A program made the translations under genes and the position numbers. Shown one piece after another: positions 1 through 64,000 of a stretch of DNA of 64,000 nt. Position 1 is the first letter of the stretch, and each line of letters opens with the position of its first letter. This DNA is from Solidesulfovibrio carbinolicus (lineage in GTDB: Bacteria > Desulfobacterota > Desulfovibrionia > Desulfovibrionales > Desulfovibrionaceae). Under the pieces are notes generated by a model, which saw only the letters and a list, made by a program, of their open reading frames with translations, was not told the origin of the DNA and did no database searches. The stretch lies in contig NZ_CP026538.1 in assembly GCF_004135975.1 (NCBI RefSeq), positions 620,001-684,000 on the forward strand, given 5' to 3'.

Positions 1-1295
1 GCCACGCGCAGGGGCTGGGCCACCAGCTTGAACTTCAGTTCGCGCTCTTCCAGATAGCCGGCCACCGCCGCTTCCATGGAGGCATGGTTGAAGCAGCACA
101 GCCCGGCCAACAGTTCGCGCAGATGGGCCAGATGGCCCCGCACCTCGTCGGTGAAGAATTTCTTGACCGCCGCCATGTCGTAGGAAAGCGCCTCGTCGGC
201 CACGACGAAGCATTCGGCCTTCTCGGCCATCTCGGCCATGGTCTGGGCCCGGGGCTGGAGCAGGGGAACGATGCGGGCCAGATAGTCCAGGTCGAGGTTG
301 TCAAAGCCCCGGCGCTCCAGGAAGGCGTTTAACAGCACGGCCAGGCGCGAGGCCGGGCTTTCCTTGATATAATGGGCGTTGAGCCACAACAGCTTGGCCT
401 TGTCGAAGACGGCGGCCGAGGAGCCGAGGTTGTCGGCGGTGAAAAGCGATACCAGCTCCTCGCGGGAAAAGATCTCCTGGTCGCCGTGGGCCCAGCCCAG
501 GCGCACCAGACCGTTTAACATGGCCTCGGGCAAAAAGCCCTCGACCTCGTATTCCATGACGGCCGTGGCCCCGTGGCGCTTGGAGAGCTTTTTCTTGTCC
601 GGCCCGAGGATCATGGGCACGTGGCCGAAGCGGGGCAGATCGAAGCCCAGGGCCTTGTAGATGAGGATCTGGCGCGGGGTGTTGTTGAGATGATCGTCGC
701 CCCGGATGATGTGGGTGACGCCCATGGTGGCGTCGTCCACCACCACGGCCAGGTTGTAGGTGGGCGAGCCGTCGCCCCGGCGCAGCACCATGTCGTCGAG
801 TTCGGCGTTGTCGATGGACACCGGACCCTTGACCATGTCGTCAACCAGGGTGGCCCCGGTGACCGGCGCCTTGAGCCGCACCACCCGGCCCGGGCCGGGG
901 CCAAGGCCGGCTTCGCGGCAGCGGCCGGAATACTTGGGCTTAAGCCCCTTTTGCCGAGCCTGTTCGCGCATGGCCTCGACTTCCTCGGGCGAGCACGAGC
1001 ACCAGTAGGCGTGGCCGGTCTCCAGCATCTTGTCGATGTGCTCGTTATAGAGGTCGAAGCGCTGGCTCTGGTAGGTGATCTCGCCGTCGTGGTCCAGGCC
1101 CAGCCACTCCATGGCGTCCAGGATCGATTGGGTCATGTCGGACTGGGAGCGCTGGAGATCGGTGTCCTCGATGCGCAAAAGAAAGGTGCCGCCGAAGTGG
1201 CGGGCCAAGAGCCAGTTGAAGATGGCCGTGCGCGCGCCGCCGATATGCAGGTAGCCGGTGGGGCTTGGGGCGAAGCGGGTGACGATGGTGCTCAT
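1..1295 (-). CDS. gltX: Glutamyl-tRNA synthetase, 3' end outside the window
   Basis: Charges tRNA-Glu with glutamate in the cytoplasm (class I aminoacyl-tRNA synthetase). About 431 residues are visible; the C-terminal end of the anticodon-binding region lies beyond position 1. The N-terminus carries the class I signature GYLHIGGART, followed by RIEDTDLQRS. A CSC pair plus a downstream SGRC form the zinc-site region near residues 95-125. The second signature is KKLSKRHGA. The ATG at 1293-1295 puts the HIGH-type motif about 15 residues from the start, as is usual. It is divergent from the membrane-protein gene at 1534. Family members are about 460-500 residues, so only a small part is missing. 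Whether the enzyme is discriminating or non-discriminating cannot be read from the sequence. Confidence 0.95.
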   Translation of the reverse strand, partial: MSTIVTRFAPSPTGYLHIGGARTAIFNWLLARHFGGTFLLRIEDTDLQRSQSDMTQSILDAMEWLGLDHDGEITYQSQRFDLYNEHIDKMLETGHAYWCSCSPEEVEAMREQARQKGLKPKYSGRCREAGLGPGPGRVVRLKAPVTGATLVDDMVKGPVSIDNAELDDMVLRRGDGSPTYNLAVVVDDATMGVTHIIRGDDHLNNTPRQILIYKALGFDLPRFGHVPMILGPDKKKLSKRHGATAVMEYEVEGFLPEAMLNGLVRLGWAHGDQEIFSREELVSLFTADNLGSSAAVFDKAKLLWLNAHYIKESPASRLAVLLNAFLERRGFDNLDLDYLARIVPLLQPRAQTMAEMAEKAECFVVADEALSYDMAAVKKFFTDEVRGHLAHLRELLAGLCCFNHASMEAAVAGYLEERELKFKLVAQPLRV

Positions 1296-1533
1296 GGGGG
1301 CTCCGAACGCCCGGGCGGGGAGGCCCCGGCCGGCGTGTGGCGTGGTGTCTTGGGGACCCGGGCCAGGCGTGAGCTGTTGCCGGGTGGGCCGGGAGGTAGC
1401 GTATGCGCAAGGTCCCGTCAACAGAAGGGCGGCCGGGAGGTCGGCGCGGCAGGGATGGGCAAAGCGGCCAAGCCGTGCTAGATGGCCGGCAACACGACGG
1501 GACCGGCTCACGGCCGGGCCACGGAGTTTCTGA

Positions 1534-3045
1534 ATGCTCAAAAAAACCGTCACCCTGGTTTTGTTCTTTGGCCTGTTTTTCGTCCTGGTCTCGGGGCTGG
1601 TGATGTTCACCGCGCCGCCGGCCCGGGTGGCCTCCTGGGCGGACTGGGGCTTTCTTGGCCTGTCGCGCCAGGCCTGGGAAGGGGCGCACCTGGCCATGGG
1701 TGTGCTGGTGGTCGCCGCCGGCCTGGTCCACGCCATGCTGCATGTGGACGCCTTCCTCGACCACCTGCGCGACGACGACGGCATGGTGATCGTTTTCACC
1801 AAGCCTTTTTTTGCCGGTCTGATCGTCGTGGTCGGCCTGTTCGCCGCCGCCCTGGCCGGCGCGCCGCCCATGGCTCAACTGGCGCGACTGGGCGACCATC
1901 TCCAGGAACGGGCCGCCGAGACGTACGGCGAGCCGCCTTATGCCCTGGCCGAGCGCTCGACCCTGGCCGATTTCGCCCGGCGCATGGGCATGGACACGGA
2001 AAAGGCGCTGGCGCTGTTGCGGCTGAAAAACATCAAGGCCGACAGCGGCGACCTGACCCTGGCCGAGATCGCCCGGCAAAACCGGGTGGCTCCGGGCGGC
2101 GTGTTCGAGGCGCTCAAGATGGTCATGGAGCCGTCGGGCGGCACGACCACCATCACCGGCCTGCCCAAGGAGCCGCCGCCGGGGCTGGGGCGGCGCAAGC
2201 TGTCGGACATCTGCGAGGAATACGGCCTGGATCTGGCCCAGGTGCTGGGCCGGTTGTCCACGTCCGGGTTCAAGGCCCAGCCGGCCTGGACCCTGGCCGA
2301 GATCGCCAAGGCCAGCAACGTGTTGCCCATTGCCGTCTACGATGCGCTGCGCGCCGAAAAAGCCCCTGCTTCGGTGGCCGTGGAAGTGGCGACCCCGGCT
2401 GAGCCGGCCGCGTCCGCGCCGGCGGCTCCGGCCGCCGCGCCATCGGCCGCTGCTCCGGCCCAGCCGGCTGTCCAGGCGGCTCCGGCCGCGCCGGCCCAAG
2501 CGGGCCAGCCGGGCCAGGCCCCTGTGTCGCCGCAACCGGTCTATCAGCCCCAGCCGGCCGCGACAGCCCAGCCGTCGGGCCAGCCGGTTCCCGGCTACGC
2601 GCCGACTCAGCAACCGCCTGCCGCCGGCTCTCCGCCGTTGGCCGCTCCGGGCTACCAGCCGCCGGCCACGGGCCATGCGCCTGCAACGCCGGGCTACCAG
2701 CCGCCGGGCTATGCGCCGATGCCTCCGAGCGGCGCGACGGCGACGCCGGGGCATGCGCCTGCAACGCCGGGCTATGCGCCGTCGGCCCCGGGGAGCCAGC
2801 CCGGCTACGCCCCGGCCCAACCGCCGGCCCATGCCGCCCCGGCCGCACCCGTGACGCCGCCGCCGGGCCTGGAAAAGATGATGCTGCAAAGCTTTTGCCG
2901 GGAATACGACATTCCGCTGTCCGTGGCCGTGCAGCGTCTGGGCCGGCATCGCATCACGGCCTTTGGCGACATGAGTTTCGAGGAGCTGGCGCTGGAAAAC
3001 AACCGCACTCCGGCTGACATCATGCGGCTGGTGACGACGCCCTAG
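1534..3045 (+). CDS. DUF4405-like membrane protein with three copies of a ~52-residue domain and a Pro/Ala linker
   Basis: I recognise only the N-terminal part. Residues 1-112 contain three hydrophobic segments (about 4-25, 52-70 and 90-112) with His52, His66 and His70, resembling DUF4405-type membrane domains related to cytochrome b. The rest is predicted cytosolic or periplasmic. A helical unit occurs near residues 143-195 (ADFARRMGMDTEKALALLRL then LTLAEIARQNRVAP), again at 223-273 (SDICEEYGLDLAQVLGRL then WTLAEIAKASNVLP), and more divergently at 449-500 (SFCREYDIPLSVAVQRL then MSFEELALENNRTP). A roughly 160-residue Pro/Ala/Gln/Tyr-rich linker separates copies 2 and 3. Units 2 and 3 are each preceded by PPPGL. 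The ATG has ACGGAG about 9 nt upstream. A strong hairpin follows the stop. The function is unknown; the repeats may bind a partner or nucleic acid. Confidence 0.85.
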   Translation: MLKKTVTLVLFFGLFFVLVSGLVMFTAPPARVASWADWGFLGLSRQAWEGAHLAMGVLVVAAGLVHAMLHVDAFLDHLRDDDGMVIVFTKPFFAGLIVVVGLFAAALAGAPPMAQLARLGDHLQERAAETYGEPPYALAERSTLADFARRMGMDTEKALALLRLKNIKADSGDLTLAEIARQNRVAPGGVFEALKMVMEPSGGTTTITGLPKEPPPGLGRRKLSDICEEYGLDLAQVLGRLSTSGFKAQPAWTLAEIAKASNVLPIAVYDALRAEKAPASVAVEVATPAEPAASAPAAPAAAPSAAAPAQPAVQAAPAAPAQAGQPGQAPVSPQPVYQPQPAATAQPSGQPVPGYAPTQQPPAAGSPPLAAPGYQPPATGHAPATPGYQPPGYAPMPPSGATATPGHAPATPGYAPSAPGSQPGYAPAQPPAHAAPAAPVTPPPGLEKMMLQSFCREYDIPLSVAVQRLGRHRITAFGDMSFEELALENNRTPADIMRLVTTP

Positions 3046-3067
3046 CTGGCGCTCACCCCGGCGCAAC

Positions 3068-3103
3068 GCGAAACGGCCGTCCCCTTCGGGACGGCCGTTT
3101 CGC
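3068..3103. terminator. Long perfect hairpin between convergent genes
   Basis: A 16-bp perfect stem (3068-3083 with 3088-3103) closed by a CTTC tetraloop lies 22 nt after the stop at 3045. There is no clean U-run behind it, so it may act as a transcript-end stabiliser or a weak terminator for the rightward gene. Confidence 0.6.
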
Positions 3104-3106
3104 ATT

Positions 3107-3156
3107 GGGCCCATATGGGGGGTCCGGGGGCCTCAGGCCCCCGGCCGCCGGAGGCA
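3107..3156 (-). repeat. Dispersed GC palindromic element, copy A
   Basis: Read on the minus strand it runs TGCCTCCGGCGGCC, then the palindrome CCGGGGGCC-TGA-GGCCCCCGG (9-bp stem), then ACCCCCCATATGGG, with a purine-rich lead-in. It follows the 3' end of the leftward gene 3189-4154 in sense orientation. Related copies lie near 6883, 36174, 37332, 39241 and 53511. Confidence 0.85.
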
Positions 3157-3167
3157 TTCTTCTCTTT

Positions 3168-3192
3168 CTTACTTACTTACTTACTTACTTAC
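3168..3192. repeat. CTTA tetranucleotide repeat, six units
   Basis: Six perfect CTTA units plus one C. The stop codon of the leftward diguanylate cyclase gene (3189-3191, TAA on the minus strand) lies inside the array. Gain or loss of units would alter the 3' UTR length but, because every unit also supplies TAA-rich sequence, would change the protein end very little. Confidence 0.9.
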
Positions 3193-4154
3193 AACGGCGG
3201 CCGCACTTCGACGCGGTTGCGGCCGGCGGATTTGGCTTGGTAGAGGGCGGCGTCCGAGGCGGCGAGCAGGGTTTCGGGTTCCAGGTCCATGTTGGGGACC
3301 ACGCCGGAGATGCCGATGCTGACGGTGACGATGTCAGCGACGGGGGAGCTGGCGTGTTCGATGTTGGCGGCCCGGACGTTGCCCCGGATGATGCCGGCGA
3401 TGGACAGGGCTCCGGCCAGATCGGTGCCGGGCAGCAAGGCCACGAATTCCTCGCCGCCGTAGCGGGCGGCGAAGTCGCCGGGGCGCTTGAGGGCTTCGAC
3501 GATGGCTTCGGCCACCCGGCGCAGGCACAGGTCGCCTTGCAGGTGTCCGTAGGTGTCGTTGTAGAGCTTGAAACAGTCGATGTCGATCATCAGCGCCGAA
3601 AGCGGCGTGCCGTCGCGGCGCGAGCGCAGCCATTCCTTGCGGAAGGCGTCCTCGAAGCAGCGGCGGTTGGGCACGCCGGTCAGCCCGTCCTGGTTGGAGA
3701 GCTGTTCGAATTTGCGGGTGAGCGCTTCGAGTTCGCGCTCGCGGGCCTTGCGCTGGTCCATCTCCTCCTTGAGGCGAAGGGCCGAGCGCACCCGGGCGCG
3801 CAGTTCCATGCTGTTGACGGGCTTGGCCAAAAAGTCCATGGCCCCGGCCTCGAAGGCGCGCTCCAGGCTGGCCGCTTCGTCCTTGACCGTGACGATGATG
3901 ATGGGGATGTCGCGCAGCCTGGGGTCGGCTTTGATCAGGCGCGTGGCGTCGATGCCGTCCATGTCGGGCATCACCACGTCCATGAGGATGAGGTCGATGT
4001 CCGGGGCTTCGCCGCGCTGGCAGCGCTCGTCGAGCAGGGTGAGCGCTTCGCCGGCCGAACCGGCGCACAGGGGATCGACGTATCCGGCTCCCTTGAGGAT
4101 GGTGGACAGCAGCAGCCGTGAGGAGTCGGAGTCATCGACGATGAGGATGTTCAT
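3189..4154 (-). CDS. Response regulator diguanylate cyclase (REC-GGDEF)
   Basis: Predicted to make c-di-GMP from two GTP when its receiver is phosphorylated (PleD-like output). 321 residues. Receiver domain about 1-120: acidic pair Asp7/Asp8, phosphoacceptor Asp59 in LILMDVVMPDMDG, Lys111 in FLAKP. A charged helical linker covers about 125-150. The GGDEF domain has its signature GGEEF at 233-237 and an RxxD inhibitory site (RPGD, 224-227) exactly five residues earlier, so product inhibition is expected. The ATG at 4152-4154 starts directly with MNILIVDDSD; a longer in-frame start upstream adds 27 residues with no domain character. The gene is monocistronic, convergent with the gene ending at 3045. 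No cognate kinase is adjacent. Confidence 0.93.
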   Translation of the reverse strand: MNILIVDDSDSSRLLLSTILKGAGYVDPLCAGSAGEALTLLDERCQRGEAPDIDLILMDVVMPDMDGIDATRLIKADPRLRDIPIIIVTVKDEAASLERAFEAGAMDFLAKPVNSMELRARVRSALRLKEEMDQRKARERELEALTRKFEQLSNQDGLTGVPNRRCFEDAFRKEWLRSRRDGTPLSALMIDIDCFKLYNDTYGHLQGDLCLRRVAEAIVEALKRPGDFAARYGGEEFVALLPGTDLAGALSIAGIIRGNVRAANIEHASSPVADIVTVSIGISGVVPNMDLEPETLLAASDAALYQAKSAGRNRVEVRPPL

Positions 4155-4304
4155 GCCGGTTCCGGAAAGGCGGTGCGCTTTGCGTGGCGCAGTGTGCCCG
4201 AAGACGACGGCGGTGTGGTCGGTGCTGCTGATCAAGTGTGGCCCGCGTCTGGGACGTTATTTCTTACGATGCTGATATGCCGGATTGGCGGAAAAATGCA
4301 ACCG

Positions 4305-5072
4305 TCAACCATGGGCTTGCACGCCCAGTCGGGCGGCCAGGATTTCCATGGAGGCTGCGTCGGCCAGTTCAAAACGCAGCGGCGTCAGGGTGATGTGGCC
4401 CTTGGTGAGAAGCGCCCGGTCGCTGTCCGGGGTGAGCGCCTCGGGGGGGATGACGCCGGTGAGCCAGTGGTAGTCGCGGCCGCGCGGGTCTTGCCTGGTG
4501 ACGTACCAGTCGTTGTACACGGCCTGGGTGGGCGGGCACAGGGCCAGGGGCAGGGTTTCGGCGATGGGGCGCTTGGGGAAATTGAGGTTGAGCACGGTGC
4601 GCGGGGCGAGCGCCTCCCAGGGCCGGCCGGCGATGAAGTCGGCCACGTAGGCCCCTTGCTCCCGCAGATCGACCGGGGCGAAGTCGTCGGCCGAGACGGC
4701 CACGGCCGGATAGCCCATGAGCGCCCCTTCGGTGGCGGCCGAGACCGTGCCGGAATAGAGGATGTCCACGCCGACGTTGGCTCCGGCGTTGATGCCCGAG
4801 ACCACGAGGTCGGGCTTGTCCTGCATGAGCGTGGTGAGCGCGAGCTTGACGCAGTCGGCCGGGGTGCCGGACACGCCAAGGCCCCGAAAGCCGTTTTCCA
4901 CGAATTCCTTGACCCGCAGCGGCGAAGCGATGGTGATGGCGTGGCCCACGGCCGATTGTTCGGAAATGGGCGCGGCCACCAGCACGTCGTGGCCGGCGTC
5001 GATAAGCCCTTTATAGAGATGGCGGATGCCGACGGCCTGGATGCCGTCGTCATTGGTGAGCAGAATGCGCAT
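4305..5072 (-). CDS. surE: 5'/3'-nucleotidase SurE
   Basis: Metal-dependent nucleotidase/exopolyphosphatase that removes phosphate from nucleoside monophosphates, thought to help stationary-phase survival. 255 residues, normal for the family. The N-terminus RILLTNDDG supplies the metal-binding Asp pair (Asp8/Asp9). SEQSAVGHA supplies the conserved Ser and SGINAGANVG the conserved Asn. The start at 5072 is preceded by AGGAGG on the minus strand at good spacing, and the family begins exactly here; about 99 further in-frame upstream residues are low-complexity and rejected. It is divergent from the YhaM-like gene at 5221, with about 150 nt between them. Confidence 0.95.
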   Translation of the reverse strand: MRILLTNDDGIQAVGIRHLYKGLIDAGHDVLVAAPISEQSAVGHAITIASPLRVKEFVENGFRGLGVSGTPADCVKLALTTLMQDKPDLVVSGINAGANVGVDILYSGTVSAATEGALMGYPAVAVSADDFAPVDLREQGAYVADFIAGRPWEALAPRTVLNLNFPKRPIAETLPLALCPPTQAVYNDWYVTRQDPRGRDYHWLTGVIPPEALTPDSDRALLTKGHITLTPLRFELADAASMEILAARLGVQAHG

Positions 5073-5220
5073 GAGGCCTCCTGCCGGCGGGATTTCCGGC
5101 CGAGGCACTATGCCCAAGGCGGCGGCGGTTGACAACCGCCGGCCGGCCGGGCAACGTCGCCGGCCAAGATGCCCCAACCGGGCGACAATGCCCGCGATGA
5201 CCCGGCGCGCGCCTACCCAC

Positions 5221-6252
5221 ATGGAAAAAAACATCTTCGTCAAGGATCTTGTCGCCGGCCAGGGCGTGGCCGAGGTGTTCTGCCTCGGCGGCGCGCGGCT
5301 GGGCCAAGCGAAAAACGGGCCGTTCTGGACGCTTGTCTTGGAAGACGTCACCGGCCAGATCGAGGCCAAGATCTGGAGTCCGGCCGCCAGCCTCTATGCC
5401 GATCTGGCCCCGGGCCAGTTCGTGCGGGTGGAAGGCCAGGTCGGGGCCTACCGCGACCGGCCGCAAGTCAACATCGAGCGGCTGGCCGTGCTCTCTCCCG
5501 AGGACGACGTCCCGGACCTCTCGCTTTTTGTGCCCACCAGCGCCGAGCCGCCCGAGGTGCTGCTGGAAAAGCTCATGGAACTGTGCCGGGCCGAGATCGC
5601 CCACGCGCCCTGGCGCAAGTTCACGGCCAAGGTGCTCGGCCATGCCGAATTCCGGGAGCGCCTCATCGAGGCCCCCGGGGCCAAGAGCGTCCACCATTCC
5701 TACCGGGGCGGCCTGCTGGAGCACACCCTGGCCGTGGCCCGGCTGGCCCTTTCCATCTGTGACCGCTATCCGGCCCTGGACCGCGACACGCTTCTCGCCG
5801 CCGCCGTCTGCCACGACCTGGGCAAGGCCTGGGAGCTGACCTCCGGCCCGGGCCGGGACTACACCGACGCCGGACGGCTTTTGGGCCACATCGTCATCGC
5901 CATGGAACTACTTGAGCCGATCCTCAAAAAAAGCGGCGTGGAGCCGGAACTGGCCCTGCATTTCAAGCACATCCTTTTGGCCCACCACGGCGAATACGAG
6001 TTCGGTTCGCCGCGTCGGCCCAAGACCGCCGAGGCCTTTGCCCTGCATTTCGCCGACAACATCGACGCCAAGATGAACCAGATTTTCGGGGTCTTCGGCG
6101 ACGAGGAAGAGGCCGGGGGCTGGTCGCCCTATGTGCGCACCCTGGAGCGCTACCTCTACAACCCGCCGCGCGCGCCGCGCCCGGAAGCGCCCCGGCCGGC
6201 CAAGCCCAAGGAAAAGGACGTCCACCAGTGTTTGTTACCTTTGAAGGCGTAG
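5221..6252 (+). CDS. YhaM-like 3'-5' exoribonuclease (OB fold plus HD domain)
   Basis: Predicted phosphohydrolase-type 3'-5' exonuclease acting on RNA or single-stranded DNA. 343 residues. Residues about 10-95 form an OB-fold tRNA_anti-type domain (WTLVLEDVTGQIEAKIW), and the C-terminal half is an HD domain: HHSYRGGLLEHT, VCHDLGKAWEL and later HHGEYEF provide the metal-binding His/Asp residues. I chose the ATG at 5221 (MEKNIFVKDL); an in-frame ATG at 5197 would add MTRRAPTH, and no strong ribosome-binding site separates the two. The last 25 nt overlap the start of tmk, implying translational coupling. Confidence 0.88.
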   Translation: MEKNIFVKDLVAGQGVAEVFCLGGARLGQAKNGPFWTLVLEDVTGQIEAKIWSPAASLYADLAPGQFVRVEGQVGAYRDRPQVNIERLAVLSPEDDVPDLSLFVPTSAEPPEVLLEKLMELCRAEIAHAPWRKFTAKVLGHAEFRERLIEAPGAKSVHHSYRGGLLEHTLAVARLALSICDRYPALDRDTLLAAAVCHDLGKAWELTSGPGRDYTDAGRLLGHIVIAMELLEPILKKSGVEPELALHFKHILLAHHGEYEFGSPRRPKTAEAFALHFADNIDAKMNQIFGVFGDEEEAGGWSPYVRTLERYLYNPPRAPRPEAPRPAKPKEKDVHQCLLPLKA

Positions 6253-6857
6253 AAGGCTCGGGCAAGTCCACCCAGATGACGCGGCTTTGCGCCGCCCTGG
6301 AAGCGGCCGGCCGGACCGTTTGCCGCACTCGCCAGCCCGGCGGCTGCTCCCTGGGCCAGACCCTGCGGGCCATTTTGCTCTCCCAAAAGACCGCCGGCCT
6401 TGATGATCGGGCCGAGCTGTTCCTCTATCTGGCCGACCGGGCCCAGCACGTGGCCGAGGTGATCCGGCCGGCCCTGGCCGCCGGACAGGTGGTGGTGTGC
6501 GACCGCTACACCGACTCCACCGTGGCCTACCAGGGCTACGGCCGGGGACTCGACGTCGCCTTGCTGCAAAATCTCAATGCCGTGGCCGCCGCCGGCGTCG
6601 TCCCGGACCTGACCGTGCTGCTTGATCTCGATCCGGCCATTGGCCTGACCCGGGCCACCTCGCGTAACGCCGCCGCCGGCACGGCCGAAGCCGAAGGCCG
6701 CTTCGAGGCCGAGCGCCTGGAGTTCCACCAGCGGGTGCGGGCGGGCTATCGCGCCCTGGCCGCCGCCGAGCCGGCGCGATTTGCCGTCATCGACGCCGCG
6801 CCTTCCCCGGACGCCGTGGCCGAGGCGGTCTGGGGCGTGGTGGGTAAGCTGCTGTAG
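6228..6857 (+). CDS. tmk: Thymidylate kinase
   Basis: Phosphorylates dTMP to dTDP for DNA synthesis. 209 residues, typical length. P-loop FEGVEGSGKST at the N-terminus, DRYTDSTVAYQGYGRG in the middle, and an Arg-containing lid region after ATSRN. The start is a GTG at 6228-6230: it places the P-loop six residues in and has AAGGAC about 8 nt upstream, inside the 3' end of the preceding nuclease gene (25-nt overlap). No other start keeps the P-loop position. A purine-rich tail and a copy of the dispersed palindromic element follow the stop. Confidence 0.95.
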   Translation: MFVTFEGVEGSGKSTQMTRLCAALEAAGRTVCRTRQPGGCSLGQTLRAILLSQKTAGLDDRAELFLYLADRAQHVAEVIRPALAAGQVVVCDRYTDSTVAYQGYGRGLDVALLQNLNAVAAAGVVPDLTVLLDLDPAIGLTRATSRNAAAGTAEAEGRFEAERLEFHQRVRAGYRALAAAEPARFAVIDAAPSPDAVAEAVWGVVGKLL

Positions 6858-6882
6858 AGAAGAGGGAAGAAAAGAGAAGATG

Positions 6883-6920
6883 GCTCCGGCGGCCGGGGCC
6901 TGATGCCCCCGGCCCCCCCA
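6883..6920 (+). repeat. Dispersed GC palindromic element, copy B
   Basis: Slightly degenerate copy (GGGGCCTGATGCCCCC core, one mismatch from the common palindrome) starting 25 nt after the tmk stop, in the same sense as tmk. It is preceded by an AAGAGGGAAGAAAAGAG purine run, as in the other copies. Confidence 0.8.
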
Positions 6921-6952
6921 AAAGGGAGAAGGGGGCTTTATCGTGGGGGTCC

Positions 6953-7294
6953 CTAGCCCAGGGCGGCCAGGGTCTTTTCCACCGGCCGGCGCTCCGGGAC
7001 CACGGGCAGCGGCTGCCTGCCGTCGCGCACCGCCTCGGACACGTACAGACCGCAGAAACAGGCCCCGTATTCGGTCACGTCCGGGGCGCGGTACTCGCAC
7101 GGACACACCACGTCGCGGTCCAGCTCGAACTTCCCCGAAGCCAGCCGGCACGGACAGGCCATGTAGCCGTAGCGTTCCTTGTTGGTCAAAAGCCCGGCCA
7201 TGAGGTCGAGGACCATGGCCGTGTCGGGGTTGAAGTGAAACCCCTTGGCCGCTTGCAAGGGCGCGAGCTTTTCGAAAAGTTCCTTGGCGTCCAT
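6953..7294 (-). CDS. Ferredoxin-thioredoxin reductase catalytic-subunit-like protein
   Basis: Likely [4Fe-4S] disulfide reductase of the FTR beta family, passing electrons from ferredoxin to a small thiol protein. 113 residues, the usual size. The Cys pattern is the family one: ACPCR near residue 47, then VVCPCEYRAPD and GACFCG, i.e. three Cys-x-Cys pairs for the cluster and the active-site disulfide. It starts 1 nt after the glutaredoxin gene ends, so the two are co-translated and the glutaredoxin is the obvious partner. Plant-type FTR needs a second (variable) subunit; none is encoded here, as in other anaerobic bacteria and archaea. Confidence 0.9.
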   Translation of the reverse strand: MDAKELFEKLAPLQAAKGFHFNPDTAMVLDLMAGLLTNKERYGYMACPCRLASGKFELDRDVVCPCEYRAPDVTEYGACFCGLYVSEAVRDGRQPLPVVPERRPVEKTLAALG

Positions 7295-7295
7295 G

Positions 7296-7556
7296 CTATT
7301 TGCCGCAGCTTTCCAGCATGGTGAGCAGCTCGTCGCGCCGGAATCCCACGATGACCTTGTCGCCGATGACGATGGTGGGGAAGGACAGGGCGGGGTTGAG
7401 CTTGCGCACGATGTCCATGATCTTGGTCCGTTCCTCCCCGCTCAGGAAGTCAACGTGGACGCAGTCGTAGGGGATGTGCTTCTCCTCAAGGAATTCCTTG
7501 GCGTGCTTGCAGTGCACGCAGGTGCTCAGGGCATAGACCTTGATGTCGGCAGACAT
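7296..7556 (-). CDS. Glutaredoxin-like thiol protein
   Basis: Small cytosolic thioredoxin-fold protein, 86 residues. Active site CVHC within YALSTCVHCKHAKEFLEE, and the cis-Pro in LSFPTIVIGD. The C-terminus has one extra Cys (ESCGK). Upstream of it, 24 nt away, is an ABC permease gene, and downstream, 1 nt away, the FTR-like gene. The pairing suggests it is reduced by the FTR-like protein rather than by glutathione, which I infer. CVHC differs from the CPYC of classic glutaredoxins and is closer to NrdH/glutaredoxin-like proteins of anaerobes. Confidence 0.9.
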   Translation of the reverse strand: MSADIKVYALSTCVHCKHAKEFLEEKHIPYDCVHVDFLSGEERTKIMDIVRKLNPALSFPTIVIGDKVIVGFRRDELLTMLESCGK

Positions 7557-7580
7557 GGCAAACTCCTTGATCTGGCGGCG

Positions 7581-8330
7581 TTAGCGCGGCGTTTCTCGCA
7601 TTCCGTTCCCTATTCCCCTTTCCAGCCGCCGGGTCAAGTGCGAAAGGGGCCAGGTCAGCAGCAGATAGAGCAAGGCCAGGGGCAGATAGGTCTCGAAGGT
7701 GCGGTAGGTTGAGGCGTTTATGACCTCGGCCGCCTTGGTCAGCTCGCGCAGGCTGATGACCGACAGCAGCGAGGAATCCTTGATGCACGACACGAACTGG
7801 CCGGTCACCGGAGCCACGATGCGCCGGGCCGCCTGGGGCAGCACGACGTAAAGCAGGGCCTGGCCCCGGGTCATGCCCGAGGACATGGCCGCTTCCCATT
7901 GCCCATGGTCCACGGACTCCACCCCGGCCCGCACCATCTCCGAGATATAGGCCCCGGAGAAAAGCGACAGGGTGAACGTGCCGATGACAAAGGGGCTGTC
8001 CACCCGCACCACCACGCCGACGCAGAAGTAGAAAATAAGGATCTGGACCAGAAGCGGCGTGCCGCGAAAGGCTCCCACATACAGGGCGGCCAACTCCGAA
8101 AGCACGAGGTTGCCCGACACCGAGGCCAAGCCCGAAAGCAGCCCGAAGCACAGGCCAAGGGTGATGGCCACCACGGACACGGCCAGGGTCAGGCCCAGAC
8201 CGTCGACGAAGATCGACCGGTAGGCCCAGACCGCCGACCAGTCCCAATGGTAGCGCAGACGCGACAGCACCAGCCAGGACAGGCCGGCCAGAACGGCCAG
8301 GATGGCGAAACGCACGGCAAGACGGGCCAT
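7581..8330 (-). CDS. Amino-acid ABC transporter permease (His/Glu/Gln/Arg family)
   Basis: Inner-membrane permease of a polar amino-acid importer. 249 residues with about five hydrophobic segments. The HisM/GlnP-type EAA loop is EAAMSSGMTRGQALLYVVLP and precedes the last membrane spans. The ATG at 8328-8330 (MARLAVRFAILAVLAG) is favoured over a start 17 residues upstream because the extra residues are not membrane-like. It sits in a leftward run with the binding-protein gene (8945-9757) and a small exported protein (8424-8822). No ATP-binding subunit is encoded nearby, so the ATPase must come from elsewhere. Confidence 0.9.
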   Translation of the reverse strand: MARLAVRFAILAVLAGLSWLVLSRLRYHWDWSAVWAYRSIFVDGLGLTLAVSVVAITLGLCFGLLSGLASVSGNLVLSELAALYVGAFRGTPLLVQILIFYFCVGVVVRVDSPFVIGTFTLSLFSGAYISEMVRAGVESVDHGQWEAAMSSGMTRGQALLYVVLPQAARRIVAPVTGQFVSCIKDSSLLSVISLRELTKAAEVINASTYRTFETYLPLALLYLLLTWPLSHLTRRLERGIGNGMRETPR

Positions 8331-8423
8331 GTCAGCAACACTCCGGGAAAAGGCGCGGGGCAGCGGCGGGCAGGTGTCCACCGGGTCGCAGGGGGCGGCG
8401 GGAGGTCTTCAATGGCCGTCCGA

Positions 8424-8822
8424 TCATCGGCCCTTGGGGGCCGTGAACGCCCCGGCCGGCAACACCAGCACGTAAGGCACGCGCACGCCGAAATCCCCGG
8501 CCAGCCGGGCGGCGATGTCCTTGGACACGTCGCGCGGGGCCGTGGTCAGATAGACGGCGTTGGCCTCGGTCTCGACCTGGCCGGTTTCGTTTTTCCAGCC
8601 GCCGACTCCGCCCCCCAGGCGGGTGAAGCCGCCGTAGGTTTCGGCCAGCCAGGCCTCCAGGGCGGCGGCGGCGGCCAGGGCGCTTGAGCCGTCGGCCAGG
8701 GCGGCCGGCACGACGAAGAGGTGGGCGAACACCTGTTCGGTGTCGGCTGCCGCCGGCAGCGGCCGGGCGGCGAGCAGGCCCAGCAGCAGCAGGGCGGTCA
8801 GGAAGCGGCGAACAAGGGGCAT
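8424..8822 (-). CDS. Small exported protein of unknown function
   Basis: 132 residues. Residues 1-27 form a clear signal peptide (MPLVRRFLTALLLLGLLAAR then PLPAAA as likely cleavage region). The mature part is Ala/Gly-rich with no motif I recognise and no Cys. The start at 8822 is chosen because it gives the signal peptide; upstream in-frame residues are Arg/Pro-rich. It lies between the binding-protein gene and the permease gene of an amino-acid transporter, 122 and 93 nt away, so it may be an accessory periplasmic component. That role is inferred from position only. Confidence 0.65.
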   Translation of the reverse strand: MPLVRRFLTALLLLGLLAARPLPAAADTEQVFAHLFVVPAALADGSSALAAAAALEAWLAETYGGFTRLGGGVGGWKNETGQVETEANAVYLTTAPRDVSKDIAARLAGDFGVRVPYVLVLPAGAFTAPKGR

Positions 8823-8944
8823 GGCGTCTCCAGACAGGCGGCGGTTGGGGCGTCCGGTCGGGACAGCCCGGATGCTGGGGAGCACGCCGGCCCTGTCGCC
8901 GCGCACAGGCGGGACAGGGCCGGCAGGGTTGGGGCGGCGCGGCG

Positions 8945-9757
8945 TCATTTGCCGAGGATGTCCTTGAAATGCTTGGCGCGCAAGGTCTCAAGGGTGCCGT
9001 CGGCCTTGATGGAGGCGATATACATCTCGACATACTGCCACAGGTCGAAGTCGCCTTTTTGCATGGCGATGCAGAACGGCTCGTAGGTAAAGGGCGTGAG
9101 CAGGGCCTTGGTGGTCTCGGGATGCTGTTTGTGGTGCTTGGCGATGGAAATCTGGTCGTAGATGAAGGCGTCGGCCCGGCCGGCGGCCACGTCGGCGGCG
9201 CAGGCGGTCTCTTCCTGGTAGCGGTTGATGGTGGCCTTGGGGAACCGCTTGGCGGCCACGATGTCGGCGGTGGTGCCGGTCTTGACGGCGATGACCCGCC
9301 CGGGCTTGTCCAGGCCGGCGGCGTCGGCCAGGTCCGGAGCTTTCTGGACGCTTGCCAGGATGCACAGGCCGGTGGTGAAATAGGGCGAGGAGAAGGTGAT
9401 GGTCTTGGCCCGCTCCAGGGTGCCGGTGATGCCGGAAATGATCAGGTCGATCTTGCCCGAGGTGAGCGCCGGGATAAGCCCGGTCCACTCCATGTCCTTG
9501 ATTTCGAGTTCCACGCCCAGGCGTTCGGCCAGGGTTCTGGCGATGTCCACGTCAAAGCCCACGGGCTTGCCCTTCTCGTCCACGTACTCGAAGGGCCAGA
9601 ATTTGAGTTCCATGCCGACGACGAGTTTGCCGCGCTTGACGATCTGGCGCAGGGCGCTGCCTTCGTAGATGTCGTAGGGGGTTATGGCCAGGGCTGTGCC
9701 GCAGCACATGGTCAGGGCCACGAAGGCAAGGCACACGACGCGTATGAAGCGGATCAT
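8945..9757 (-). CDS. Amino-acid ABC transporter substrate-binding protein
   Basis: Periplasmic family 3 solute-binding protein, 270 residues. Signal peptide in residues 1-24 (FIRVVCLAFVALTMCCGTAL). Family signatures: KLVVGMELKFWPFEYVDE, GFDVDIARTLAERLGV, and DLIISGITGTLERAKTITFS. The start at 9757 has GGAG about 7 nt upstream on the minus strand. It leads the leftward set with the exported protein and the permease, and is divergent from a lipoprotein gene (139 nt between starts). The ligand is probably a polar amino acid; the sequence does not say which. Confidence 0.93.
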   Translation of the reverse strand: MIRFIRVVCLAFVALTMCCGTALAITPYDIYEGSALRQIVKRGKLVVGMELKFWPFEYVDEKGKPVGFDVDIARTLAERLGVELEIKDMEWTGLIPALTSGKIDLIISGITGTLERAKTITFSSPYFTTGLCILASVQKAPDLADAAGLDKPGRVIAVKTGTTADIVAAKRFPKATINRYQEETACAADVAAGRADAFIYDQISIAKHHKQHPETTKALLTPFTYEPFCIAMQKGDFDLWQYVEMYIASIKADGTLETLRAKHFKDILGK

Positions 9758-9896
9758 GGCGTTTCTCCGGGGTAAAGGGTTGGGCTTGGGCGGGAAGCCC
9801 GCCATACAGGAATGCCTAGCAGAAAAACGGCGAAAAGAAACCTGTTGGCGGGACAAGAGTAAGACGGCCCGGAACAAGGGGCAAGGAGGAAGGGAC

Positions 9897-10370
9897 ATGC
9901 CTGGACGGATGCTGTGGCTGACTTTGGCGATGGCGGCGACCTTGGCCGGCTGTTTCGCGCCCAGGGCCGAGACGGAAGCCCGCAATTGGCGGCCCGACGG
10001 GCCGGGCGGGCGCACCCTGTCCCAACTCCTGGCCCTGTCGCCGGGCATCGCGGCCACCACCTGGGAGTCCTTTGACGGCCCAGGCGGCGCAACGGAGGTG
10101 CGGCTGACGGCGGAATACGCCGTGCCGCGCCTGGCCGGGGCCTGTCCCGCGCCGCCGGCCGGCCAGGAAACGGCGGCCCGGGGGTTTCTCGTCCTCGGGC
10201 TGACGGTGACCCCGGCCGGGCAGGTGGACTTTGCCTACGCCGAGGCCCGGGGCTACGCCGCCTCGGGAGCCTGGCAATCGACGCCGCTGGACATCGGCGT
10301 CATCGCCGATCTGGTGGCCCGGGCAACGGTGCTGCCCTGCGCGGCCCTGGCCTTGCCCAAGGGATCGTGA
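9897..10370 (+). CDS. Lipoprotein of unknown function
   Basis: 157 residues with a type II signal peptide: MPGRMLWLTLAMAATLAGCF, lipobox LAGC with Cys19 as lipidation site. The mature part contains an extended region LVLGLTVTPAGQVDFAYAEA, which loosely resembles a TonB-C-like beta fold, but I do not claim this. The ribosome-binding site AAGGAGGAAGGG is very strong. That same stretch is perfectly complementary over 9 nt to the CU-rich 5' end of the candidate small RNA at 41522. It ends 88 nt before the motA stop, with a bidirectional terminator between. Confidence 0.75.
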   Translation: MPGRMLWLTLAMAATLAGCFAPRAETEARNWRPDGPGGRTLSQLLALSPGIAATTWESFDGPGGATEVRLTAEYAVPRLAGACPAPPAGQETAARGFLVLGLTVTPAGQVDFAYAEARGYAASGAWQSTPLDIGVIADLVARATVLPCAALALPKGS

Positions 10371-10394
10371 GGGAGCGGGAGCCCAGACGCCAAG

Positions 10395-10437
10395 AAAACG
10401 GGCCGGCAACGCGCGTGCAGCGTTGCCGGCCCGTTTT
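10395..10437. terminator. Bidirectional terminator between lipoprotein gene and motA
   Basis: An 18-bp perfect stem (10395-10412 with 10420-10437) with a 7-nt loop. The ends are AAAA and TTTT, so both converging transcripts acquire a U-run. Confidence 0.9.
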
Positions 10438-10458
10438 AGTTTTCGGAAAGGACCCGGG

Positions 10459-11325
10459 CTACTTGCCCTTGCTGGCCTTGATGGCTTCCTCGAGCTGCTC
10501 GAAGGTCGGGCGGTAGTGGATGGGGATGGCCCGGCGGCCGGCTTCCAGGGCCACGGGCGGCGGGTTGCCGCCGACGAACGACCCCAGCGACGCTTTGGCC
10601 ACAAGCAAAATATGCTCGATCTCTTTGGCCCGATACTCCAGGTTGGTGGCTATAGGGGAGGCGAAACCATAAGCCAGCAAAACGCCCAGGAACGTGCCGA
10701 CCAAAGCCTTGCCGATGCTGTAGCCCAGCACCTCGGGCGGTTCGTTGAGTTTGCCCATGGTGATGACGACGCCCAAAACGCAGGCCACGATGCCCAGGGC
10801 CGGCAGCGCGTCGGCGATTTTGCTGACTCCGTGGGAGGGGATGAGCAGTTCGTGTACTGTGGATTCGATATCGGCTTCCATGATGTTGTCGAACTCATGG
10901 GCTTCGATGTTGACCGTGGAGAAAATCCGCATGGTGTCGCAGATGAAAAGCAGCACTTCGTGGTTTTTCTTGTTTTTGGCAAATTCGCTGAAAATTGGAC
11001 TTTCCGCCGGTCTTTCCACGTCCTTTTCAATGGCGACCAGGCCTTCGCGGCGGATTTTCATGTACAGCCCGGACAGAGTGACGAGCAGGGTGGTGTAGTA
11101 GGCCTTGCTCGTCACCATGCCGCCAAAAATGGTGAACACACTTTTCATGGTGTGGGAGAGGATATCTTTGGGGGAGCTGATGACGAAGGCTCCCAGCGCG
11201 CCGCCGCCGATCATGAGCATTTCCAGAGGGAGCGCCGCAAGGATCAGATCGAAGTTGCCCTTTGCCAAGACAAATCCGGTAGTAACACAGACAAGAAGGA
11301 TGATGGTGCCGAGTATGACGAACAT
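10459..11325 (-). CDS. motA: Flagellar motor stator protein MotA
   Basis: Inner-membrane stator subunit that couples ion flow to flagellar rotation. 288 residues with four hydrophobic segments (about 2-20, 30-50, 170-190 and 200-225). The cytoplasmic loop carries the charged stretch around RIFSTVNIEAHEFDNIMEAD, and DALPALGIVACVLGVVITMG is the typical third membrane segment. It ends at a shared terminator. motB follows 27 nt before it in the same leftward operon, so translation order is motB then motA, the reverse of the enteric order. Confidence 0.95.
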   Translation of the reverse strand: MFVILGTIILLVCVTTGFVLAKGNFDLILAALPLEMLMIGGGALGAFVISSPKDILSHTMKSVFTIFGGMVTSKAYYTTLLVTLSGLYMKIRREGLVAIEKDVERPAESPIFSEFAKNKKNHEVLLFICDTMRIFSTVNIEAHEFDNIMEADIESTVHELLIPSHGVSKIADALPALGIVACVLGVVITMGKLNEPPEVLGYSIGKALVGTFLGVLLAYGFASPIATNLEYRAKEIEHILLVAKASLGSFVGGNPPPVALEAGRRAIPIHYRPTFEQLEEAIKASKGK

Positions 11326-11352
11326 AGGTTGATCCTGTTTTGTGCCCGGCCG

Positions 11353-12381
11353 TTAGAACTGGCCCTCGGTGGACTTGTCGTAGATGGTGTTGATCTTTTT
11401 TTCCAGCACTTCGCCCACGTCCGGCGTGCGCGGCGGGGCGGGCTTGGCCGGTGCGGCGGCGCCTGCGCCGCCCGCGCCGCGTTCGCCTTCCCTGGGCGGG
11501 CGGAACAGCAGCAGACTGATGCGCCGGTTTTTCGGGTCGTAGGGGTTGCCGGCCACGTAGGGCCTGGTGTCGGAATAGCCCGTGACTTCGGCCACGGCGT
11601 CGGGGTTAAGCCCCGCGCCGACCATGAAGCGCCGGGCGGCCAGGGCTCGGCCGGCCGACAGATCCCAGTTGGAATAGGCCCCGGAATAGCGGTAGGCGTC
11701 GGTGTGGCCCTCGATGGCCACCTTGACGCCTTCCTTGCGGATGACGTCGGTGACGGCGGTCAGGATGCGCTGGGCGTCGGGTAGTAAGGCCACGCCGCCG
11801 AGATCGTAGAGCGGCCGATCAGCCTTGTCCATGATCTCGACGCGCACCTTGTCCCGGTCGTGGGTGACGGACACCTGCCCGGCCAGTTCCGGCAAGACCT
11901 TTTCCAAGGCCTGTTCGATCTGATTTTCAAGGGCGGTCGCCTGCGCTTCAGCCTGTGCTTCACTCTTGGCCAGGGCGTCGGCCTCGGCCTTGGTCTTGGG
12001 CGCTTCGTGCTTGCCGCCGGCCATGTCGCCGGCATTTTGTCCCTGGCCGCCGGTGGGTTCCTTGCCGCCCCGGTCGATGGCCACGTCAGGGCGTTCCTCG
12101 CCGGTGCCGACCACGGCAGCCGGCGGCCCCACGCCGCCGACGTCGAGCAGGGTGGCCGATGGGCCGGGGTTGTTGAACAAGCTGAACTCGTTGAAATACT
12201 GGGCGATCTCTTCCTTTTTTTCCTGCGGCGCGCTGCTTAAAAGCCACATGAGCAGGAAAAACGCCATCATGGCCGTGACCAAGTCGGCATAGGCGACTTT
12301 CCACGAGCCGCCATGGGCGCCGGCCGAGATCTTTTTGACCTTCTTGAAGATGATGTTTTTTTTGTGTTCGGCCTCGGCCAT
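11353..12381 (-). CDS. motB: Flagellar motor protein MotB (OmpA-like C-terminus)
   Basis: Peptidoglycan-anchored stator subunit. 342 residues. The single membrane segment includes the ion-binding aspartate Asp33 in KVAYADLVTAMMAFFLLMWL. A periplasmic plug and charged Gln/Ala linker follow, then an OmpA-type peptidoglycan-binding domain in the C-terminal third (VAIEGHTDAYRYSG, LSAGRALAARRFM, YDPKNRRISLLLF). The residues around Asp33 do not reveal H+ versus Na+ use with certainty. It forms an operon with motA. Confidence 0.95.
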   Translation of the reverse strand: MAEAEHKKNIIFKKVKKISAGAHGGSWKVAYADLVTAMMAFFLLMWLLSSAPQEKKEEIAQYFNEFSLFNNPGPSATLLDVGGVGPPAAVVGTGEERPDVAIDRGGKEPTGGQGQNAGDMAGGKHEAPKTKAEADALAKSEAQAEAQATALENQIEQALEKVLPELAGQVSVTHDRDKVRVEIMDKADRPLYDLGGVALLPDAQRILTAVTDVIRKEGVKVAIEGHTDAYRYSGAYSNWDLSAGRALAARRFMVGAGLNPDAVAEVTGYSDTRPYVAGNPYDPKNRRISLLLFRPPREGERGAGGAGAAAPAKPAPPRTPDVGEVLEKKINTIYDKSTEGQF

Positions 12382-12544
12382 GACCCCTCCGTCGCCATCC
12401 TATCGGCCGCGCGGGCAAAACCGTTAGGGGACGGTTGTCTAGGGCCGTTTGTTACGCAGGAGCGGGGGAAAGGGCAACCGGGCTTTGCGGAAAGGGGGGG
12501 GCGAGTCGGCGCGCGAAGGGCGGGGCTCCCGAAAACGCCAAAAA

Positions 12545-12572
12545 GGGCGAAGGGAACAATCCCTCCGCCCTG
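12545..12572 (-). terminator. Intrinsic terminator after rpmA
   Basis: 12-bp stem (12545-12556 with 12561-12572, one G-U wobble) with a 4-nt loop. On the minus strand it is followed by TTTTT. It lies 24 nt past the rpmA stop and closes the leftward ribosomal-protein operon. Confidence 0.85.
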
Positions 12573-12595
12573 GAAAGCTTGGTTGCTGCGAACGC

Positions 12596-12877
12596 CTAGG
12601 CGGCCGCGGCGGTCTCGACCGGCAGCACGTGGATGCGGGTCTTGACCTTGTTGTTGCGGGTGTACTTCTCGAACTTCACCACACCGTCGATCAGCGCAAA
12701 CAGCGTGTAGTCCCGGCCCATGCCCACGCCCGTGCCGGGGTGGAACTTGGTGCCGAGCTGGCGCACCAGGATGTTGCCGGCCAGAACCGACTGGCCGCCG
12801 AAACGCTTGACGCCACGCCGTTGACCGGCGCTGTCGCGGCCGTTTCTGGAGCTGCCGCCTGCTTTTTTATGTGCCAT
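12596..12877 (-). CDS. rpmA: 50S ribosomal protein L27
   Basis: Large-subunit protein near the peptidyl-transferase centre. 93 residues. The N-terminus [16 protein letters not shown] is the canonical L27 start, without the cleaved Firmicutes leader, and GVKRFGGQ and [13 protein letters not shown] follow. A short Ala-rich tail (VETAAAA) extends beyond the usual end. It is 25 nt downstream of rplU in the same leftward operon. Confidence 0.98.
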
Positions 12878-12902
12878 GTCGCGACTCCTTCAAAATATGA
12901 GG

Positions 12903-13211
12903 CTAGGCCTGGATGCCCGTCACCTTGAGCTGGGTGTAGCCCTGGCGATGGCCCTGCTTCTTGTGCGAATCCTTGCGGCGACGCTTGTGGAAAACCACGA
13001 TCTTCTTGCCCTTGACGTGCCCGGCCACCTGGCAGGTGACGGCCGCGCCGGCGACGTAAGGCGCGCCGATCTTGGCTTCGCCGCCGCCGATCATGAGCAC
13101 CTTGTCCAGCACGTATTCCGAGCCGGCCTCGGCAGCCAAAAGATCCACGGTGATGGTGGCCCCTTCCTGGACCTTATACTGCTTGCCGCCAGCCATAACG
13201 ATTGCGTACAT
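12903..13211 (-). CDS. rplU: 50S ribosomal protein L21
   Basis: Large-subunit ribosomal protein, 102 residues, the standard size. MYAIVMAGGKQYKV at the N-terminus and the basic block VVFHKRRRKDSHKKQGHRQG with YTQLKVTGI at the C-terminus identify it. rplU-rpmA is the universal order. The PHP phosphoesterase gene ends only 32 nt upstream, so read-through from it is possible. Confidence 0.98.
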   Translation of the reverse strand: MYAIVMAGGKQYKVQEGATITVDLLAAEAGSEYVLDKVLMIGGGEAKIGAPYVAGAAVTCQVAGHVKGKKIVVFHKRRRKDSHKKQGHRQGYTQLKVTGIQA

Positions 13212-13243
13212 AATATCGACCTCCGATGGGGAAGACGGTCCCT

Positions 13244-14146
13244 TTACCGCTGCGCCGCCGCGTCGTCAAGTCCTTTTTGCGGCAGCGACGACCCGGTGGC
13301 CAAAAGCCGCTCCCGTCGGGCTCGCAAAACGTCCAATACGGCAATGTCGATGCGCAGGCTCCCCCGCCCGCGCCCGAGCTCCACCCCGGGCTTGGCCGCG
13401 CCGTGGTAGTCCGAGCCGCCAGACACGGCCAGTCCCAGCTTGCGGGCCAGGGCCAGGTATTCCAGCGTCTGATATTGGGAGTGTTCGGTGTAAAAGGCCT
13501 CGATGGCGTCCAGGCCCGCCTCGCGGTAGCGGGCCACGGTCTCGGCCAGGGCCGGGCCGGAAAGCCCCAGCAGATACGGATGGGCCAGCACGGCCAGTCC
13601 GCCTTCGGCGTGGATGAGTTCGATGGCTTCGGGCAGCGGCAATTTGTCCTTGGGCACATAGGCCTTGCCGTAAGCGCCCAGAAAACGGGTGAAAGCTTCC
13701 TTGAAACTGGTCACCGCGCCCATGGCCAAAAGGGCCTGGGCGATGTGCGGCCGACCCACCGCCCCTTGCGCCAGGGCCGTGACGGACGCATATTGAAGAG
13801 GCACGCCCAGGGCGGCGAGCTTTTCGAGGATGCGCTTGTTGCGGTCGTGGCGGCGCTCCCGCAGCCAGTCCAGGCGCTTGGCCAGGGGGCCGGGGGCGTC
13901 GGGCAGAAAAAGCCCGACCAGATGGATGCTGCCGCGTTCGTCGGCCACGGACAGCTCGACTCCGGCGATGACCTCCACGCCGTGCTCGGCTCCGGCGGCC
14001 CGGGCTTCGGGCAGCCCGGCCAGGGTGTCGTGATCGGTTATGGCCACGGCGGCCAGCCCCTTGGACGCGGCCATGGCCACCAGCTCGGCGGGAGCGGCCG
14101 TGCCGTCGGAAGCGGTGGTGTGGGTATGCAGATCAATAAACGCCAT
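13244..14146 (-). CDS. PHP-domain phosphoesterase (RNase AM / nucleoside 3',5'-bisphosphate phosphatase type)
   Basis: 300 residues, cytosolic. PHP metal-binding motifs in order: DLHTHTTASDG (residues 5-15), ITDHDTLAG, GVELSV, HPYLLGL, and the late GGSDYHGAAKPGVELG. This matches the TrpH/YciV family, which removes phosphate from 3',5'-bisphosphorylated nucleotides and trims 5' ends of RNA. The start at 14146 (MAFIDLHTH) is typical; upstream in-frame sequence is not conserved-looking. It is followed by rplU at 32 nt and is divergent from the Trm112-like gene at 14246. Confidence 0.9.
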   Translation of the reverse strand: MAFIDLHTHTTASDGTAAPAELVAMAASKGLAAVAITDHDTLAGLPEARAAGAEHGVEVIAGVELSVADERGSIHLVGLFLPDAPGPLAKRLDWLRERRHDRNKRILEKLAALGVPLQYASVTALAQGAVGRPHIAQALLAMGAVTSFKEAFTRFLGAYGKAYVPKDKLPLPEAIELIHAEGGLAVLAHPYLLGLSGPALAETVARYREAGLDAIEAFYTEHSQYQTLEYLALARKLGLAVSGGSDYHGAAKPGVELGRGRGSLRIDIAVLDVLRARRERLLATGSSLPQKGLDDAAAQR

Positions 14147-14245
14147 GGAAGACCCTAGCCCGGTTGGCTGGCCTTGTGAACCTCCATTGCGCCGGGGACG
14201 CGATTTGGCTATGAACCAGGGCACGTTTGCACAAGGAGACCGCCT

Positions 14246-14461
14246 GTGAGCATCCATCCCGATCTGCTGACCATCCTGGCCTGCCCCAAATGCAAGGGGC
14301 CGCTTACCGTTGTGGACAACGAGGCCGGCCTTTTCTGCCCGACCTGCGACATCGTGTTTCCGGTTCGCGACGACATCCCCATCATGTTGGTGGAAGAAGC
14401 CGTGGCCAAGGCCGACTGGGACGCCGGCAAGCGTTCGGCCAAGGACGACGCCGCCAAGTAA
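14246..14461 (+). CDS. Trm112-like zinc protein (UPF0434)
   Basis: 71 residues. Two Cys pairs, ACPKCKG and FCPTCDI, form a zinc ribbon, as in bacterial Trm112 homologues that activate methyltransferases in other lineages. HPDLLTILACPKCKGPL and FPVRDDIPIMLVEEA are family signatures. The start is GTG at 14246-14248 with AAGGAG 7 nt upstream. hsp20 follows 38 nt later on the same strand. The bacterial partner is not known from the context here. Confidence 0.9.
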   Translation: MSIHPDLLTILACPKCKGPLTVVDNEAGLFCPTCDIVFPVRDDIPIMLVEEAVAKADWDAGKRSAKDDAAK

Positions 14462-14499
14462 CCACGTTCCGGGGACCTCCTCCCCGGACAGGGAGCGCT

Positions 14500-14931
14500 A
14501 TGGCCAAACTGCACTGGACCCCGTGGATGGCCCTGGCCGAGATCGAGGGCCGCACCGAATGCGGCCTGGACCAGATCGCCCAGGGCAGCCGTGACTGCGC
14601 CCCGGTCTGGCAGCCTGCCGCCGATCTGGTCGAGACCGAGGACGCCTTCCGCGTCACCTTGGAGCTTCCAGGCGTGGCCCGGGAGGACGTGGCCGTGGAG
14701 GTGCGCGGCCGGGAATTGGTCATCCAGGGCCTGCGCCGCTTCGAGAAAGACTGCCGGGGCGAGGTCTACCACGCCCTGGAACGTTCCTACGGCCCCTTTG
14801 CCCGGGTTTTTGAACTGCCCAAAGGGGTGTCCCGGGCCGACGTGACGGCCGTGATGAAGGACGGGCTGCTCGACGTGCGCCTGCCCAAGCTCGGCCCCGA
14901 ACGCCTGCGCCGCCGCATCCCCATCAGCTGA
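14500..14931 (+). CDS. Small heat shock protein, Hsp20 family
   Basis: ATP-independent holdase chaperone, 143 residues. Alpha-crystallin domain about residues 45-135: ADLVETEDAFRVTLELPGV, then the conserved FELPKGV and MKDGLLDVRLPK. The N-terminal arm is short (WTPWMALAEIEG) and there is a weak C-terminal I-x-I (RRIPIS). GGGAG precedes the ATG. It is followed 38 nt later by a DegP-type protease, suggesting a protein-quality-control operon. Confidence 0.93.
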   Translation: MAKLHWTPWMALAEIEGRTECGLDQIAQGSRDCAPVWQPAADLVETEDAFRVTLELPGVAREDVAVEVRGRELVIQGLRRFEKDCRGEVYHALERSYGPFARVFELPKGVSRADVTAVMKDGLLDVRLPKLGPERLRRRIPIS

Positions 14932-14969
14932 CGCCAGACCGCCAAACCGCTCCGCCAAGGAGGCTTGCC

Positions 14970-16331
<1,362 letters not shown>

Positions 16332-16353
16332 CCCGGCGCTCAGGAGCGAACAC

Positions 16354-16800
16354 ATGGATAACGCGACGGAAAACGCCTCGCCGGACTGCCCGGTCATCCG
16401 CATCGCGGCGGCGGTCATTCTGGACGCCGCCCAGCGCACGCTGCTCGTCCGCAAACGCGGAACCACGGCCTTTATGCAGGCCGGGGGGAAAATCGAGGCC
16501 GGCGAGGCTCCGACGGCCGCGCTGCGCCGGGAGTTGCGCGAGGAACTTGATCTGACATTCGATATGGAGGCATCGCGGCACATGGGTCGGTTCACGGCCC
16601 CGGCGGCCAACGAATCCGGCTGTCTGGTGGAAGCCGAGGTTTATCATGTGTCCGCAGGCGGGGCGCTGGCCCCCCGGGCCGAGATCGAGGAGGCCGTCTG
16701 GGTGGACCCCTTTGCCCTGGGCGACTTGCCCCTGGCTCCGCTCACGCGGGATGCCGTCCTGCCACTGGTCCGCACGCTGCTCGCCGCCCAGGCGCGTTAG
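16354..16800 (+). CDS. Nudix hydrolase
   Basis: 148 residues, cytosolic. The Nudix box begins GGKIEAGEAPTAALRRELRE and continues ELDL; the final Gly of the consensus is Asp. The preceding LLVRKRGTTAFMQAGG is typical of the family. Substrate unknown; a nucleoside diphosphate derivative is expected from the family. It is 22 nt after the DegP-type gene on the same strand and convergent with a phosphoesterase gene 6 nt away, with no obvious terminator in that gap. Confidence 0.88.
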   Translation: MDNATENASPDCPVIRIAAAVILDAAQRTLLVRKRGTTAFMQAGGKIEAGEAPTAALRRELREELDLTFDMEASRHMGRFTAPAANESGCLVEAEVYHVSAGGALAPRAEIEEAVWVDPFALGDLPLAPLTRDAVLPLVRTLLAAQAR

Positions 16801-16806
16801 CGCCTT

Positions 16807-17532
16807 TCAGCGCAGCCGCCGGGCATAGCGCTCCGGCAATCCCCGCTCAATGATCTTGCGGGCCGTGGCCTCGACATCGTAGGCCACGGCCCGGATTTCC
16901 AGCACGCCCGACTCGGTGTCGTAGAGCCCGTACTTGGCCCGGTTGTCACCGTCGCGCGGCTGGCCCACCGACCCCACGTTGACGATATGGCGCGCGGCCG
17001 CCTCCAGCGGATTGTCCCCCACCGACAGCTCGAAACGGTCCACCTCGCGGCCGCGCAGGCTCGCGCCCTCCAGCATGTGGGTGTGGCCGACGAAGGACAC
17101 GCGCTCGGGCGTGCGCAAAAAGGCCCGGCGCAGGGTCGTCTCGCCGGCCTCGAACAGATAGCTCGTGGTGTCGTTGGGTGGCAGCCCGTGGACCAGCCGG
17201 CAGCCGGCCACGGTCATGGAGGCCGGGTAGTTGGCGATGCGGGCCAGGGCGGCCGGGGAGAGGAGTTCACACGTGCGCGTGAGCGCTTCCCGGGCCTGGT
17301 CGTTGAGTCCCCGCCGCCGGGACGGGTCCACGGCCGCCCATTCGTGGTTGCCGCGTACGCTGGGGATGGCGCGAGCCGCCAATATCTCCAGCACGCCCTC
17401 GGGATCGGGGCCGTAGCCGATGTTGTCGCCCAGGCTGACGGCGATGCCGGGGCGGCGGGCGTCCAGGTCGGCCAGGACGGCGGTCAGGGCTTCGAGATTG
17501 CCGTGGATGTCGGCGAGCAGGGCCAGAAACAT
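16807..17532 (-). CDS. Metallophosphoesterase, YfcE/MJ0936-like
   Basis: 241 residues. Calcineurin-like metal motifs in order: LLADIHGNLEAL, SLGDNIGYGPDP, VRGNHEWA, HGLPP, FVGHTHM, and NVGSVGQPRDG. This matches the predicted phosphodiesterases of the YfcE subfamily. The start at 17532 (MFLALLADIHGN) is required to keep the DxH motif near the N-terminus; 32 in-frame upstream residues are Arg/Pro-rich and rejected. Convergent with the Nudix gene, 6 nt apart. Substrate unknown. Confidence 0.9.
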   Translation of the reverse strand: MFLALLADIHGNLEALTAVLADLDARRPGIAVSLGDNIGYGPDPEGVLEILAARAIPSVRGNHEWAAVDPSRRRGLNDQAREALTRTCELLSPAALARIANYPASMTVAGCRLVHGLPPNDTTSYLFEAGETTLRRAFLRTPERVSFVGHTHMLEGASLRGREVDRFELSVGDNPLEAAARHIVNVGSVGQPRDGDNRAKYGLYDTESGVLEIRAVAYDVEATARKIIERGLPERYARRLR

Positions 17533-17589
17533 GGGCAAAGTGTGGCACGTCGCCGGGCGGCCGGCAAGGGCAGCCCCGCCAAAAAGACG

Positions 17590-17626
17590 GACGCGCCCCC
17601 GGGGCCTATCCACCCGGGAGCGCGTC
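17590..17626 (-). terminator. Intrinsic terminator after the 17689-18033 gene
   Basis: 14-bp stem (17590-17603 with 17613-17626; one position is G-U only on the minus strand) with a 9-nt loop. On the minus strand it is followed by CG-TC-TTTTT at 17585-17581. It is 63 nt past the stop of the leftward small gene. Confidence 0.8.
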
Positions 17627-17688
17627 ATGTACTTGGAGGGATGATGCGGGGGGTTATGCGGAGGAGACGTTTGGGAGATTTGTGTGCC

Positions 17689-18033
17689 TTAGTTGAAATA
17701 CTTGTTTTGCAGCCACTGCTTGATGGCGCCGGTGGGGGCGTAGACGCCCTTATTAAATCCCACCTCGGCCATGAAATCCTCGGCCAGATCCTCGGGGATC
17801 TCAAACGAGGCCAGTTCCACGCAGTCCTCGGAGTTGCGCCGCACCAGCGACAGCTTGGGTTCACCGGTCCAGGTGTTGATCACGAAATACGTGGAAAAAT
17901 CGTTCTTCGAGGTTACGGGCTTATGCTGGGCATGCCAGGAGTTGTTTCCCCATTCGAGATACAAGGTCACGGCGTCTTCCGGGGTCATGTCCCAATCGAT
18001 GACAAGGCCGGACAGGTCGTGCTGCGTCTGCAT
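17689..18033 (-). CDS. Conserved-looking small cytosolic protein, unknown function
   Basis: 114 residues, acidic, no membrane segment. Trp-rich in the middle (YLEWGNNSWHAQ, INTWTGEPKLSLV) and ending in a helix GAIKQWLQNKYFN. I do not recognise a family. It has all marks of a real, separately regulated gene: GGAGG 8 nt before the ATG at 18033, a good sigma-70 promoter about 50 nt upstream, and its own intrinsic terminator. The upstream region is AT-rich compared with the window. Confidence 0.75.
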   Translation of the reverse strand: MQTQHDLSGLVIDWDMTPEDAVTLYLEWGNNSWHAQHKPVTSKNDFSTYFVINTWTGEPKLSLVRRNSEDCVELASFEIPEDLAEDFMAEVGFNKGVYAPTGAIKQWLQNKYFN

Positions 18034-18371
18034 GCGTATCCTCCATGGCGCGGGTTTCGCGTTTCGTTGTCTGCAACCGATATGAGACAAATCTAATCCA
18101 TTTTGTCCTCTGGTCAAGCAGGAAATGGCAAAAAGCTGGAAGAAGAACCGCCGATAAATCATATTTATTGGAATTTATTTATGAAAAATCTTGCTTTCAG
18201 GGCAGCGCCAATCGGTCTATCGTGCCGGCGTATGGCGATTGAGTCCGCATTTGTTCGGCCTTGGGCTGGAGGGGACAGGCGTTGGCTGTCCGCCAAGGGG
18301 GGCTGGCGAGATCGCGGCAACGGCGAACTGGCGGACCGAAGCGGGACTGCCGCGTCGGGGGAGGGTGAGGC
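18034..18371. other. AT-rich divergent intergenic region
   Basis: 338 nt between the small leftward gene and the sensor kinase. Positions about 18060-18230 are clearly AT-richer than the window. The promoter of the leftward gene lies at 18090-18117. I see no gene in the rest; any promoter for the rightward kinase is not obvious. Confidence 0.6.
18090..18117 (-). promoter_or_regulatory. Sigma-70-type promoter for the 17689-18033 gene
   Basis: Minus strand: -35 TTGACC (18117-18112), 16-nt spacer, -10 TAGATT (18095-18090). It predicts a transcript start near 18083 and a leader of about 50 nt ending in GGAGG. Confidence 0.55.
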
Positions 18372-20087
18372 GTGACGCATCCGAGACCGAGGGCGGGCAA
18401 GGGGCTGGCGGCGAGGCGTGGGGCGTTGGGTGGAGAGGCCGGCCGGACGGCGTTGCGGCCGCGGCCGTGGGCAACGGTTCTGGCCCGGCTCCTTGGGGGG
18501 CTGTGTCTGGCTTGGATGGTTCTGGCTCCGGCGGCGGTCCTGGCCGTGGAACTCTCGCCGCCCGAAGCCCGCTACGTGGCTGAACGGGGTGTGGTCACCC
18601 TGTGCGTGGACCCGGACTGGCCGCCGTTTGAGACCATCGACGCCGCCGGCCGCCACGTCGGCATCGCCGCCGACCTGCTCGGGCTTGTGGCCGAACGCAC
18701 TGGCCTGCGCTTTACGCTTGTGCCCACCGCCTCCTGGGACGAAAGCCTTGAAGCGGCGCGCCAGGGCCGCTGCCGGGCGCTCAGCTTCCTCAACCGGACG
18801 CCCCAACGCGAGCAGTGGCTGCTGTTCACCCGACCGCTTTTAAGCGACGTCAACGTCTTTATCACCCGCGAGGAGCATGCCTTCATCGCCGACCCGGGCC
18901 GGCTAGACGGCGAGACCATCGTCTTTCCCTCGGGCACGGCCATGGAAGAACTGATCCGCCGAGACTACCCCAACCTCAACATCCTCACCACGGCCAGCGA
19001 GGACGAGGCCATCGCCATGGTGTCCGACCGCCAGGCGGACATGACCATGCGCTCGCTCATCGTCGCCGCCTACACCATCAAGAAGCGCGGGCTGTTCAAT
19101 CTCAAAATCGCCGGCCAGCTCCCGTACTATGCCAACAACCTGGGCCTGGGCGTTGTCGGCGACGACCGGACGCTGGTCGATATCCTCAACAAGGGCATCG
19201 ACACCATTACCACGGCCGAGCGGGCGGCCATCGAGAACCGGCACGTGTCCATCAACGTCCAGACCGTGACGGATTACGGAGCCTTGGCCAAGGTGCTGGG
19301 CGCGGTCCTGGCCTTGGCCGCCCTGGGCGGGGTATGGGCGATCAAGGTCAAGCGGCTCAACACGGCGCTGCGCCGGGAGATCGAGCGCCGGGAGGAGCTT
19401 GAGCGGATGCGCGAGGACGTGGAGCAGATCATCCGCCACGATCTGGTCACGCCCCTGTCCGGGATCATCGGCATTCCGGAGCTGCTGGAAACCGAGGAAA
19501 ACCTGACGCCCCAGCAACGGGAGCTCTTGCGCCATGCCGCCACCTCCGGCCGGCGCATGTTGGCCACCATTCGCCTGGCCGGCGATCTGGCCCGGATGGA
19601 GAAAGGAACCTATCACGTCGCCAAGGCCGATTGCGACGTGCTCGGGATCATCCGGGCGGCGCGGGTCAATCTGGACAAGCTTTTCGCCCTCAAGGGACTT
19701 GCCTTTGCCGTGTCCCTGGACGGGCGGCCGGCCGGGGCCGTGGACCGCGCCCTGGCCCGGGGGGACGCCAATCTGCTGGGCAACCTGTTCGAGAATCTGC
19801 TCAAAAACGCGGCTGAGGCCTCGCCCCAAGGCGGGGAAGTCGCGATCGACATCCGGCTTCCCGACGGGACGGTCGCCGTGCGCAACCAAGGCCAAGTGCC
19901 GCCGGACATCGTGGACACGTTTTTCGAGAAATACGTCACCCGGGGCAAGACCTTCGGGACCGGCCTTGGAACCTATTCGGCCCGGCTCATCGCCCGGGCC
20001 CACGGCGGCGACGCGGTCCTGGACCTCGGCGAACCCGATCAGGTCACGGTGCGGGTCTTGCTGCCGGGCCTTACAGCGGCGCGTTGA
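18372..20087 (+). CDS. Membrane histidine kinase with a periplasmic solute-binding sensor domain
   Basis: 571 residues. A basic N-terminus and membrane anchor at about 34-58 are followed by a periplasmic family 3 solute-binding domain (about 65-295: VVTLCVDPDWPPFETIDAAG, GIAADLLGLVAERTGLRFT). A second membrane segment covers about 305-325. Then come a short coiled coil, the dimerisation helix with His356 (IIRHDLVTPLSG), and an ATPase domain with N-box NLFENLLKNAAEA. The final G-box GTGLGTYSARLIARAHGG is HWE/PAS-kinase-like. Arrangement resembles a short BvgS-type receptor without PAS, receiver or Hpt. The GTG at 18372 follows GAGGGTGAGG. No response regulator is adjacent, so the partner is unknown; an amino acid or similar small ligand is likely. 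Confidence 0.9.
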   Translation: MTHPRPRAGKGLAARRGALGGEAGRTALRPRPWATVLARLLGGLCLAWMVLAPAAVLAVELSPPEARYVAERGVVTLCVDPDWPPFETIDAAGRHVGIAADLLGLVAERTGLRFTLVPTASWDESLEAARQGRCRALSFLNRTPQREQWLLFTRPLLSDVNVFITREEHAFIADPGRLDGETIVFPSGTAMEELIRRDYPNLNILTTASEDEAIAMVSDRQADMTMRSLIVAAYTIKKRGLFNLKIAGQLPYYANNLGLGVVGDDRTLVDILNKGIDTITTAERAAIENRHVSINVQTVTDYGALAKVLGAVLALAALGGVWAIKVKRLNTALRREIERREELERMREDVEQIIRHDLVTPLSGIIGIPELLETEENLTPQQRELLRHAATSGRRMLATIRLAGDLARMEKGTYHVAKADCDVLGIIRAARVNLDKLFALKGLAFAVSLDGRPAGAVDRALARGDANLLGNLFENLLKNAAEASPQGGEVAIDIRLPDGTVAVRNQGQVPPDIVDTFFEKYVTRGKTFGTGLGTYSARLIARAHGGDAVLDLGEPDQVTVRVLLPGLTAAR

Positions 20088-20146
20088 GGGCGGAAAACGC
20101 CCCCGGACGCTTCCAGGCGTGCGACCCTAGCCGCCGCATCCCTTAA

Positions 20147-20164
20147 AAAATACGATAGTATTTT
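20147..20164. promoter_or_regulatory. AT-rich 18-bp palindrome, copy 1
   Basis: AAAATACGATAGTATTTT lies between the convergent ends of the sensor kinase and the 20231 gene. The same 18-bp frame (AAAATACGA.-GTATTTT) recurs at 22123. Surrounding A/T runs extend the stem to 9 bp. It could be an operator or a transcript-end hairpin. Confidence 0.5.
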
Positions 20165-20230
20165 TTGAAAAATTAATGATTTTAGTTTCTTGTCCGCAAG
20201 GCGCCATGGGCGCTTTGCGCGGACCCGAAA

Positions 20231-20935
20231 CTAGCCGCACAGCCGGCAGGCGGCCAGGGCGGCCTGGCCCCGGGCGGCCACGGTGTCGGGCACGAGATCC
20301 CAGCCGTCAAAGCGCGTGAACGTAGCCGGATCGGCGGCGGCCCGGGACAGGGCGGCCAGCAAGGTCTTGGCGGGAGAGGGCTTGATACGCTCGATGGCCA
20401 GGGCGGCCAGCCCCCGGGCTTCGGGGGAGCAGTCGTCCAGAGCGGCGGTCAGTTCCGGCAAGGCCCGGGCGGCCAGCTGGGGCGCGGCCTGGGCCAGCCG
20501 GGCGATGGCCCACCAGGCCCCCAGGCGCAAGGGCGCGTGGTCGATGAAGGTGCAGTCGCCCTCCATGTCCTGGACGTAGGAAATAAGAATGCGGTGGTAG
20601 TCGGCGGCAAGCGTCGGCGTGCGGGCGAGCGTTTCGCCCATGCACTGGGGGATGCCCCAGGCGATGTTGCCCGACTCCTCGTTGACCCGCCACATGAGGT
20701 TGCGCCAAACCTCCCGGGCGTCTTCCAGGCGCGTGGCGGCCATGTCGGCCATGGACGCGCCAAAGGCCACCACGGCCCGCCAGCCGATGACGGCCTCGGG
20801 ACTGAGGAGCAGGGAAAAAAGCGGTCCCTGGCGGTTGATGGGCGCGATGGGGGCCAGGGCGGCCAGGGCGGCCTCGGCGGTCGGCAACGCAAGAGCCTCG
20901 CGAACGTCGGTCATGAGGCGGCGGCGGGAGGGCAT
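20231..20935 (-). CDS. HEAT-like helical protein, similar to the Desulfovibrio DVU0298 type
   Basis: 234 residues, cytosolic and almost all helical, with repeated Ala/Leu-rich units typical of HEAT or armadillo folds (AALAALAPIAPINRQGPLFS, ALPELTAALDDCSPEARGLA). A conserved-looking core EESGNIAWGIPQCMGE lies near the middle. From memory this resembles proteins annotated after D. vulgaris DVU0298; no molecular function is known to me. The start at 20935 has GGAGCG upstream; a start 11 residues earlier is possible. It is the last gene of a leftward set with a TPR gene and two other hypotheticals. Confidence 0.7.
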   Translation of the reverse strand: MPSRRRLMTDVREALALPTAEAALAALAPIAPINRQGPLFSLLLSPEAVIGWRAVVAFGASMADMAATRLEDAREVWRNLMWRVNEESGNIAWGIPQCMGETLARTPTLAADYHRILISYVQDMEGDCTFIDHAPLRLGAWWAIARLAQAAPQLAARALPELTAALDDCSPEARGLAALAIERIKPSPAKTLLAALSRAAADPATFTRFDGWDLVPDTVAARGQAALAACRLCG

Positions 20936-21096
20936 GGCGGCGCTCCAAAAACGCCTCGCCGACGCCATGGCGTCGGCGAGGCGGCAAGTGACCCGTGTCG
21001 AATCGTCGCCGGAAGCGGGCGGCGTTTTGCTGTCAACTCACCGAAACCATGGCCTGTTCGTGCAACACGGCCACGGCAGCTTTCAAGGGCGCGGCG

Positions 21097-21726
21097 TTAG
21101 GCCTTCAGGGCGGCTTCGATCTCGCGCACCATGTCGGGATGGGGCTCGAAGCCGGTGGCCCGGGCCTGGGCGACCAGCTCCTGGGCCTTGGCGAAATCGC
21201 CGCGCTCCATGGCCACCAGGGCCAGATTGTTGATGGCCGGCCCGAACTGGGGTTCGATGGCCAGGGCCTTCTGGCTGAAGTTCTCGGCCGCGTCCAGCTT
21301 GCCCTGCATAAAAAGGGCGCTGCCCAGGGTGGCCAGGGCCTGGACGTACTTCTCGTCGATCTTAATCGCCCGGCGCAGGGCCTTTTCGGCCTTTTCGATG
21401 TCGCCGCGCTGGAGATGGACAAAGCCGATGTTGCCGTAGGGCACGGCGAAAAGGGGCCGGGCCCGGCAGGCCTTTTCGTTCCATTCCAGACAGCCGTCGA
21501 GGTCGCCCTTGTTCATGGCCAGGCCGCCGAGCTGCACATAGCCCTCGGCCAGGCTCGGCGAACACTCCACGGCCTGGTGGAATTCCGCCTCGGCCTCGAT
21601 CAGGCGTCCCTTGGCCACGTAGGCCGTGCCCAGGTTGTAGTGGGACACGCCGCAGCCGGGGTTCTGGGACAGGCGTTTTTTAAGCTCGTCGATGAATTCG
21701 TCGGGAGTGCGGGCGGTGTAATCCAT
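21097..21726 (-). CDS. Tetratricopeptide repeat protein
   Basis: 209 residues, soluble. At least four TPR units: SHYNLGTAYVAKGRLIEAEA, GYVQLGGLAMNKGDLDGCLE, PYGNIGFVHLQRGDIEKAEK, ALATLGSALFMQGKLDAAEN, and a fifth around NNLALVAMERGDFAKAQE. Each keeps the Gly8/Ala20/Pro32-type pattern (SPSLAEG, RPLFAVP, EPQFGPA). It is a protein-interaction scaffold with no enzymatic domain. It lies 18 nt downstream of the 21745-22104 gene and is therefore probably co-transcribed with it. Confidence 0.9.
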   Translation of the reverse strand: MDYTARTPDEFIDELKKRLSQNPGCGVSHYNLGTAYVAKGRLIEAEAEFHQAVECSPSLAEGYVQLGGLAMNKGDLDGCLEWNEKACRARPLFAVPYGNIGFVHLQRGDIEKAEKALRRAIKIDEKYVQALATLGSALFMQGKLDAAENFSQKALAIEPQFGPAINNLALVAMERGDFAKAQELVAQARATGFEPHPDMVREIEAALKA

Positions 21727-21744
21727 GGATGATCCTTCTCGGCG

Positions 21745-22104
21745 TTATTTGGTTGGCCCCAGCTCGGCGTCAAGGCCTTCGCGGACCAGCAGTTCCTTGT
21801 ACCATTTGCAAAAGCTGTACATGCCCCGGTGGCGTTCGGAGCCGGACATGACCCCGACGCACAGCTCCCAGGCCCCTTTGGCGAACTCTTCCGAGGCCCC
21901 GGGCACGGTGGTCAAAAATTCGGCCACGAGCTGCTGGCTGGTGCGGCGCGAGGCGTCCTCGCGCAGGTCCAGCGGGTCCATGGGTTCCTGGAAGGGGTCC
22001 CAGTTGTCGTAGCCGATCTTGTCGATGAACTTGCGGCGACGGGGTTTGACCTTGTCGTAGATGGCGCGCTTGAGTTCGGCCAGCTCTTCGGGACTGTGGG
22101 CCAT
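21745..22104 (-). CDS. Conserved-looking hypothetical protein, 119 residues
   Basis: No family recognised. The N-terminal half is basic and charged (AELKRAIYDKVKPRRRKFID), followed by YDNWDPFQEPMDPLDLRED. The C-terminal half is helical with WELCVGVMSGSERHRGMYSF and an aromatic stretch CKWYKELLVREG. Cytosolic. The start at 22104 is chosen for the GAGAGAG ahead of it; 13 in-frame upstream residues overlap the palindrome at 22123 and are rejected. It is first of the leftward trio ending at 20231. Confidence 0.72.
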   Translation of the reverse strand: MAHSPEELAELKRAIYDKVKPRRRKFIDKIGYDNWDPFQEPMDPLDLREDASRRTSQQLVAEFLTTVPGASEEFAKGAWELCVGVMSGSERHRGMYSFCKWYKELLVREGLDAELGPTK

Positions 22105-22122
22105 GCGTCTCTCTCGTTTCTT

Positions 22123-22140
22123 AAAATACGAACGTATTTT
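22123..22140. promoter_or_regulatory. AT-rich 18-bp palindrome, copy 2
   Basis: AAAATACGAACGTATTTT, a perfect palindrome 19 nt upstream of the start of the 22104 gene. It shares 16 of 18 positions with the palindrome at 20147. Position and symmetry suggest a dimeric repressor or activator site controlling the leftward trio, but it also sits 67 nt after the stop of the YkgJ-type gene. Confidence 0.55.
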
Positions 22141-22206
22141 CAAGAAAAGTCATAGTTGTGGCGTGTTGCCGGCAAGATGCCGGAGGCGCGCCCCGTGGGC
22201 GCGACG

Positions 22207-23061
22207 CTAATCCGCCTTGCCGCCGGACTCGCCGTCCGGGCCGGGCAGGACCCAGGACGTGCCCCCGGTGCAGGAGGAACAGGCGGGCGAGCCGGCCTGT
22301 TCGCCGCAGGAGCCACAGGCCGAGCCGGCCGGGCCGCCGGCCGGGGCGAAGGGATCGGCCGCGGCCGCCCACTTGGCTTCCTGCTCGTGCAGCTTGACCA
22401 TTTCTTCCTCGGTCAAAAGGCCCAGGAACTCGTCGTCGAAATCCGTGACCAGGGCAAAGGACACCGGCACGAGCATTTCGGCCATCAGCGGCAGCTTGGT
22501 GGGGATGGAGGCCACCAGTTCCTGGGACAGGGCCACGAGCTTGTCCTGGAGCTTTTCGATCTTGACCGTGGGATAGCGGCCGCCCGGGGCGAAGCCGGTA
22601 TTGCCGCAGGTGCGGGCCTCGCCGGAAATCTCCAGGGGCACGCCGTAGAGCCGGCAGGTGAGGGGGCGGCTTTTGTAGAGGATGCAACGGTCGTCGTCGC
22701 CCAGAAGCGGGCAGCGGATGCGCTCGCGGGCGATGCTTTCGAGGATCTCGCGGGTGGACACGCCCTGTTCGTCGGCCCGGAAGGCCTTGCGCTTGAGCTT
22801 GGCGGCGTCGCGGTCGGCGGCGTTGGCCCGCTCCAGCACGGCGTCGCGGGCCGGGCCGGGCGGAAAGGCTTCGTTGAATTTGCGGTTGAGGTACAGGGCC
22901 TCGATAAAGGTCAGGTCGAACAGGGCATGGCAGCAATCGCTGCACCCTTCGCCGCAGCTGACCATGTCCGGGCACAGGGACGCGACCTTGGCGAAGGCGG
23001 CGTCGGCTTCGGCGGCAATGGCTTCATAGCGGGCAAAGGCGGGGGAAAAATCCAACTGCAT
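22207..23061 (-). CDS. YkgJ-family Cys-cluster protein (Zn/Fe-chelating) with Cys-rich tail
   Basis: 284 residues, cytosolic. The YkgJ motif CGEGCSDCC is near residues 36-44, and RCPLLGDDDRCILYKSRPLT with CRLYGVP follows, the usual eight-Cys metal-binding core. The C-terminus carries an unusual extra Cys-rich tail (GSACGSCGEQ, SPACSSCTGG) that could be a second metal knuckle. The start at 23061 (MQLDFSPAFARYEAIA) fits the family, and it lies downstream of the ferredoxin gene (137 nt), transcribed the same way. Function of the family is unsettled; metal chaperone or metalloenzyme assembly is the usual guess. Confidence 0.88.
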   Translation of the reverse strand: MQLDFSPAFARYEAIAAEADAAFAKVASLCPDMVSCGEGCSDCCHALFDLTFIEALYLNRKFNEAFPPGPARDAVLERANAADRDAAKLKRKAFRADEQGVSTREILESIARERIRCPLLGDDDRCILYKSRPLTCRLYGVPLEISGEARTCGNTGFAPGGRYPTVKIEKLQDKLVALSQELVASIPTKLPLMAEMLVPVSFALVTDFDDEFLGLLTEEEMVKLHEQEAKWAAAADPFAPAGGPAGSACGSCGEQAGSPACSSCTGGTSWVLPGPDGESGGKAD

Positions 23062-23198
23062 CGGCGGACTCCGGCGGCCTGGGCCAGCACCGCCCCCGCC
23101 CTGGTGTCCGGCGGAGGGTCGGGCGGCCCGGGCTCAAGACGGCAACGGGAGCGGGACTTTCGCCCGCTCCCGTTGCCGGTTGATATTGCTATGCTTTG

Positions 23199-23387
23199 CT
23201 ACTGCTCTTCGACGATGATGGCTTTCTGGTCGCACACCTCGACGCAGGATTCGCAGCCCAGGCATTCTTCCATGTTGACGGCCACGGCCTTGCCGTCGCG
23301 CATCTCATAAACTTCCACCGGACACACGTCCACGCATTCGCCGTCGCCAATGCATTTTTGCGTGTCAACAATGACGCGATATCCCAT
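23199..23387 (-). CDS. Ferredoxin with a Cys-to-Asp site I, D. africanus ferredoxin III type
   Basis: 62-residue low-potential electron carrier. Site I reads KCIGDGECVDVCP: Cys12, Asp15, Cys18, Cys22, so the second cluster ligand is Asp instead of Cys. Site II reads CLGCESCVEVC, a full 4Fe-4S ligand set. Without the initiator Met the ligands fall at 11/14/17/21, the numbering of D. africanus ferredoxin III, whose site I converts between [3Fe-4S] and [4Fe-4S] forms. The highly acidic composition is typical. GGAGGTGTTT precedes the ATG at 23387; an upstream in-frame ATG would add 15 unlike residues and is rejected. Confidence 0.95.
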   Translation of the reverse strand: MGYRVIVDTQKCIGDGECVDVCPVEVYEMRDGKAVAVNMEECLGCESCVEVCDQKAIIVEEQ

Positions 23388-23760
23388 AAACACCTCCGCT
23401 TCCCACTTCGTATGAAAAAAATTTGTTGTCATGACGAAGGGTTAGTCAGACATGGCAGAAACGAACCAGAAGGATCAGGCAGGCTTACCGTCGCGTCCGT
23501 CCCGTGTCAAGGCGGCGCGAACCGGCCGGTCCCGGCAGCGGGGCTGCCGGAACTTTTTTTTCTGTATTTTGGGGACTCCTGCCGGAGTTCTGTCGTGGGG
23601 CGTAACCGGCACGCCCTGGATTCGTCTTGGTATCATGCTGAAAATAAGAGGGTTTTTTTATTAAAAAAGGGCTAAAGTTCCTGTTGGGAAATGCCGAAAA
23701 GCGTGATGAAGCCGAAGTTTAACCTTTTGACGCAGGGATGCCTGAAAGCCAGGGAAGGCC
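23388..23760. other. Intergenic region with orphan terminator
   Basis: 373 nt between the divergent ferredoxin and glycosyltransferase-like genes. It holds a strong rightward terminator at 23532-23561 with no gene in front of it, and AT-rich sequence at 23640-23670. A 70-codon open frame at 23452-23664 runs straight through the terminator and is not credible. Confidence 0.65.
23532..23561 (+). terminator. Orphan intrinsic terminator
   Basis: 8-bp GC stem (CCGGCAGC 23532-23539 with GCTGCCGG 23543-23550), 3-nt loop, then AAC and eight T at 23554-23561. It points rightward although the only rightward gene begins 200 nt later, so it may end a small RNA begun in the ferredoxin upstream region. 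Confidence 0.8.
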
Positions 23761-24705
23761 ATGGGCAAGCTAACCTATCTTCGACCGCGACGCGGCGATA
23801 TCCAGCCGGTTCTGGTGCTGCTCACCTCGCACAGGCTCGATTGCTTCCTCGTCTGCATCCGTTGTCTGGAGCGCTACACCGACTGTTCCCGGTTCAAGCG
23901 CATTTACATCGTGGCCAACGCCTTGACCCCGGAGCACTTGGCCATGGCCAAGGGCTTCGTGGCCCGCCACGCCAACGCCGTGCTCCTGGAGCGCGGGCCG
24001 CGCGGCCTGGTTCCGGCCGTGCTGGAGGCCCAAAACGAGATCTACGCCGCCCACATCGACGACGTCATCATCAAGATCGACGAAGACCTGTTCGTCACCC
24101 CGCACTGGCTCGAACACCTCATCGACGGCTACCTCGACCACGCCGAACGTCCTGACGTGCCGCTGGTCATGCCGCTTGTGCCCATAAGCCCGCCCGGGCG
24201 CCACGTCCTCAACCGCTTCCTGCGCCTGTCCTACCCCTCCGAACGCCACATGTTCGTCGGACCGCCCATCGAGGAAAACTGGGTCTACCACCGCTGGATG
24301 TGGGAAAAGCTCGTCCACGAGAATCTGGCCGAGGTCTACCTGCGCGACGCGCCGCCCAAGTATGCCTACGTGGGCTACCTCACCATCAACTGCGTGATTT
24401 TTGACCAGCGTATGATGCGGCTGGTGCTGCCCTTCCCCACCACCAAGGTGGCCGGCCAGACCACCACCGACGAAAAGGCCCTTAACCTGGCCCTTGCCGC
24501 CGGCCACATGAAGGTGGCCGTCCTGGGACGCAGCCTGGCCCATCACTACAGCTTCTCCAAGTGCGAGGACTACCTGCGCTCTCACATGCCGCTTGAGCGG
24601 GTGTGGCGGTTCATGCAGGGCCTGCCCGACGCGCCGGTGGTCGCGCCGCGCCGCCGCTGGCCGGTCGTGCCCGGCGAGCTTAAGCTCCTCAAGGTGGGCG
24701 GCTGA
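23761..24705 (+). CDS. Glycosyltransferase-like protein (GT-A fold)
   Basis: 314 residues, soluble. The N-terminal part QPVLVLLTSHRLDCFLVCIR, followed by RIYIVANAL, fits a nucleotide-sugar binding fold. The acidic motif DDVIIKIDEDLF near residue 100 is a plausible DxD metal site. The C-terminal half is rich in aromatic residues (NWVYHRWMWEKL) and has DEKALNLALAAGHM, then a likely His site in LAHHYSFSKCEDYL. This pattern is GT2-like but I cannot name the donor or acceptor. GGGAAGG precedes the ATG. The gene stands alone, 153 nt before the protein kinase gene. Confidence 0.65.
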   Translation: MGKLTYLRPRRGDIQPVLVLLTSHRLDCFLVCIRCLERYTDCSRFKRIYIVANALTPEHLAMAKGFVARHANAVLLERGPRGLVPAVLEAQNEIYAAHIDDVIIKIDEDLFVTPHWLEHLIDGYLDHAERPDVPLVMPLVPISPPGRHVLNRFLRLSYPSERHMFVGPPIEENWVYHRWMWEKLVHENLAEVYLRDAPPKYAYVGYLTINCVIFDQRMMRLVLPFPTTKVAGQTTTDEKALNLALAAGHMKVAVLGRSLAHHYSFSKCEDYLRSHMPLERVWRFMQGLPDAPVVAPRRRWPVVPGELKLLKVGG

Positions 24706-24858
24706 TCTGGCCTCGGCCCGGGGAGGGAAAGCGGTTTTCACCGGCAGGAGTTGCCGGACAAGCCTTGAAACAGTATGGTTTGCAAACGCGCGCGGCGCGG
24801 GAATGGTCCCGGCGTCGGGCGCGTTTTGTCGTTTGCACGACCACCAAGGGCGGGACGG

Positions 24859-26205
24859 ATGCGGTCTATCGGGAAGTACGCGATTCACGGGGTTCTCGGA
24901 CGCGGCGGCATGGGCGCGGTGTTTCGGGCCTCCATGCCGGTCATCGGCCGCATGGCGGCGCTCAAGCTCCTGCGCCCCAACGAACTGACCCTGGGCCTGT
25001 GGGGCGAGGCGCGGGTGCGGCGGCTTTTCCGCGACGAGGCGGCCCTGCTTGGCGGGCTGCGCCACAAAAACCTCGTTGACGTCTTCGACTATGACGAATC
25101 CGGGCCGTGGCCCTTTTTCGTCATGGAATATTACGGCGAATCCCTGGGCTCCATCATCGGCGAAACCTACCGGGTGGAGGCCAAAAGCCGCCGCCTGCCC
25201 GTGCCCCGGGCCTGCTGTTATGCCGCCCAGCTCCTGGAAGGCCTGGCCCGGCTGCACTACGCCGGCATCGTCCACCGCGACGTCAAGCCTTTCAACCTGC
25301 TGGTCAGCGAAGGCGACGTGCTCAAAATCACCGACCTTGGGCTATCCAAGGTGCGCGGCGAGGCGTTCGGCGGTCCGTCCAACGTCAAGGTCGGCTCGCC
25401 GTACTATGCCGCCCCGGAGCAGGAGGACGATCCCGAACGGGCCGACGCCCGCGCCGACCTCTACGCCGTGGGCGTGACGCTTTTTCGGATGCTCACCGGT
25501 TGCCTGCCCGAATGGGGCGAGTGGGCCGCCTCGCGGCGCGTGCCGGAGCTGGGCGACGATTTCGACGGACTATTGGCCTGCGCCCTGGCCGAGAACCCGG
25601 CCGGCCGCTTTGCCGACGCCCGGTCCATGGCCGAGGCCCTGGACGCGGCTTTGGCCGCCTGGCGGCGGCGCATGGACGGGGTGTGCGCCGCCGCGCCGGA
25701 GTCGCTGTGTCCGCGCTGCGTGCCGGACGGCGCGGCCGCGCCCCGTAGCGAGCCGGCCATGGTCGATGCCCGGGCGGCCCGGGCCGCCTTCGGCCTGGAC
25801 GAACTCTGGCGGCCCCTGGCCTACTGGCCGGGGCGGCTTGCGGACACGGGAAGCGGGATGGTGCTGGACGGGGCCACGGGGCTTTGCTGGGCGCGCCAGG
25901 CCGCGCCCTACGCCCTGACCTGGCCGGCGGCGGCGGCCTATGTGGAGGGGCTCAACGCCGCCCGATTCGGCGGCTTTGCCGACTGGCGGCTGCCCACCGT
26001 CCCCGAGCTCATGACGCTGTTGTCCCCAGAACCCGTGGGCGAGGGCTATTGCCAGCCGGCGGCGCTGTCCCAGCCCGTGCGCCGGGTCTGGAGCGCTGAT
26101 CGGGCCAACTATGTTTCGGCCTGGGTGGCCGACGTGGAGCTGGGCTACTTGGCCAAGGCGGACTTCTGCTGTCCGGCGGCGGTCCGGGCCGTGCGGGGGC
26201 TTTGA
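24859..26205 (+). CDS. Hanks-type Ser/Thr protein kinase fused to a DUF1566-like domain
   Basis: 448 residues, no membrane segment seen. Kinase domain about 5-275: Gly-loop GRGGMGAV (14-21), Lys36 in ALKLL, Glu60 in the C-helix, catalytic loop HRDVKPFN with Asp141, Lys143 and Asn146, and DLG at 159-161 in place of DFG, then PYYAAPEQE. All residues needed for catalysis are present. Residues about 330-448 form a DUF1566/Lcl-type C-terminal domain (GATGLCWARQ, FGGFADWRLPTVPELMTLL, VWSADRANYVSAWVADVELG). The ATG at 24859 is preferred over one 28 residues upstream. Its last 61 nt overlap the convergent DHH gene. Confidence 0.88.
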   Translation: MRSIGKYAIHGVLGRGGMGAVFRASMPVIGRMAALKLLRPNELTLGLWGEARVRRLFRDEAALLGGLRHKNLVDVFDYDESGPWPFFVMEYYGESLGSIIGETYRVEAKSRRLPVPRACCYAAQLLEGLARLHYAGIVHRDVKPFNLLVSEGDVLKITDLGLSKVRGEAFGGPSNVKVGSPYYAAPEQEDDPERADARADLYAVGVTLFRMLTGCLPEWGEWAASRRVPELGDDFDGLLACALAENPAGRFADARSMAEALDAALAAWRRRMDGVCAAAPESLCPRCVPDGAAAPRSEPAMVDARAARAAFGLDELWRPLAYWPGRLADTGSGMVLDGATGLCWARQAAPYALTWPAAAAYVEGLNAARFGGFADWRLPTVPELMTLLSPEPVGEGYCQPAALSQPVRRVWSADRANYVSAWVADVELGYLAKADFCCPAAVRAVRGL

Positions 26206-27224
26206 GCCGGAGCCGGAAACTCCACCGGGCACTGCTCCTTGGTCGGCAGCCGATGGCCGGTGAGGCGCTTGTAGAGGAATTCCTCCACCGGCTTGCCGCC
26301 GAGCTTATCCAGCGGAATCTCGGCCCGGGCCGCGCCCCGGTGGCCGCCGGCTGAGCCGATGTCGCCGAAAAGTTTGGCCGCCATGTGGCCCATGTTGCGG
26401 CCGATGCCGTCGCCGCGAAAGACCACCACCACCGTGCCCTTGACCACCGCCGCCAGCATGTTCCACGACAGGCCGTGGACCCGGGTGAAGAAATCCGCCA
26501 GCATGACCAGGATGTCCGGACTCTCCAGGACGTCCATGTAGACGAAAAGCCCGCGCACGCCCACGAAGCGCATCTTGCGAAACGCCTTGGAGAAAAATTT
26601 CAGCCAGCGGCGATGGTATTCGCTGGAGATGATCTTGCGCACAAGCACCATGTCGGCGTGCTTGGTCAGCGCGCTAAAGGCCCGCACGTCGGCTTCGATG
26701 AAGTGGCGCTCGAAGCTCTGGGTGTCGGTCTTGATGCCGTAAACCAGCGCCGTGGCCAGGAGCTTGCCCGGCCGGATGCGCAGTCCCCGCAGATATTCGG
26801 CCATGATCGAGCTCACCGAGCCGTAGTCCGGCCGGATGTCGCAATACTCGGCGTCGCAGGGGTGGTCGGACAAAAGGGGATGGTGGTCGATGACGATGGA
26901 ATAGTGCCGCCCGGCGAAAGCGGGATGGTGGTGGGGCTGGGAATCCACCATGGCGAAGCGGTTGTAGGCGGCGCACAGGCCCGGGGCAAAGGGGACTGAG
27001 GGGATGCGCAAAAAACGCATCATGGCCAGGTTGTCGGGCCGCTTGACCTCGTTGACGTGGGCGATGCCCACGGTCTCGGCCCGGTAGGCCATGATGCGCC
27101 GCAGGGCCATGGCCGAAGCCAGGGCGTCGGGGTCGGCGTTAATAAGGATCAGCCAGCGATCGCCCCGGCCGATGGCCTGATTGAGGTCGGCTCCTGCCTG
27201 GGACATCTTGCGAAATGGGCTCAT
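26145..27224 (-). CDS. DHH/DHHA1 phosphoesterase, NrnA-like
   Basis: 359 residues, cytosolic. DHH-family motifs: LINADPDALASAMAL (residues 27-41), MVDSQPHHH, the defining VIDHHPLL, and a C-terminal DHHA1 domain with GSAGGHRGAARAEIP. Such proteins degrade nano-RNA and/or dephosphorylate 3'-phosphoadenosine 5'-phosphate (pAp), the by-product of sulfur metabolism. Here cobU overlaps its start by 4 nt, so it is the last gene of a cbiR-cobU-DHH operon. Its 3' end overlaps the 3' end of the kinase gene by 61 nt on the opposite strand. The C-terminal 40 residues are a low-complexity tail lying over that overlap. Confidence 0.88.
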   Translation of the reverse strand: MSPFRKMSQAGADLNQAIGRGDRWLILINADPDALASAMALRRIMAYRAETVGIAHVNEVKRPDNLAMMRFLRIPSVPFAPGLCAAYNRFAMVDSQPHHHPAFAGRHYSIVIDHHPLLSDHPCDAEYCDIRPDYGSVSSIMAEYLRGLRIRPGKLLATALVYGIKTDTQSFERHFIEADVRAFSALTKHADMVLVRKIISSEYHRRWLKFFSKAFRKMRFVGVRGLFVYMDVLESPDILVMLADFFTRVHGLSWNMLAAVVKGTVVVVFRGDGIGRNMGHMAAKLFGDIGSAGGHRGAARAEIPLDKLGGKPVEEFLYKRLTGHRLPTKEQCPVEFPAPAQSPRTARTAAGQQKSALAK

Positions 27225-27739
27225 GCGGCGTTTCCCTTGAGCTGGATGGAGAGTCCTGCGGCGACCAGACGCACGTCATGGGCGGCGGCGGCCACGGCCT
27301 GGTTGAGCGCGCCCAGGGCATCGACAAACCGGCGCGTGGCCGGGTCGGCGGCGATGGGGCCAAGGCCCGTCTCGCTGCTGACCACGACAAGTTGCGGGCC
27401 GCCTGCGTCGGCGTAGGGGGCCAGGCCCCGGGCCAGTTGATCACTGGGGTCCGCATCTTCGCCATGACAGGCAAAAAGCCAAAAGTCCAGGCTGTCCAGC
27501 AACACCGTGCCGCCGTGGGCCGCTTCCCGGGCCAGGACGTCCATGGCCTCGGCCCCGGCCTCGATGACGGCCAGACCCGGGTCGCGGGCGCGCTTGTGGG
27601 CCAGGATGCGTTCCCGGAAAGCGACGTCCAGGGCCTTGCCCGTGACCACCACCCGGCGCGGGGCCGGGCCCTGGGCCAAAAGCCGTTCGCCCAGGGCCGA
27701 TTTTCCCGAGCGCACGCCGCCCAACACGAGTTGTATCAC
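27221..27739 (-). CDS. cobU: Adenosylcobinamide kinase / adenosylcobinamide-phosphate guanylyltransferase
   Basis: Activates cobinamide for nucleotide-loop assembly: phosphorylates adenosylcobinamide and converts its phosphate to the GDP derivative. 172 residues, normal length. P-loop GGVRSGKSALGE at residues 7-18; RRVVVTGKA, DVAFRERILAHKRARDP and LLDSLDFWL are CobU signatures, and QLVVVSSETGLG, usually VSNEVG, follows. The ATG overlaps the stop of the preceding cbiR-like gene (27736-27739), and its own stop overlaps the DHH start by 4 nt: three tightly coupled genes. Confidence 0.93.
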   Translation of the reverse strand: MIQLVLGGVRSGKSALGERLLAQGPAPRRVVVTGKALDVAFRERILAHKRARDPGLAVIEAGAEAMDVLAREAAHGGTVLLDSLDFWLFACHGEDADPSDQLARGLAPYADAGGPQLVVVSSETGLGPIAADPATRRFVDALGALNQAVAAAAHDVRLVAAGLSIQLKGNAA

Positions 27740-28515
27740 GCCGCGCCGCCGCAGGTTGGAGGGGTCACGCCCGAGGCGATGGCTTCGACGCAGGCCAGCC
27801 CTTCGACCAGATGCATGGGCGCGAAGATTTCCAGCACCACGGTCTGGGGCGAAAGATTGCCGAACATCCAGACCAGCTCGTCGCGGCCTTCAGGGGACAG
27901 GCAGGTCAGCGTGCGGTGCAGGTGGCTGCGGCCCTTGGGCGGCCCTTCGGGGCCAAAGGGCGAATAGATGTGGAGCATCCGGGCGCGCGTGGCCAGTTCC
28001 GGGTCGTCCTTGGGCAGCTCGTGGCCCATGGCCAGCATGTGGCCCAGGTCCAGGCACAGGCCGCAGCCGTTGGCCTTGGCCAGGGCCAGGGTTTCGGTCG
28101 GGGACACGGCGTCGGTGTTCTCCAGGAGCAAGGCGGCCGGATCAAAGCCGGCGGCGACGTAGGCCGCGACGAAATCGGCCAGCTTGGCCGGGTCGGTGGG
28201 CGGATGGAGCACGTAGGCCCAGGGCGACAGGTGGGCGGTCATGGCCAGCAGCCGCTCCATGACGGCAAAAGCGGTTTCGCCGCCCAAGCTCCAGGGCAGG
28301 TCCAGGGGCAGGTGGAGGTGGTAGACAAGGCCGTAGGGCTTCTGGGGGAGGTCCTGCGGACCATAGGCCAGACAGGCGTGGAGCTCCAGCAGATACAGGC
28401 CGACCTCGGGCACGGTGCGGGCCAGGCGGCGGCAATTGACCAGGGCGGTTTCGGGCCACACGCAGCTCGGCGCGGCGATGCGCCAGGAAAAAGGAGACTT
28501 GCTTTTTGCGAACAT
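27736..28515 (-). CDS. cbiR: Cobamide remodelling phosphodiesterase CbiR-like (TIM barrel)
   Basis: 259 residues of the AP-endonuclease/xylose-isomerase TIM-barrel superfamily. Metal-ligand patterns fall in order: LHLPLDLPW, LLLENTDA, LCLDLGHMLAMGHEL, MLHIYSPFG and VVLEIFAP. CbiR cleaves complete cobamides and yields adenosylcobinamide phosphate, which is exactly what the next gene, cobU, uses; overlap by 4 nt supports this. There is no Shine-Dalgarno sequence, and a good -10 box ends 7 nt before the ATG, so the mRNA may be leaderless. The N-terminal 20 residues are unusually basic. Alternative: another barrel hydrolase acting on cobinamide. Confidence 0.78.
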   Translation of the reverse strand: MFAKSKSPFSWRIAAPSCVWPETALVNCRRLARTVPEVGLYLLELHACLAYGPQDLPQKPYGLVYHLHLPLDLPWSLGGETAFAVMERLLAMTAHLSPWAYVLHPPTDPAKLADFVAAYVAAGFDPAALLLENTDAVSPTETLALAKANGCGLCLDLGHMLAMGHELPKDDPELATRARMLHIYSPFGPEGPPKGRSHLHRTLTCLSPEGRDELVWMFGNLSPQTVVLEIFAPMHLVEGLACVEAIASGVTPPTCGGAA

Positions 28516-28521
28516 TTGGAA

Positions 28522-28549
28522 ATTCTAGGATATAAAAGTTACAGGTTAA
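28522..28549 (-). promoter_or_regulatory. Promoter for the cbiR-cobU operon, probably leaderless
   Basis: Minus strand: -35 TTAACC (28549-28544), 16-nt spacer, -10 TAGAAT (28527-28522, five of six consensus bases). The A of the cbiR ATG is the seventh base after the -10 box, where transcription normally starts. Confidence 0.55.
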
Positions 28550-28643
28550 GGCTTGAGGGTTTTGTTCGCCCGGAGTATGGAATGCGGGTTGCCGGAACGA
28601 GGCTTCCCTGCCTGTCCGGCCAGGTTCCCGAAGTGAGTGTAGT

Positions 28644-28787
28644 ATGCGACAACTTCGTGATTTTGTGCAGCATTTTTTCAACCCGCTGCATGTCTACTGC
28701 AGGCTCAAGGACTTGGGCGTCAAGGCGCCGGCGGCCCACCGTTTCACCCGGGCCTACGAGCGCCTGCTGTGGCGACACATCTGGTAG
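28644..28787 (+). CDS. Small basic protein, 47 residues
   Basis: A short reading frame beginning MRQLRDFVQHFFNPLHVY, continuing CRLKDLGVKAPAAHRF and ending YERLLWRHIW. It is Arg/His/aromatic-rich with an amphipathic helical look and one Cys. I believe similar tiny proteins with the FFNPLHVYCRL core exist in other Desulfovibrionaceae, but cannot check this. It ends 3 nt before the convergent helicase stop, and its codon use is like its neighbours. The ribosome-binding site is weak (GAAGTGAG). No function can be inferred. Confidence 0.6.
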   Translation: MRQLRDFVQHFFNPLHVYCRLKDLGVKAPAAHRFTRAYERLLWRHIW

Positions 28788-28790
28788 GCC

Positions 28791-31700
28791 TTACTTCCCG
28801 AAAAGTCCAAGCTGTTTGGCTTCCCGCACGGTGTGGGCCCGCAGGGCCAGTTGGCGCACCCCGCCCAGGGGCAGGGCGTCCAGGAACCGCGACCGCTTGA
28901 GCCTGAGCTTGCGGCCGTAAAGTTCCCGGCGCAGGGCGTGGGACAGGTAGAGCCGGCTCTTGGCCCGGGTCAGCCCCACGTAAAAGAGCCGCCGTTCTTC
29001 GTCTTCGTCCATGCGTCCGGCCGGATGGCCGGGCTTGCCGCTTAAAAAATCCGAGCCGGCAAAGGGCAAAAGCCCGTCTTCCAGGGCCGGCAGGAACACC
29101 GCCCCGAATTCCAGCCCCTTGGCCGCGTGGATGGACATGATCCGCACCTTCTCGGCCCTTGCCCCCACCAGCTCCAGTTCGTTTTGGGCGGCCACGTAAG
29201 CCAAAAGCCCCTGCCAGCCGCCGTGGGCCTCGTAGGCCCGGCACAGCTCGCGAAACGGGGCTGCTTGCCAGAACAGCGGGTCAAAGGGCGGGATGCCTTC
29301 CAAAAAAGCGGCCAGTCCGGCCGGGCCTTTATCCAGCAGCCGCTCGGGAATCTCCGGCGGCGTGCCGGCCGTTTCCGGAGCCGGGATGCCATAGGGCAGG
29401 CCGGCGGCGGCGAGCAGCAGGCGCACCCGGGGTTCGTTGAAAAAGGCCTCGGCCTCGGGCACGGACACCGGCAGCCCCACCCGGGACAGGGCCTGGCGCA
29501 GGGGGCCGATGAGCCCGGAAAAGCGCACCAGCACGGCGATGTCGCCCGGGGAGAGGTGTTTGGCCGAAAAGTCGCGACTTTGGGTCAGGGACGAGCCGCC
29601 GACGAGCCCGGACAGGCGCTGGGCCACCCAGTCCGCCTCGGCCGCCGCCGTGGGCGCTTCGTAAAGCTCAATGCGGCAATGGGCCTGCACCTCCGGTCCG
29701 GCCCGGGAGGCCAGGGCCGCGCGGCCCCGGAACACCCCGGCGGAGAGGGTCAGCAAGGGCGCGGCCGAGCGGAAGTTGTCGGATAGCGCGATCTCCGTGA
29801 GGTCGGGCCAAAAGTCCCGCAGGGCCTGCCGCACCCCGCCGGTTGCGCCGCGAAAACCGTAGATGGACTGGTCCGGGTCGCCGATGGCGAAAAGGCTGGC
29901 CCGGTCGCGGCCGCACACAGCGGCGATAAGCGCCAGTTGCAAGGGGGTGAGGTCCTGGACCTCGTCCACCAGCACATGGGTCCAGGCCGGACGCGAGCGG
30001 CCCGAGGCGATGGCGGCCAGCCAGCCTTCCAGCAGATCGGTGAAATCGGACAGCCTCGCCTGGCGCTTGGCCTCGGCGTAGCGGGCGGCGTAGAGGCCCG
30101 GGCCGGCCATGCCCTGGGGCGTGAGCACGGGCGGGGCCATTTTCTCCCGGGCCAGCGACAGTTCCTGCCAGGCGCTCTTGGCCCGGGACCGGGGCAGTTC
30201 GGGATTGGCCAGGTCGAAAAGCCGCCGGGCGGAATCTTCCGAGAGCACCACGGGTTCGCTGCCGCCAGTCTCGGCCAGGGCGGCCAGGGCCAGGGCGTGG
30301 AGGGTGTCGGCCCGGGGGATGTCGCCGCCGGCGTCGTCGCGGGCGAGTCGTTCGCGCAGTTGGGCGGCGGCCCGGCGGGTGAAGGTGACGGCCAGGATCT
30401 TGTCGGCGGCCACGCCGTGGGCCAGCAGTTCGCGGATGCGGGCTAAAAGCGTGTGGGTCTTGCCGGTGCCCGGGCCGGCCACGGTCAGCACGTGGCGGGC
30501 GGCGGTTTCGGCAGCGCGTTTTTGGTCCGGGGTAAGGCCGCGCGGCAGCGGCGCGGCGGGGGCGGCGGCGCGGGCCAGGGACGGGGCAGGGGGAGGTTCG
30601 GCCGGGGCGTCGCCGTCGGGGCCGGCGGCGTCGGCCTCACGGGCGGCCGGCCGGGCCATGGGCGCGCCGGCCCGGAAGCGGCCGGCCTTGAGCTCCCGGC
30701 GCTCCTCGTCGGAAAACACGGTGATGCGGCCGTACTGGCCGTCGTAGCCGGCCTGGCGCGACACCTGTCCCTGGCGCATCCGGCGCACGGCCTCGCCCAG
30801 GGCCGGGTGGACCCGGCGCAGGTCTTCCACGGGCGCGTCGCGAAGGACGGCGATTTCCGTGCCGAAGCGGGCGAAAAGGGTGGTCAGGAGATTTTTGACC
30901 TTGCCGGTCTTGGGTCCCACGCCCAGCACCTCGCCGGCCACTTCGTCCAGGGGTATAAGCGAAGTGAAGCCCGGCGCGCCGTCCGGGCGCACCGGCGTTT
31001 CCCGGTCGGCCAGCTCCAGGACGCGGTGCAGCACGCCCAGGGTCAGCGGCTTGCCGCACTTGGGGCACAGGCAGCCCAGGGCCTTGGCCTGGGCCGGCTC
31101 CAGGGCCACGCCGCAGTCGCGGTGGCCGTCGAGGTGGTATTTGCCTTCCTCGGGGAAAAATTCCACCGTGCCGGCAAAGGCCGTCTCGCCGGCCTTGCCC
31201 CGCAGCGCGTCGAAGATGCCGGTGTAGGAGGCCGGGCCGGTGAAGAGATTGCATTCCCGGCCGAGCTTTTCGCCGGAATGGGCGTCGGAGTTGGAGATGA
31301 GCCGGATGCGGTCCAGGGCCGAGAGCGTCCAGTTCATGTCCGGGTCCGAGGACAGGCCCGTTTCCATGGCAAATATTTCCCGCGACAGCGAGCCGAAGCA
31401 TTCCTCGATGGAATCGAAGCCGGACTTGGAGCCGAAAAGCGAAAACCAGGGCGTCCAGATATGGGCTGGCACGAGGAAACACAAAGGGTCGGTTTCCAGC
31501 GTCAGTTCCAGCAGATGGCGGCTGTCCAGGCCCAGGATGGGCCGGCCGTCGGAGGTCAGGTTGCCGACCTTGGCCAGCTTGGCGTTTAAGCGTTCGGCCG
31601 CCTCGAAGCTTGGCGCGTAGAGCAGGTTGTGGACTTTGCGGACCTTGCCGCCGCGTTTGTAGATGGAGCTGATCTCGGCCGAGAGCAGAAACCTTGTCGA

Positions 31701-31958
31701 GCCGGCAAAGCGCGTCTCGGGCAGCCAGGGGATTTCCTTGGACAGCCCGGCCGGGTCGGTGAGATGCAGCAGCCCGTCGTCGCCGGGGGTGAGTGACGCT
31801 TTTAATTCCTCCAGCCAGCCGGGGTGGGTGAAGTCGCCGGTGGCGACCACATCCAGGCCTTTGACTTCGCCCCAGGCGGCCAGGCAGCGGGGGGTGAGGC
31901 CTTTGCTGGTGGCCCGGGAATGGCGGGAGTGGATGTGCAGATCGGCGAGAAAGGACAT
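28791..31958 (-). CDS. PHP-domain / UvrD-type helicase fusion protein
   Basis: 1055 residues, cytosolic. The N-terminal ~390 residues are a PHP hydrolase-like domain: DLHIHSRHS metal site, VVATGDFTHPG, LLSAEISSIY, LISNSDAHSG, plus a zinc-ribbon CLCPKCGKPLTLG near 310. After a helix-hairpin-like stretch and a Pro/Ala linker, a superfamily 1A helicase follows: Walker A GPGTGKTHTLL, Walker B DEVQDLTPLQ, motif III GDPDQSIYGFRGA, motif V SIHAAKGLEF, and VGLTRAKSRLYLSHA. The PHP metal residues look intact, so nuclease or phosphatase activity is possible. I chose the ATG at 31958; a TTG five codons upstream is possible. Role in DNA repair is inferred. Confidence 0.9.
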   Translation of the reverse strand: MSFLADLHIHSRHSRATSKGLTPRCLAAWGEVKGLDVVATGDFTHPGWLEELKASLTPGDDGLLHLTDPAGLSKEIPWLPETRFAGSTRFLLSAEISSIYKRGGKVRKVHNLLYAPSFEAAERLNAKLAKVGNLTSDGRPILGLDSRHLLELTLETDPLCFLVPAHIWTPWFSLFGSKSGFDSIEECFGSLSREIFAMETGLSSDPDMNWTLSALDRIRLISNSDAHSGEKLGRECNLFTGPASYTGIFDALRGKAGETAFAGTVEFFPEEGKYHLDGHRDCGVALEPAQAKALGCLCPKCGKPLTLGVLHRVLELADRETPVRPDGAPGFTSLIPLDEVAGEVLGVGPKTGKVKNLLTTLFARFGTEIAVLRDAPVEDLRRVHPALGEAVRRMRQGQVSRQAGYDGQYGRITVFSDEERRELKAGRFRAGAPMARPAAREADAAGPDGDAPAEPPPAPSLARAAAPAAPLPRGLTPDQKRAAETAARHVLTVAGPGTGKTHTLLARIRELLAHGVAADKILAVTFTRRAAAQLRERLARDDAGGDIPRADTLHALALAALAETGGSEPVVLSEDSARRLFDLANPELPRSRAKSAWQELSLAREKMAPPVLTPQGMAGPGLYAARYAEAKRQARLSDFTDLLEGWLAAIASGRSRPAWTHVLVDEVQDLTPLQLALIAAVCGRDRASLFAIGDPDQSIYGFRGATGGVRQALRDFWPDLTEIALSDNFRSAAPLLTLSAGVFRGRAALASRAGPEVQAHCRIELYEAPTAAAEADWVAQRLSGLVGGSSLTQSRDFSAKHLSPGDIAVLVRFSGLIGPLRQALSRVGLPVSVPEAEAFFNEPRVRLLLAAAGLPYGIPAPETAGTPPEIPERLLDKGPAGLAAFLEGIPPFDPLFWQAAPFRELCRAYEAHGGWQGLLAYVAAQNELELVGARAEKVRIMSIHAAKGLEFGAVFLPALEDGLLPFAGSDFLSGKPGHPAGRMDEDEERRLFYVGLTRAKSRLYLSHALRRELYGRKLRLKRSRFLDALPLGGVRQLALRAHTVREAKQLGLFGK

Positions 31959-32039
31959 GGGGCAAAGGTACAAGGATCAGCGGCCTGCGGCAAGGGGCGG
32001 CGGGGGCGGAAACAGGAATGTCGCGCGCCATAAAAAAAC

Positions 32040-32063
32040 GGGGGGACGCTTGCGCGTCCCCCC
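32040..32063 (-). terminator. Intrinsic terminator after sat
   Basis: 10-bp stem (32040-32049 with 32054-32063, extendable by one C-G pair) with a TTGC loop. On the minus strand it is followed by TTTTTTT (complement of 32038-32032). It lies 30 nt after the sat stop. Confidence 0.92.
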
Positions 32064-32092
32064 GGAGCAATCGGATCGATTGCGCGGACTGC

Positions 32093-33385
32093 TTATTTGG
32101 CGGAGTCGCCGGAAGCAGCGCCGTGCATCTTGATCTCGACCTTCTCGGTCAGACCTTCGTAGTACTCGCGCAGGATCACGAGGACTTCGTCACGGCCGAA
32201 GTGGTCGGGGATCTCGCCGCCCTCGGACAGCATCTTGCGCAGCTTGGTGCCGGACAGGATGACGCGGTCTTCCTTGGTGTGGGGGCAGGTGCGCAGGGAG
32301 GCCATGCCGTCGCACTTGTAGCAGTAGAAGGTCCAGTCGATCTTCAGGGGCTCGCACAGCAGCGCCTGGCCGGGCTTGGCACCCTTGCCGTCGGCGTAGG
32401 GGATGCGGTCGAAGATTTCCTGGGCTTCAAACATGCCGTAGAAGTCGCCGACGCCGGCGTGGTCACGGCCGATGATCATCTTGTTGACGCCGTAGTTCTG
32501 GCGGAAGGTGGCGTGGAGCAGGCCTTCGCGGGGACCGGCGTAACGCATGTCCAGGGGGTAGCCGCCCTGGATGACGTTTTTCTCCACGAAGTAGTACTTG
32601 CACAGGGTGTCAATGCACTTCACGCGGACTTCGGCCGGGATGTCGCCGGGCTTCAGGTTGCCGATCAGCGAGTGGATGATGACGCCGTCGCAAACTTCGA
32701 TGGCGATCTTGCACAGGTACTCGTGGGAGCGGTGCATGGGGTTGCGCAGCTGCAGAGCGGCGACGGTGGCCCATCCGCGCTCGTCGAACATGGCGCGGGT
32801 TTCGGCCGGACGCAGGTAAACGCCCTTGTACTTGGTCGGGTATTCGCCTTCGGACAGCACGTTGACCGGGCCGGCCAGGCAAACGTCCTTGCGCTCCATG
32901 ACCATCTTGACGCCCGGATGGTCGTCAAGAGCGATCTTCCAGAACTTGTCGTCGGCGGAGTCGTCGCCGGCGCCCTTGTAGACCAGCTCGGATTCCCACT
33001 TCTTGTCGGCTTCGGTCAGCTCGTACTTCTCGGTGACCTTCATGGTGGCGTAGATTTCGCCGTTGCGCTCGAGGGTGATTTCCTCGCCCTCTTTGATGCC
33101 GGCGGCTTCTTCCTTGGTCACCGCCAGGACGACCGGGACGGGCCAGAAGGTGCCGTCGGCCAGGGTCATCTTCTCAACGGAGCTCTTCCAGTCGGCCTTG
33201 GTCATGAAGCCTTCCAGCGGCGAGAAGCCGCCGATGCCGATCATGATCAGGTCGCCCTTTTCCTGGGCGGTGATCTGCACTTTCTTGAGGCCGGCGGCCT
33301 TCTTCAGTTCGGCTTCCTTGGCAGCGCCTTCCATCAGACGGATGACCAGGCCTTTGCCTCCATGCGGCGGAACCAATTTGGACAT
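32093..33385 (-). CDS. sat: Sulfate adenylyltransferase (ATP sulfurylase)
   Basis: First step of dissimilatory sulfate reduction: sulfate plus ATP gives APS plus pyrophosphate. 430 residues, homo-oligomeric type. Nucleotide-binding motif [16 protein letters not shown] (QxRNPxHxxH), then [13 protein letters not shown] zinc/cobalt-binding cluster [15 protein letters not shown] is of the kind present in sulfate-reducer enzymes and absent from yeast-type ones. The codon use is noticeably more biased toward abundant codons than in neighbours, as expected for a highly expressed gene. GGAGG lies 9 nt before the ATG. Monocistronic with its own terminator; divergent from lepA. Confidence 0.97.
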
Positions 33386-33479
33386 GTAAAGCCTCCTTAC
33401 CGGTGATTTTGTTAAAGTTTCCGCGTTTCAACGGGGGCCGGCGATTTTCCGGAACCGGTTGTCCCCATGAGTGGGTTCC

Positions 33480-33508
33480 TTCATACACCAGCCCCCAGGG
33501 AATACCAA
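33480..33508 (-). promoter_or_regulatory. Candidate sat promoter
   Basis: Minus strand: -35 TTGGTA (33508-33503), 17-nt spacer, -10 TATGAA (33485-33480), giving a leader of about 90 nt. A consensus TTGACA also lies just upstream (33524-33519) but has no -10 at proper spacing. Confidence 0.4.
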
Positions 33509-33685
33509 GTGAAAAATGTGTCAAAGGCCACGAAAATGTCCCACTGCCACTCGCCGGCAGGCGGATTTTTTGTCCGGCCCGGGCCGTTCCCGGGACGCGT
33601 TTCCCGCGCCGCATTGACCTTGGACACGGCTTCCATTATGACGCGGTTCGATCAATCGCGCGCTTCTCTCAAAGGCACCCCCCGC

Positions 33686-35488
33686 ATGGACACGTCCCGC
33701 ATCCGAAATTTCAGCATCATTGCCCACATCGACCATGGGAAATCCACCCTGGCCGACCGCATCCTCGAAATCACCGGCGTCATCACCGCTCGGGAAATGC
33801 GCGAGCAATACCTCGACCGCATGGACCTCGAGCGCGAACGCGGCATCACCATCAAGGCCCAGACCGTCCGCATTCCTTATAAAGCGGCCGACGGCAAGGA
33901 CTACATTTTAAACCTCATCGACACCCCGGGCCACGTCGATTTCTCCTACGAGGTCTCCCGCAGCCTGGCCGCCTGCGAAGGCGCGCTGCTCGTCGTCGAC
34001 GCCACCCAGGGCGTCGAGGCCCAGACGCTGGCCAACGTGTTCCTCGCCCTGGACAACGACCTGGAAATCATCCCGGTCCTTAATAAAATCGATCTGCCCA
34101 GCGCCGACCCCGAGGCCGTCAAAAAGGACATCGAGGAGGCCATCGGCATCCCCTGCGCCGACGCCGTGTCCGTCTCGGCCAAGACCGGGGTCAACGTCGG
34201 GGCCGTGCTCGAACAGATCATCGCTCGCATCCCGCCGCCCAAGGGCCAGGCCGACGCGCCGTTTCGGGCGCTCGTCGTCGATTCCTGGTACGACTCCTAC
34301 CAGGGCGTGGTGGTGCTTTTTCGCGTCATGGAAGGCTCCGTCCGCCTGGGCCAGCGCATCCGCATGATGTCCACCGGGGCCGACTTCGAGGTCATCCGCC
34401 TGGGCGCGTTTTCCCCCGGCCCGGTCGACATCCCGTCCTTTGGTCCGGGCGAGGCCGGATTTTTGTGCGCCAACATCAAGACGCTGACCGACGCCCGGGT
34501 GGGCGACACCGTGACCCTGGCCGAAAATCCCGCCACCGAGGCGCTGCCGGGATTCAAAGAGGTCAAGCCCATGGTGTTCTGCGGCCTCTACCCCGTGGAC
34601 GCCGCCGAGTACGAAGTCTTGAAGGGCGCACTGGAAAAGCTGCGCCTAAACGACGCCGCCTTCACCTACGAGCCCGAGACCTCCCAGGCCCTGGGCTTTG
34701 GCTTCCGCTGCGGATTTCTGGGGCTGCTCCACATGGAGATCATCCAGGAACGGCTCGAGCGCGAGTTCGGGGCCAACCTCATCGCCACCGCCCCATCCGT
34801 CGTCTACAAGGTCGAGACGCTCTCCGGCACGGTCATCCCCGTGGACAACCCGAGCAAGCTGCCCAAGACCCAGGAAATCGCCGCCCTCTACGAACCCTTC
34901 GCCCGCCTGGAGATCCACACCCCCAACGAGTACGTGGGCGGGGTCTTCAAGCTGTGCGAGGAAAAGCGCGGCATCCAAAAAGACGTGCGCTATCTGACCG
35001 CCACCCGCGTCATCATCACCTACGAACTGCCCTTTGCCGAGATCGTCTACGATTTCTTCGACCGCCTCAAATCCGCCACCCGCGGCTACGCTTCCCTCGA
35101 CTACGAAATCGTGGACTATCGGGCCTCCGACCTGGTCAAGCTCGACATCATGATCAACGGCGATCCCGTGGACGCCCTGGCCGTCATCGTCCACCGCGAA
35201 AACGCCTACCATTACGGCCGGGCCCTGGCCCTTCGGCTCAAGCGGGTCATCCCCCGCCAGCTCTTCGAGGTCATCATCCAGGCCGCCATCGGCACCAAGA
35301 TCATCGCCCGCGAGCGCAACGCCCCGGTCGGCAAGAACGTCATCGCCAAATGCTACGGCGGCGACATCACCCGCAAACGCAAACTCTTGGAAAAACAGAA
35401 AGAAGGCAAGAAGCGCATGAAGCGCATGGGCAACGTCGAACTGCCCCAGGAAGCCTTTCTCGCCGCGCTGCGGGCCGGGGACGACTAG
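33686..35488 (+). CDS. lepA: Elongation factor 4 (LepA), ribosomal back-translocase
   Basis: Translational GTPase, 600 residues, exact family length. G1 [15 protein letters not shown] near the N-terminus, G2 in [10 protein letters not shown]3 DTPGHVDF, G4 NKIDLPSA and G5 SAKTG. The EF-G-like domains follow, with the LepA-specific C-terminus ([39 protein letters not shown]). The start at 33686 is the only one giving the standard [18 protein letters not shown]; 73 in-frame upstream residues come from the sat promoter region and are rejected. lepB is 72 nt downstream, the classic lepA-lepB order. Confidence 0.98.
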
Positions 35489-35560
35489 TCCCGGCCCGTC
35501 CGCCTTTTCCGCGCGCGCCCTCGCGACGCGCCCCAACACCACCAAAAAGGAACCGCGCCC

Positions 35561-36160
35561 ATGAATCCGAGATGGCAAAAAGTGCTCTTGGAATACCTGG
35601 AAGCCCTGGCTGTCGCCCTGATCCTGGCCTTCGTCATCCGCACCTTCGTGGTCCAGGCCTTCAAGATCCCGTCGGGCTCCATGCTCGACACCCTGCTCAT
35701 CGGCGACCACCTGCTCGTCAACAAATTCCTCTACGGCACCCGCATCCCCTTCACCGACAAGGTGATCATGCCGCTGGAAGACCCGCAACGCGGCGACGTC
35801 ATCGTCTTCGAGTTCCCCGAAGACACCTCCAAGGACTTCATCAAACGCATCATCGGCGTGCCCGGCGACGTGGTGGAAATGAAGGACAAGGCGCTTTACC
35901 GCAACGGCGAAAAACTCGTCGAGCCCTACATCAAGCACACCGACCCGAACGCCCAGCAACGCCGCGACAACTTCGGCCCCATCACCGTGCCGGCCGGCAA
36001 ATACTTCGTCCTTGGCGACAACCGCGACGAATCCTACGACTCCCGCTTCTGGGGCTTTGTCGACAAGGAAAAAATCCGCGGCAAGGCCTGGGTCATCTAC
36101 TGGTCCTGGGACGGCCCCTCCGAAATCCGCTTCGACCGCATTGGCCGTATGGTGAAGTAG
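35561..36160 (+). CDS. lepB: Signal peptidase I
   Basis: Membrane-bound Ser/Lys peptidase that removes signal peptides from exported proteins. 199 residues with one N-terminal membrane segment (about 12-30). Catalytic Ser40 in FKIPSGSMLDTL, general base Lys95 in FIKRIIGVPGD, and the box E motif GDNRDESYDSRFWG. This is the short Gram-positive-like form without the large beta insertion of the E. coli enzyme. It is downstream of lepA in the same direction and followed 14 nt later by a copy of the dispersed palindrome. Confidence 0.97.
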   Translation: MNPRWQKVLLEYLEALAVALILAFVIRTFVVQAFKIPSGSMLDTLLIGDHLLVNKFLYGTRIPFTDKVIMPLEDPQRGDVIVFEFPEDTSKDFIKRIIGVPGDVVEMKDKALYRNGEKLVEPYIKHTDPNAQQRRDNFGPITVPAGKYFVLGDNRDESYDSRFWGFVDKEKIRGKAWVIYWSWDGPSEIRFDRIGRMVK

Positions 36161-36173
36161 TACGAGAATAAGA

Positions 36174-36222
36174 ATGCCTCCGGCGGCCGGGGGCCTGAGG
36201 CCCCCGGACCCCCCACATGGGG
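36174..36222 (+). repeat. Dispersed GC palindromic element, copy C
   Basis: Full-length copy: TGCCTCCGGCGGCC, palindrome CCGGGGGCC-TGA-GGCCCCCGG, then ACCCCCCACATGGGG. It starts 14 nt after the lepB stop in the same sense. About 45 nt are identical to the reverse complement of copy E at 39241. Confidence 0.9.
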
Positions 36223-36269
36223 AAAAGGGGGGAGGGGTGACCTTGGGCAACACGCCTGGGACGCAATCC

Positions 36270-37355
36270 ATGAGAAAAAAGGGCCAGTGGCTTGGGCTGC
36301 TGGCCTTGACCGTTTTGCTGGCCGCCGGCTTCGCCGCCCTGGAGCTGCCGGCCGCGCTGCTGCTCGGCCCCATGGTCGCCGGCATCGCCGTGGCCCTTGG
36401 CGGCGCGTCCATCCGCCTGCCCGACACCCCCTTCGTCCTGGCCCAGGCCGTCGTCGGCTGCCTCATCGCCCGGGCCGCCTCGCCGGCCGTGCTGCCCGAA
36501 TTCCTGGCCCACTGGCATCTGTTTTCCCTGGTCATCCTGGCCGGCATCGTGGCCAGCGCCGCCATGGGGCTCGTCCTGTGCCGGCTGCGCGTCATGCCCG
36601 GAACCACGGCCATCTGGGGCGCCTCCCCGGGCGGGGCCGCCGCCATGGTCGTCATGGCCGACGCCTGCGGCGCCGACGCCCGCCTTGTCGCCTTCATGCA
36701 ATACCTGCGCGTGCTGTGCGTGGCCCTGGCCGCCACCGTGGTCGCCCGGGCGGCCGGCGGCAGCGCCCCGCAGCACCAGGCCATGGTCTGGCTGCCGCCG
36801 CTGACCGCCGGCGTCGCCCCGGCCCTGGGACTCATCGGCCTTGGCGCGCTCACCGGCCTTGGCACGCGCCTGTCCGGCGGAGCCATGCTCGTCCCCATGT
36901 TCCTGGGCGCGGCCCTGCGCTTGACCGGACTCGTCGAAATCGACCTGCCGCCCTGGCTTCTCGCCGCCGCCTACGCCGCCATCGGCTGGCGGGTGGGCCT
37001 GGGGTTCACCAAGAAGGTCGCCCTCTACGCCGCCCGGGCCGTGCCGGCCATCCTCGCCGGCATCCTGACGCTGATCGCCTTTTGCGGCGCGCTCTCCTGG
37101 CTGCTGGCCAAGACCACCGGCATGGACCCGCTCACCGCCTACCTGGCCGCCAGCCCCGGCGGCATGGACTCCGTGGCCGTCATCGCCGCCAGCTCGCCGG
37201 GCGTGGACTTCGCTGTGGTCATGACCATGCAGACCATGCGCTTCTTCCTGGTGGTGCTCCTGGCCCCGCCAATGGCCAGATTTCTGGCCGGCCGCGCCGA
37301 GGCGCGGGGGGAGAAGGCGAAGAGGGAAGAGTGCCTCCGGCGGCCGGGGGCCTGA
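36270..37355 (+). CDS. AbrB-family membrane transporter
   Basis: 361 residues with about ten hydrophobic segments. The duplicated pattern of AbrB/AmoA-like (DUF2985-unrelated, PF05145-type) proteins is visible: GATTAIWGASPGG-type first-half loop (PGTTAIWGASPGGAAAMVVM) and the equivalent second-half loop ATPGG (AYLAASPGGMDSVAVIAA). The two halves share an ASPGG motif, typical of the family. Substrate unknown. The start at 36270 follows the repeat element and has no strong ribosome-binding site. Odd: the last residues (EECLRRPGA) are encoded by another copy of the same dispersed element, which supplies the stop codon. Confidence 0.82.
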   Translation: MRKKGQWLGLLALTVLLAAGFAALELPAALLLGPMVAGIAVALGGASIRLPDTPFVLAQAVVGCLIARAASPAVLPEFLAHWHLFSLVILAGIVASAAMGLVLCRLRVMPGTTAIWGASPGGAAAMVVMADACGADARLVAFMQYLRVLCVALAATVVARAAGGSAPQHQAMVWLPPLTAGVAPALGLIGLGALTGLGTRLSGGAMLVPMFLGAALRLTGLVEIDLPPWLLAAAYAAIGWRVGLGFTKKVALYAARAVPAILAGILTLIAFCGALSWLLAKTTGMDPLTAYLAASPGGMDSVAVIAASSPGVDFAVVMTMQTMRFFLVVLLAPPMARFLAGRAEARGEKAKREECLRRPGA

Positions 37356-37378
37356 GGCCCCCGGCCCCCCCATATGGG
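37332..37378 (+). repeat. Dispersed GC palindromic element, copy D
   Basis: Full-length copy overlapping the 3' end of the AbrB-family gene: the TGA between the palindrome arms is the stop codon of that gene. It ends in CCCCCCCATATGGG. A purine-rich lead-in (GGGGAGAAGGCGAAGAGGG) precedes it, as in copies B and F. Confidence 0.9.
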
Positions 37379-37399
37379 AAAAGGTTAAGGGGACAGGGA

Positions 37400-38323
37400 T
37401 TAAGGGGGCGGTGGTGTTTTGGGGGAAGCTGCGGCGATGGCCGCGCCGAGGCAATCGAGAAAGGCCGTTTCGGCCGGACCGGGATCGCGGCCGGCCAGCC
37501 GCATCACCGTCACCGCCGCCGTGAACCCCGGCTCGGCCCAGGGAACAAGCGCCAGTTCGCCGCCGGGCGACAAGGCCGCCGCCGCCAGCCTCGGAGCCAG
37601 CCCCACCCCCAGCCCGGCGGCCACGCAGCGCGCCACAAGCGCCAGACTGCCGCATTCCGTCACCGAGGCCGGCACGGCCCCGGCCCGGTCCAATCCCTGC
37701 TCCAGCCGTTCCCGAAGTCCCCAGACCTGGCGCGTGACGAGCAGGGCGCGCCCGTGCAGATCGGCCGGCCCGAGGGCTTCCCGGCCGGCCAGCCCGCCCC
37801 ACGGCGGCATGATGGCGACCAGCGGTTCACGGTGAATGACCGTGGCCGCGATGCCCTCGGCGGCGTAGGGCTGGCCGAGGATGACGCCGCAATCCACCAC
37901 CCCGTGGCGCAGGTCCCGGGCCAATCCGGCCGCCGAACGCTGGGCCAGGATCAACCGCACCCCGGGATGGCGCGCCCGAAACGCGGCCAGGACGGCCGGC
38001 AGCACGGCCAGCCCCAGGCTTTCCGACAGCCGCACCGTGAGCTGCGGTCCGTCCTCGCCGCCGTCCGCCAGCCGCTGCCGGGCCTCGGCTTCGAGGTCCA
38101 GCAGCCGTCTGGCGTAGCCGACAAGCCGCCGGCCGTGCTCGGTCAGGCCGACCCGGTTGCCGGTGCGCGAAAAAAGCGGCACGCCCACAGCCTGTTCCAG
38201 GGCCTTGATGCGGGCTGTTATGGCCGAAGGCGACAGGGATAGCTCTTCGGCCGCCCGGCGCAGGGACCCGGCCGAGGCCGCAGCCAGAAAGGCCTTGAGC
38301 TGCCAGGGGTCGAGCATGTGCAT
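37400..38323 (-). CDS. LysR-family transcriptional regulator
   Basis: 307 residues. N-terminal winged helix-turn-helix DPWQLKAFLAAASAGSLRRA and LSPSAITARIKALEQAVG, then a periplasmic-binding-like effector domain. A downstream ATG three residues in (38317) is equally possible. It is divergently transcribed from a TauE/SafE-like permease gene, the usual arrangement for a LysR regulator and its target. The shared 123-nt region contains TTTGCAAC twice (38327 and 38404, 77 nt apart), one next to each start, which may be operator half-sites. Effector unknown, probably a sulfonate, sulfite or organic acid given the permease. Confidence 0.92.
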   Translation of the reverse strand: MHMLDPWQLKAFLAAASAGSLRRAAEELSLSPSAITARIKALEQAVGVPLFSRTGNRVGLTEHGRRLVGYARRLLDLEAEARQRLADGGEDGPQLTVRLSESLGLAVLPAVLAAFRARHPGVRLILAQRSAAGLARDLRHGVVDCGVILGQPYAAEGIAATVIHREPLVAIMPPWGGLAGREALGPADLHGRALLVTRQVWGLRERLEQGLDRAGAVPASVTECGSLALVARCVAAGLGVGLAPRLAAAALSPGGELALVPWAEPGFTAAVTVMRLAGRDPGPAETAFLDCLGAAIAAASPKTPPPP

Positions 38324-38446
38324 GTTTTTGCAACCTCGCGTGCCGAAATAGGCGTTTGCCAGGAGAAATAGACCGGATTAGGCTGGCGGGCAACGTTTGG
38401 GAATTTGCAACACGGCTCCAGTCGTGAACAGGAGCGGAAACGGATC

Positions 38447-39199
38447 ATGGCCTTGTCTCACCTTGCGCTCTTGTGGCTGGCCGCCTTTGCCGGCGGTTTC
38501 ACCCAGGGTTTGGCCGGCTTCGGCTCGACCCTGGTGGCCTTGCCACTTCTGGCCCTTGTCCTGGACCTCAAGGTGGCGGTGCCGGTGTGCACCACCCTGG
38601 CCGTGATGCTCAACCTCGTCATGATCGTCCGGCTACTCGGTCATGTGCGGCGCGGCCTGCTCCTGCTGCTCATCGCCTCGTCCCTGCCGGCCATGCCGTT
38701 TGGGGCGTACATTTTGCGGGTCGTTTCCGGCGATTGGCTGAAGCTTGTGTTGGCTGCGGCGATTCTCGTCTTCGTGATCATGCAGGGCCGGCCCGGGGCG
38801 CAGGCGTCCACGGCCGGCCGGGGCCGGGGCTGGGGCGTGCTGGCCGGACTGGTGGCCGGCGGCATGGGTGGGGCCATCGGCATCAACGGTCCGCCCATCG
38901 TGGCCTGGATGAGCCGGCTGGGGCTTCCCCGCGACGCCTTGCGGGCCACGCTGGTGTCCTATTTCTTCCTGGCCGGCTGCGGCGTGGTGGCCTCCCAGGC
39001 CGGGGCGGGGCTGGTGACCGGGGCGGTGCTTGGCCGCACCGGGTTGGCCTTGCCGGCCTTGGCCGCCGGCATTTTTGCCGGCATGAAGCTGTGCGGCCGG
39101 GTAAGCGAGGCGGCTTTCCGCCGCATCATCCTGGCCATTCTGGCCTTCAACGCCGTCACGCTCCTGGCCCAGGGCCTTGCCGGCCTCCTCGGCCGTTGA
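38447..39199 (+). CDS. TauE/SafE-type sulfite/organosulfur permease
   Basis: 250 residues with about eight hydrophobic segments. Family signatures: GGFTQGLAGFGSTLVALPLL near the N-terminus and the related second-half GLVAGGMGGAIGINGPPIVA. TauE/SafE proteins export sulfite, sulfoacetate or related anions. CAGGAGCGG precedes the ATG at 38447. It is divergent from the LysR gene and probably controlled by it. A reversed copy of the dispersed element lies 42 nt after the stop. Confidence 0.88.
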   Translation: MALSHLALLWLAAFAGGFTQGLAGFGSTLVALPLLALVLDLKVAVPVCTTLAVMLNLVMIVRLLGHVRRGLLLLLIASSLPAMPFGAYILRVVSGDWLKLVLAAAILVFVIMQGRPGAQASTAGRGRGWGVLAGLVAGGMGGAIGINGPPIVAWMSRLGLPRDALRATLVSYFFLAGCGVVASQAGAGLVTGAVLGRTGLALPALAAGIFAGMKLCGRVSEAAFRRIILAILAFNAVTLLAQGLAGLLGR

Positions 39200-39240
39200 C
39201 ATACTTACGCCCTCCTGGCCCCTCCCTCCATTCACTTTTA

Positions 39241-39292
39241 CCCATGTGGGGGGTCCGGGGGCCTCAGGCCCCCGGCCGCCGGAGGCACTCTT
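39241..39292 (-). repeat. Dispersed GC palindromic element, copy E
   Basis: Full-length copy in reverse orientation between two rightward genes (TauE-like and aldehyde dehydrogenase). It is the only copy in the window that is antisense to both neighbours. Confidence 0.9.
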
Positions 39293-39408
39293 CCTTCCCC
39301 CCTTGGCTTGGCTGGGCAAAACCGCTAGGGTACGCGCCTTTGGCTTGCCTGAAGGCCGCCTGTAATCGCGTAACCCTTTGGCCGTTTCGGCCGTGTAGTC
39401 CAACATCC

Positions 39409-40776
39409 ATGTTCGTCAGCATAAATCCGGCCACCAGCCAGCCTTTTGCCTCCCATGAGGCCCATGACGCCGCCGCCATGGCCGCGATTCTTGACGCCGG
39501 CCGGGCCGCCTGGCAGCTGTGGCGCGACGTGCCGTTGGCCCAGCGTTGTCGGGCGCTTTTGCGTCTGGCCGATCTTTTCGAGGCCCGGGTTCCGAAGCTG
39601 GCCCGGCTGGCCAGTCGGGAGATGGGCAAGCTCATGCCCGAGGCCGAGGCCGAGGTGCGGCGCTGCGCCCGGGCCTGCCGGTTCTACGCCAAGATGGCTC
39701 CGCGCTGGCTGGCCGACGAGGCCGTGCCGTCCGAGACCGGGCGGCGCTTCATCGTCTATGACCCGCTGGGCACGATCCTGGCCGTCATGCCCTGGAATTT
39801 CCCCTATTGGCAGGCGATCCGGGCCGTGGCTCCGCTTTTGGCCGTGGGCAACGCGGCGGCCATCAAGCCCGCGCCCAACGTCATGGGCTCGGCCCTGGCC
39901 CTGGAGGCGCTTTTCCCCGAGGCTGGTTTCCCGGCCGATCTGGTGCGGGTGCTGCGCCTGCCCGAGGGGCTGGTGGGCCAGGCCATTGCCCATCCGGCCG
40001 TGGCCGGGGTGACGCTCACCGGCTCGGCGGCGGCCGGCGCGGCCGTGGGGGCCTTGGCCGGGGCGGCGGTGAAAAAGGCTGTGATGGAGCTGGGCGGGGC
40101 CGACGCGTTTATTGTCCTGGCCGACGCCGGGCTGGACGACTGCTGTTCGGCGGCCGAGACGGCCCGGATGCGGGTGTGCGGCCAGGCCTGCATCGCGGCC
40201 AAGCGTTTCATAGTCGAGCGCCCGCTCTATGACGCGTTCACCCGGCGGCTGGCCGAGCGCCTCGCCGCCCACCGGGCGGGCGACCCGGACGACCCGGCGG
40301 CCACGGTCGGTCCCCTGGCCCGGCTGGATTTGCTGGAAAATCTCGACCGGCAGGTGCGCGAGAGCTTGGCCGCCGGGGCGCGGCTGGTGGCCGGCGGCCA
40401 TCGTCTGGACCGGCCGGGCTATTTCTACGCGCCAACACTTTTGGCCGACGTGCGGCCGGGGATGCCGGCCTTTGACGAGGAACTTTTCGGCCCTGTGGCG
40501 GCCCTGATCGCGGCCGATGACGCCGAGGACGCCCTGGCTCTGGCCAATGCCTCGCCCTACGGCCTGGCCGGCAGCGTCTGGACGGCCGACGTGGCCCGGG
40601 GGCTGGCCCTGGCCCGGCGGCTGGAGGTGGGCATGGCCACGGTCAACGCCGTGCCGCGTTCGGATTTCCGGCTGCCCTTTGGCGGGATCAAGCGTTCGGG
40701 CTACGGCCGGGAATTGGCCCGGCACGGGCTTTTGGAATTTGCCAACATCAAGACCATCGTGGTGGAGGATTCATGA
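39409..40776 (+). CDS. NAD(P)-dependent aldehyde dehydrogenase (succinate-semialdehyde type)
   Basis: Oxidises an aldehyde to the acid. 455 residues, close to the short GabD1/Sad-type enzymes. Key residues: Asn130 (MPWNFPYW), Lys153 (AIKPAPN), Glu227 (VMELGGADAF) and catalytic Cys261 (GQACIAAKRF). An adjacent Cys257 is unusual. The N-terminus SINPATSQPF is typical for succinate-semialdehyde dehydrogenases, but the substrate is not certain. The next gene overlaps by 4 nt, so the two are translated together. Confidence 0.92.
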   Translation: MFVSINPATSQPFASHEAHDAAAMAAILDAGRAAWQLWRDVPLAQRCRALLRLADLFEARVPKLARLASREMGKLMPEAEAEVRRCARACRFYAKMAPRWLADEAVPSETGRRFIVYDPLGTILAVMPWNFPYWQAIRAVAPLLAVGNAAAIKPAPNVMGSALALEALFPEAGFPADLVRVLRLPEGLVGQAIAHPAVAGVTLTGSAAAGAAVGALAGAAVKKAVMELGGADAFIVLADAGLDDCCSAAETARMRVCGQACIAAKRFIVERPLYDAFTRRLAERLAAHRAGDPDDPAATVGPLARLDLLENLDRQVRESLAAGARLVAGGHRLDRPGYFYAPTLLADVRPGMPAFDEELFGPVAALIAADDAEDALALANASPYGLAGSVWTADVARGLALARRLEVGMATVNAVPRSDFRLPFGGIKRSGYGRELARHGLLEFANIKTIVVEDS

Positions 40777-41021
40777 GCGAAGAGGTTGTCCCCCAGGACA
40801 TCGAGGCCCAGGTGGCGGCCATTGAGGCCGAGATGGCCGAGTTGCTGGAGCGCAAGGCGGCGGCGGAAAAGCGCGCCCGGGATTTCATGGCCGCCGAGGA
40901 CCACAAGGCCGGCGTGAGCCATGCCCAGGAGATTTTCGCGGCCAAGCAGGAAAAGCTCATGCTCGACACCGAGTGGGAGATCGCCCGGCGCAAGAAGAAC
41001 CGCCTGCTCATGCCCCAGTAG
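40773..41021 (+). CDS. Small coiled-coil protein co-translated with the dehydrogenase
   Basis: 82 residues, highly charged and Glu/Ala/Lys-rich, predicted to be one long helix or coiled coil (AQVAAIEAEMAELLERKAAA). It begins with ATGA overlapping the dehydrogenase stop and has GGAGG 8 nt before the ATG. No known family. The coupling suggests it may bind or stabilise the dehydrogenase; this is inference from position only. Confidence 0.72.
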   Translation: MSEEVVPQDIEAQVAAIEAEMAELLERKAAAEKRARDFMAAEDHKAGVSHAQEIFAAKQEKLMLDTEWEIARRKKNRLLMPQ

Positions 41022-41494
41022 CGGCGCGTTGTCGCGGCAGCCGGGTCCGGGCTTTCAAACACCAGTCAAGAAGCCAAAGCCGGCAAAGCGGCGTGTTGTG
41101 GCGGCAGCACGTCCGGGCTTCGCCGTAGGCCGGATCGGCGCGGCCGCCCCGGACTCCACCGCCGGCCCTCGCCCGGAAAGGGCAAAGGGCGGAGAGGGGA
41201 CCGGGACAAGGATTTGTACCGCCCCATGAGGCGCGGCCCCGGCCATGGCCGTCTCTGGGCCGCCACTTGCCTTCAGAAGCCGAAAGAGTCTTGGATAATA
41301 TCCCGATTTTACATAGTTTTTTGACAACTGGTCGGCCGGGTACAAATTCCTGGCCCGTTTATCCGGGGCTTGGCGGCCGGGGTAAAAGTTTTTGCACCGA
41401 TCAGAGCCCCAAAACGGCCTGTTGCGGGCTGAACTGCCGGGATGAATTTTTCGCATAGACTGATTTTATTGGAGAAGATGATTTTGTTTAGGCG

Positions 41495-41511
41495 TTGGCA
41501 CGGCTGTTGCT
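41495..41511 (+). promoter_or_regulatory. Sigma-54 (RpoN) promoter
   Basis: TTGGCACGGCTGTTGCT matches the -24/-12 consensus TGGCACG-N4-TTGCW at every defined position. It predicts transcription from about 41522. No protein gene lies downstream on this strand for 1.7 kb. Confidence 0.85.
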
Positions 41512-41521
41512 AATAGAGAAT

Positions 41522-41591
41522 CATCCTTCCTCCGAAAAGGACATTTCTGAGAGCGGCTCCGGGATGGCGACCTGGAGCCGCTCTCATTTTT
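41522..41591 (+). ncRNA. Candidate sigma-54-dependent small RNA, about 70 nt
   Basis: Bounded by the sigma-54 promoter and an intrinsic terminator. The 5' end is unpaired and CU-rich: CATCCTTCCTCCG (41522-41534), complementary to Shine-Dalgarno sequences. The 3' part is a terminator hairpin: 12-bp perfect stem 41549-41560 with 41574-41585, extendable to 15 bp with one G-U, loop ATGGCGA, then ATTTTT. There is no start codon with a usable frame. The strong ribosome-binding site of the lipoprotein gene at 9897 (GGAGGAAGG) pairs perfectly over 9 nt. The layout is that of an Hfq-type or antisense trans-acting regulator produced under RpoN control. Confidence 0.65.
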
Positions 41592-41621
41592 GGGGCCGAG
41601 TCGTTGGGCGGCTTGGGCAAC

Positions 41622-41656
41622 AAAAAACGCCGTCCCGGCTTGGGGCGGCGTTTTTT
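41622..41656. terminator. Bidirectional terminator
   Basis: 11-bp stem (41622-41632 with 41646-41656), extendable through TCCC/GGGG to about 15 bp, flanked by A6 and T7. It ends the leftward gene 41677-41985 and insulates the small RNA. Confidence 0.9.
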
Positions 41657-41676
41657 TGTGGGCCGGGGCAGAGCGG

Positions 41677-41985
41677 CTATTTGGCCGGGAACTTGTTGCG
41701 GCAGGCGCGTTCCACGCCCCAGGCCTGTTCGTCGCGCTCGGCCGCGCCGGTGTTGGCGATGATGCAGTCCAGGGCGGCCTGGGTGAAGTCCTTGCACTCC
41801 GACGCCTTGGGGTCCTGGTAGCGGCATTTGCAGGCCCGGCGCATGATCATGCCGCCGTCCTGGGAGAGGGCTTTTTTGGCGTAGAGCATGGCGCAGTCGG
41901 GATAGTTTTTGGGAGCAAACGATTGGGCCGCCGCCGGCAAAGCCGTCAACAGCATGAGGATAACAGCCGAAAACAAGCGAATCAT
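41677..41985 (-). CDS. Small exported six-cysteine protein
   Basis: 102 residues. Signal peptide about 1-20 (FSAVILMLLTALPAAA, cleavage after AAA). The mature part has Cys31, Cys52, Cys54, Cys64, Cys74 and Cys95, enough for three disulfides or a metal site; Cys52-x-Cys54 is flanked by RRACKCRYQDP. I do not recognise the family. AAGGAGAG precedes the ATG and a terminator follows the stop, so it is a real gene. A periplasmic location is likely. Confidence 0.78.
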   Translation of the reverse strand: MIRLFSAVILMLLTALPAAAQSFAPKNYPDCAMLYAKKALSQDGGMIMRRACKCRYQDPKASECKDFTQAALDCIIANTGAAERDEQAWGVERACRNKFPAK

Positions 41986-42070
41986 CCGGTCTCTCCTTGT
42001 TGCAGTGGGCCGAGCTTGGCCCAAACGGGCAGGCGCGTCAACCAAACGGGGGAGGACCGGGCGGCGTCCC

Positions 42071-43174
42071 TCAAGGGATCGCTGGCGTCGTGGTCGCCGG
42101 AATTGACGCCGCCGGTTGCGCGGACTCGATCGGGGGAGCCGGCTTGGCCGGCCGTTTGGCGGGCTTGGGTTTGGCCGGCGGCGCGGGTTCGGAAGCCGGC
42201 GTTGGCGGCGGGGCATCGCCAGACGGCGTTGCCGTTCCGGGCCGGTGGCCGTCGTCGCTGGTGGGGCGGGCCGCTTTGTCCGCTCCTGGTCGCCGGCCGG
42301 GCGCCTCGCTTCCGGCCGGCCTGGCCGGCTGGGCCACGCCCAGGCCCAGGGCCTTGGCCGCGGCGGCGTTGCCGGGATCAATGGACAGGGCGCGTTCGTA
42401 GGCCCGCTTGGCCTCGGCCGGCTTATCCGCCAGGGCGGCGGCCAGGCCTTCGTCCTCGGCCAGGCGCGACAGGAAAAACCGCGCTCCGGCCGCGCCTGGG
42501 TCCAGGCCAAGGGCCTGCCCCCAGGCGCTGGCGGCCAGATCGGCCTTGCCCTGGCGGCGGTAGACCAGCCCCAGAAGTTCCAGGGCGGCCGTGTTGCGCG
42601 GTTCCAGCTCCAGGGCCGCCTCCAGCTCCAGCCGGGCGTTGGCCGGGGCATCGAGGTGCCAATAGACCAGTCCGCAAAGCACCCGCACCAGGACGTCGGC
42701 CGATTCGGCCTGCTGCACCTGGGCCAGGGCGGCCAGTCCCTCGGCCGTGCGTCCGGCCTGCAAGGCGCAAAGGGCCAGCCCCAGCCGGCCGCGCAGATTG
42801 CCGGGATCGGCCTGGATCATGGCCGTGAACCGTCCCTGGGCTGCTTCGGGCCGGCCGGCCAGCAGGTCGAGGTTGCCCAGGCTCCACAGGGCGAACAGGT
42901 CGTCGGCCCGGGCGGCCAGGGCCTTTTCCAGTTCGGCCCGGGCGGCCCGGACGTCGCCGCCTCCGGCCAGGGCCAGGGCCAGCCGGGTGCGGGCGTAGGG
43001 ATTGTCGGGATCGGCGGCCAGGATGGCGGCAAAGGTCTGGGCCGCCAGTTCGTAGCGGCCGCGTATGAGGGCCTCGGTTCCCAGAAACAGCCGGTCGTTT
43101 CCCGTAAACGCGCCCAGGCCTGCCGGGGCAAGGCTCAGGGCGGCCGCCAGGGCCAGCGTGGGCAGAAAGCGCAT
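42071..43174 (-). CDS. Exported TPR-repeat protein with Pro/Ala-rich tail
   Basis: 367 residues. Signal peptide about 1-22 (RFLPTLALAAALSLAPAGLG). Residues about 30-270 hold at least six TPR-like units with the usual small-residue spacing (LAAQTFAAILAADPDNPYAR, LWSLGNLDLLAGRPEAAQG, ALELLGLVYRRQGKADLAAS, AKRAYERALSIDPGNAAAA). The last ~85 residues are Pro/Ala/Lys-rich and probably unstructured. A periplasmic scaffold is likely. The start at 43174 is set by the signal peptide; 134 in-frame upstream residues are not protein-like. It is divergent from the EF-hand lipoprotein gene. Confidence 0.82.
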   Translation of the reverse strand: MRFLPTLALAAALSLAPAGLGAFTGNDRLFLGTEALIRGRYELAAQTFAAILAADPDNPYARTRLALALAGGGDVRAARAELEKALAARADDLFALWSLGNLDLLAGRPEAAQGRFTAMIQADPGNLRGRLGLALCALQAGRTAEGLAALAQVQQAESADVLVRVLCGLVYWHLDAPANARLELEAALELEPRNTAALELLGLVYRRQGKADLAASAWGQALGLDPGAAGARFFLSRLAEDEGLAAALADKPAEAKRAYERALSIDPGNAAAAKALGLGVAQPARPAGSEAPGRRPGADKAARPTSDDGHRPGTATPSGDAPPPTPASEPAPPAKPKPAKRPAKPAPPIESAQPAASIPATTTPAIP

Positions 43175-43296
43175 GTGCGGGGCTTGGCAAAGCCTCGGCT
43201 GCCTGTCAAGACCGGGTATGGCCGGCCGGGGCGGTTTGGTGTAGAGGACGAAACCGCGTTGCCCCGCCTCATGGGCCGGGCCGCATGAGGATTGCC

Positions 43297-43782
43297 ATGC
43301 CGCAAAAGCTTTTTGCCGTCGCCGGGCTCGTCCTGGCCGCCGCCCTGGCCGGGGCGGGCTGCGCGCGCCAGGAAGCGCCGCGTCAGCCCGTGGCCACGTC
43401 CTATCCGTCGCCGGATTTTCCGCCGGCCCAAGGCGCGGCCGGACCGGCCGCGTCGCAGCCGTCGGCCGCGGGCGCGCCGCCCCTGGCCGAACGTCCCCTG
43501 GCCGCGCCGGTGGCCCGGCCGGCCGGGCCGCCGCCCACGGCGTCCCCGACCGCCGCCCCGGCTCCGGTCGCGCCACAGGCTCCGGCCGCTGTCCCGGCCA
43601 GTCCGGCCGCCCTCTCGGCCATCGACGCCGACGGCAACGGCCGCATTACCCTGGAGGAATGGCGAAATTTTCAGGAACGCGAGTTCCGCCGCCTGGACCG
43701 CAACAACGACGGCGTCATCAGCCGCGAGGAAATGGCCGCGCCAAGCCCCTCCCGGACTGCCACGGCCCGACCCGCGCCCTGA
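43297..43782 (+). CDS. EF-hand lipoprotein
   Basis: 161 residues. Type II signal peptide with lipobox around AGAGC (Cys about residue 22 from this start). A Pro/Ala-rich spacer of about 85 residues is followed by two EF-hand loops: DADGNGRITLEEW and DRNNDGVISREEM, both with complete Ca-ligand positions. It is probably an envelope-anchored calcium-binding protein. I prefer the ATG at 43297 because GAGG lies 6 nt upstream; an ATG at 43285 would add four residues. It stands between the TPR gene (divergent) and argJ. Confidence 0.8.
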   Translation: MPQKLFAVAGLVLAAALAGAGCARQEAPRQPVATSYPSPDFPPAQGAAGPAASQPSAAGAPPLAERPLAAPVARPAGPPPTASPTAAPAPVAPQAPAAVPASPAALSAIDADGNGRITLEEWRNFQEREFRRLDRNNDGVISREEMAAPSPSRTATARPAP

Positions 43783-43836
43783 CCGGCCGCCTGCCGTCTC
43801 CCCTTATCATCATTAAACCACCCAAGGAGCGCCGCC

Positions 43837-45039
43837 ATGCCATCGCCCGTGATTCCCGTTCCCAAGGGATTTTCCTTTGCCACGGCCTCGGCCGCCTTCA
43901 AGTACACCACCGGCCGCGACGACCTGGCGCTGATCGTCAGCGAGTCCCCGGCCGCCGCCGCCGGTGTTTTTACCCAAAACCTCTTCCAGGCCGCGCCGGT
44001 CACCGTGGCCAAGGCCCAGCTGGCCGCCTCCGGCGGCCATGCCCGGGCCATCCTTATTAACGCCGGTCAGGCCAACGCCTGCACCGGCGCGGCCGGCATC
44101 GCCGACTGCCGCGAGACCCTGTCCCTGGTGGCCAAGGCCACGGACCTCTCGCCGGAAGAGATCCTGCCGGCCTCCACCGGCGTCATCGGGGCGCGGCTCA
44201 AAATGGACAAATGGAAGGCCGTGGTCCCCACCCTGGCCGAAAATCTCGGCCAGACCCCGGCCATGGCCGCGGCCAAGGCCATCATGACCACGGACAGCTT
44301 CCCCAAGATCGCCTGGGGGACGCTCACCACCGAGGCCGGTGAGGTGCGCGTGCTCGGCATGGCCAAGGGGGCCGGCATGATCGCCCCCAACATGGCCACC
44401 ATGATCGGGGTGCTTTTGTGCGACGCCAAGGTCGGTTCGCTGTGGTGGCAGGAAGCCGTGGCCGCCGCCGCCGACCGCAGCTTTAATAGCGTCACCGTGG
44501 ACGGCGACACCTCCACCAACGACTGCGTCCTGGGGCTGGCCAACGGCGCGTCGGAAGTGGTCATCGACTCGGCCGAGGGCCGGCAGGCCCTGCTCGCCGT
44601 CATGGCCGAGGTCTGCCAGACGTTGGCGGCCATGCTCGTGCAGGACGCCGAGGGCGGCACCAAGGTGCTGCGCATCAAAGTCACGGGCGCGGCCTCCCCG
44701 GCCGAGGCCGAACTGGCCGCCCGGGCCGTGGGCAATTCGCCCCTGGTCAAGACCGCCTTTTTCGGCCGCGACGCCAACTGGGGGCGCATCGTCTGCGCCA
44801 TCGGCCGTTCGGGCGCGGTGTTTGATCCCGACGACGTGGCCGTGCGCATCGGCGGGGTGCCGGTCTTTGAAAACGGCATGCCCGTGGCCGACGACCTCGA
44901 CGCCCTGCTTGCTCCCCACATGCGCCGGGGCGAGATTCCCGTGGACATCGAACTGGGGGCCGGCCCGGGCCGCTATCTGCTGTTGGCTTCGGACCTGACC
45001 TACGACTACATCAAGATCAACGCCGACTACCGCACGTAG
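43837..45039 (+). CDS. argJ: Glutamate N-acetyltransferase / amino-acid acetyltransferase ArgJ
   Basis: Transfers acetyl from N-acetylornithine to glutamate in arginine synthesis, possibly also the acetyl-CoA-dependent first step. 400 residues. The self-cleavage site is intact: KGAGMIAPNMATM with nucleophile Thr188, giving alpha and beta chains. STGVIGARL and the C-terminal FGRDANWGRI and DLTYDYIKINADYRT are family signatures. AAGGAG lies 8 nt before the ATG. A strong hairpin follows the stop. Confidence 0.97.
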   Translation: MPSPVIPVPKGFSFATASAAFKYTTGRDDLALIVSESPAAAAGVFTQNLFQAAPVTVAKAQLAASGGHARAILINAGQANACTGAAGIADCRETLSLVAKATDLSPEEILPASTGVIGARLKMDKWKAVVPTLAENLGQTPAMAAAKAIMTTDSFPKIAWGTLTTEAGEVRVLGMAKGAGMIAPNMATMIGVLLCDAKVGSLWWQEAVAAAADRSFNSVTVDGDTSTNDCVLGLANGASEVVIDSAEGRQALLAVMAEVCQTLAAMLVQDAEGGTKVLRIKVTGAASPAEAELAARAVGNSPLVKTAFFGRDANWGRIVCAIGRSGAVFDPDDVAVRIGGVPVFENGMPVADDLDALLAPHMRRGEIPVDIELGAGPGRYLLLASDLTYDYIKINADYRT

Positions 45040-45049
45040 CCGCCTTGCC

Positions 45050-45077
45050 GCCCGCCCCGCGCCAAGGCGGGGCGGGC
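45050..45077 (+). terminator. Hairpin after argJ
   Basis: 11-bp perfect GC stem (45050-45060 with 45067-45077) and a 6-nt loop, followed by GTTT. A weak U-run means partial read-through into the HD-domain gene at 45096 is likely. Confidence 0.65.
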
Positions 45078-45095
45078 GTTTCACGAGAAGCGCCC

Positions 45096-45731
45096 ATGAC
45101 GACGGACGACCACGCCACAGTGGACATGAGCGACCGGGAGCGGGCCACGCGCCTGGCCGACCTGGTCTTCGAGGCCGGGATGCTGCGCAAGACCCCGCGC
45201 ACCGGCTACCAGTTTCTCGGCACCGGCTCGGAAAACGTGGCCGAGCACAGCTGCCGCACGGCCATGATCGGCTTCATGCTGGCCGGCCAGGCCGGGGCCG
45301 ACCCCTACCGCACCATGGCCATGTGCCTGTTCCATGACCTGCACGAGGCCCGCACCGGCGACTTCAATTACGTCAACAAGCTCTATAACGCCTGCGATTC
45401 CCGGCGCGCCCTGGCCGACGCCCTGGCCGGCACGGGACTCACCGCCACGGTCATGCCGCTGCATGACGAGCTGGAAGCGGCCCAGACCCTGGAAGCGCAA
45501 CTTGCCCAGGACGCCGACCAGATCGACCTCATCGCCAATTTGAAGGAAGAACTCGACCTGGGCAACCGCTATGCCGCCGCCTGGATTGAGGCAGCCATGG
45601 CCCGGCTGCGCACCGACGCCGGCCGCGCCCTGGCCAAGACGTTGGCCGAGACCGATCACGCCGAATGGTGGTTCAACGGCCCCAACCGGCAATGGTGGAG
45701 CCGCAAGAACGGCCACGGCCCCAAGGACTGA
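45096..45731 (+). CDS. HD-domain phosphohydrolase, YfbR-like (5'-deoxynucleotidase type)
   Basis: 211 residues, cytosolic. HD motifs: ENVAEHSCRTA, then MCLFHDLHEARTGD, and a later DADQIDLIANLKEE. This matches the HD_3 group that includes YfbR, which dephosphorylates deoxynucleoside monophosphates. The start at 45096 has GAGAAG upstream; upstream in-frame residues come from the argJ hairpin. The YfcE-like gene begins 2 nt after the stop, so the two phosphohydrolases are co-translated. Confidence 0.88.
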   Translation: MTTDDHATVDMSDRERATRLADLVFEAGMLRKTPRTGYQFLGTGSENVAEHSCRTAMIGFMLAGQAGADPYRTMAMCLFHDLHEARTGDFNYVNKLYNACDSRRALADALAGTGLTATVMPLHDELEAAQTLEAQLAQDADQIDLIANLKEELDLGNRYAAAWIEAAMARLRTDAGRALAKTLAETDHAEWWFNGPNRQWWSRKNGHGPKD

Positions 45732-45733
45732 CC

Positions 45734-46204
45734 ATGCGCGCCGCCGTCATCTCCGACAGCCACCTGTCGCGGCCAAACGCCTTTTTCGAGGCCGTCTATG
45801 CCGCGTATCTCGCCCCGGCCGATTACGTGATTCACTGCGGCGACCACACCGGCCAATCCCTGTGGAGCTACCTCATCCAGCATCCGGGGCATATCTCGGT
45901 TGCCGGCAACTGCGACGGCTTTGCCTTGGGCGGCGACCCGCCGCCCCTGGTCGAGCTGGCGCTGGAAGGCGTGCGCGTGGCGGCGGTCCACGGCTGGGGG
46001 CCGCGCCCGGGCCTCTCGGCCCGCATCGCCGAGGCCCTGGCCGGCCGCTTCGACGTCATCTTCTTCGGCCATTCCCACGCCGCCGAGGATACGCGCTACG
46101 GCGACACGCGCCTGATAAATCCCGGCGCGCTGACCCCTGGCGGCTCGCTGGCTTTGGTGGATTTTGACGATGGCGGGGTTCGGGTGGAATTCGTGTCGTT
46201 GTAG
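45734..46204 (+). CDS. Metallophosphoesterase, YfcE family
   Basis: 156 residues. Calcineurin-like motifs in order: ISDSHLSRP, HCGDHTG, VAGNCDGF, AVHGWGPRPG, FFGHSHAAED and NPGALTPGG. Predicted phosphodiesterase; substrate unknown. AAGGA is 7 nt before the ATG, overlapping the end of the HD gene. It is the last gene of the argJ-side rightward run, with a strong terminator after it. Confidence 0.9.
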   Translation: MRAAVISDSHLSRPNAFFEAVYAAYLAPADYVIHCGDHTGQSLWSYLIQHPGHISVAGNCDGFALGGDPPPLVELALEGVRVAAVHGWGPRPGLSARIAEALAGRFDVIFFGHSHAAEDTRYGDTRLINPGALTPGGSLALVDFDDGGVRVEFVSL

Positions 46205-46222
46205 CCCCGCTGCCGCAACGCC

Positions 46223-46260
46223 AAACGGCGGGGCGTCCGTTGCCGGACGCCCCGCCGTTT
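46223..46260. terminator. Strong hairpin after the YfcE-like gene
   Basis: 17-bp perfect stem (46223-46239 with 46244-46260), TTGC loop, ends AAA/TTT. It can act in both directions. Confidence 0.85.
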
Positions 46261-46328
46261 CGTTGTTTGACCGAACTTGCCGGTTTATTCCAAGCAAACT
46301 AAATAGTTATGCAATTGTATATTTGCAA

Positions 46329-46350
46329 GGCATAACTGTCGTTATGTTTT
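46329..46350. promoter_or_regulatory. CATAACTGTCGTTATG palindrome, copy 1
   Basis: CATAAC-TGTC-GTTATG at 46331-46346 inside an AT-rich block, 11 nt after the leftward Cache-protein stop. The identical 19-nt core CATAACTGTCGTTATGTTT recurs at 52031. A third half-site GTTATGC lies at 46306. Both copies lie between convergent gene ends. Confidence 0.55.
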
Positions 46351-46360
46351 GTAGCAGGCA

Positions 46361-48412
46361 TTATATCCGCACTTTGATGACGGCCAGCAGGTCGTTGACG
46401 TAGCCGTCGCCGCGTTTGTACTCGCGGTAGCCGCAGGCATGGGCGCAGCCCACGGCGTAGAGCCGGTCGCCCTCGGCCGCCAAATGGGAGGCCAGCTGGC
46501 CGCAGGCCAGATCGCAGAACACCCCGGCCAGATCGACCACCTCGCCCGGGGCGTGCTCCGGGTTGGTCGAGGCCACGATGCGCCCGCCGGGCTCCACGAA
46601 CATCCCCTCCGACCCTTGCAGAATGCTGCCCGAGCCGTCACGGGGCAGGCAGTCGTTTAACATCGACAGAAACTGCGGTTCGCTGTCAAAGACGATGCCG
46701 ATGCCGCCGATGGTCGCGCCGGGGCTGGTCAGCGAGGTGATGGGGGCGCTGTAGATGTAGGTCGAGCGGGGCTGGCCGTCGGCTTCGTAGAGGTCGGTGG
46801 CCTCGAAATCCGAGACGCGGTAGAGCTGGGAATCGGCGATGGCGAGCGTTTCGGCCACGTAGCGGGCCGAGACGACGCGGCCTTCCTGGCGGTGCTCGTC
46901 GGGGTTGGAACAGGCCAGTATCCGGCCCTCGCGGTCGTAGACGAAGAGGTTGGTGTACACGGTGTAGAGGCTGTTGATGTAGGCCAGGATCTCGCGCATC
47001 CGCCCTCGGTCGGCCTCGGCCAGGCGGGGCTTGTCGAGGAAGCGGCGGAAATCCGAGGTCAGCGCCCACCAGCGGCAGTCGTTGGCCCGCTCGTAGAGGT
47101 TGCGGTCCATGATGTCGATGGCCAGGGCGGCCAGGAACTGCACGTCGTGCAGGCGCGAGGCCGTGACGAGCTTTAACAGCCCGCCGGTGGATTCCTGGAA
47201 GACGTGCTGCACCTGGTCGCCGATCTTTTTGACCTCGTTTAAGACATGGGGCAGGGCTTGGGCCTCAACGCGCTCGGACGGATCGGCCTGGACGGATTTT
47301 TTCGCGGCCATGATCTCGCCGTTTTGCACCACCAGTTCCAGGTCGGACAGGACGTTTTCCGAAGCCTCCTCCACCTGCACCAGCCGGCCGGAGAAGATGG
47401 CGTTTTGGCGGATGGCCGCCTCGTCGAACCGGTGGCCGTTCACGCCGTTGCGAAAGGCCGTGGCCACCCGCTTTTGCACGTGGCCGTACCAGGGCAGGCC
47501 GAAAAAGCCCTGGTAGCCCTTGGTGGGCAGGGTTTTGGCCAGATAGGGTTCGCCGCCGAGCTGGGTCATGTGGAAATCGTCGCCAAGGGCCAGGGGATAG
47601 GCCCGGCCGGCCGGGGCGCGAACCGGGTCGCTGGTGGCGATGGACCGGCCGTCGCCGCCCAGGATTTCGATGATCATGTCGTCGGAGGAGCGCTTCAAGC
47701 TCTCGAAGATGCCGGCCATCTCGCCGGCGAAGTCGAAAAGAAGCGTGAGCACGCCCAAGGGCGCGCCGGTGTCGGGCTGGCGGATGGCCTGGGAATAGGC
47801 CAGCACCTCGCCGCGCCCCGGGGCCAGGTCGGTTTCCCGGTAGGTTTCCACGTACTCCCGGCAGCCCATGGCCTCGGCCAACAAGGGGTCGGCGCTGCGG
47901 GTCAGGGGATTGTCCCGATCGAGGTGGGCGCGCACGACGCCGTCCGCGTCCATGACCACGATCTCCCAGTAGACGGTGTATTTGTTGCGGTATTCGAGCA
48001 GGCGCTCCTCGATGATTGCGACGGCGTCGCGGGAGAAGTCGCCGGCCAGAAGGAAACGCACGAGGTCGTCGTCGGTGGCCAGAAACCCGACGTCGGCGGT
48101 GCGCTCAAAGAGGTTTCGCTTGAGGATGTCGATGGCCACCTGGGCCACGGCCGCGATTTCCAGGACCACCTTTTGGGTGTTTTCCAGCACCAAGGTGTCC
48201 ACCAGATTTTTTTGCAAGGCGGCAAAATTGTCCTGGGTGGTGATGATGAAGTCGATAAGGGTCTGGGCGATGCGGCTGCAATTGATCTTGCCGGTCAAGG
48301 TGGCCCGGGTCCACTGGCGGTCGAGGCGTCCCAGCACGTTTTGGCAGTCGCCGACCGAGGCCATGGCCCGAAGCAGGGTCTGTTCGTGGCGCGTAACGAG
48401 TTCCCTGTCCAT
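46361..48412 (-). CDS. Cytosolic tandem double-Cache-like sensor protein
   Basis: 683 residues with no membrane segment and no output domain that I recognise. Two similar halves are offset by 338 residues: DILKRNLFERTADVGFLATD (95-114) matches DIMDRNLYERANDCRWWALT (433-452). Each is followed by an aromatic YTVYWEIVVMDADG (145-158) or YTVYTNLFVYDREG (483-496) strand and a Cache/PAS-like beta region (VLAYSQAIRQPDTGAPLG; YIYSAPITSLTSPGATIG). The N-terminal 90 residues and the central linker are helical. The start at 48412 has AGGGAGG upstream. It is back to back with the chemoreceptor gene at 49068, so a role in chemosensing is plausible. Confidence 0.8.
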   Translation of the reverse strand: MDRELVTRHEQTLLRAMASVGDCQNVLGRLDRQWTRATLTGKINCSRIAQTLIDFIITTQDNFAALQKNLVDTLVLENTQKVVLEIAAVAQVAIDILKRNLFERTADVGFLATDDDLVRFLLAGDFSRDAVAIIEERLLEYRNKYTVYWEIVVMDADGVVRAHLDRDNPLTRSADPLLAEAMGCREYVETYRETDLAPGRGEVLAYSQAIRQPDTGAPLGVLTLLFDFAGEMAGIFESLKRSSDDMIIEILGGDGRSIATSDPVRAPAGRAYPLALGDDFHMTQLGGEPYLAKTLPTKGYQGFFGLPWYGHVQKRVATAFRNGVNGHRFDEAAIRQNAIFSGRLVQVEEASENVLSDLELVVQNGEIMAAKKSVQADPSERVEAQALPHVLNEVKKIGDQVQHVFQESTGGLLKLVTASRLHDVQFLAALAIDIMDRNLYERANDCRWWALTSDFRRFLDKPRLAEADRGRMREILAYINSLYTVYTNLFVYDREGRILACSNPDEHRQEGRVVSARYVAETLAIADSQLYRVSDFEATDLYEADGQPRSTYIYSAPITSLTSPGATIGGIGIVFDSEPQFLSMLNDCLPRDGSGSILQGSEGMFVEPGGRIVASTNPEHAPGEVVDLAGVFCDLACGQLASHLAAEGDRLYAVGCAHACGYREYKRGDGYVNDLLAVIKVRI

Positions 48413-49067
48413 GACAACCTCCCTGGGCGCGGTGACCGTCACCCGCCGGCCCAAACGTCTTCGGGCGGGCGACGGAGGCTGTCCGGCCCGGCACGATACA
48501 ACCATGTCCGGGCAGGAACGAGCCTGACAAGTGAATTCCGGTTTTGTGAAAAAACCGTATTTGCGACGGCCGACGCGCCATGGAAAGCTGCGTTGAGAAC
48601 CGTCCGAATTTGAGGTACGCAATACGCAGAGGAAGGGGTCGGGGTGTTAAAAAAGCCTCGTTTGCCGCTCCCGCAACCGAAAAAATGGCTTTTTTACCCT
48701 CGACGGGGCCTAAAAACCACCTCTCGACAAGAAAGTCAACGTCTGCGGTGGAAGCCCTTGGCGGCTGCCCTAAAGTGATCTGTTGCGGTTGCAGCAGTTA
48801 TGCTTGCACAACAAAACGCACTGCGTCCTCGCCGTCGGACGGAGGATGCGGAGGCGTTGCGGCGTTTATTTTCCGTCTGGCGCACGGATGTTGTGAGCGC
48901 CGATTTTTGAATTGCAACGGAATCGTCACAAGGTATATGTTGATATAAGCCTTGTTGAATGTCTGCGCCCTCGGTAGGCGACGTATTGTCGGTAATGCAG
49001 TAGCGGAGAAGCGGAAAAGGCGTCAAGGCGATCGATCGGAACCTGAGTCGGAACAAGGGGTGGGAGT
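48413..49067. other. Divergent regulatory region of the double-Cache and MCP genes
   Basis: 655 nt without a credible gene; short open frames on both strands lack ribosome-binding sites and protein-like composition. It contains an inverted repeat AAAAAAGCC/GGCTTTTTT (48649-48657 with 48687-48695, 29-nt loop) and AT-rich sequence at 48900-48960, where a weak promoter pair TTGCAA/TATATG may serve the MCP gene. Confidence 0.55.
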
Positions 49068-51182
49068 ATGCGGTCCATAAAATTCAAGATTATGTTGCAG
49101 CTGGTTCTGGTCATTTCCATCCCCACAACCATTGTGTTGGGAATCATTTTCAATACGATCTATGACGACACGGTGGCCCTGCACGTCGCGTCCATTCGCA
49201 AGGAGATCGGGCAGCTGGAAAACGCCATGAGCATTTTCATGGAGCAGTCCAAGCAAAACGTGACGTTCCTGGCCGGCGACCCCTTGCTGCCGCAATCCGA
49301 CGCCACGCTGACCTCCTACGCCGCCACCACGGTCAAGACCAAATCCGTGCCCCGGCCCGACGACCGCCTGGGCCAGGACATCACGGCCCTTTTCGCCCGG
49401 GTCCAGGCCACCCATCCGGCCTATGTGGAAGTGTTTTTCGGTTCCGCCGACGGCGGCTTCGTTTCCAGCGTGGCCGGCGAGATGCCGGCCGGCTACGATC
49501 CGCGCAAGCGGCCCTGGTATCAGGAGGCCATGCAGACGCCGGATCGGACCATTATTTCCAAGGCCTACATGTCCACCACCGGCGAGGCCGTGGTCAGCGT
49601 CACCAAGGTGGTTTCGGACAAGGGCAAGCTCGTCGGGGCCGTGGGCGTCGACATCTCCCTTGGGGTGCTGACCAAGATCGTCAAGGACATCCGCATCGCC
49701 AAAACCGGCTACGTGGTCTTTGTCCAGGGCGACGGCGTGGTCATTTCCGACCCCAGCGACGATAAGCGCAATTTCAAGAAGCTCGCTGAGATCGGCGTGC
49801 CGGCCATGGAAAAAGCCTTTGCCGCGCCCGACGGCCACCAGCTCCTCGACATGGGCGGCAAGCGCTTTCTGGTCCAGACGTCCACGGCCCCGGGCCTTGG
49901 CTGGAAGTTTTTGACTTTCGTGGAGTACGAGGAACTCGTCGGCCCCATGAAGAGCCTCATGTGGAAGTCGGCAGCGGGTTTCGTCCTGATCCTGGCGATC
50001 ATCTGCGGCCTGCTGCTCTTTTTCCTCAACAGCGCCATCTTCCGGGCGCTGGGGCGCATGATCGGCCATCTCAAGGAAATCGCCCAGGGCAATTACGCGA
50101 CCCGGCTCACGGTGACCCGGCGCGACGAGGTGGGCCAGGTCTACGAGGCCCTTAACCAGACCTCGGCCACCCTCTCGGCCAACATGGCCGAGATTCAGGC
50201 CAAGACCGCCGAGGCCGAGCAAAAAGCCCGGCAAGCCGAGGAAGCCGCCAAGCGGGCCGAGGACGCCACGGCCCGGGCCGAAGCCGCCCGGGTGGAAGGC
50301 ATGCTGCACGCCGCCGAGAGCCTCAAGGGCGTGGTCGGCATCGTGTCCGCCGCCTCGGCCGAGCTGTCGGCCCAGATCGGCGAATCGACCTCCGGGGCCG
50401 AGCACCAGTCCGGGCGCATCAACGAAACGGCCACGGCCGTGGAGGAAATGACCGCTTCGGTGCTGGAGATCGCCCGCAACGCCGAAATCACGGCCCGACT
50501 GGCCGAACAGTCCAAGACGGCGGCCTCGGATGGCGGCCGGAAGATGGAGCAGGTCAAGGCCGACGTCCACGGCATCAGCACGGGCTTTCAGGAAGTCTAC
50601 GATTCGGTGTCGGATTTGAGCCGCAAGGCCGACGGCATCGGCTCCATCGCCCAGACCATCGAGGACATCGCCGACCAGACCAACCTCCTGGCCCTTAACG
50701 CCGCCATCGAGGCGGCCCGGGCCGGCGACGCCGGACGCGGCTTTGCCGTGGTGGCCGACGAGGTGCGAAAGCTGGCCGAAAAGACCATGACCGCCACCAA
50801 GGAAGTGGGCGAGGCCGTGGCCGGCATCCAGCGGGGCGTGGGCGGCACGCTTTCGGGCATGGACAAGGCGCGCCAGATCACCGAGCAGTCCCTTGGCCGG
50901 GCCGACGAGGCGGCCAAGGCCCTGGCCGCCATGCTCGACCAGTTCGCCCAGTCCTCGGACCAGGTGCGGGCCATCGCCACGGCGGCCGAAGAGCAGTCCT
51001 CGGCCACCGAGGAGATCAACCGGCACATCGAGGAAATAAACGGCATCGCTTCCGAAACGGTGGGGGCCATGCGCGAGGCGGCCCGGGCCGTGGCCGAGCT
51101 GGCCGAACAGGCCGTGGTGCTTAAGGAACTCATCGATTCCCTGGAGTCCCAAAGTGCGGCGGCCCGGCAACTGCCGGCCTAG
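49068..51182 (+). CDS. Methyl-accepting chemotaxis protein with dCache domain
   Basis: 704 residues. Membrane segment about 9-30, periplasmic double-Cache ligand domain about 35-295 ([14 protein letters not shown] is the Cache hallmark), second membrane segment about 302-324, HAMP domain, then a charged coiled coil. The MCP signalling domain has the hairpin tip sequence [20 protein letters not shown] followed by [20 protein letters not shown]. It lacks a C-terminal CheR-tethering pentapeptide (ends ARQLPA). GGGGTGGGAG precedes the ATG. Ligand is probably a small organic acid or amino acid, by family only. Confidence 0.95.
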
Positions 51183-51296
51183 ACGGCGTTCCTGACGCCA
51201 TACGGGAACTTGTTGTAAAAAGCGTGCAGGTCGGGCCTGTTGTCCACGAAACGGGTGCCCGTTTTCGTGGACGCGGCCTGGGAACAAACGGCGCGC

Positions 51297-51340
51297 TGCC
51301 GGCGGCCGGGGGCTTGTGGCCTTCGGCCGCCGGCCTTGGC
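51297..51340 (+). repeat. Degenerate relative of the dispersed palindromic element
   Basis: CTGCCGGCGGCCGGGGGC followed by TTGTGGCC and TTCGGCCGCCGGCC. It shares the left arm of the element but the palindrome core is altered. It lies between the MCP and thpR genes, 115 nt after the MCP stop. Confidence 0.5.
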
Positions 51341-51373
51341 GGGGACGGCCGCGACAGCCGGGGAGGAGGGCGT

Positions 51374-51934
51374 ATGGCCCGGCTTTTTGTCGGCATCGGT
51401 TTGCCTGAAGCCCATCAGGCCGTTGTTGCCGGACTCGTCGCCCGCCTGCGGCCGCTGGCCTTGGGGCCGGCCACTTGGACCCGGCCGGACAATGCCCATC
51501 TGACGCTCAAGTTCCTGGGCGAGACCGATGCCGCCCGGCTGCCGGACATCACCCTGGCCCTGGGCGGCGTCGCCTTTGCGCCGTTTCCCCTGGTGGTGGC
51601 TGGCGGCGGTTTTTTCCCGTCCCCGGCCCGGCCACGGGTGGTCTGGGCCGGGCTGGCCGAAGGGGCCGGCCCTTGCCGGGCCCTGGCCGCCGCCGTGGAC
51701 GCGACCCTGGCCCGGATCGGCTTTGCCGCCGAGGCCCGGCCTTTTGCCGCCCATCTGACCCTGGGGCGGCTGCGCGACCCTTCGCGCGGGGGCGATGTCC
51801 GGGGCATGCTGGCCGTGCTGGGCGAAACCGTCTGGCCGCCGGCGATGGTGGAGGCGTTGACGCTCTACGAATCGACCCTTGGTCCCCAGGGGCCGCGCTA
51901 TGTCGCGTTGGCCCGCTTTCCCGGCCAATCCTGA
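51374..51934 (+). CDS. thpR: RNA 2',3'-cyclic phosphodiesterase (2'-5' RNA ligase family)
   Basis: 186 residues, cytosolic. Two HxTx motifs define the family: His42-Leu-Thr44 (AHLTLKFLGE) and His127-Leu-Thr129 (AAHLTLGRL). It opens 2',3'-cyclic phosphate RNA ends. The C-terminal LTLYESTLGPQGPRYVALA is typical. GGGAGGAGGG is 3-12 nt before the ATG at 51374. Upstream in-frame sequence belongs to the repeat remnant. Confidence 0.93.
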   Translation: MARLFVGIGLPEAHQAVVAGLVARLRPLALGPATWTRPDNAHLTLKFLGETDAARLPDITLALGGVAFAPFPLVVAGGGFFPSPARPRVVWAGLAEGAGPCRALAAAVDATLARIGFAAEARPFAAHLTLGRLRDPSRGGDVRGMLAVLGETVWPPAMVEALTLYESTLGPQGPRYVALARFPGQS

Positions 51935-52027
51935 GCAGTTCTGTCCGACGGCCGGCCTCTCTTCCAATGCTGTTGCTCAAGCGAAACGACATGGCAAAAG
52001 GCGTGTCGCCATGATTGTCTATTTAAC

Positions 52028-52049
52028 AAACATAACTGTCGTTATGTTT
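52028..52049. promoter_or_regulatory. CATAACTGTCGTTATG palindrome, copy 2
   Basis: AAACATAAC-TGTC-GTTATGTTT: a 9-bp stem with TGTC loop, identical over 19 nt to the copy at 46331 and in the same orientation, with further similarity in the flanks (TATTT before, AGGCAT after). It lies between thpR and a leftward gene. Confidence 0.6.
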
Positions 52050-52157
52050 GATAATAGGCATAAGCCGCCCTCGTCGTGATCTTTGTCCTCGCTTGTTGTC
52101 TTTCGCTCTGACCAGGAATCAGACGGTCCCTCACCTGGGGCAGCAGACCGCACAAAA

Positions 52158-52189
52158 AAACCGCCCGCGCGGGACGCCGCGGGCGGTTT
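52158..52189 (-). terminator. Intrinsic terminator of the 52233 gene
   Basis: 12-bp stem (52158-52169 with 52178-52189), 8-nt loop. The minus strand continues into TTTT (A-run 52154-52160). It lies 43 nt after the stop. Confidence 0.9.
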
Positions 52190-52232
52190 CGGAACAGTCC
52201 TTCGGACGCCGGGCGCGTCCGGACCGGAACGG

Positions 52233-52724
52233 CTACACGAGGTAGTCGCCCCGATTGAATTTGAACTTCTCGGTAACGGTCATGACTTCCATTTCGTTGA
52301 CCAGGGAACCGAGGCCGGGGCTTAGGCCGTCGGGCAGATCTTCCTTGAGCCGCCGGACGCCGTTTTCGATGTTTTCCAGGACGCCGTACGCCTGCTTGAG
52401 GGAATCGCCGCCGCTGTGGGCGGCCAGCGTGTCGGCGTAATCCTCCCACTTGGCCAGCAAGGTGTCCATGTTGTTCATAACCGCGCGCTCTTGTTCGGTG
52501 ATGTCCGCCACGGCGTCGGTTTCTTCGACGCCCTGAAGGCTGGCGAGGTCGATTCCGGCCAGGCTCGACAGCGGCGGCGCAGCCAGTCCCGTGGACTGCG
52601 TCCCGCCGGCCGAGCCGGTTTCCTTGGCCAGGATGGCGGCGAAGGCGTCCGAACTCTCCCGGGTCCCCGTGGACTGTTCCGTGGTCTGCCGCAGGGCGGT
52701 CAGTTGGTCGGTCTGGATCTTCAT
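52233..52724 (-). CDS. Hypothetical cytosolic protein, possibly flagellum-linked
   Basis: 163 residues. Ser/Thr/Gln-rich N-terminal third (MKIQTDQLTALRQTTEQSTG) resembling disordered export-type N-termini, then helices VMNNMDTLLAKWEDYADTLA and GVLENIENGVRRLKEDLP, ending FKFNRGDYLV. I recognise no domain. The N-terminus and helical body recall small flagellar or secretion proteins, and motility genes are in the window, but this is a guess. GGGGGGAAGG precedes the ATG; a terminator follows the stop. Confidence 0.68.
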   Translation of the reverse strand: MKIQTDQLTALRQTTEQSTGTRESSDAFAAILAKETGSAGGTQSTGLAAPPLSSLAGIDLASLQGVEETDAVADITEQERAVMNNMDTLLAKWEDYADTLAAHSGGDSLKQAYGVLENIENGVRRLKEDLPDGLSPGLGSLVNEMEVMTVTEKFKFNRGDYLV

Positions 52725-53005
52725 CGGCCTTCCCCCCCGTTGACGTTTGCCAGTTACAAGCAAAAAACTTGCCAGACAGGTCTTTTTGGCTAACGCATCG
52801 GATTTTCAGTCAAAGTAAATTTTACGGGCGGCATTTTTTGCCTCTTCGCTCCGCCCGCCCCCATTTCATAAGACACCGCAAACGCCTTGTCTATTGGCGG
52901 CCACTTTGGCATCCTGGCGCAAGACGGATCGTGCCGGTCTTTTCGGCCGATCCGGCCTGAACTTGAGCGCGGGAATGGCCCACGCCCGGAAAAAAGGAGC
53001 GCCCT

Positions 53006-53455
53006 ATGGCCAGCGTCAACACTATCGTGTGCGCCGTGGATTTCTCTGAAGGCTCCCCCAGGGTGGCTGAATATGCCGCCACCCTGGCCAAGGCCACCGG
53101 TGCAAGGCTCGTGTGCGTCTACATTGCCCCGTCCCTGGCCGAATACGTCGGCTTCAACGTGCCCCAGGCGGCCCTGGACAGCTTCGTCGGCGACGTCGTC
53201 TCCTCGGCCGGGCAGACCATGGACGCCTTCGTGGCCGAGCATTTCGCCGGCCTGCCGGCCAAGGGCCTGGTCCTGGCCGGTTATCCGGCCGAGGAAATCC
53301 TGGCCGCCGCCGAGGAGCAGCAGGCCGATCTCATCGTCATGGGCACCCACGGCCGCACCGGCATCGACCGCATCATCTTCGGCTCCGTGGCCGAGAAGGT
53401 GGTCAAGTCGGCCCGCTGCCCGGTGCTGACCGTCAAGCCCCGCGAGGAAGCCTAA
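53006..53455 (+). CDS. Universal stress protein, UspA family
   Basis: 149 residues, cytosolic. N-terminal ATP-binding part NTIVCAVDFSEGSPRVAEYA and the diagnostic G-x2-G-x9-G-S stretch GTHGRTGIDRIIFGSVAEKV, so it is probably an ATP-binding Usp. AAAAAGGAG lies 7 nt before the ATG. Single gene with about 280 nt of upstream region and a copy of the dispersed element after it. Confidence 0.95.
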   Translation: MASVNTIVCAVDFSEGSPRVAEYAATLAKATGARLVCVYIAPSLAEYVGFNVPQAALDSFVGDVVSSAGQTMDAFVAEHFAGLPAKGLVLAGYPAEEILAAAEEQQADLIVMGTHGRTGIDRIIFGSVAEKVVKSARCPVLTVKPREEA

Positions 53456-53510
53456 GGCTCTACGGTTGGGGCCATGGTGCTTGCTGGGGGGGGATGAGAG
53501 AAGAGAAAAG

Positions 53511-53554
53511 ATGCCGGCGGCCGGGGGCCTGAGGCCCCCGGACCCCCCAGATAG
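53511..53554 (+). repeat. Dispersed GC palindromic element, copy F
   Basis: GATGCCGGCGGCC, palindrome CCGGGGGCC-TGA-GGCCCCCGG, ACCCCCC. It begins 56 nt after the universal-stress-protein stop in the same sense, after the purine run GAGAGAAGAGAAAAG. Confidence 0.88.
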
Positions 53555-53620
53555 GTGAGATATTGTCGTGAGAGCATGCCTTCCGGCGGCACGTCGGCAG
53601 TGCAATCGGGAGCCCCCTTC

Positions 53621-53647
53621 GGGGACGGCCGCGTCGCGGCCGTCCCC
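53621..53647 (+). terminator. Perfect hairpin upstream of hisC
   Basis: 12-bp stem (53621-53632 with 53636-53647), 3-nt loop. There is no U-run, and it ends about 50 nt before the hisC start, so it may instead be a leader structure. Confidence 0.5.
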
Positions 53648-53698
53648 GTCACCTTGCCGCCTGCCCGCCGCCGGGCAGACATTTTTTGGAGCAGCCCC

Positions 53699-54808
53699 AT
53701 GCAGCCCAGCGACCGGGTCCGGGAAGAAGTGCGCGGTTTCACGCCCTACGCCCCCGGCCTTTCCATGGAAGAGATCAAGGAAAAATACGGCCTGTCCCGG
53801 GTCATCAAGCTGGCCAGCAACGAAAACCCGCTGGGCGCTTCGCCCCTGGTCAAGCGGGTGCTGGCCCGCAAGGCCGACACCGTCTTTCGCTACCCCCGGG
53901 CCGGCAATCCGGCCTTGACCGCCGCCCTGGCCGCCCGCCACGGCGTGCCGCGCCAGTGCGTCGTGGCCGGCAACGGGTCGGATGAGATCATCGACCTGCT
54001 CGTGCGCGTCACCTGCCGCCCGGGCCGGGACAACGTGGTGGCGTTTGATCCGTGCTTTTCCATCTACGTCCAGCAGACGCGGCTTTGCGGCGTGACCCTG
54101 CGCCAGGCTAGGCTCGGCGACGATTTCGCCTTTGACCTGGACGCCCTGGCCGCAGCCTGCGACGACGACACCGCCCTGGTGTTTTTGACCAACCCCGACA
54201 ACCCCTCGGGCTACGCCGTGCCGGCCGACGACGTCCTGGCCCTATCCCGGGCCATCCCCAAACGGGCGCTTCTCGTGGTGGACGAGGCCTACGCCGAATT
54301 CGCCGAGCCCGAGGCCGTCTATTCCACCATGGCCCGGTTTAACGAGACCGACAACGTGGTGGTGCTGCGCACCTTTTCCAAGCTCTACGGCCTGGCCGGC
54401 CTGCGCCTGGGCTTTGGCGTGCTGCCGCCGGACATCGCCAACTATCTGCTGCGGGTGCGTCTGCCCTTTAGCGTCAACCTCCTGGCCGAGGCCGCCGGCC
54501 TGGCCGCCCTGGAAGACGTGGATTTCGTGGCCGCGAGCCTGGAGGCCGTGGGCCGGGGCCGGGCGCTTTTGGCCGAAAAGCTGGCCGCCCTGGGCTGCAA
54601 GGTGTTCCCATCCCAGGCCAATTTCCTCATGTTCACGCCGCCGCTGCCGGCCGCCGACGTCTTCGAGGGGCTGCTCAAACGCGGCATCATCGCCCGGGCG
54701 CTGAGAAGCTACGGCCTGCCCCACATGCTGCGCGTCAGCATCGGCAACGACGAGGAAAACGAGGCCTTCCTGGCGGCCATGAAAGACATTGTCGGCAGCG
54801 GCTTCTAG
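53699..54808 (+). CDS. hisC: Histidinol-phosphate aminotransferase
   Basis: PLP enzyme of histidine synthesis (imidazole-acetol phosphate to histidinol phosphate). 369 residues. IKLASNENPLG, GNGSDEIIDLLVR, NPDNPSG, DEAYAEF, the PLP-lysine motif RTFSKLYGLAGLRLG, and LRVSIGNDEENEAFL all fit HisC. TTGGAG precedes the ATG at 53699. cmk follows 68 nt later. Alternative: a closely related aromatic aminotransferase. Confidence 0.92.
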   Translation: MQPSDRVREEVRGFTPYAPGLSMEEIKEKYGLSRVIKLASNENPLGASPLVKRVLARKADTVFRYPRAGNPALTAALAARHGVPRQCVVAGNGSDEIIDLLVRVTCRPGRDNVVAFDPCFSIYVQQTRLCGVTLRQARLGDDFAFDLDALAAACDDDTALVFLTNPDNPSGYAVPADDVLALSRAIPKRALLVVDEAYAEFAEPEAVYSTMARFNETDNVVVLRTFSKLYGLAGLRLGFGVLPPDIANYLLRVRLPFSVNLLAEAAGLAALEDVDFVAASLEAVGRGRALLAEKLAALGCKVFPSQANFLMFTPPLPAADVFEGLLKRGIIARALRSYGLPHMLRVSIGNDEENEAFLAAMKDIVGSGF

Positions 54809-54876
54809 AAGGCGTTGCATCCCCAGACCTGATTTGCCAAGCAACCGATGGCGACATCGGTTCTCCACGGACCTCC

Positions 54877-55566
54877 ATGAACACAGCCGACCACGCCGCC
54901 GCGCGGCGCATCATCACCATCGACGGCCCGGCCGGGGCCGGCAAGACCAGCGTGTCGCGCCGGGCGGCCGGAGCCCTGGGCCTGCCCTATCTCGACACCG
55001 GGGCCATGTTCCGGGCCCTGGCCCTGCGCCTGGGGCCGGGCGGCCACGAACTGCCGGAGCGCGCCATCGAAGGGGCCCTTGGGGCCATGGCCTTTGACCT
55101 GGCCGGCTGCGGAGCCGACACGCAACTGCTTATCGATGGCGCGCCCCTGCCCGAGGCCGCCCGCACCGAGACCGTGGGGGCCATGGCCTCCAAGCTGGCC
55201 GCCCTGCCCGTGGTGCGCGCCGGCCTGCGGGCCGTGCAACAGTCCCTGGGCCGCCGCGCCGACCTTTTGGCCGAAGGCCGGGACATGGGCACGGCCGTGT
55301 TTCCCCAGGCGGCCTGCAAGATTTTCCTGGACGCCGCCGCCGAGGTCCGGGCCGCCCGCCGGGTGCGCCAGCTCGAAGCCCTGGGCGCTCCGGCCGACTA
55401 TGGGGAAATCCTGGCCGCCATCGAAGCCCGCGACCATCAGGACCGCACCCGGGCCGAGTCGCCCCTGGCCGCCGCCGCCGACGCCGTGGTCATCGACACC
55501 TCCGGCCTGACGGAAGACGAGGTTCTGGCCGCCGTGACCGCCGCCGCCCGGGCCGTCGCGCCGTAA
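54877..55566 (+). CDS. cmk: Cytidylate kinase
   Basis: Phosphorylates CMP/dCMP. 229 residues. P-loop IDGPAGAGKTSVSRRAA, DTGAMFRALAL for the CMP site, EGRDMGTAVFP and the Arg-rich DHQDRTRAESPLAAA. Slightly shortened relative to E. coli Cmk in the NMP-binding insert. corA follows 24 nt later, so it belongs to a hisC-cmk-corA run. Confidence 0.95.
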   Translation: MNTADHAAARRIITIDGPAGAGKTSVSRRAAGALGLPYLDTGAMFRALALRLGPGGHELPERAIEGALGAMAFDLAGCGADTQLLIDGAPLPEAARTETVGAMASKLAALPVVRAGLRAVQQSLGRRADLLAEGRDMGTAVFPQAACKIFLDAAAEVRAARRVRQLEALGAPADYGEILAAIEARDHQDRTRAESPLAAAADAVVIDTSGLTEDEVLAAVTAAARAVAP

Positions 55567-55590
55567 CCCGCCGTCCCCCAAGGAGAAGCC

Positions 55591-56691
55591 ATGCTCGACC
55601 GGTTCAAGAAACGCCTGCGCCAGGGCAAGGGGTTCGCGCCCGAGGCCAAATCCCCGTTTCCGGAACAGCCGGCCTTTACGCCCTACGTCATGGTCTACGC
55701 CCTGGGCGGCGACGGGGTGACCATCCGCCGCTACGACGGCCTGGACGAGGGCGAAGGCGAACCGGTCCTGCCCGAGGGCTGCGTCTCCTGGGTGCGGGTC
55801 GTCGGCGTCCACGACCCCGACCTGGTGCGGGCCGTGGCCCGGCGCTTTTGCCTCCACGCCCTGCTGGTCGAGGACATCCTGGACACCGGACGCCGGCCGG
55901 TCATCGAGGACTATGACGAGCACATCTTCATCCTGCTGCGCCTTTTGGCCTACGACAAGGCCGAGCATCGGGTCCTGGCCGAGCAGGTGAGTCTGGCCGC
56001 CGGCGAGGGCTTTGTCCTCACCTTTCAGGAACGCGAGACCAATCTTTGGGACGACGTGGCCTTGCGCCTGGAAAAAGGCGGCGGCAAACTGGCCAAACGG
56101 GGCCAGCCCCATCTGACCCATGCCCTGGTTTCGGCCATCCTCGACGAATACATCCTGACGCTTGGGCAGCTGGCCGAAGAGATCGAGGGGTTCGAGCAGG
56201 AACTGTTGTCCGGCTCGGGCGACAACGTCCTGGCCCGCATCTATCACCAGAAGCGCGAGGTGCTGTTCCTGCACCGGTCCTTGTGGCCCTTGCGTGAAGT
56301 CCTTGGCCGCTTCGTCAAGGACGAGGCCATCGCTTCCGATCCGGCTTCGGCGGTCCTGTGGAACGACATCCAGCAGGACGTCTACCAGGTCCTCGACGCC
56401 GTGGAGACCTTGCGCGAGATGCTCTCGGAGATGGTGGGGCTGTCCATGACCAAGGCCGAGCTGCGCATGAACGCCGTGGGCCAGTATCTGACCCTGGTGG
56501 CCACGATCTTTTTGCCGCTTAACTTCCTGGTCGGCTTTTACGGCATGAACTTCGACAACCTGCCGTTTAAGGCCGAGGAATGGGGCGTTTACGCCCTGAT
56601 GGGGCTGATGGGCCTGACCGTGCTCGGCATGACGGCCTATTTCTACCGCAAGCACTGGCTGGCCGGGGCCTCGTCGGGGGAGGGCCGTTAG
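55591..56691 (+). CDS. corA: CorA-type Mg2+/Co2+ transporter
   Basis: 366 residues. A large soluble N-terminal domain is followed by two C-terminal membrane segments (about 305-325 and 337-355). The pore signature YGMNFDNLPF lies at the end of the first one. AAGGAG precedes the ATG. The loop after GMN is acidic (KAEEWG), as in most CorA proteins. It ends 10 nt before the convergent AlgJ-like gene. Confidence 0.95.
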   Translation: MLDRFKKRLRQGKGFAPEAKSPFPEQPAFTPYVMVYALGGDGVTIRRYDGLDEGEGEPVLPEGCVSWVRVVGVHDPDLVRAVARRFCLHALLVEDILDTGRRPVIEDYDEHIFILLRLLAYDKAEHRVLAEQVSLAAGEGFVLTFQERETNLWDDVALRLEKGGGKLAKRGQPHLTHALVSAILDEYILTLGQLAEEIEGFEQELLSGSGDNVLARIYHQKREVLFLHRSLWPLREVLGRFVKDEAIASDPASAVLWNDIQQDVYQVLDAVETLREMLSEMVGLSMTKAELRMNAVGQYLTLVATIFLPLNFLVGFYGMNFDNLPFKAEEWGVYALMGLMGLTVLGMTAYFYRKHWLAGASSGEGR

Positions 56692-56701
56692 GGCCGTCCC
56701 C

Positions 56702-57886
56702 TTATTCGGCCGGCGGCAGCTTCGGCGAGGGCGGAAACTCCGTGAAGTAGCGCTCCACGAATTCGTCGATGACGAGGTCGGGCTTTTCGGCCTCAACCAC
56801 GGCCTTGTCAAAGACCCGCATCTCGCGCGGCGTGGAAGGGTAGGGCCAGACGTAGACCGCCTGGCGGAAGTGCTCGGACAGAAAAGGCATGAGCTCGTGG
56901 GCGAACGAGTCGCGAAAGACCACGGCCGAAGGCAGCGAGGGGTCGCCGGTGCTCATGGTCACCGTGGGCTGGAAAAGCGCCTTGGGAACCTGGGGATTGG
57001 GCACTTCCACGGCTTTGCGCGGGGTTTTGGATACAAAGGTCACCCGCTCCTCTGGGAAACGGTCGCTTAAGGCCAGCATGCTGGCCAGACCGCCGGTCAG
57101 GCCCGGGGTGATGTTGATCTCGTAATCGCCCCGGATGGTGGGCGCGAATTCCGGCCGCCACCGGGCCAGACGCAGCATGATCTCGATATAGCCGGCGAAC
57201 GCGCCGTAGGTCGTCCAGTGGGTGTCGGTGCGGTAGTAGGCCAGGGCCTTTTCCTTGACCGTGCGCATGGCCGGTCGCAGATCCAGGATATTGACGCCGG
57301 CCGACGCCAGGGCGTCCACGAGCTGGTCGGTGCGATCCCGGGGGCTTGTCTTATTAAACTGGGCCGGCAGATGCTCGGGATAGACCGTGTGCTTGTTGGG
57401 CGCCACCACCAGCAGATAGTGGATGCCCCGGGCGGCCAGCCAGTCCTGGCGCCCGCGGTAGACGTCCACCCAGCGGGCCAGGTCGCCCGGGCTGTACAGC
57501 CGGCTGGCCCGGTAGTCTTCCACCACGTTGAGTTCGGGATTCTCCTGGGCCAGGAAAAGCCAGTTGTCCTTGCCCCGGATCACGGTGTGGTAATGGGAAC
57601 TCGCTTGCAGGATGTCCAGATCGAGGAGATTTTGCAGGCGCACGAGGTTCTTGCGAAACCCGTAGGTCTTGTCCAGAAATCCCCGCTGCAGCACGTTGAA
57701 GGCCTTAAAGAGCTCGGAGAAGGAAATTTCCGGCAGCGGGGTCGGGTCGTTTTCCATGAGATCCACCGGCGGGGCGATATGAAAAACGCCGTCCAGGGCC
57801 GGCAGGGTAATGAACACAAGAAAAATGAGCGCCGTCGCCGTGGCCGTGGCCTTGCGCCAGCGGCTTGAAATCTGGGCCGTTGTCAT
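56702..57886 (-). CDS. AlgJ/AlgX-like SGNH O-acetyltransferase component
   Basis: 394 residues with an N-terminal signal anchor (about 16-36). SGNH-like AlgX/AlgJ domain: GKDNWLFLAQ, LLVVAPNKHTVYPEHLP, YYRTDTHWTTYGA with the catalytic Asp-x-His, and the nucleophile Ser in VVFRDSFAHEL. It transfers acetyl groups to an exopolysaccharide in the periplasm together with an MBOAT partner. The partner is the gene just upstream (58090-59544), 203 nt away, transcribed the same way. There is no alginate polymerase nearby, so the polymer need not be alginate. Confidence 0.88.
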   Translation of the reverse strand: MTTAQISSRWRKATATATALIFLVFITLPALDGVFHIAPPVDLMENDPTPLPEISFSELFKAFNVLQRGFLDKTYGFRKNLVRLQNLLDLDILQASSHYHTVIRGKDNWLFLAQENPELNVVEDYRASRLYSPGDLARWVDVYRGRQDWLAARGIHYLLVVAPNKHTVYPEHLPAQFNKTSPRDRTDQLVDALASAGVNILDLRPAMRTVKEKALAYYRTDTHWTTYGAFAGYIEIMLRLARWRPEFAPTIRGDYEINITPGLTGGLASMLALSDRFPEERVTFVSKTPRKAVEVPNPQVPKALFQPTVTMSTGDPSLPSAVVFRDSFAHELMPFLSEHFRQAVYVWPYPSTPREMRVFDKAVVEAEKPDLVIDEFVERYFTEFPPSPKLPPAE

Positions 57887-58089
57887 GCCGTTGTTGCATC
57901 CTCTGGTCCAGGCATGGCCAAAAACTCCCGGCGTACGCCCAGTAGGCCGCGGTTCCTCAATGAAAGCTGTAAGTTCACGTTGTCCCGATCTCGTGCGGCA
58001 TTGGCCAGGGACCATCTTGTCTCTTGCGGACAAAGATGGTCCCAGGGGGTTGTTGCGCGCAAAAACATCATGGCTTTCGGAAGGCGCTG

Positions 58090-59544
58090 TTAGAACTGGA
58101 AGTAGATGAACGGGTTGTGGGTGCCGCTGGCCAGGGACATGGCGCACAGCACAAACACCGCCGGCAACACGATCAGGCTGGCCAGGGCCTCCAGGCCCAG
58201 GTTGACCGCCGCTCCGGCCGGCCGCGCCGCCAGGCGCTCCTCCCGCCACCGCAACACCCAGGGCACGATGGGCGTGACGCCGATCACGGCCAGACACAAC
58301 ACGATGACCACCTTGGGGTTGAGGAACAGCCCCAGGTGCCACACGACGCCCGATCCTTGGGCAAAACCAGCCATGGCCTGGATGAAAGACAGGGCCTGAG
58401 GCAGGGTTTCGGCCCGGAAGAACACCCAGGCCACCATGACCACAACCATGGTGTAGGCATGGGCGATGACCGCGTTGCCCTGGGTCAGGCGCTTGCCCAG
58501 GGGGAAGCGCTCCAGCACCGAGAAAAAGCCGTGAAAAAGGCCCCAGATGACGAAATTCCAGCTGGCCCCGTGCCACAGGCCGCACAGAAAGAAGATGGCC
58601 ACCAGATTGCGGTACATCTTGGCCTGGCCGTCCCGGTTGCCGCCCAGCGGAATGTACAGGTAGTCGCGAAACCAGGTGGACAGCGAGATATGCCAGCGAC
58701 GCCAGAATTCCTGGATCGACTTGGAGATGTAGGGGTAGTTGAAGTTCTCCATGAATTTGAAGCCGAACATGTGGCCAAGGCCGATGGCCATGTCCGAATA
58801 TCCCGAAAAGTCGAAATAGATCTGCAAGGTGTAGCACACGATGCCAAGCCAGGCCACGGGTGTGGTCAGATGCTCGGCCGGGATGGCGAAAATCTTGTCC
58901 GCCGGCAGGGCCACCACATTGGCGATGAGCACTTTCTTGCCAAGGCCGATAATGAAGCGGTTGATGCCCTTGGAGAAGCGTTCGATGCCCACGGTGCGGT
59001 GCAGCAGCTGGGCCGCGATGTCCTTGTAGCGGATGATGGGGCCGGCCACGAGCTGCGGGAAAAGCGAGATGTACAGGGCCGTGCACGGCAGCGACATCTG
59101 GGGCGGCGTCTGCCGGCGGTAGATGTCCATGAGGTAGGAAATGCAGTGGAAGGTGAAAAAGGAGATGCCGATGGGCAGATGCACCTGCCCCACCGTCATG
59201 GTCGGCAGCCCGATGCCGCCAAGCACCAGATTCATGTTGGCGACGAGGAAATTCGTATATTTGAAAATGATGAGCAACAGCAGATTGAACGCGATGGCCA
59301 CGCCCATCTCCACCTTGGCGTTGCTGCGCTCGTGGGCCTTGTAGATCCAGATGCCAAACAGGTAGTTGGCCACGATGGACAGCAGCATGACGACGACGTA
59401 TTCGCCCTCGCCCCAGGTGTAGAAAAACAGGCTGGCTGCCAAAAGCACCCAGTTGCGCAGATGCGGCCACCGTACGCTGGCAAAATACAGGGCCAAGACG
59501 ATGGGCAGGAAATAGAACAAAAAGGATGCGGAGCTAAATACCAT
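58090..59544 (-). CDS. AlgI-type membrane-bound O-acyltransferase (MBOAT)
   Basis: 484 residues with about ten or more hydrophobic segments. VFSSASFLFYFLPIVLALYF at the N-terminus, FPQLVAGPIIRY, QIYFDFSGYSDMAIGLG, STWFRDYLYIPLGGNR and the catalytic His in FFLCGLWHGASWNFVIWGL identify AlgI. Passes acetyl from the cytosol for polysaccharide O-acetylation. The ATG at 59542-59544 gives the standard start, yet no Shine-Dalgarno sequence precedes it (CCCCCCACCCAAACGT). An open frame continues 96 codons upstream but is basic and not AlgI-like. Confidence 0.93.
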   Translation of the reverse strand: MVFSSASFLFYFLPIVLALYFASVRWPHLRNWVLLAASLFFYTWGEGEYVVVMLLSIVANYLFGIWIYKAHERSNAKVEMGVAIAFNLLLLIIFKYTNFLVANMNLVLGGIGLPTMTVGQVHLPIGISFFTFHCISYLMDIYRRQTPPQMSLPCTALYISLFPQLVAGPIIRYKDIAAQLLHRTVGIERFSKGINRFIIGLGKKVLIANVVALPADKIFAIPAEHLTTPVAWLGIVCYTLQIYFDFSGYSDMAIGLGHMFGFKFMENFNYPYISKSIQEFWRRWHISLSTWFRDYLYIPLGGNRDGQAKMYRNLVAIFFLCGLWHGASWNFVIWGLFHGFFSVLERFPLGKRLTQGNAVIAHAYTMVVVMVAWVFFRAETLPQALSFIQAMAGFAQGSGVVWHLGLFLNPKVVIVLCLAVIGVTPIVPWVLRWREERLAARPAGAAVNLGLEALASLIVLPAVFVLCAMSLASGTHNPFIYFQF

Positions 59545-59722
59545 ACGTTTGGGTGGGGGGGTAGGGGTTGCCCGACGCCGCGCCTGGGCGCGCGCCGACC
59601 TGGAGGCCTTTTGTCGGGAGGCCTTGCCCGGCGTCTCTCGCGGGTGATCGGTCTTACTCAAGGACTTGCGCTTTGACAACTCCCGGCCTTGGCAGACCGG
59701 CATTTTCCAGCTACCAAGCGCC

Positions 59723-60436
59723 ATGTCCTCCCAAAATCGCCAGCCGACCATCGACGACATCCGCCGCCTGCTTGCCGAACTCGAGCCCGCCAGCATCTGG
59801 CGGCCCGTGCTGGGACCCGATGGAACACGCATCGCCGCCGCCGGCGACGGCCGCGAAATTCCCGAACTCGACGCCTACATCGGCAACCTCGACCTGAACG
59901 GCAAAACCGTGGCCGACCTCGGCTGCAATCTCGGCTACTTCGCCTTCCTGGCCAAACGCCGGGGCGCACGCAAAACCTTGGGCCTGGACATCGACCCCGA
60001 CGTCATCCGGGTGGCCAGCGCCATCGCCAGGCTCCACGACGCCCCGGACGTCGCGTTTACGGCCTGCGATTTCCTGCGCGTCGTCCCCGAGACCCCCTGC
60101 GATCTGGCCATGCTCATCGACTTCATCGGCCGCCAGATCATCGCCAAAGGCCGGGTCAAGGCCGTGGTCGCCGCCGCCAGGAACTGGGCCAGCCGCGAGA
60201 TCTTTTTCACCCTGCGCCCGGTCTACGCCCTGGACGATCTCCCCGTTTCCCGGGAAACCCTCGAAAGCCTCTACCCCGGCTTCGTCCATGACGACGCCTT
60301 CTATCTGGCCGAATTCGTGGCCCACGAACTCGGGCCCCGGTGGTCCCTCGCCTGCCTGCCAAACGGCTCCTTCGCCGTCTCGCCCACCCAGCGCCGCTTC
60401 AAGGCCGCTTTGCTGTTCACCAAAATTCCCGACTGA
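59723..60436 (+). CDS. SAM-dependent methyltransferase-like protein
   Basis: 237 residues, cytosolic. SAM-binding motif I VADLGCNLGYFAFLAKRRG, acidic LGLDIDPDVIRVA for the ribose, and VAFTACDFL. The catalytic part shows no known specificity motif. Divergent from algI, with a start at 59723; its regulatory region is shared. A sugar or polysaccharide substrate would fit the neighbourhood but is speculation. Confidence 0.75.
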   Translation: MSSQNRQPTIDDIRRLLAELEPASIWRPVLGPDGTRIAAAGDGREIPELDAYIGNLDLNGKTVADLGCNLGYFAFLAKRRGARKTLGLDIDPDVIRVASAIARLHDAPDVAFTACDFLRVVPETPCDLAMLIDFIGRQIIAKGRVKAVVAAARNWASREIFFTLRPVYALDDLPVSRETLESLYPGFVHDDAFYLAEFVAHELGPRWSLACLPNGSFAVSPTQRRFKAALLFTKIPD

Positions 60437-60439
60437 TCC

Positions 60440-60535
60440 CCGGCAGGGCGCTGCCCTGCACCCGCGCGGGCGCTGCCCGCGACCCGGCAGGACGCTGCCC
60501 TGCACCCGCCGGGGGGATAATCCCCCCGGACCCCC
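60440..60535 (+). repeat. GCGCTGCC tandem repeat block with a GGGGGG/CCCCCC hairpin
   Basis: Three degenerate units (GGCAGGGCGCTGCCCTGCAC, GCGGGCGCTGCCCGCGAC, GGCAGGACGCTGCCCTGCAC), each a small hairpin, followed by CCGGGGGGATAATCCCCCCGG. It lies just after the methyltransferase stop. Different from the other dispersed element but comparable in place. Confidence 0.7.
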
Positions 60536-60623
60536 TGGCCGTCTGTGGCGGGCGGTGGGGCGACAAGCGGGTGAGGCAGGCGCGGCGGGCGTGGCTGGAG
60601 GGGGAGGCGCTTGCGGGTATTCT

Positions 60624-61916
60624 TTAGCGTGCCACGACGCGGTCGCGGCCGCTTTGTTTGGCGTCGTACAGGGCCGTGTCGGCCCGGGCGACGAGGCTGT
60701 CGGGCGTGTCGTCCGGGCCGGCGACGGCGACGCCGAAGCTGCAGGTCAGGCTCCCCACGGCCGGAAAGCCATGGCGGGCCACGTCGCCGCGTAGGCGCTC
60801 GGCCAGCTTGGCCGCTTCGGCGACGTCGGTTCCTGGGGCGATGATGAGGAATTCCTCGCCGCCGTAGCGGCCGAAGGTGTCGTGGTCGCGCACGTGGGTC
60901 GCCACAAGCCGGGTCAGCTCGGCCAGCACGGCGTCGCCGGCCGGGTGGCCGTAGACGTCGTTGACGTTTTTAAAGTGGTCGATGTCGAAGATGATGATGC
61001 TTAAGGACACGCCGTGGCGCTGGCTGCGGTGGAATTCCCGCTCCAGGGCCTCGGCCAGGCCGGCCCGGTTGGCGATGCCGGTCAGCGCGTCGGTGGCCGC
61101 CCGGATGCGCAGGATGCGCCGTTCCTCGGCCAGGGGCGTGATGTCGGTGAAGGTGATGATGGTGCGGTCGAGTTCGGGGAAGCCCACGGCCGAGACCAGA
61201 AACGTGCGTTCGCGCTCTCCGCTGGCCGGGGGCGGGGCGAAGACGGCCTGGTGGGTGCGGCCTTCGCGCTGGTCCAGGAGCTTGGTCCAGGCCAGATCGG
61301 CCGGATCAAAGGCCCGGCCGTCGAGTTCCAGCACGCGCCCGGCGTGGCGGCCGCCGCGCAGGGCGGCCAGGTCGGTCGCGCCCAGGAAATCGAGGAAGGT
61401 GCGGTTGACGTAGTCCAGGCTTTCGCCGCCAAGGGTCAGGATGAAGTTGGGGTTGATGTCCAGGATGAAGCGGAACATGCCGGCCCGGGCCTCGGCGGCC
61501 CGGGCTTCGAGCAGGACGGCGGCCTGTTTGGCGAGCAGGGTGAGCAGACTGTCGGCGTCCAGGGGTTTGATCACGTAGCCGTCGATGCCGATATCGATGG
61601 AGCGCAGGAAGAATTGGGCGTCGCTGTGGGCCGTGACCAGGATGACGGGCACGGACGGGTCCATGGCCTTGATGGCCTGGGCCATGTCCAGGCCGGAAAG
61701 CCGGGGCATGTTGATGTCGGTGATGACGATGTCGGGGCGGTCGTATTTGAAGGCGTCAAGGCCCTCCATGCCGTCGGCGGCGGTGGTGACGCGGCCGGCG
61801 AAGCGCGACAGCAAAAGGCTCAGCTGCTCCCGGGCGAACCGGTCGTCCTCCGCCACGAGGATGTGCAGGGAACGCAGGCCGCGAAGGCCCTGAGGCAAAA
61901 TCTTGCGTTGGGTCAT
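60624..61916 (-). CDS. Response regulator with PAS domain and GGDEF diguanylate cyclase
   Basis: 430 residues. Receiver about 17-130: phosphoacceptor Asp67 (IVITDINMPRLSG), Lys117 (VIKPLD). PAS about 145-265 (FILDINPNFILTLGGESLDY, ITFTDITPLAEE), then a GGDEF domain with GGEEF at 352-356 and an RxxD inhibitory site (RDHD 343-346). It should make c-di-GMP when its partner kinase phosphorylates it. The ATG overlaps the stop of the upstream sensor kinase gene by 4 nt, so the two form a cognate pair. Confidence 0.95.
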   Translation of the reverse strand: MTQRKILPQGLRGLRSLHILVAEDDRFAREQLSLLLSRFAGRVTTAADGMEGLDAFKYDRPDIVITDINMPRLSGLDMAQAIKAMDPSVPVILVTAHSDAQFFLRSIDIGIDGYVIKPLDADSLLTLLAKQAAVLLEARAAEARAGMFRFILDINPNFILTLGGESLDYVNRTFLDFLGATDLAALRGGRHAGRVLELDGRAFDPADLAWTKLLDQREGRTHQAVFAPPPASGERERTFLVSAVGFPELDRTIITFTDITPLAEERRILRIRAATDALTGIANRAGLAEALEREFHRSQRHGVSLSIIIFDIDHFKNVNDVYGHPAGDAVLAELTRLVATHVRDHDTFGRYGGEEFLIIAPGTDVAEAAKLAERLRGDVARHGFPAVGSLTCSFGVAVAGPDDTPDSLVARADTALYDAKQSGRDRVVAR

Positions 61917-64000
61917 GGGGCGTCTCCGAAACGGGGGCTGGTGGGAGAGAGCGGCAGGGCGGCCACGAACCGGGCGCCTTCGGTCCGGTTGTCCACGGTC
62001 AACACGCCGCCCAGGTGGTCGGCGACGATGATGCGCGACATGTACAGGCCAAGGCCGGTGCCGTCCTGGCTGTCCTTGGTGGTGTAATAAGGGTCGAAGA
62101 TCCGGTCGAGAATGTCCGAGGCAATGCCGCCGCCGTTGTCGGCCACGGCCACCACGGCCCGGCCCAGGCGCTGCATGACCCGGATGTCGATGCGTCCCCG
62201 GACGGGCTTTCGGGCCAGGATGGCGTCCTTGGCGTTGCCCAGGAGATTGAGGATGACCTGGGCGAACTCGCCGCGCGGGCCGTGGACCACCGGGTCGTGT
62301 CGGGCGGTGAAACGGACCTGGATGCCGTGCTGGGCGAGGCTTGCGTCGATAAGGAGCAAGGCGTCGCTGATGGCCGCGACCACCCGGAATGGTTCGGGAT
62401 CCCGGGCGGGTTTGAAGAAGTTGCGGAAGTCGTCGATGGTGGCCGACATGCGGCGCAGGATGTCGTAGGCTTGGCGATGGGCGGCGTCCAGGGCGGCGGT
62501 GTCCTGGCACACGGATTCGTATTCGAAGCGCAGGTTGGCCAAAAGGATGCTCAGGGCGTTTAAGGGTTGCCGCCACTGGTGGGCGATGTTGCCGATCATT
62601 TCGCCCATGGCGGCCAGGCGGGTGCGGTTTAAGAGCAGGATGTCCTTTTGCCGGTTTTTCTCGGTTTCCTCGCGCACGCGCCGGGCCAGGTCGCGGTTGA
62701 GCGCCGAGATCTCCTCCTGGCGGGCGGCCAGGGCGGCGGTGACGCGCTTTCTCTCGGTGACGTCGCGGATATTGGCCAGGATCTGGTGGCCGGACCCGAC
62801 CAGGATGCGGCGCAGGTAGATCTCGACGTCGATGAGGCTGTCGTCGTGGGGACGCCTGGCCTTCCATTCGAAAAAGCGTTCCGCCCCGGCCAGGGCCTCG
62901 CGCCAGGCGGCGGTCAGCCAGGGTTGGGGCATTTCCGGCGCGGACAGGTCGCGATCGATGCGAAGGGCCGGCAGTTCGTCGCGGCGCAGGTCGAAAAGCT
63001 CCAGGGCCTTGTCGTTGACGTCGATGACGGCCCCGTCCTGATCGTGGAGGAAGATGGCGTCGTAGGTGCTGTTGAAGACTTTGCGAAAACGGTCTTCGGA
63101 CAGGCGCAGGCGTTCCTCGCCGGCCCGGCGCTCGGAGATGTCGCGGAAAAAGGCCAGGATGGCCGAGCGCCCGCCGTAGGTGACGGGCTGGGCCGAGATG
63201 TCGGCGTGGAAGACCTCGCCGCTGCGTCGCAGGCAGGGGACGTTTTCCTGAAGCTGGCGGCTGCCGGCGGCGATGGCGGCAAAGCGCCGCCGGGCCGCCT
63301 CGCGCTCTTCTGGCGGATGCAGCGCGCAGGGTTCCAGGCCGGCCATTTCCGGGGCGGTGTAGCCGAACATGCGGCAGGCGGCGGCATTGACCCGCACCAT
63401 GGTCCGGGCGGCGGCGTCGGCGATGATCAGGCCATCGGAGGTTTCGTTGTAGATGGCTTCCAGTTCGGCGTTGGTCTCGCGCAGCCGGGCCAGGGCGTCG
63501 CGGTAGGCGGTGATGTCCCGGGACAGGGCGACCAGTCCCCGGGGCGTGCCGTCAACGTGAAAAAGCGGGGCCTTGGTCACGTCGAAATGGCGCATGTTGC
63601 CGGCCGCGGCGGCCATGGAAAAGCCGTAGACCGTCACCGAACGGCTGGCCCAGGCCCGGGCGTCGGTTTCTGCCCCGGTGGCAAAAACGTCGGGGTCAAG
63701 GCCCGGAATCGCGGCCAATTCCTGGTCTGTGCGCCCCTGCCACTCCAGCCCGGCCAGGCTGTAGGCCTCGATCTGGGCCTGGTTGGCCACGATCCAGCGG
63801 CCGGCGGCGTCCTTGAAGCAGACCGGATCGGGCATGGCGTCGAGCAGCGTTCGCAGGCGCTGTTCGCTTTCGGCCAGTTCCCGGGCGGCCCGGCGGCGTT
63901 CGGCGCTTTCCAGGGCCAGGCTCAGCATGTCGGAGAGCGAGCCGGCAAAGGCAATTTCGTCGTCGGACCAGCGGCGGGGCTGGTTCAGATGTTCCAGGCA
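61913..64000 (-). CDS. GAF/PAS sensor histidine kinase, 5' end outside the window
   Basis: At least 695 residues visible; the N-terminus is cut by the window end. The visible part starts in a likely GAF domain end (RRWSDDEIAFAGSLSDMLSL), then three PAS domains (DAMPDPVCFKDAAGRWIVAN; AIYNETSDGLIIADAAARTM; NSTYDAIFLHDQDGAVIDVN), a coiled coil and a HisKA domain (IGNIAHQWRQPLNALS). The ATPase domain has NLLGNAKDAI, DNGGGI and GTGLGLYMSRII. No membrane segment is visible, so it is probably cytosolic. Partner: the overlapping response regulator. Confidence 0.92.
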   Translation of the reverse strand, partial: CLEHLNQPRRWSDDEIAFAGSLSDMLSLALESAERRRAARELAESEQRLRTLLDAMPDPVCFKDAAGRWIVANQAQIEAYSLAGLEWQGRTDQELAAIPGLDPDVFATGAETDARAWASRSVTVYGFSMAAAAGNMRHFDVTKAPLFHVDGTPRGLVALSRDITAYRDALARLRETNAELEAIYNETSDGLIIADAAARTMVRVNAAACRMFGYTAPEMAGLEPCALHPPEEREAARRRFAAIAAGSRQLQENVPCLRRSGEVFHADISAQPVTYGGRSAILAFFRDISERRAGEERLRLSEDRFRKVFNSTYDAIFLHDQDGAVIDVNDKALELFDLRRDELPALRIDRDLSAPEMPQPWLTAAWREALAGAERFFEWKARRPHDDSLIDVEIYLRRILVGSGHQILANIRDVTERKRVTAALAARQEEISALNRDLARRVREETEKNRQKDILLLNRTRLAAMGEMIGNIAHQWRQPLNALSILLANLRFEYESVCQDTAALDAAHRQAYDILRRMSATIDDFRNFFKPARDPEPFRVVAAISDALLLIDASLAQHGIQVRFTARHDPVVHGPRGEFAQVILNLLGNAKDAILARKPVRGRIDIRVMQRLGRAVVAVADNGGGIASDILDRIFDPYYTTKDSQDGTGLGLYMSRIIVADHLGGVLTVDNRTEGARFVAALPLSPTSPRFGDAP

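Follow-up and report, generated by a model that had tools for sequence, protein, structure and literature searches.

A conserved unit in a Solidesulfovibrio genome, one member of an order-wide family, most likely encodes a small RNA (sRNA) that represses porin synthesis. We estimate a probability of about 80% that it specifies a trans-acting ~70-nt RNA, transcribed by sigma-54 RNA polymerase with an enhancer-binding protein (EBP), whose 5' end pairs with the Shine-Dalgarno sequence of porin mRNAs and lowers porin synthesis. The promoter, the fold, their conservation, the family and a concerted change of the RNA 5' end and the porin ribosome-binding sites (RBSs) can all be read from the genomes. 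The first bases of the sRNA change in step with the porin RBSs, which makes porin down-regulation its most likely role. The window, i.e., the whole stretch of DNA analysed, comprises 64 kb (C1:620001-684000) of the 4.69-Mb genome G000, and the features discussed are located in Table 1.

Table 1 Features of the sRNA locus and a possible target site in the 64-kb window.
Feature	Position	Strand	Basis or remark
Possible second, distal enhancer-like site GGACAAGGATTTGTAC	41204..41219	.	9/10 fixed bases
Candidate enhancer-binding-protein site GTAAAAGTTTTTGCAC	41382..41397	.	matches GTACA-N6-TGTAC at 8/10 fixed bases, 113 bp upstream of TTGGC
Sigma-54 promoter	41495..41511	+	exact TTGGCACG-N4-TTGCT, 0 mismatches
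Predicted small RNA, ~70 nt	41522..41591	+	start from promoter and onset of conservation; end from hairpin and T-run
5' pairing region CATCCTTCCTCC	41522..41533	+	complementary to porin RBSs
Weak 5' hairpin (UCCUU with AAGGA), CCUCC in loop	41524..41541	+	fold prediction
Terminator-like hairpin, 16-bp stem, 7-nt loop, five T's	41548..41591	+	terminator scan; covarying stem pairs
GGAGGAAGG before lipoprotein start 9897	9885..9893	+	possible target only; ORF start lipoprotein-like

The exact promoter pattern TTGGCACG-N4-TTGCT occurs once in the window, where ~0.002 matches are expected by calculation for 13 fixed bases on the two strands of 64 kb. One further site has two mismatches, and shuffled sequences contain 1.77 sites at two mismatches or fewer. 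The -24 GG (41497-41498) and -12 GC (41509-41510) put the predicted +1 at C41522, the first base of CATCCTTCCTCC; this is the right distance from the promoter, and the spacing is the same in 20 of 20 loci of the genus. The predicted RNA reads CAUCCUUCCUCCGAAAAGGACAUUUC, followed by a 16-bp hairpin and five U's (the hairpin proper spans 41548-41586 and the T's run to 41591). Its 70 nt fold at -37.1 kcal/mol, compared to -19.7 (sd 3.0) for shuffled versions (z = -5.9), and none of 200 shuffles is equally stable. Since shuffles of the 400-base region around the hairpin contain 1.2 comparable terminator-like sites, the terminator assignment leans on stem strength and conservation. The five pairs of the weak 5' hairpin are all invariant in the 13 copy-1 sequences described below, which neither supports nor contradicts their pairing, and this hairpin is absent from the predicted folds of several other family members. 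A pseudoknot between CATCC in the 5' part and GGATG in the loop was considered and dropped, as the loops of two loci (L008 and L014) read GGTTG while the 5' side is unchanged.

A sequence-only reading of the window had described the exact -24/-12 promoter, a start near 41522, a CU-rich 5' end and the hairpin, and both its coordinates and its description are right. It had also called the locus noncoding; open reading frames (ORFs) in the mechanical list do overlap the spot (e.g., 41495-41821), and none was judged to be a gene. The closest plus-strand genes in that list were read as ending at 41021 and starting at 43285, in agreement with the reported lack of a same-strand protein gene for 1.7 kb downstream. 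The accompanying remark that RpoN promoters usually drive protein genes is reasonable in general, but sigma-54-dependent noncoding RNAs have been published, according to the accessible parts of these reports, for Vibrio (Qrr; PMC10162802) and for Desulfovibrio vulgaris (four RNAs; PMC4641369). Between the sRNA and the next small minus-strand ORF, inspection by eye showed another hairpin (41626-41658), bordered by A's and T's, that is likely a two-way terminator; it was not among the sites returned by the terminator scan.

BLAST searches with 141 bases recovered the locus in 13 of 59 genomes, namely the genome of the window and 12 further Solidesulfovibrio members out of 13; the single genus genome without a match (G002) is 69% complete. 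The resulting 20 loci consist of 13 copies of the original (copy 1, 13 genomes) and seven of a paralogue (copy 2), with a locus cut by a contig end (L151) excluded from every count. The promoter bases TGGC and TGCT are invariant in all 20, ATCCTTCCTCC is present in all 20 at a constant distance from the promoter, and the bases immediately 5' of the predicted start are variable. Recurrence of promoter, first bases and loop at fixed spacing in both copies is, judging from these alignments, more than chance. Copy 2 has the promoter, 5' end and loop of copy 1 and a different stem sequence, suggesting that the stem is maintained as a structure. Four pairs of the copy-1 stem are changed on both sides, giving 11 such cells versus 2.9 in shuffles; two other measures do not favour a structure, namely the pair count itself (4 versus 2.4), which 70 of 500 shuffles equal or exceed, and the count of additional pair types, for which 482 of 500 do so. 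In the copy-2 stem two pairs are changed on both sides (three cells versus 0.7 in shuffles). T-runs are short in several orthologues. The hairpin top GGGATGGCGACC (window 41561-41572) is identical in both genus copies despite their different stems, and tops such as GGGTGGCTCCC and GGGCGGTCC are found in other genera.

The unit extends far beyond the genus. A first covariance model (R1) had a poor automatic structure and was unused for searching. A second (R2), comprising promoter and RNA, matched 111 of the 288 family genomes searched, in 27 of 44 genera (E <= 0.001). All 14 genus genomes were positive; each has two to six matches, of which some fall on the opposite strand of a hairpin already matched, and the genome of the window itself carries three members. 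The promoter-hairpin pair, which the sequence-only reading had proposed to look for in close relatives, is therefore present throughout the genus, and its term "orphan" has to give way to a multicopy family spread over the order. A third model (R3), rebuilt from 61 matches at 48 loci, matched 253 of the 348 Desulfovibrionales genomes searched (E <= 1e-4; 50 of 59 genera, all six families seen), a count that includes by construction the genomes from which its training sequences were drawn. All members printed show the promoter and a long hairpin, their 5' ends are rich in pyrimidines, and adjacent or tandem copies are found in several genomes. Scanning the genome collection by pattern returned 30 contigs, of which 23 are Desulfovibrio-like, delta-proteobacterial or matched to genomes studied and seven are unrelated, about the number calculated for chance (7.5). 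When the family model was run on 18 of these, all 11 Desulfovibrio-like contigs tested scored at least 31 bits; the seven unrelated contigs gave two weak partial matches (17.7 and 13.5 bits, the maximum being 17.7). Rfam release 15 gave no match above the gathering cut-off in the window; the best of the weak matches over the locus, all taken as chance, was BjrC68 (19.9 bits versus a cut-off of 39). The locus very probably makes a small RNA of a large family.

Comparison of the genomes points to the major outer-membrane porins (NCBIfam NF033939, DESULF_POR1; 405 bits, cut-off 250) as the best-supported targets, ahead of the lipoprotein gene at 9897. The sequence GGAGGAAGGAT occurs eight times in the genome of the window, twice in sRNA genes and six times as a sense site; two of the six are the RBSs of paralogous porins, one is the RBS of an ABC-F ATPase and three were read as non-RBS. 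Across the 14 genus genomes the pattern is found at 69 places, sRNA genes counted, compared to four for the reversed pattern. Among 68 porin starts examined in the genus, 34 have GGAGGAAGG and 48 have GAGGAAGG, and 10 of the 20 lacking the latter have GGAGGAGGG, which could still pair with one G-U; these frequencies are weak alone because the sequence is a good Shine-Dalgarno. The porin regions were 100 of at least 103, with five additional starts from loci among the matches listed. Among the same matches, that to one porin paralogue crosses a single in-frame stop in the genome of the window (C1:2054669-2056084, TGA) and in G005 (C2:2182536-2183945, TAG). Either these copies are possibly in decay, or the matched region extends past the true start.

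The general claim that the 5' end could pair with RBSs is thus borne out by the porins. The specific candidate offered with it, the lipoprotein gene, does have the 9-nt match GGAGGAAGG, the single site in the window besides the antisense of the sRNA itself. Its case as a target consists of that one match, and the comparative evidence favours the porins. The ABC-F-type ATPase, in which GGAGGAAGGAT lies immediately 5' of the ATG (L029, C1:2772604-2775614 of the same genome), is a possible further target.

Across 22 genera, the longest uninterrupted complementarity of the sRNA 5' end (26 nt) to the start regions of porins encoded in the same genome has a mean of 11.86 nt and a maximum of 19. When sRNA and porin partners are permuted the mean is 8.37 nt (sd 0.42), and none of 200,000 permutations reaches 11.86; shuffled letters give 5.83. 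Permuted partners share as much as 8.4 nt because all of the sequences are Shine-Dalgarno-like. Genomes with a wrong porin start (G034) or with porin matches partial at the start (G305 and G213) were excluded from this test. Contiguous matches include 19 nt in G081 (CTGCAAAACAAAGAAGGAT), 17 in G061 (CAGCAAAGAAAGGAAGG), 16 in G083 (AACGAAGGAAGGAAAG), 15 in G190 (GCAAAAGAAAGAAGG), 14 in G039, which belongs to another family (GCAAAAGGAGGAAA), and 13 in G028 (GCAAAAGCAATAG). Seven genera added after the hypothesis was formed gave 11.86 versus 8.37 nt, with two of 5,040 permutations as good. The congeners G059 and G061, whose sRNAs differ, match their own porins over 16 and 17 nt and each other's over 9 and 9. 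Duplex energies agree (-24.5 kcal/mol for own versus -20.6 for permuted partners; 1/100,000) in a set of 16 entries made up of 15 genera and G034, which is another genome from genus g22 and has the wrong porin start. In G285 the predicted duplex reaches 26 bp including G-U pairs (-39.2 kcal/mol).

Whole-genome searches with the longer matches, made irrespective of where porins lie, led to the same genes. The 15-mer GCAAAACAAAGAAGG is found at six places in G081 and G082 together, three sRNA genes and three porin RBSs, and the 13-mer from G028 at three places in G028 and G254, two sRNA genes and one porin RBS; the reversed 15-mer and 13-mer were found at no place in these searches. In G254 the 13-mer is present in the sRNA gene only, and in G081 the 15-mer precedes two of at least four porins among the matches listed. 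In several genomes the sRNA matches its own porins no better than it does those of others: G314 (6 nt), G029 (7), G184 and G309 (8), and G086, G198, G071, G021 and G312 (9). By energy, a non-porin stretch equals or exceeds the porin site in five of 11 genomes sampled (G083, G260, G198, G243, and G071), and in the remaining six the porin site ranks first among 752 to 1,653 windows. Energy against background windows was judged not decisive, and contiguous matching and whole-genome k-mers were preferred. At the level of sequence, the 5' end is able to pair with the porin translation-initiation region, which is the working criterion for regulators of the MicA/RybB type.

Alternatively, the RNA could be a general anti-Shine-Dalgarno RNA whose 5' end pairs with many strong RBSs (the lipoprotein at 9897, the ABC-F ATPase and the porins) and damps translation broadly. 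We consider this unlikely. In its own genus GGAGGAAGGAT is simply a good Shine-Dalgarno, present before the ABC-F ATPase and, as GGAGGAAGG, before the lipoprotein, and the non-porin stretches that at least match porin energies in 5/11 genomes are consistent with broad pairing as well. However, in other genera the matches do not stop at the Shine-Dalgarno but take in idiosyncratic sequence beyond it (GCAAAACAAAG, GCAAAAGCAATAG), which general blocking does not need, and these idiosyncratic stretches are confined in whole genomes to porins and sRNA genes. It is very unlikely that the main role is protein binding via the hairpin loop (GGGAUGGCGACC) or the 5' end, in the manner of CrcZ or CsrB, with porin complementarity secondary. 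Titration of a protein by an RNA has a precedent in CrcZ (PMC4063720), as far as the text available indicates, and the loop is near-invariant in both genus copies despite the stem difference. Between genera, though, loops vary whereas 5' ends follow the porin sites. Real pairing that activates porin translation or stabilises the mRNA is more improbable still; the predicted duplexes span the Shine-Dalgarno itself, and a duplex in this position is the usual geometry of repression. That the locus is no regulator at all, its promoter belonging to a longer transcript or standing by chance beside a terminator, is scarcely credible, since the unit, with weak T-runs in some orthologues, is kept at fixed spacing across the order, including tandem copies, and its stem covaries.

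Regulation of the promoter by an EBP is suggested by the region upstream. A palindrome GTACA-N6-TGTAC (score >= 8/10) is located 111-115 bp upstream of TTGGC in 27 of 28 genus copies, compared to 23 of 560 shuffled regions (copy-2 locus L021 excluded from the count), and upstream regions in many other genera hold similar motifs. The sole genus copy examined that lacks it (6/10) is L062, the third copy in the genome of the window, which may therefore respond to another activator; the translation start of an ORF ~1 kb downstream in that region (C1:768650-773000) reads as GNAT/autoinducer-synthase-like. The window as a whole holds 13 sites of this motif scoring >= 8 and four scoring >= 9, and a whole-genome scan of two genomes gave no excess over the reversed pattern. 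GAFTGA-type EBP signatures were found neither in the sRNA-locus flanks scanned nor in the window, in a scan run without a positive control. An AT-rich palindrome, GTAAAAAATTTTTTAC, is located ~120 bp upstream of where the best-matching porin begins, both in the genome of the window (C1:3107899-3107914) and in G005 (C2:1755460-1755475). This may be chance, or the porin may be under the same activator as the sRNA.

These elements can be combined into a mechanism of porin down-regulation. Sigma-54 polymerase would make the ~70-nt RNA when an EBP acts from the palindrome ~110 bp upstream of the promoter, and the long 3' hairpin would terminate transcription and protect the RNA. The unpaired or looped 5' end (CAUCCUUCCUCC) would then pair with the Shine-Dalgarno region of the major porin mRNAs, excluding ribosomes, so that less porin is made. 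Sibling RNAs, often multicopy, would act likewise across the Desulfovibrionales, and the stimulus is perhaps envelope or nutrient stress. Pairing may proceed independently of Hfq. The Hfq model (Pfam PF17209) has no match in the genome of the window and is positive in five of 14 control genomes, including Escherichia coli.

If this is correct, an unannotated 70-nt feature becomes a predicted regulon whose target can be named, in bacteria that matter for corrosion, metal chemistry and gut sulfide. Sigma-54 noncoding RNAs of the kind catalogued in D. vulgaris, listed without targets in the portions of the reports available, would gain a testable function. The family also provides a case of sRNA-target co-evolution that can be read over 22 genera. 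A further question that it poses is by what means extended sRNA-mRNA duplexes arise in a genome where Hfq is not found.

Sigma-54-dependent sRNAs have been described in the same order. In D. vulgaris Hildenborough, four sigma-54 noncoding RNAs are controlled by EBPs, one of them under DVU1419, labelled envelope stress (Kazakov 2015, PMC4641369), and the function of Dv_sRNA2 was stated to be unknown (Rajeev 2011, PMC3333781). They resemble the present family in order, promoter type and use of EBPs and differ in that targets are not given in the sections of those papers available. The words porin, sigma54 and RpoN are all absent from the available text of a 2024 survey of noncoding RNAs in Oleidesulfovibrio alaskensis (PMC11124144). 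Our literature search, which left most subscription journals aside, brought up neither a report of these RNAs nor one of porin control by sRNAs in Desulfovibrio.

Porin-controlling sRNAs and sigma-54 sRNAs are both kinds of regulator that are already known. To the extent that the literature search shows, what looks new is that the two are combined, apparently without Hfq, in so broad a family, and that the co-evolution is seen. Cuckoo and CcsR are anti-Shine-Dalgarno sRNAs of Alphaproteobacteria that present CCUCC-type motifs; their promoters and architecture are different, and they are not known to be related to the present family. The Qrr sRNAs, which are Hfq-dependent, are closer in organisation. 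They too are several siblings with sigma-54 promoters and EBPs, whereas they are different RNAs and their targets are quorum-sensing regulators, as far as the accessible text of two sources goes (PMC10162802, PMC2680268). NcS25 of Burkholderia cenocepacia is closer in target, as it represses the porin BCAL3473 with pairing predicted at its Shine-Dalgarno; an upstream sigma-54 motif was not found in the available part of that report, and the bacteria are unrelated (PMC10117139). In enterobacteria, MicA and RybB are sRNAs under an alternative sigma factor that reduce outer-membrane protein synthesis, according to the part of the source available (PMC1804206). As predicted for the family described here, the 5' part of the RNA pairs near the RBS; in contrast, their sigma factor is sigma-E rather than sigma-54 with its -24/-12 promoter, they act on another porin family, and no sequence relation is known. 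MicA and RybB are also Hfq-dependent, whereas Hfq was not found in the Solidesulfovibrio genome, the one in which it was looked for. We would give roughly even odds to the broader proposal that porins throughout the Desulfovibrionales are controlled by EBP- and sigma-54-dependent sibling sRNAs acting without Hfq, with 5' ends co-evolved with the porin RBSs, as an independently reached counterpart of the enterobacterial sigma-E/MicA/RybB arm.
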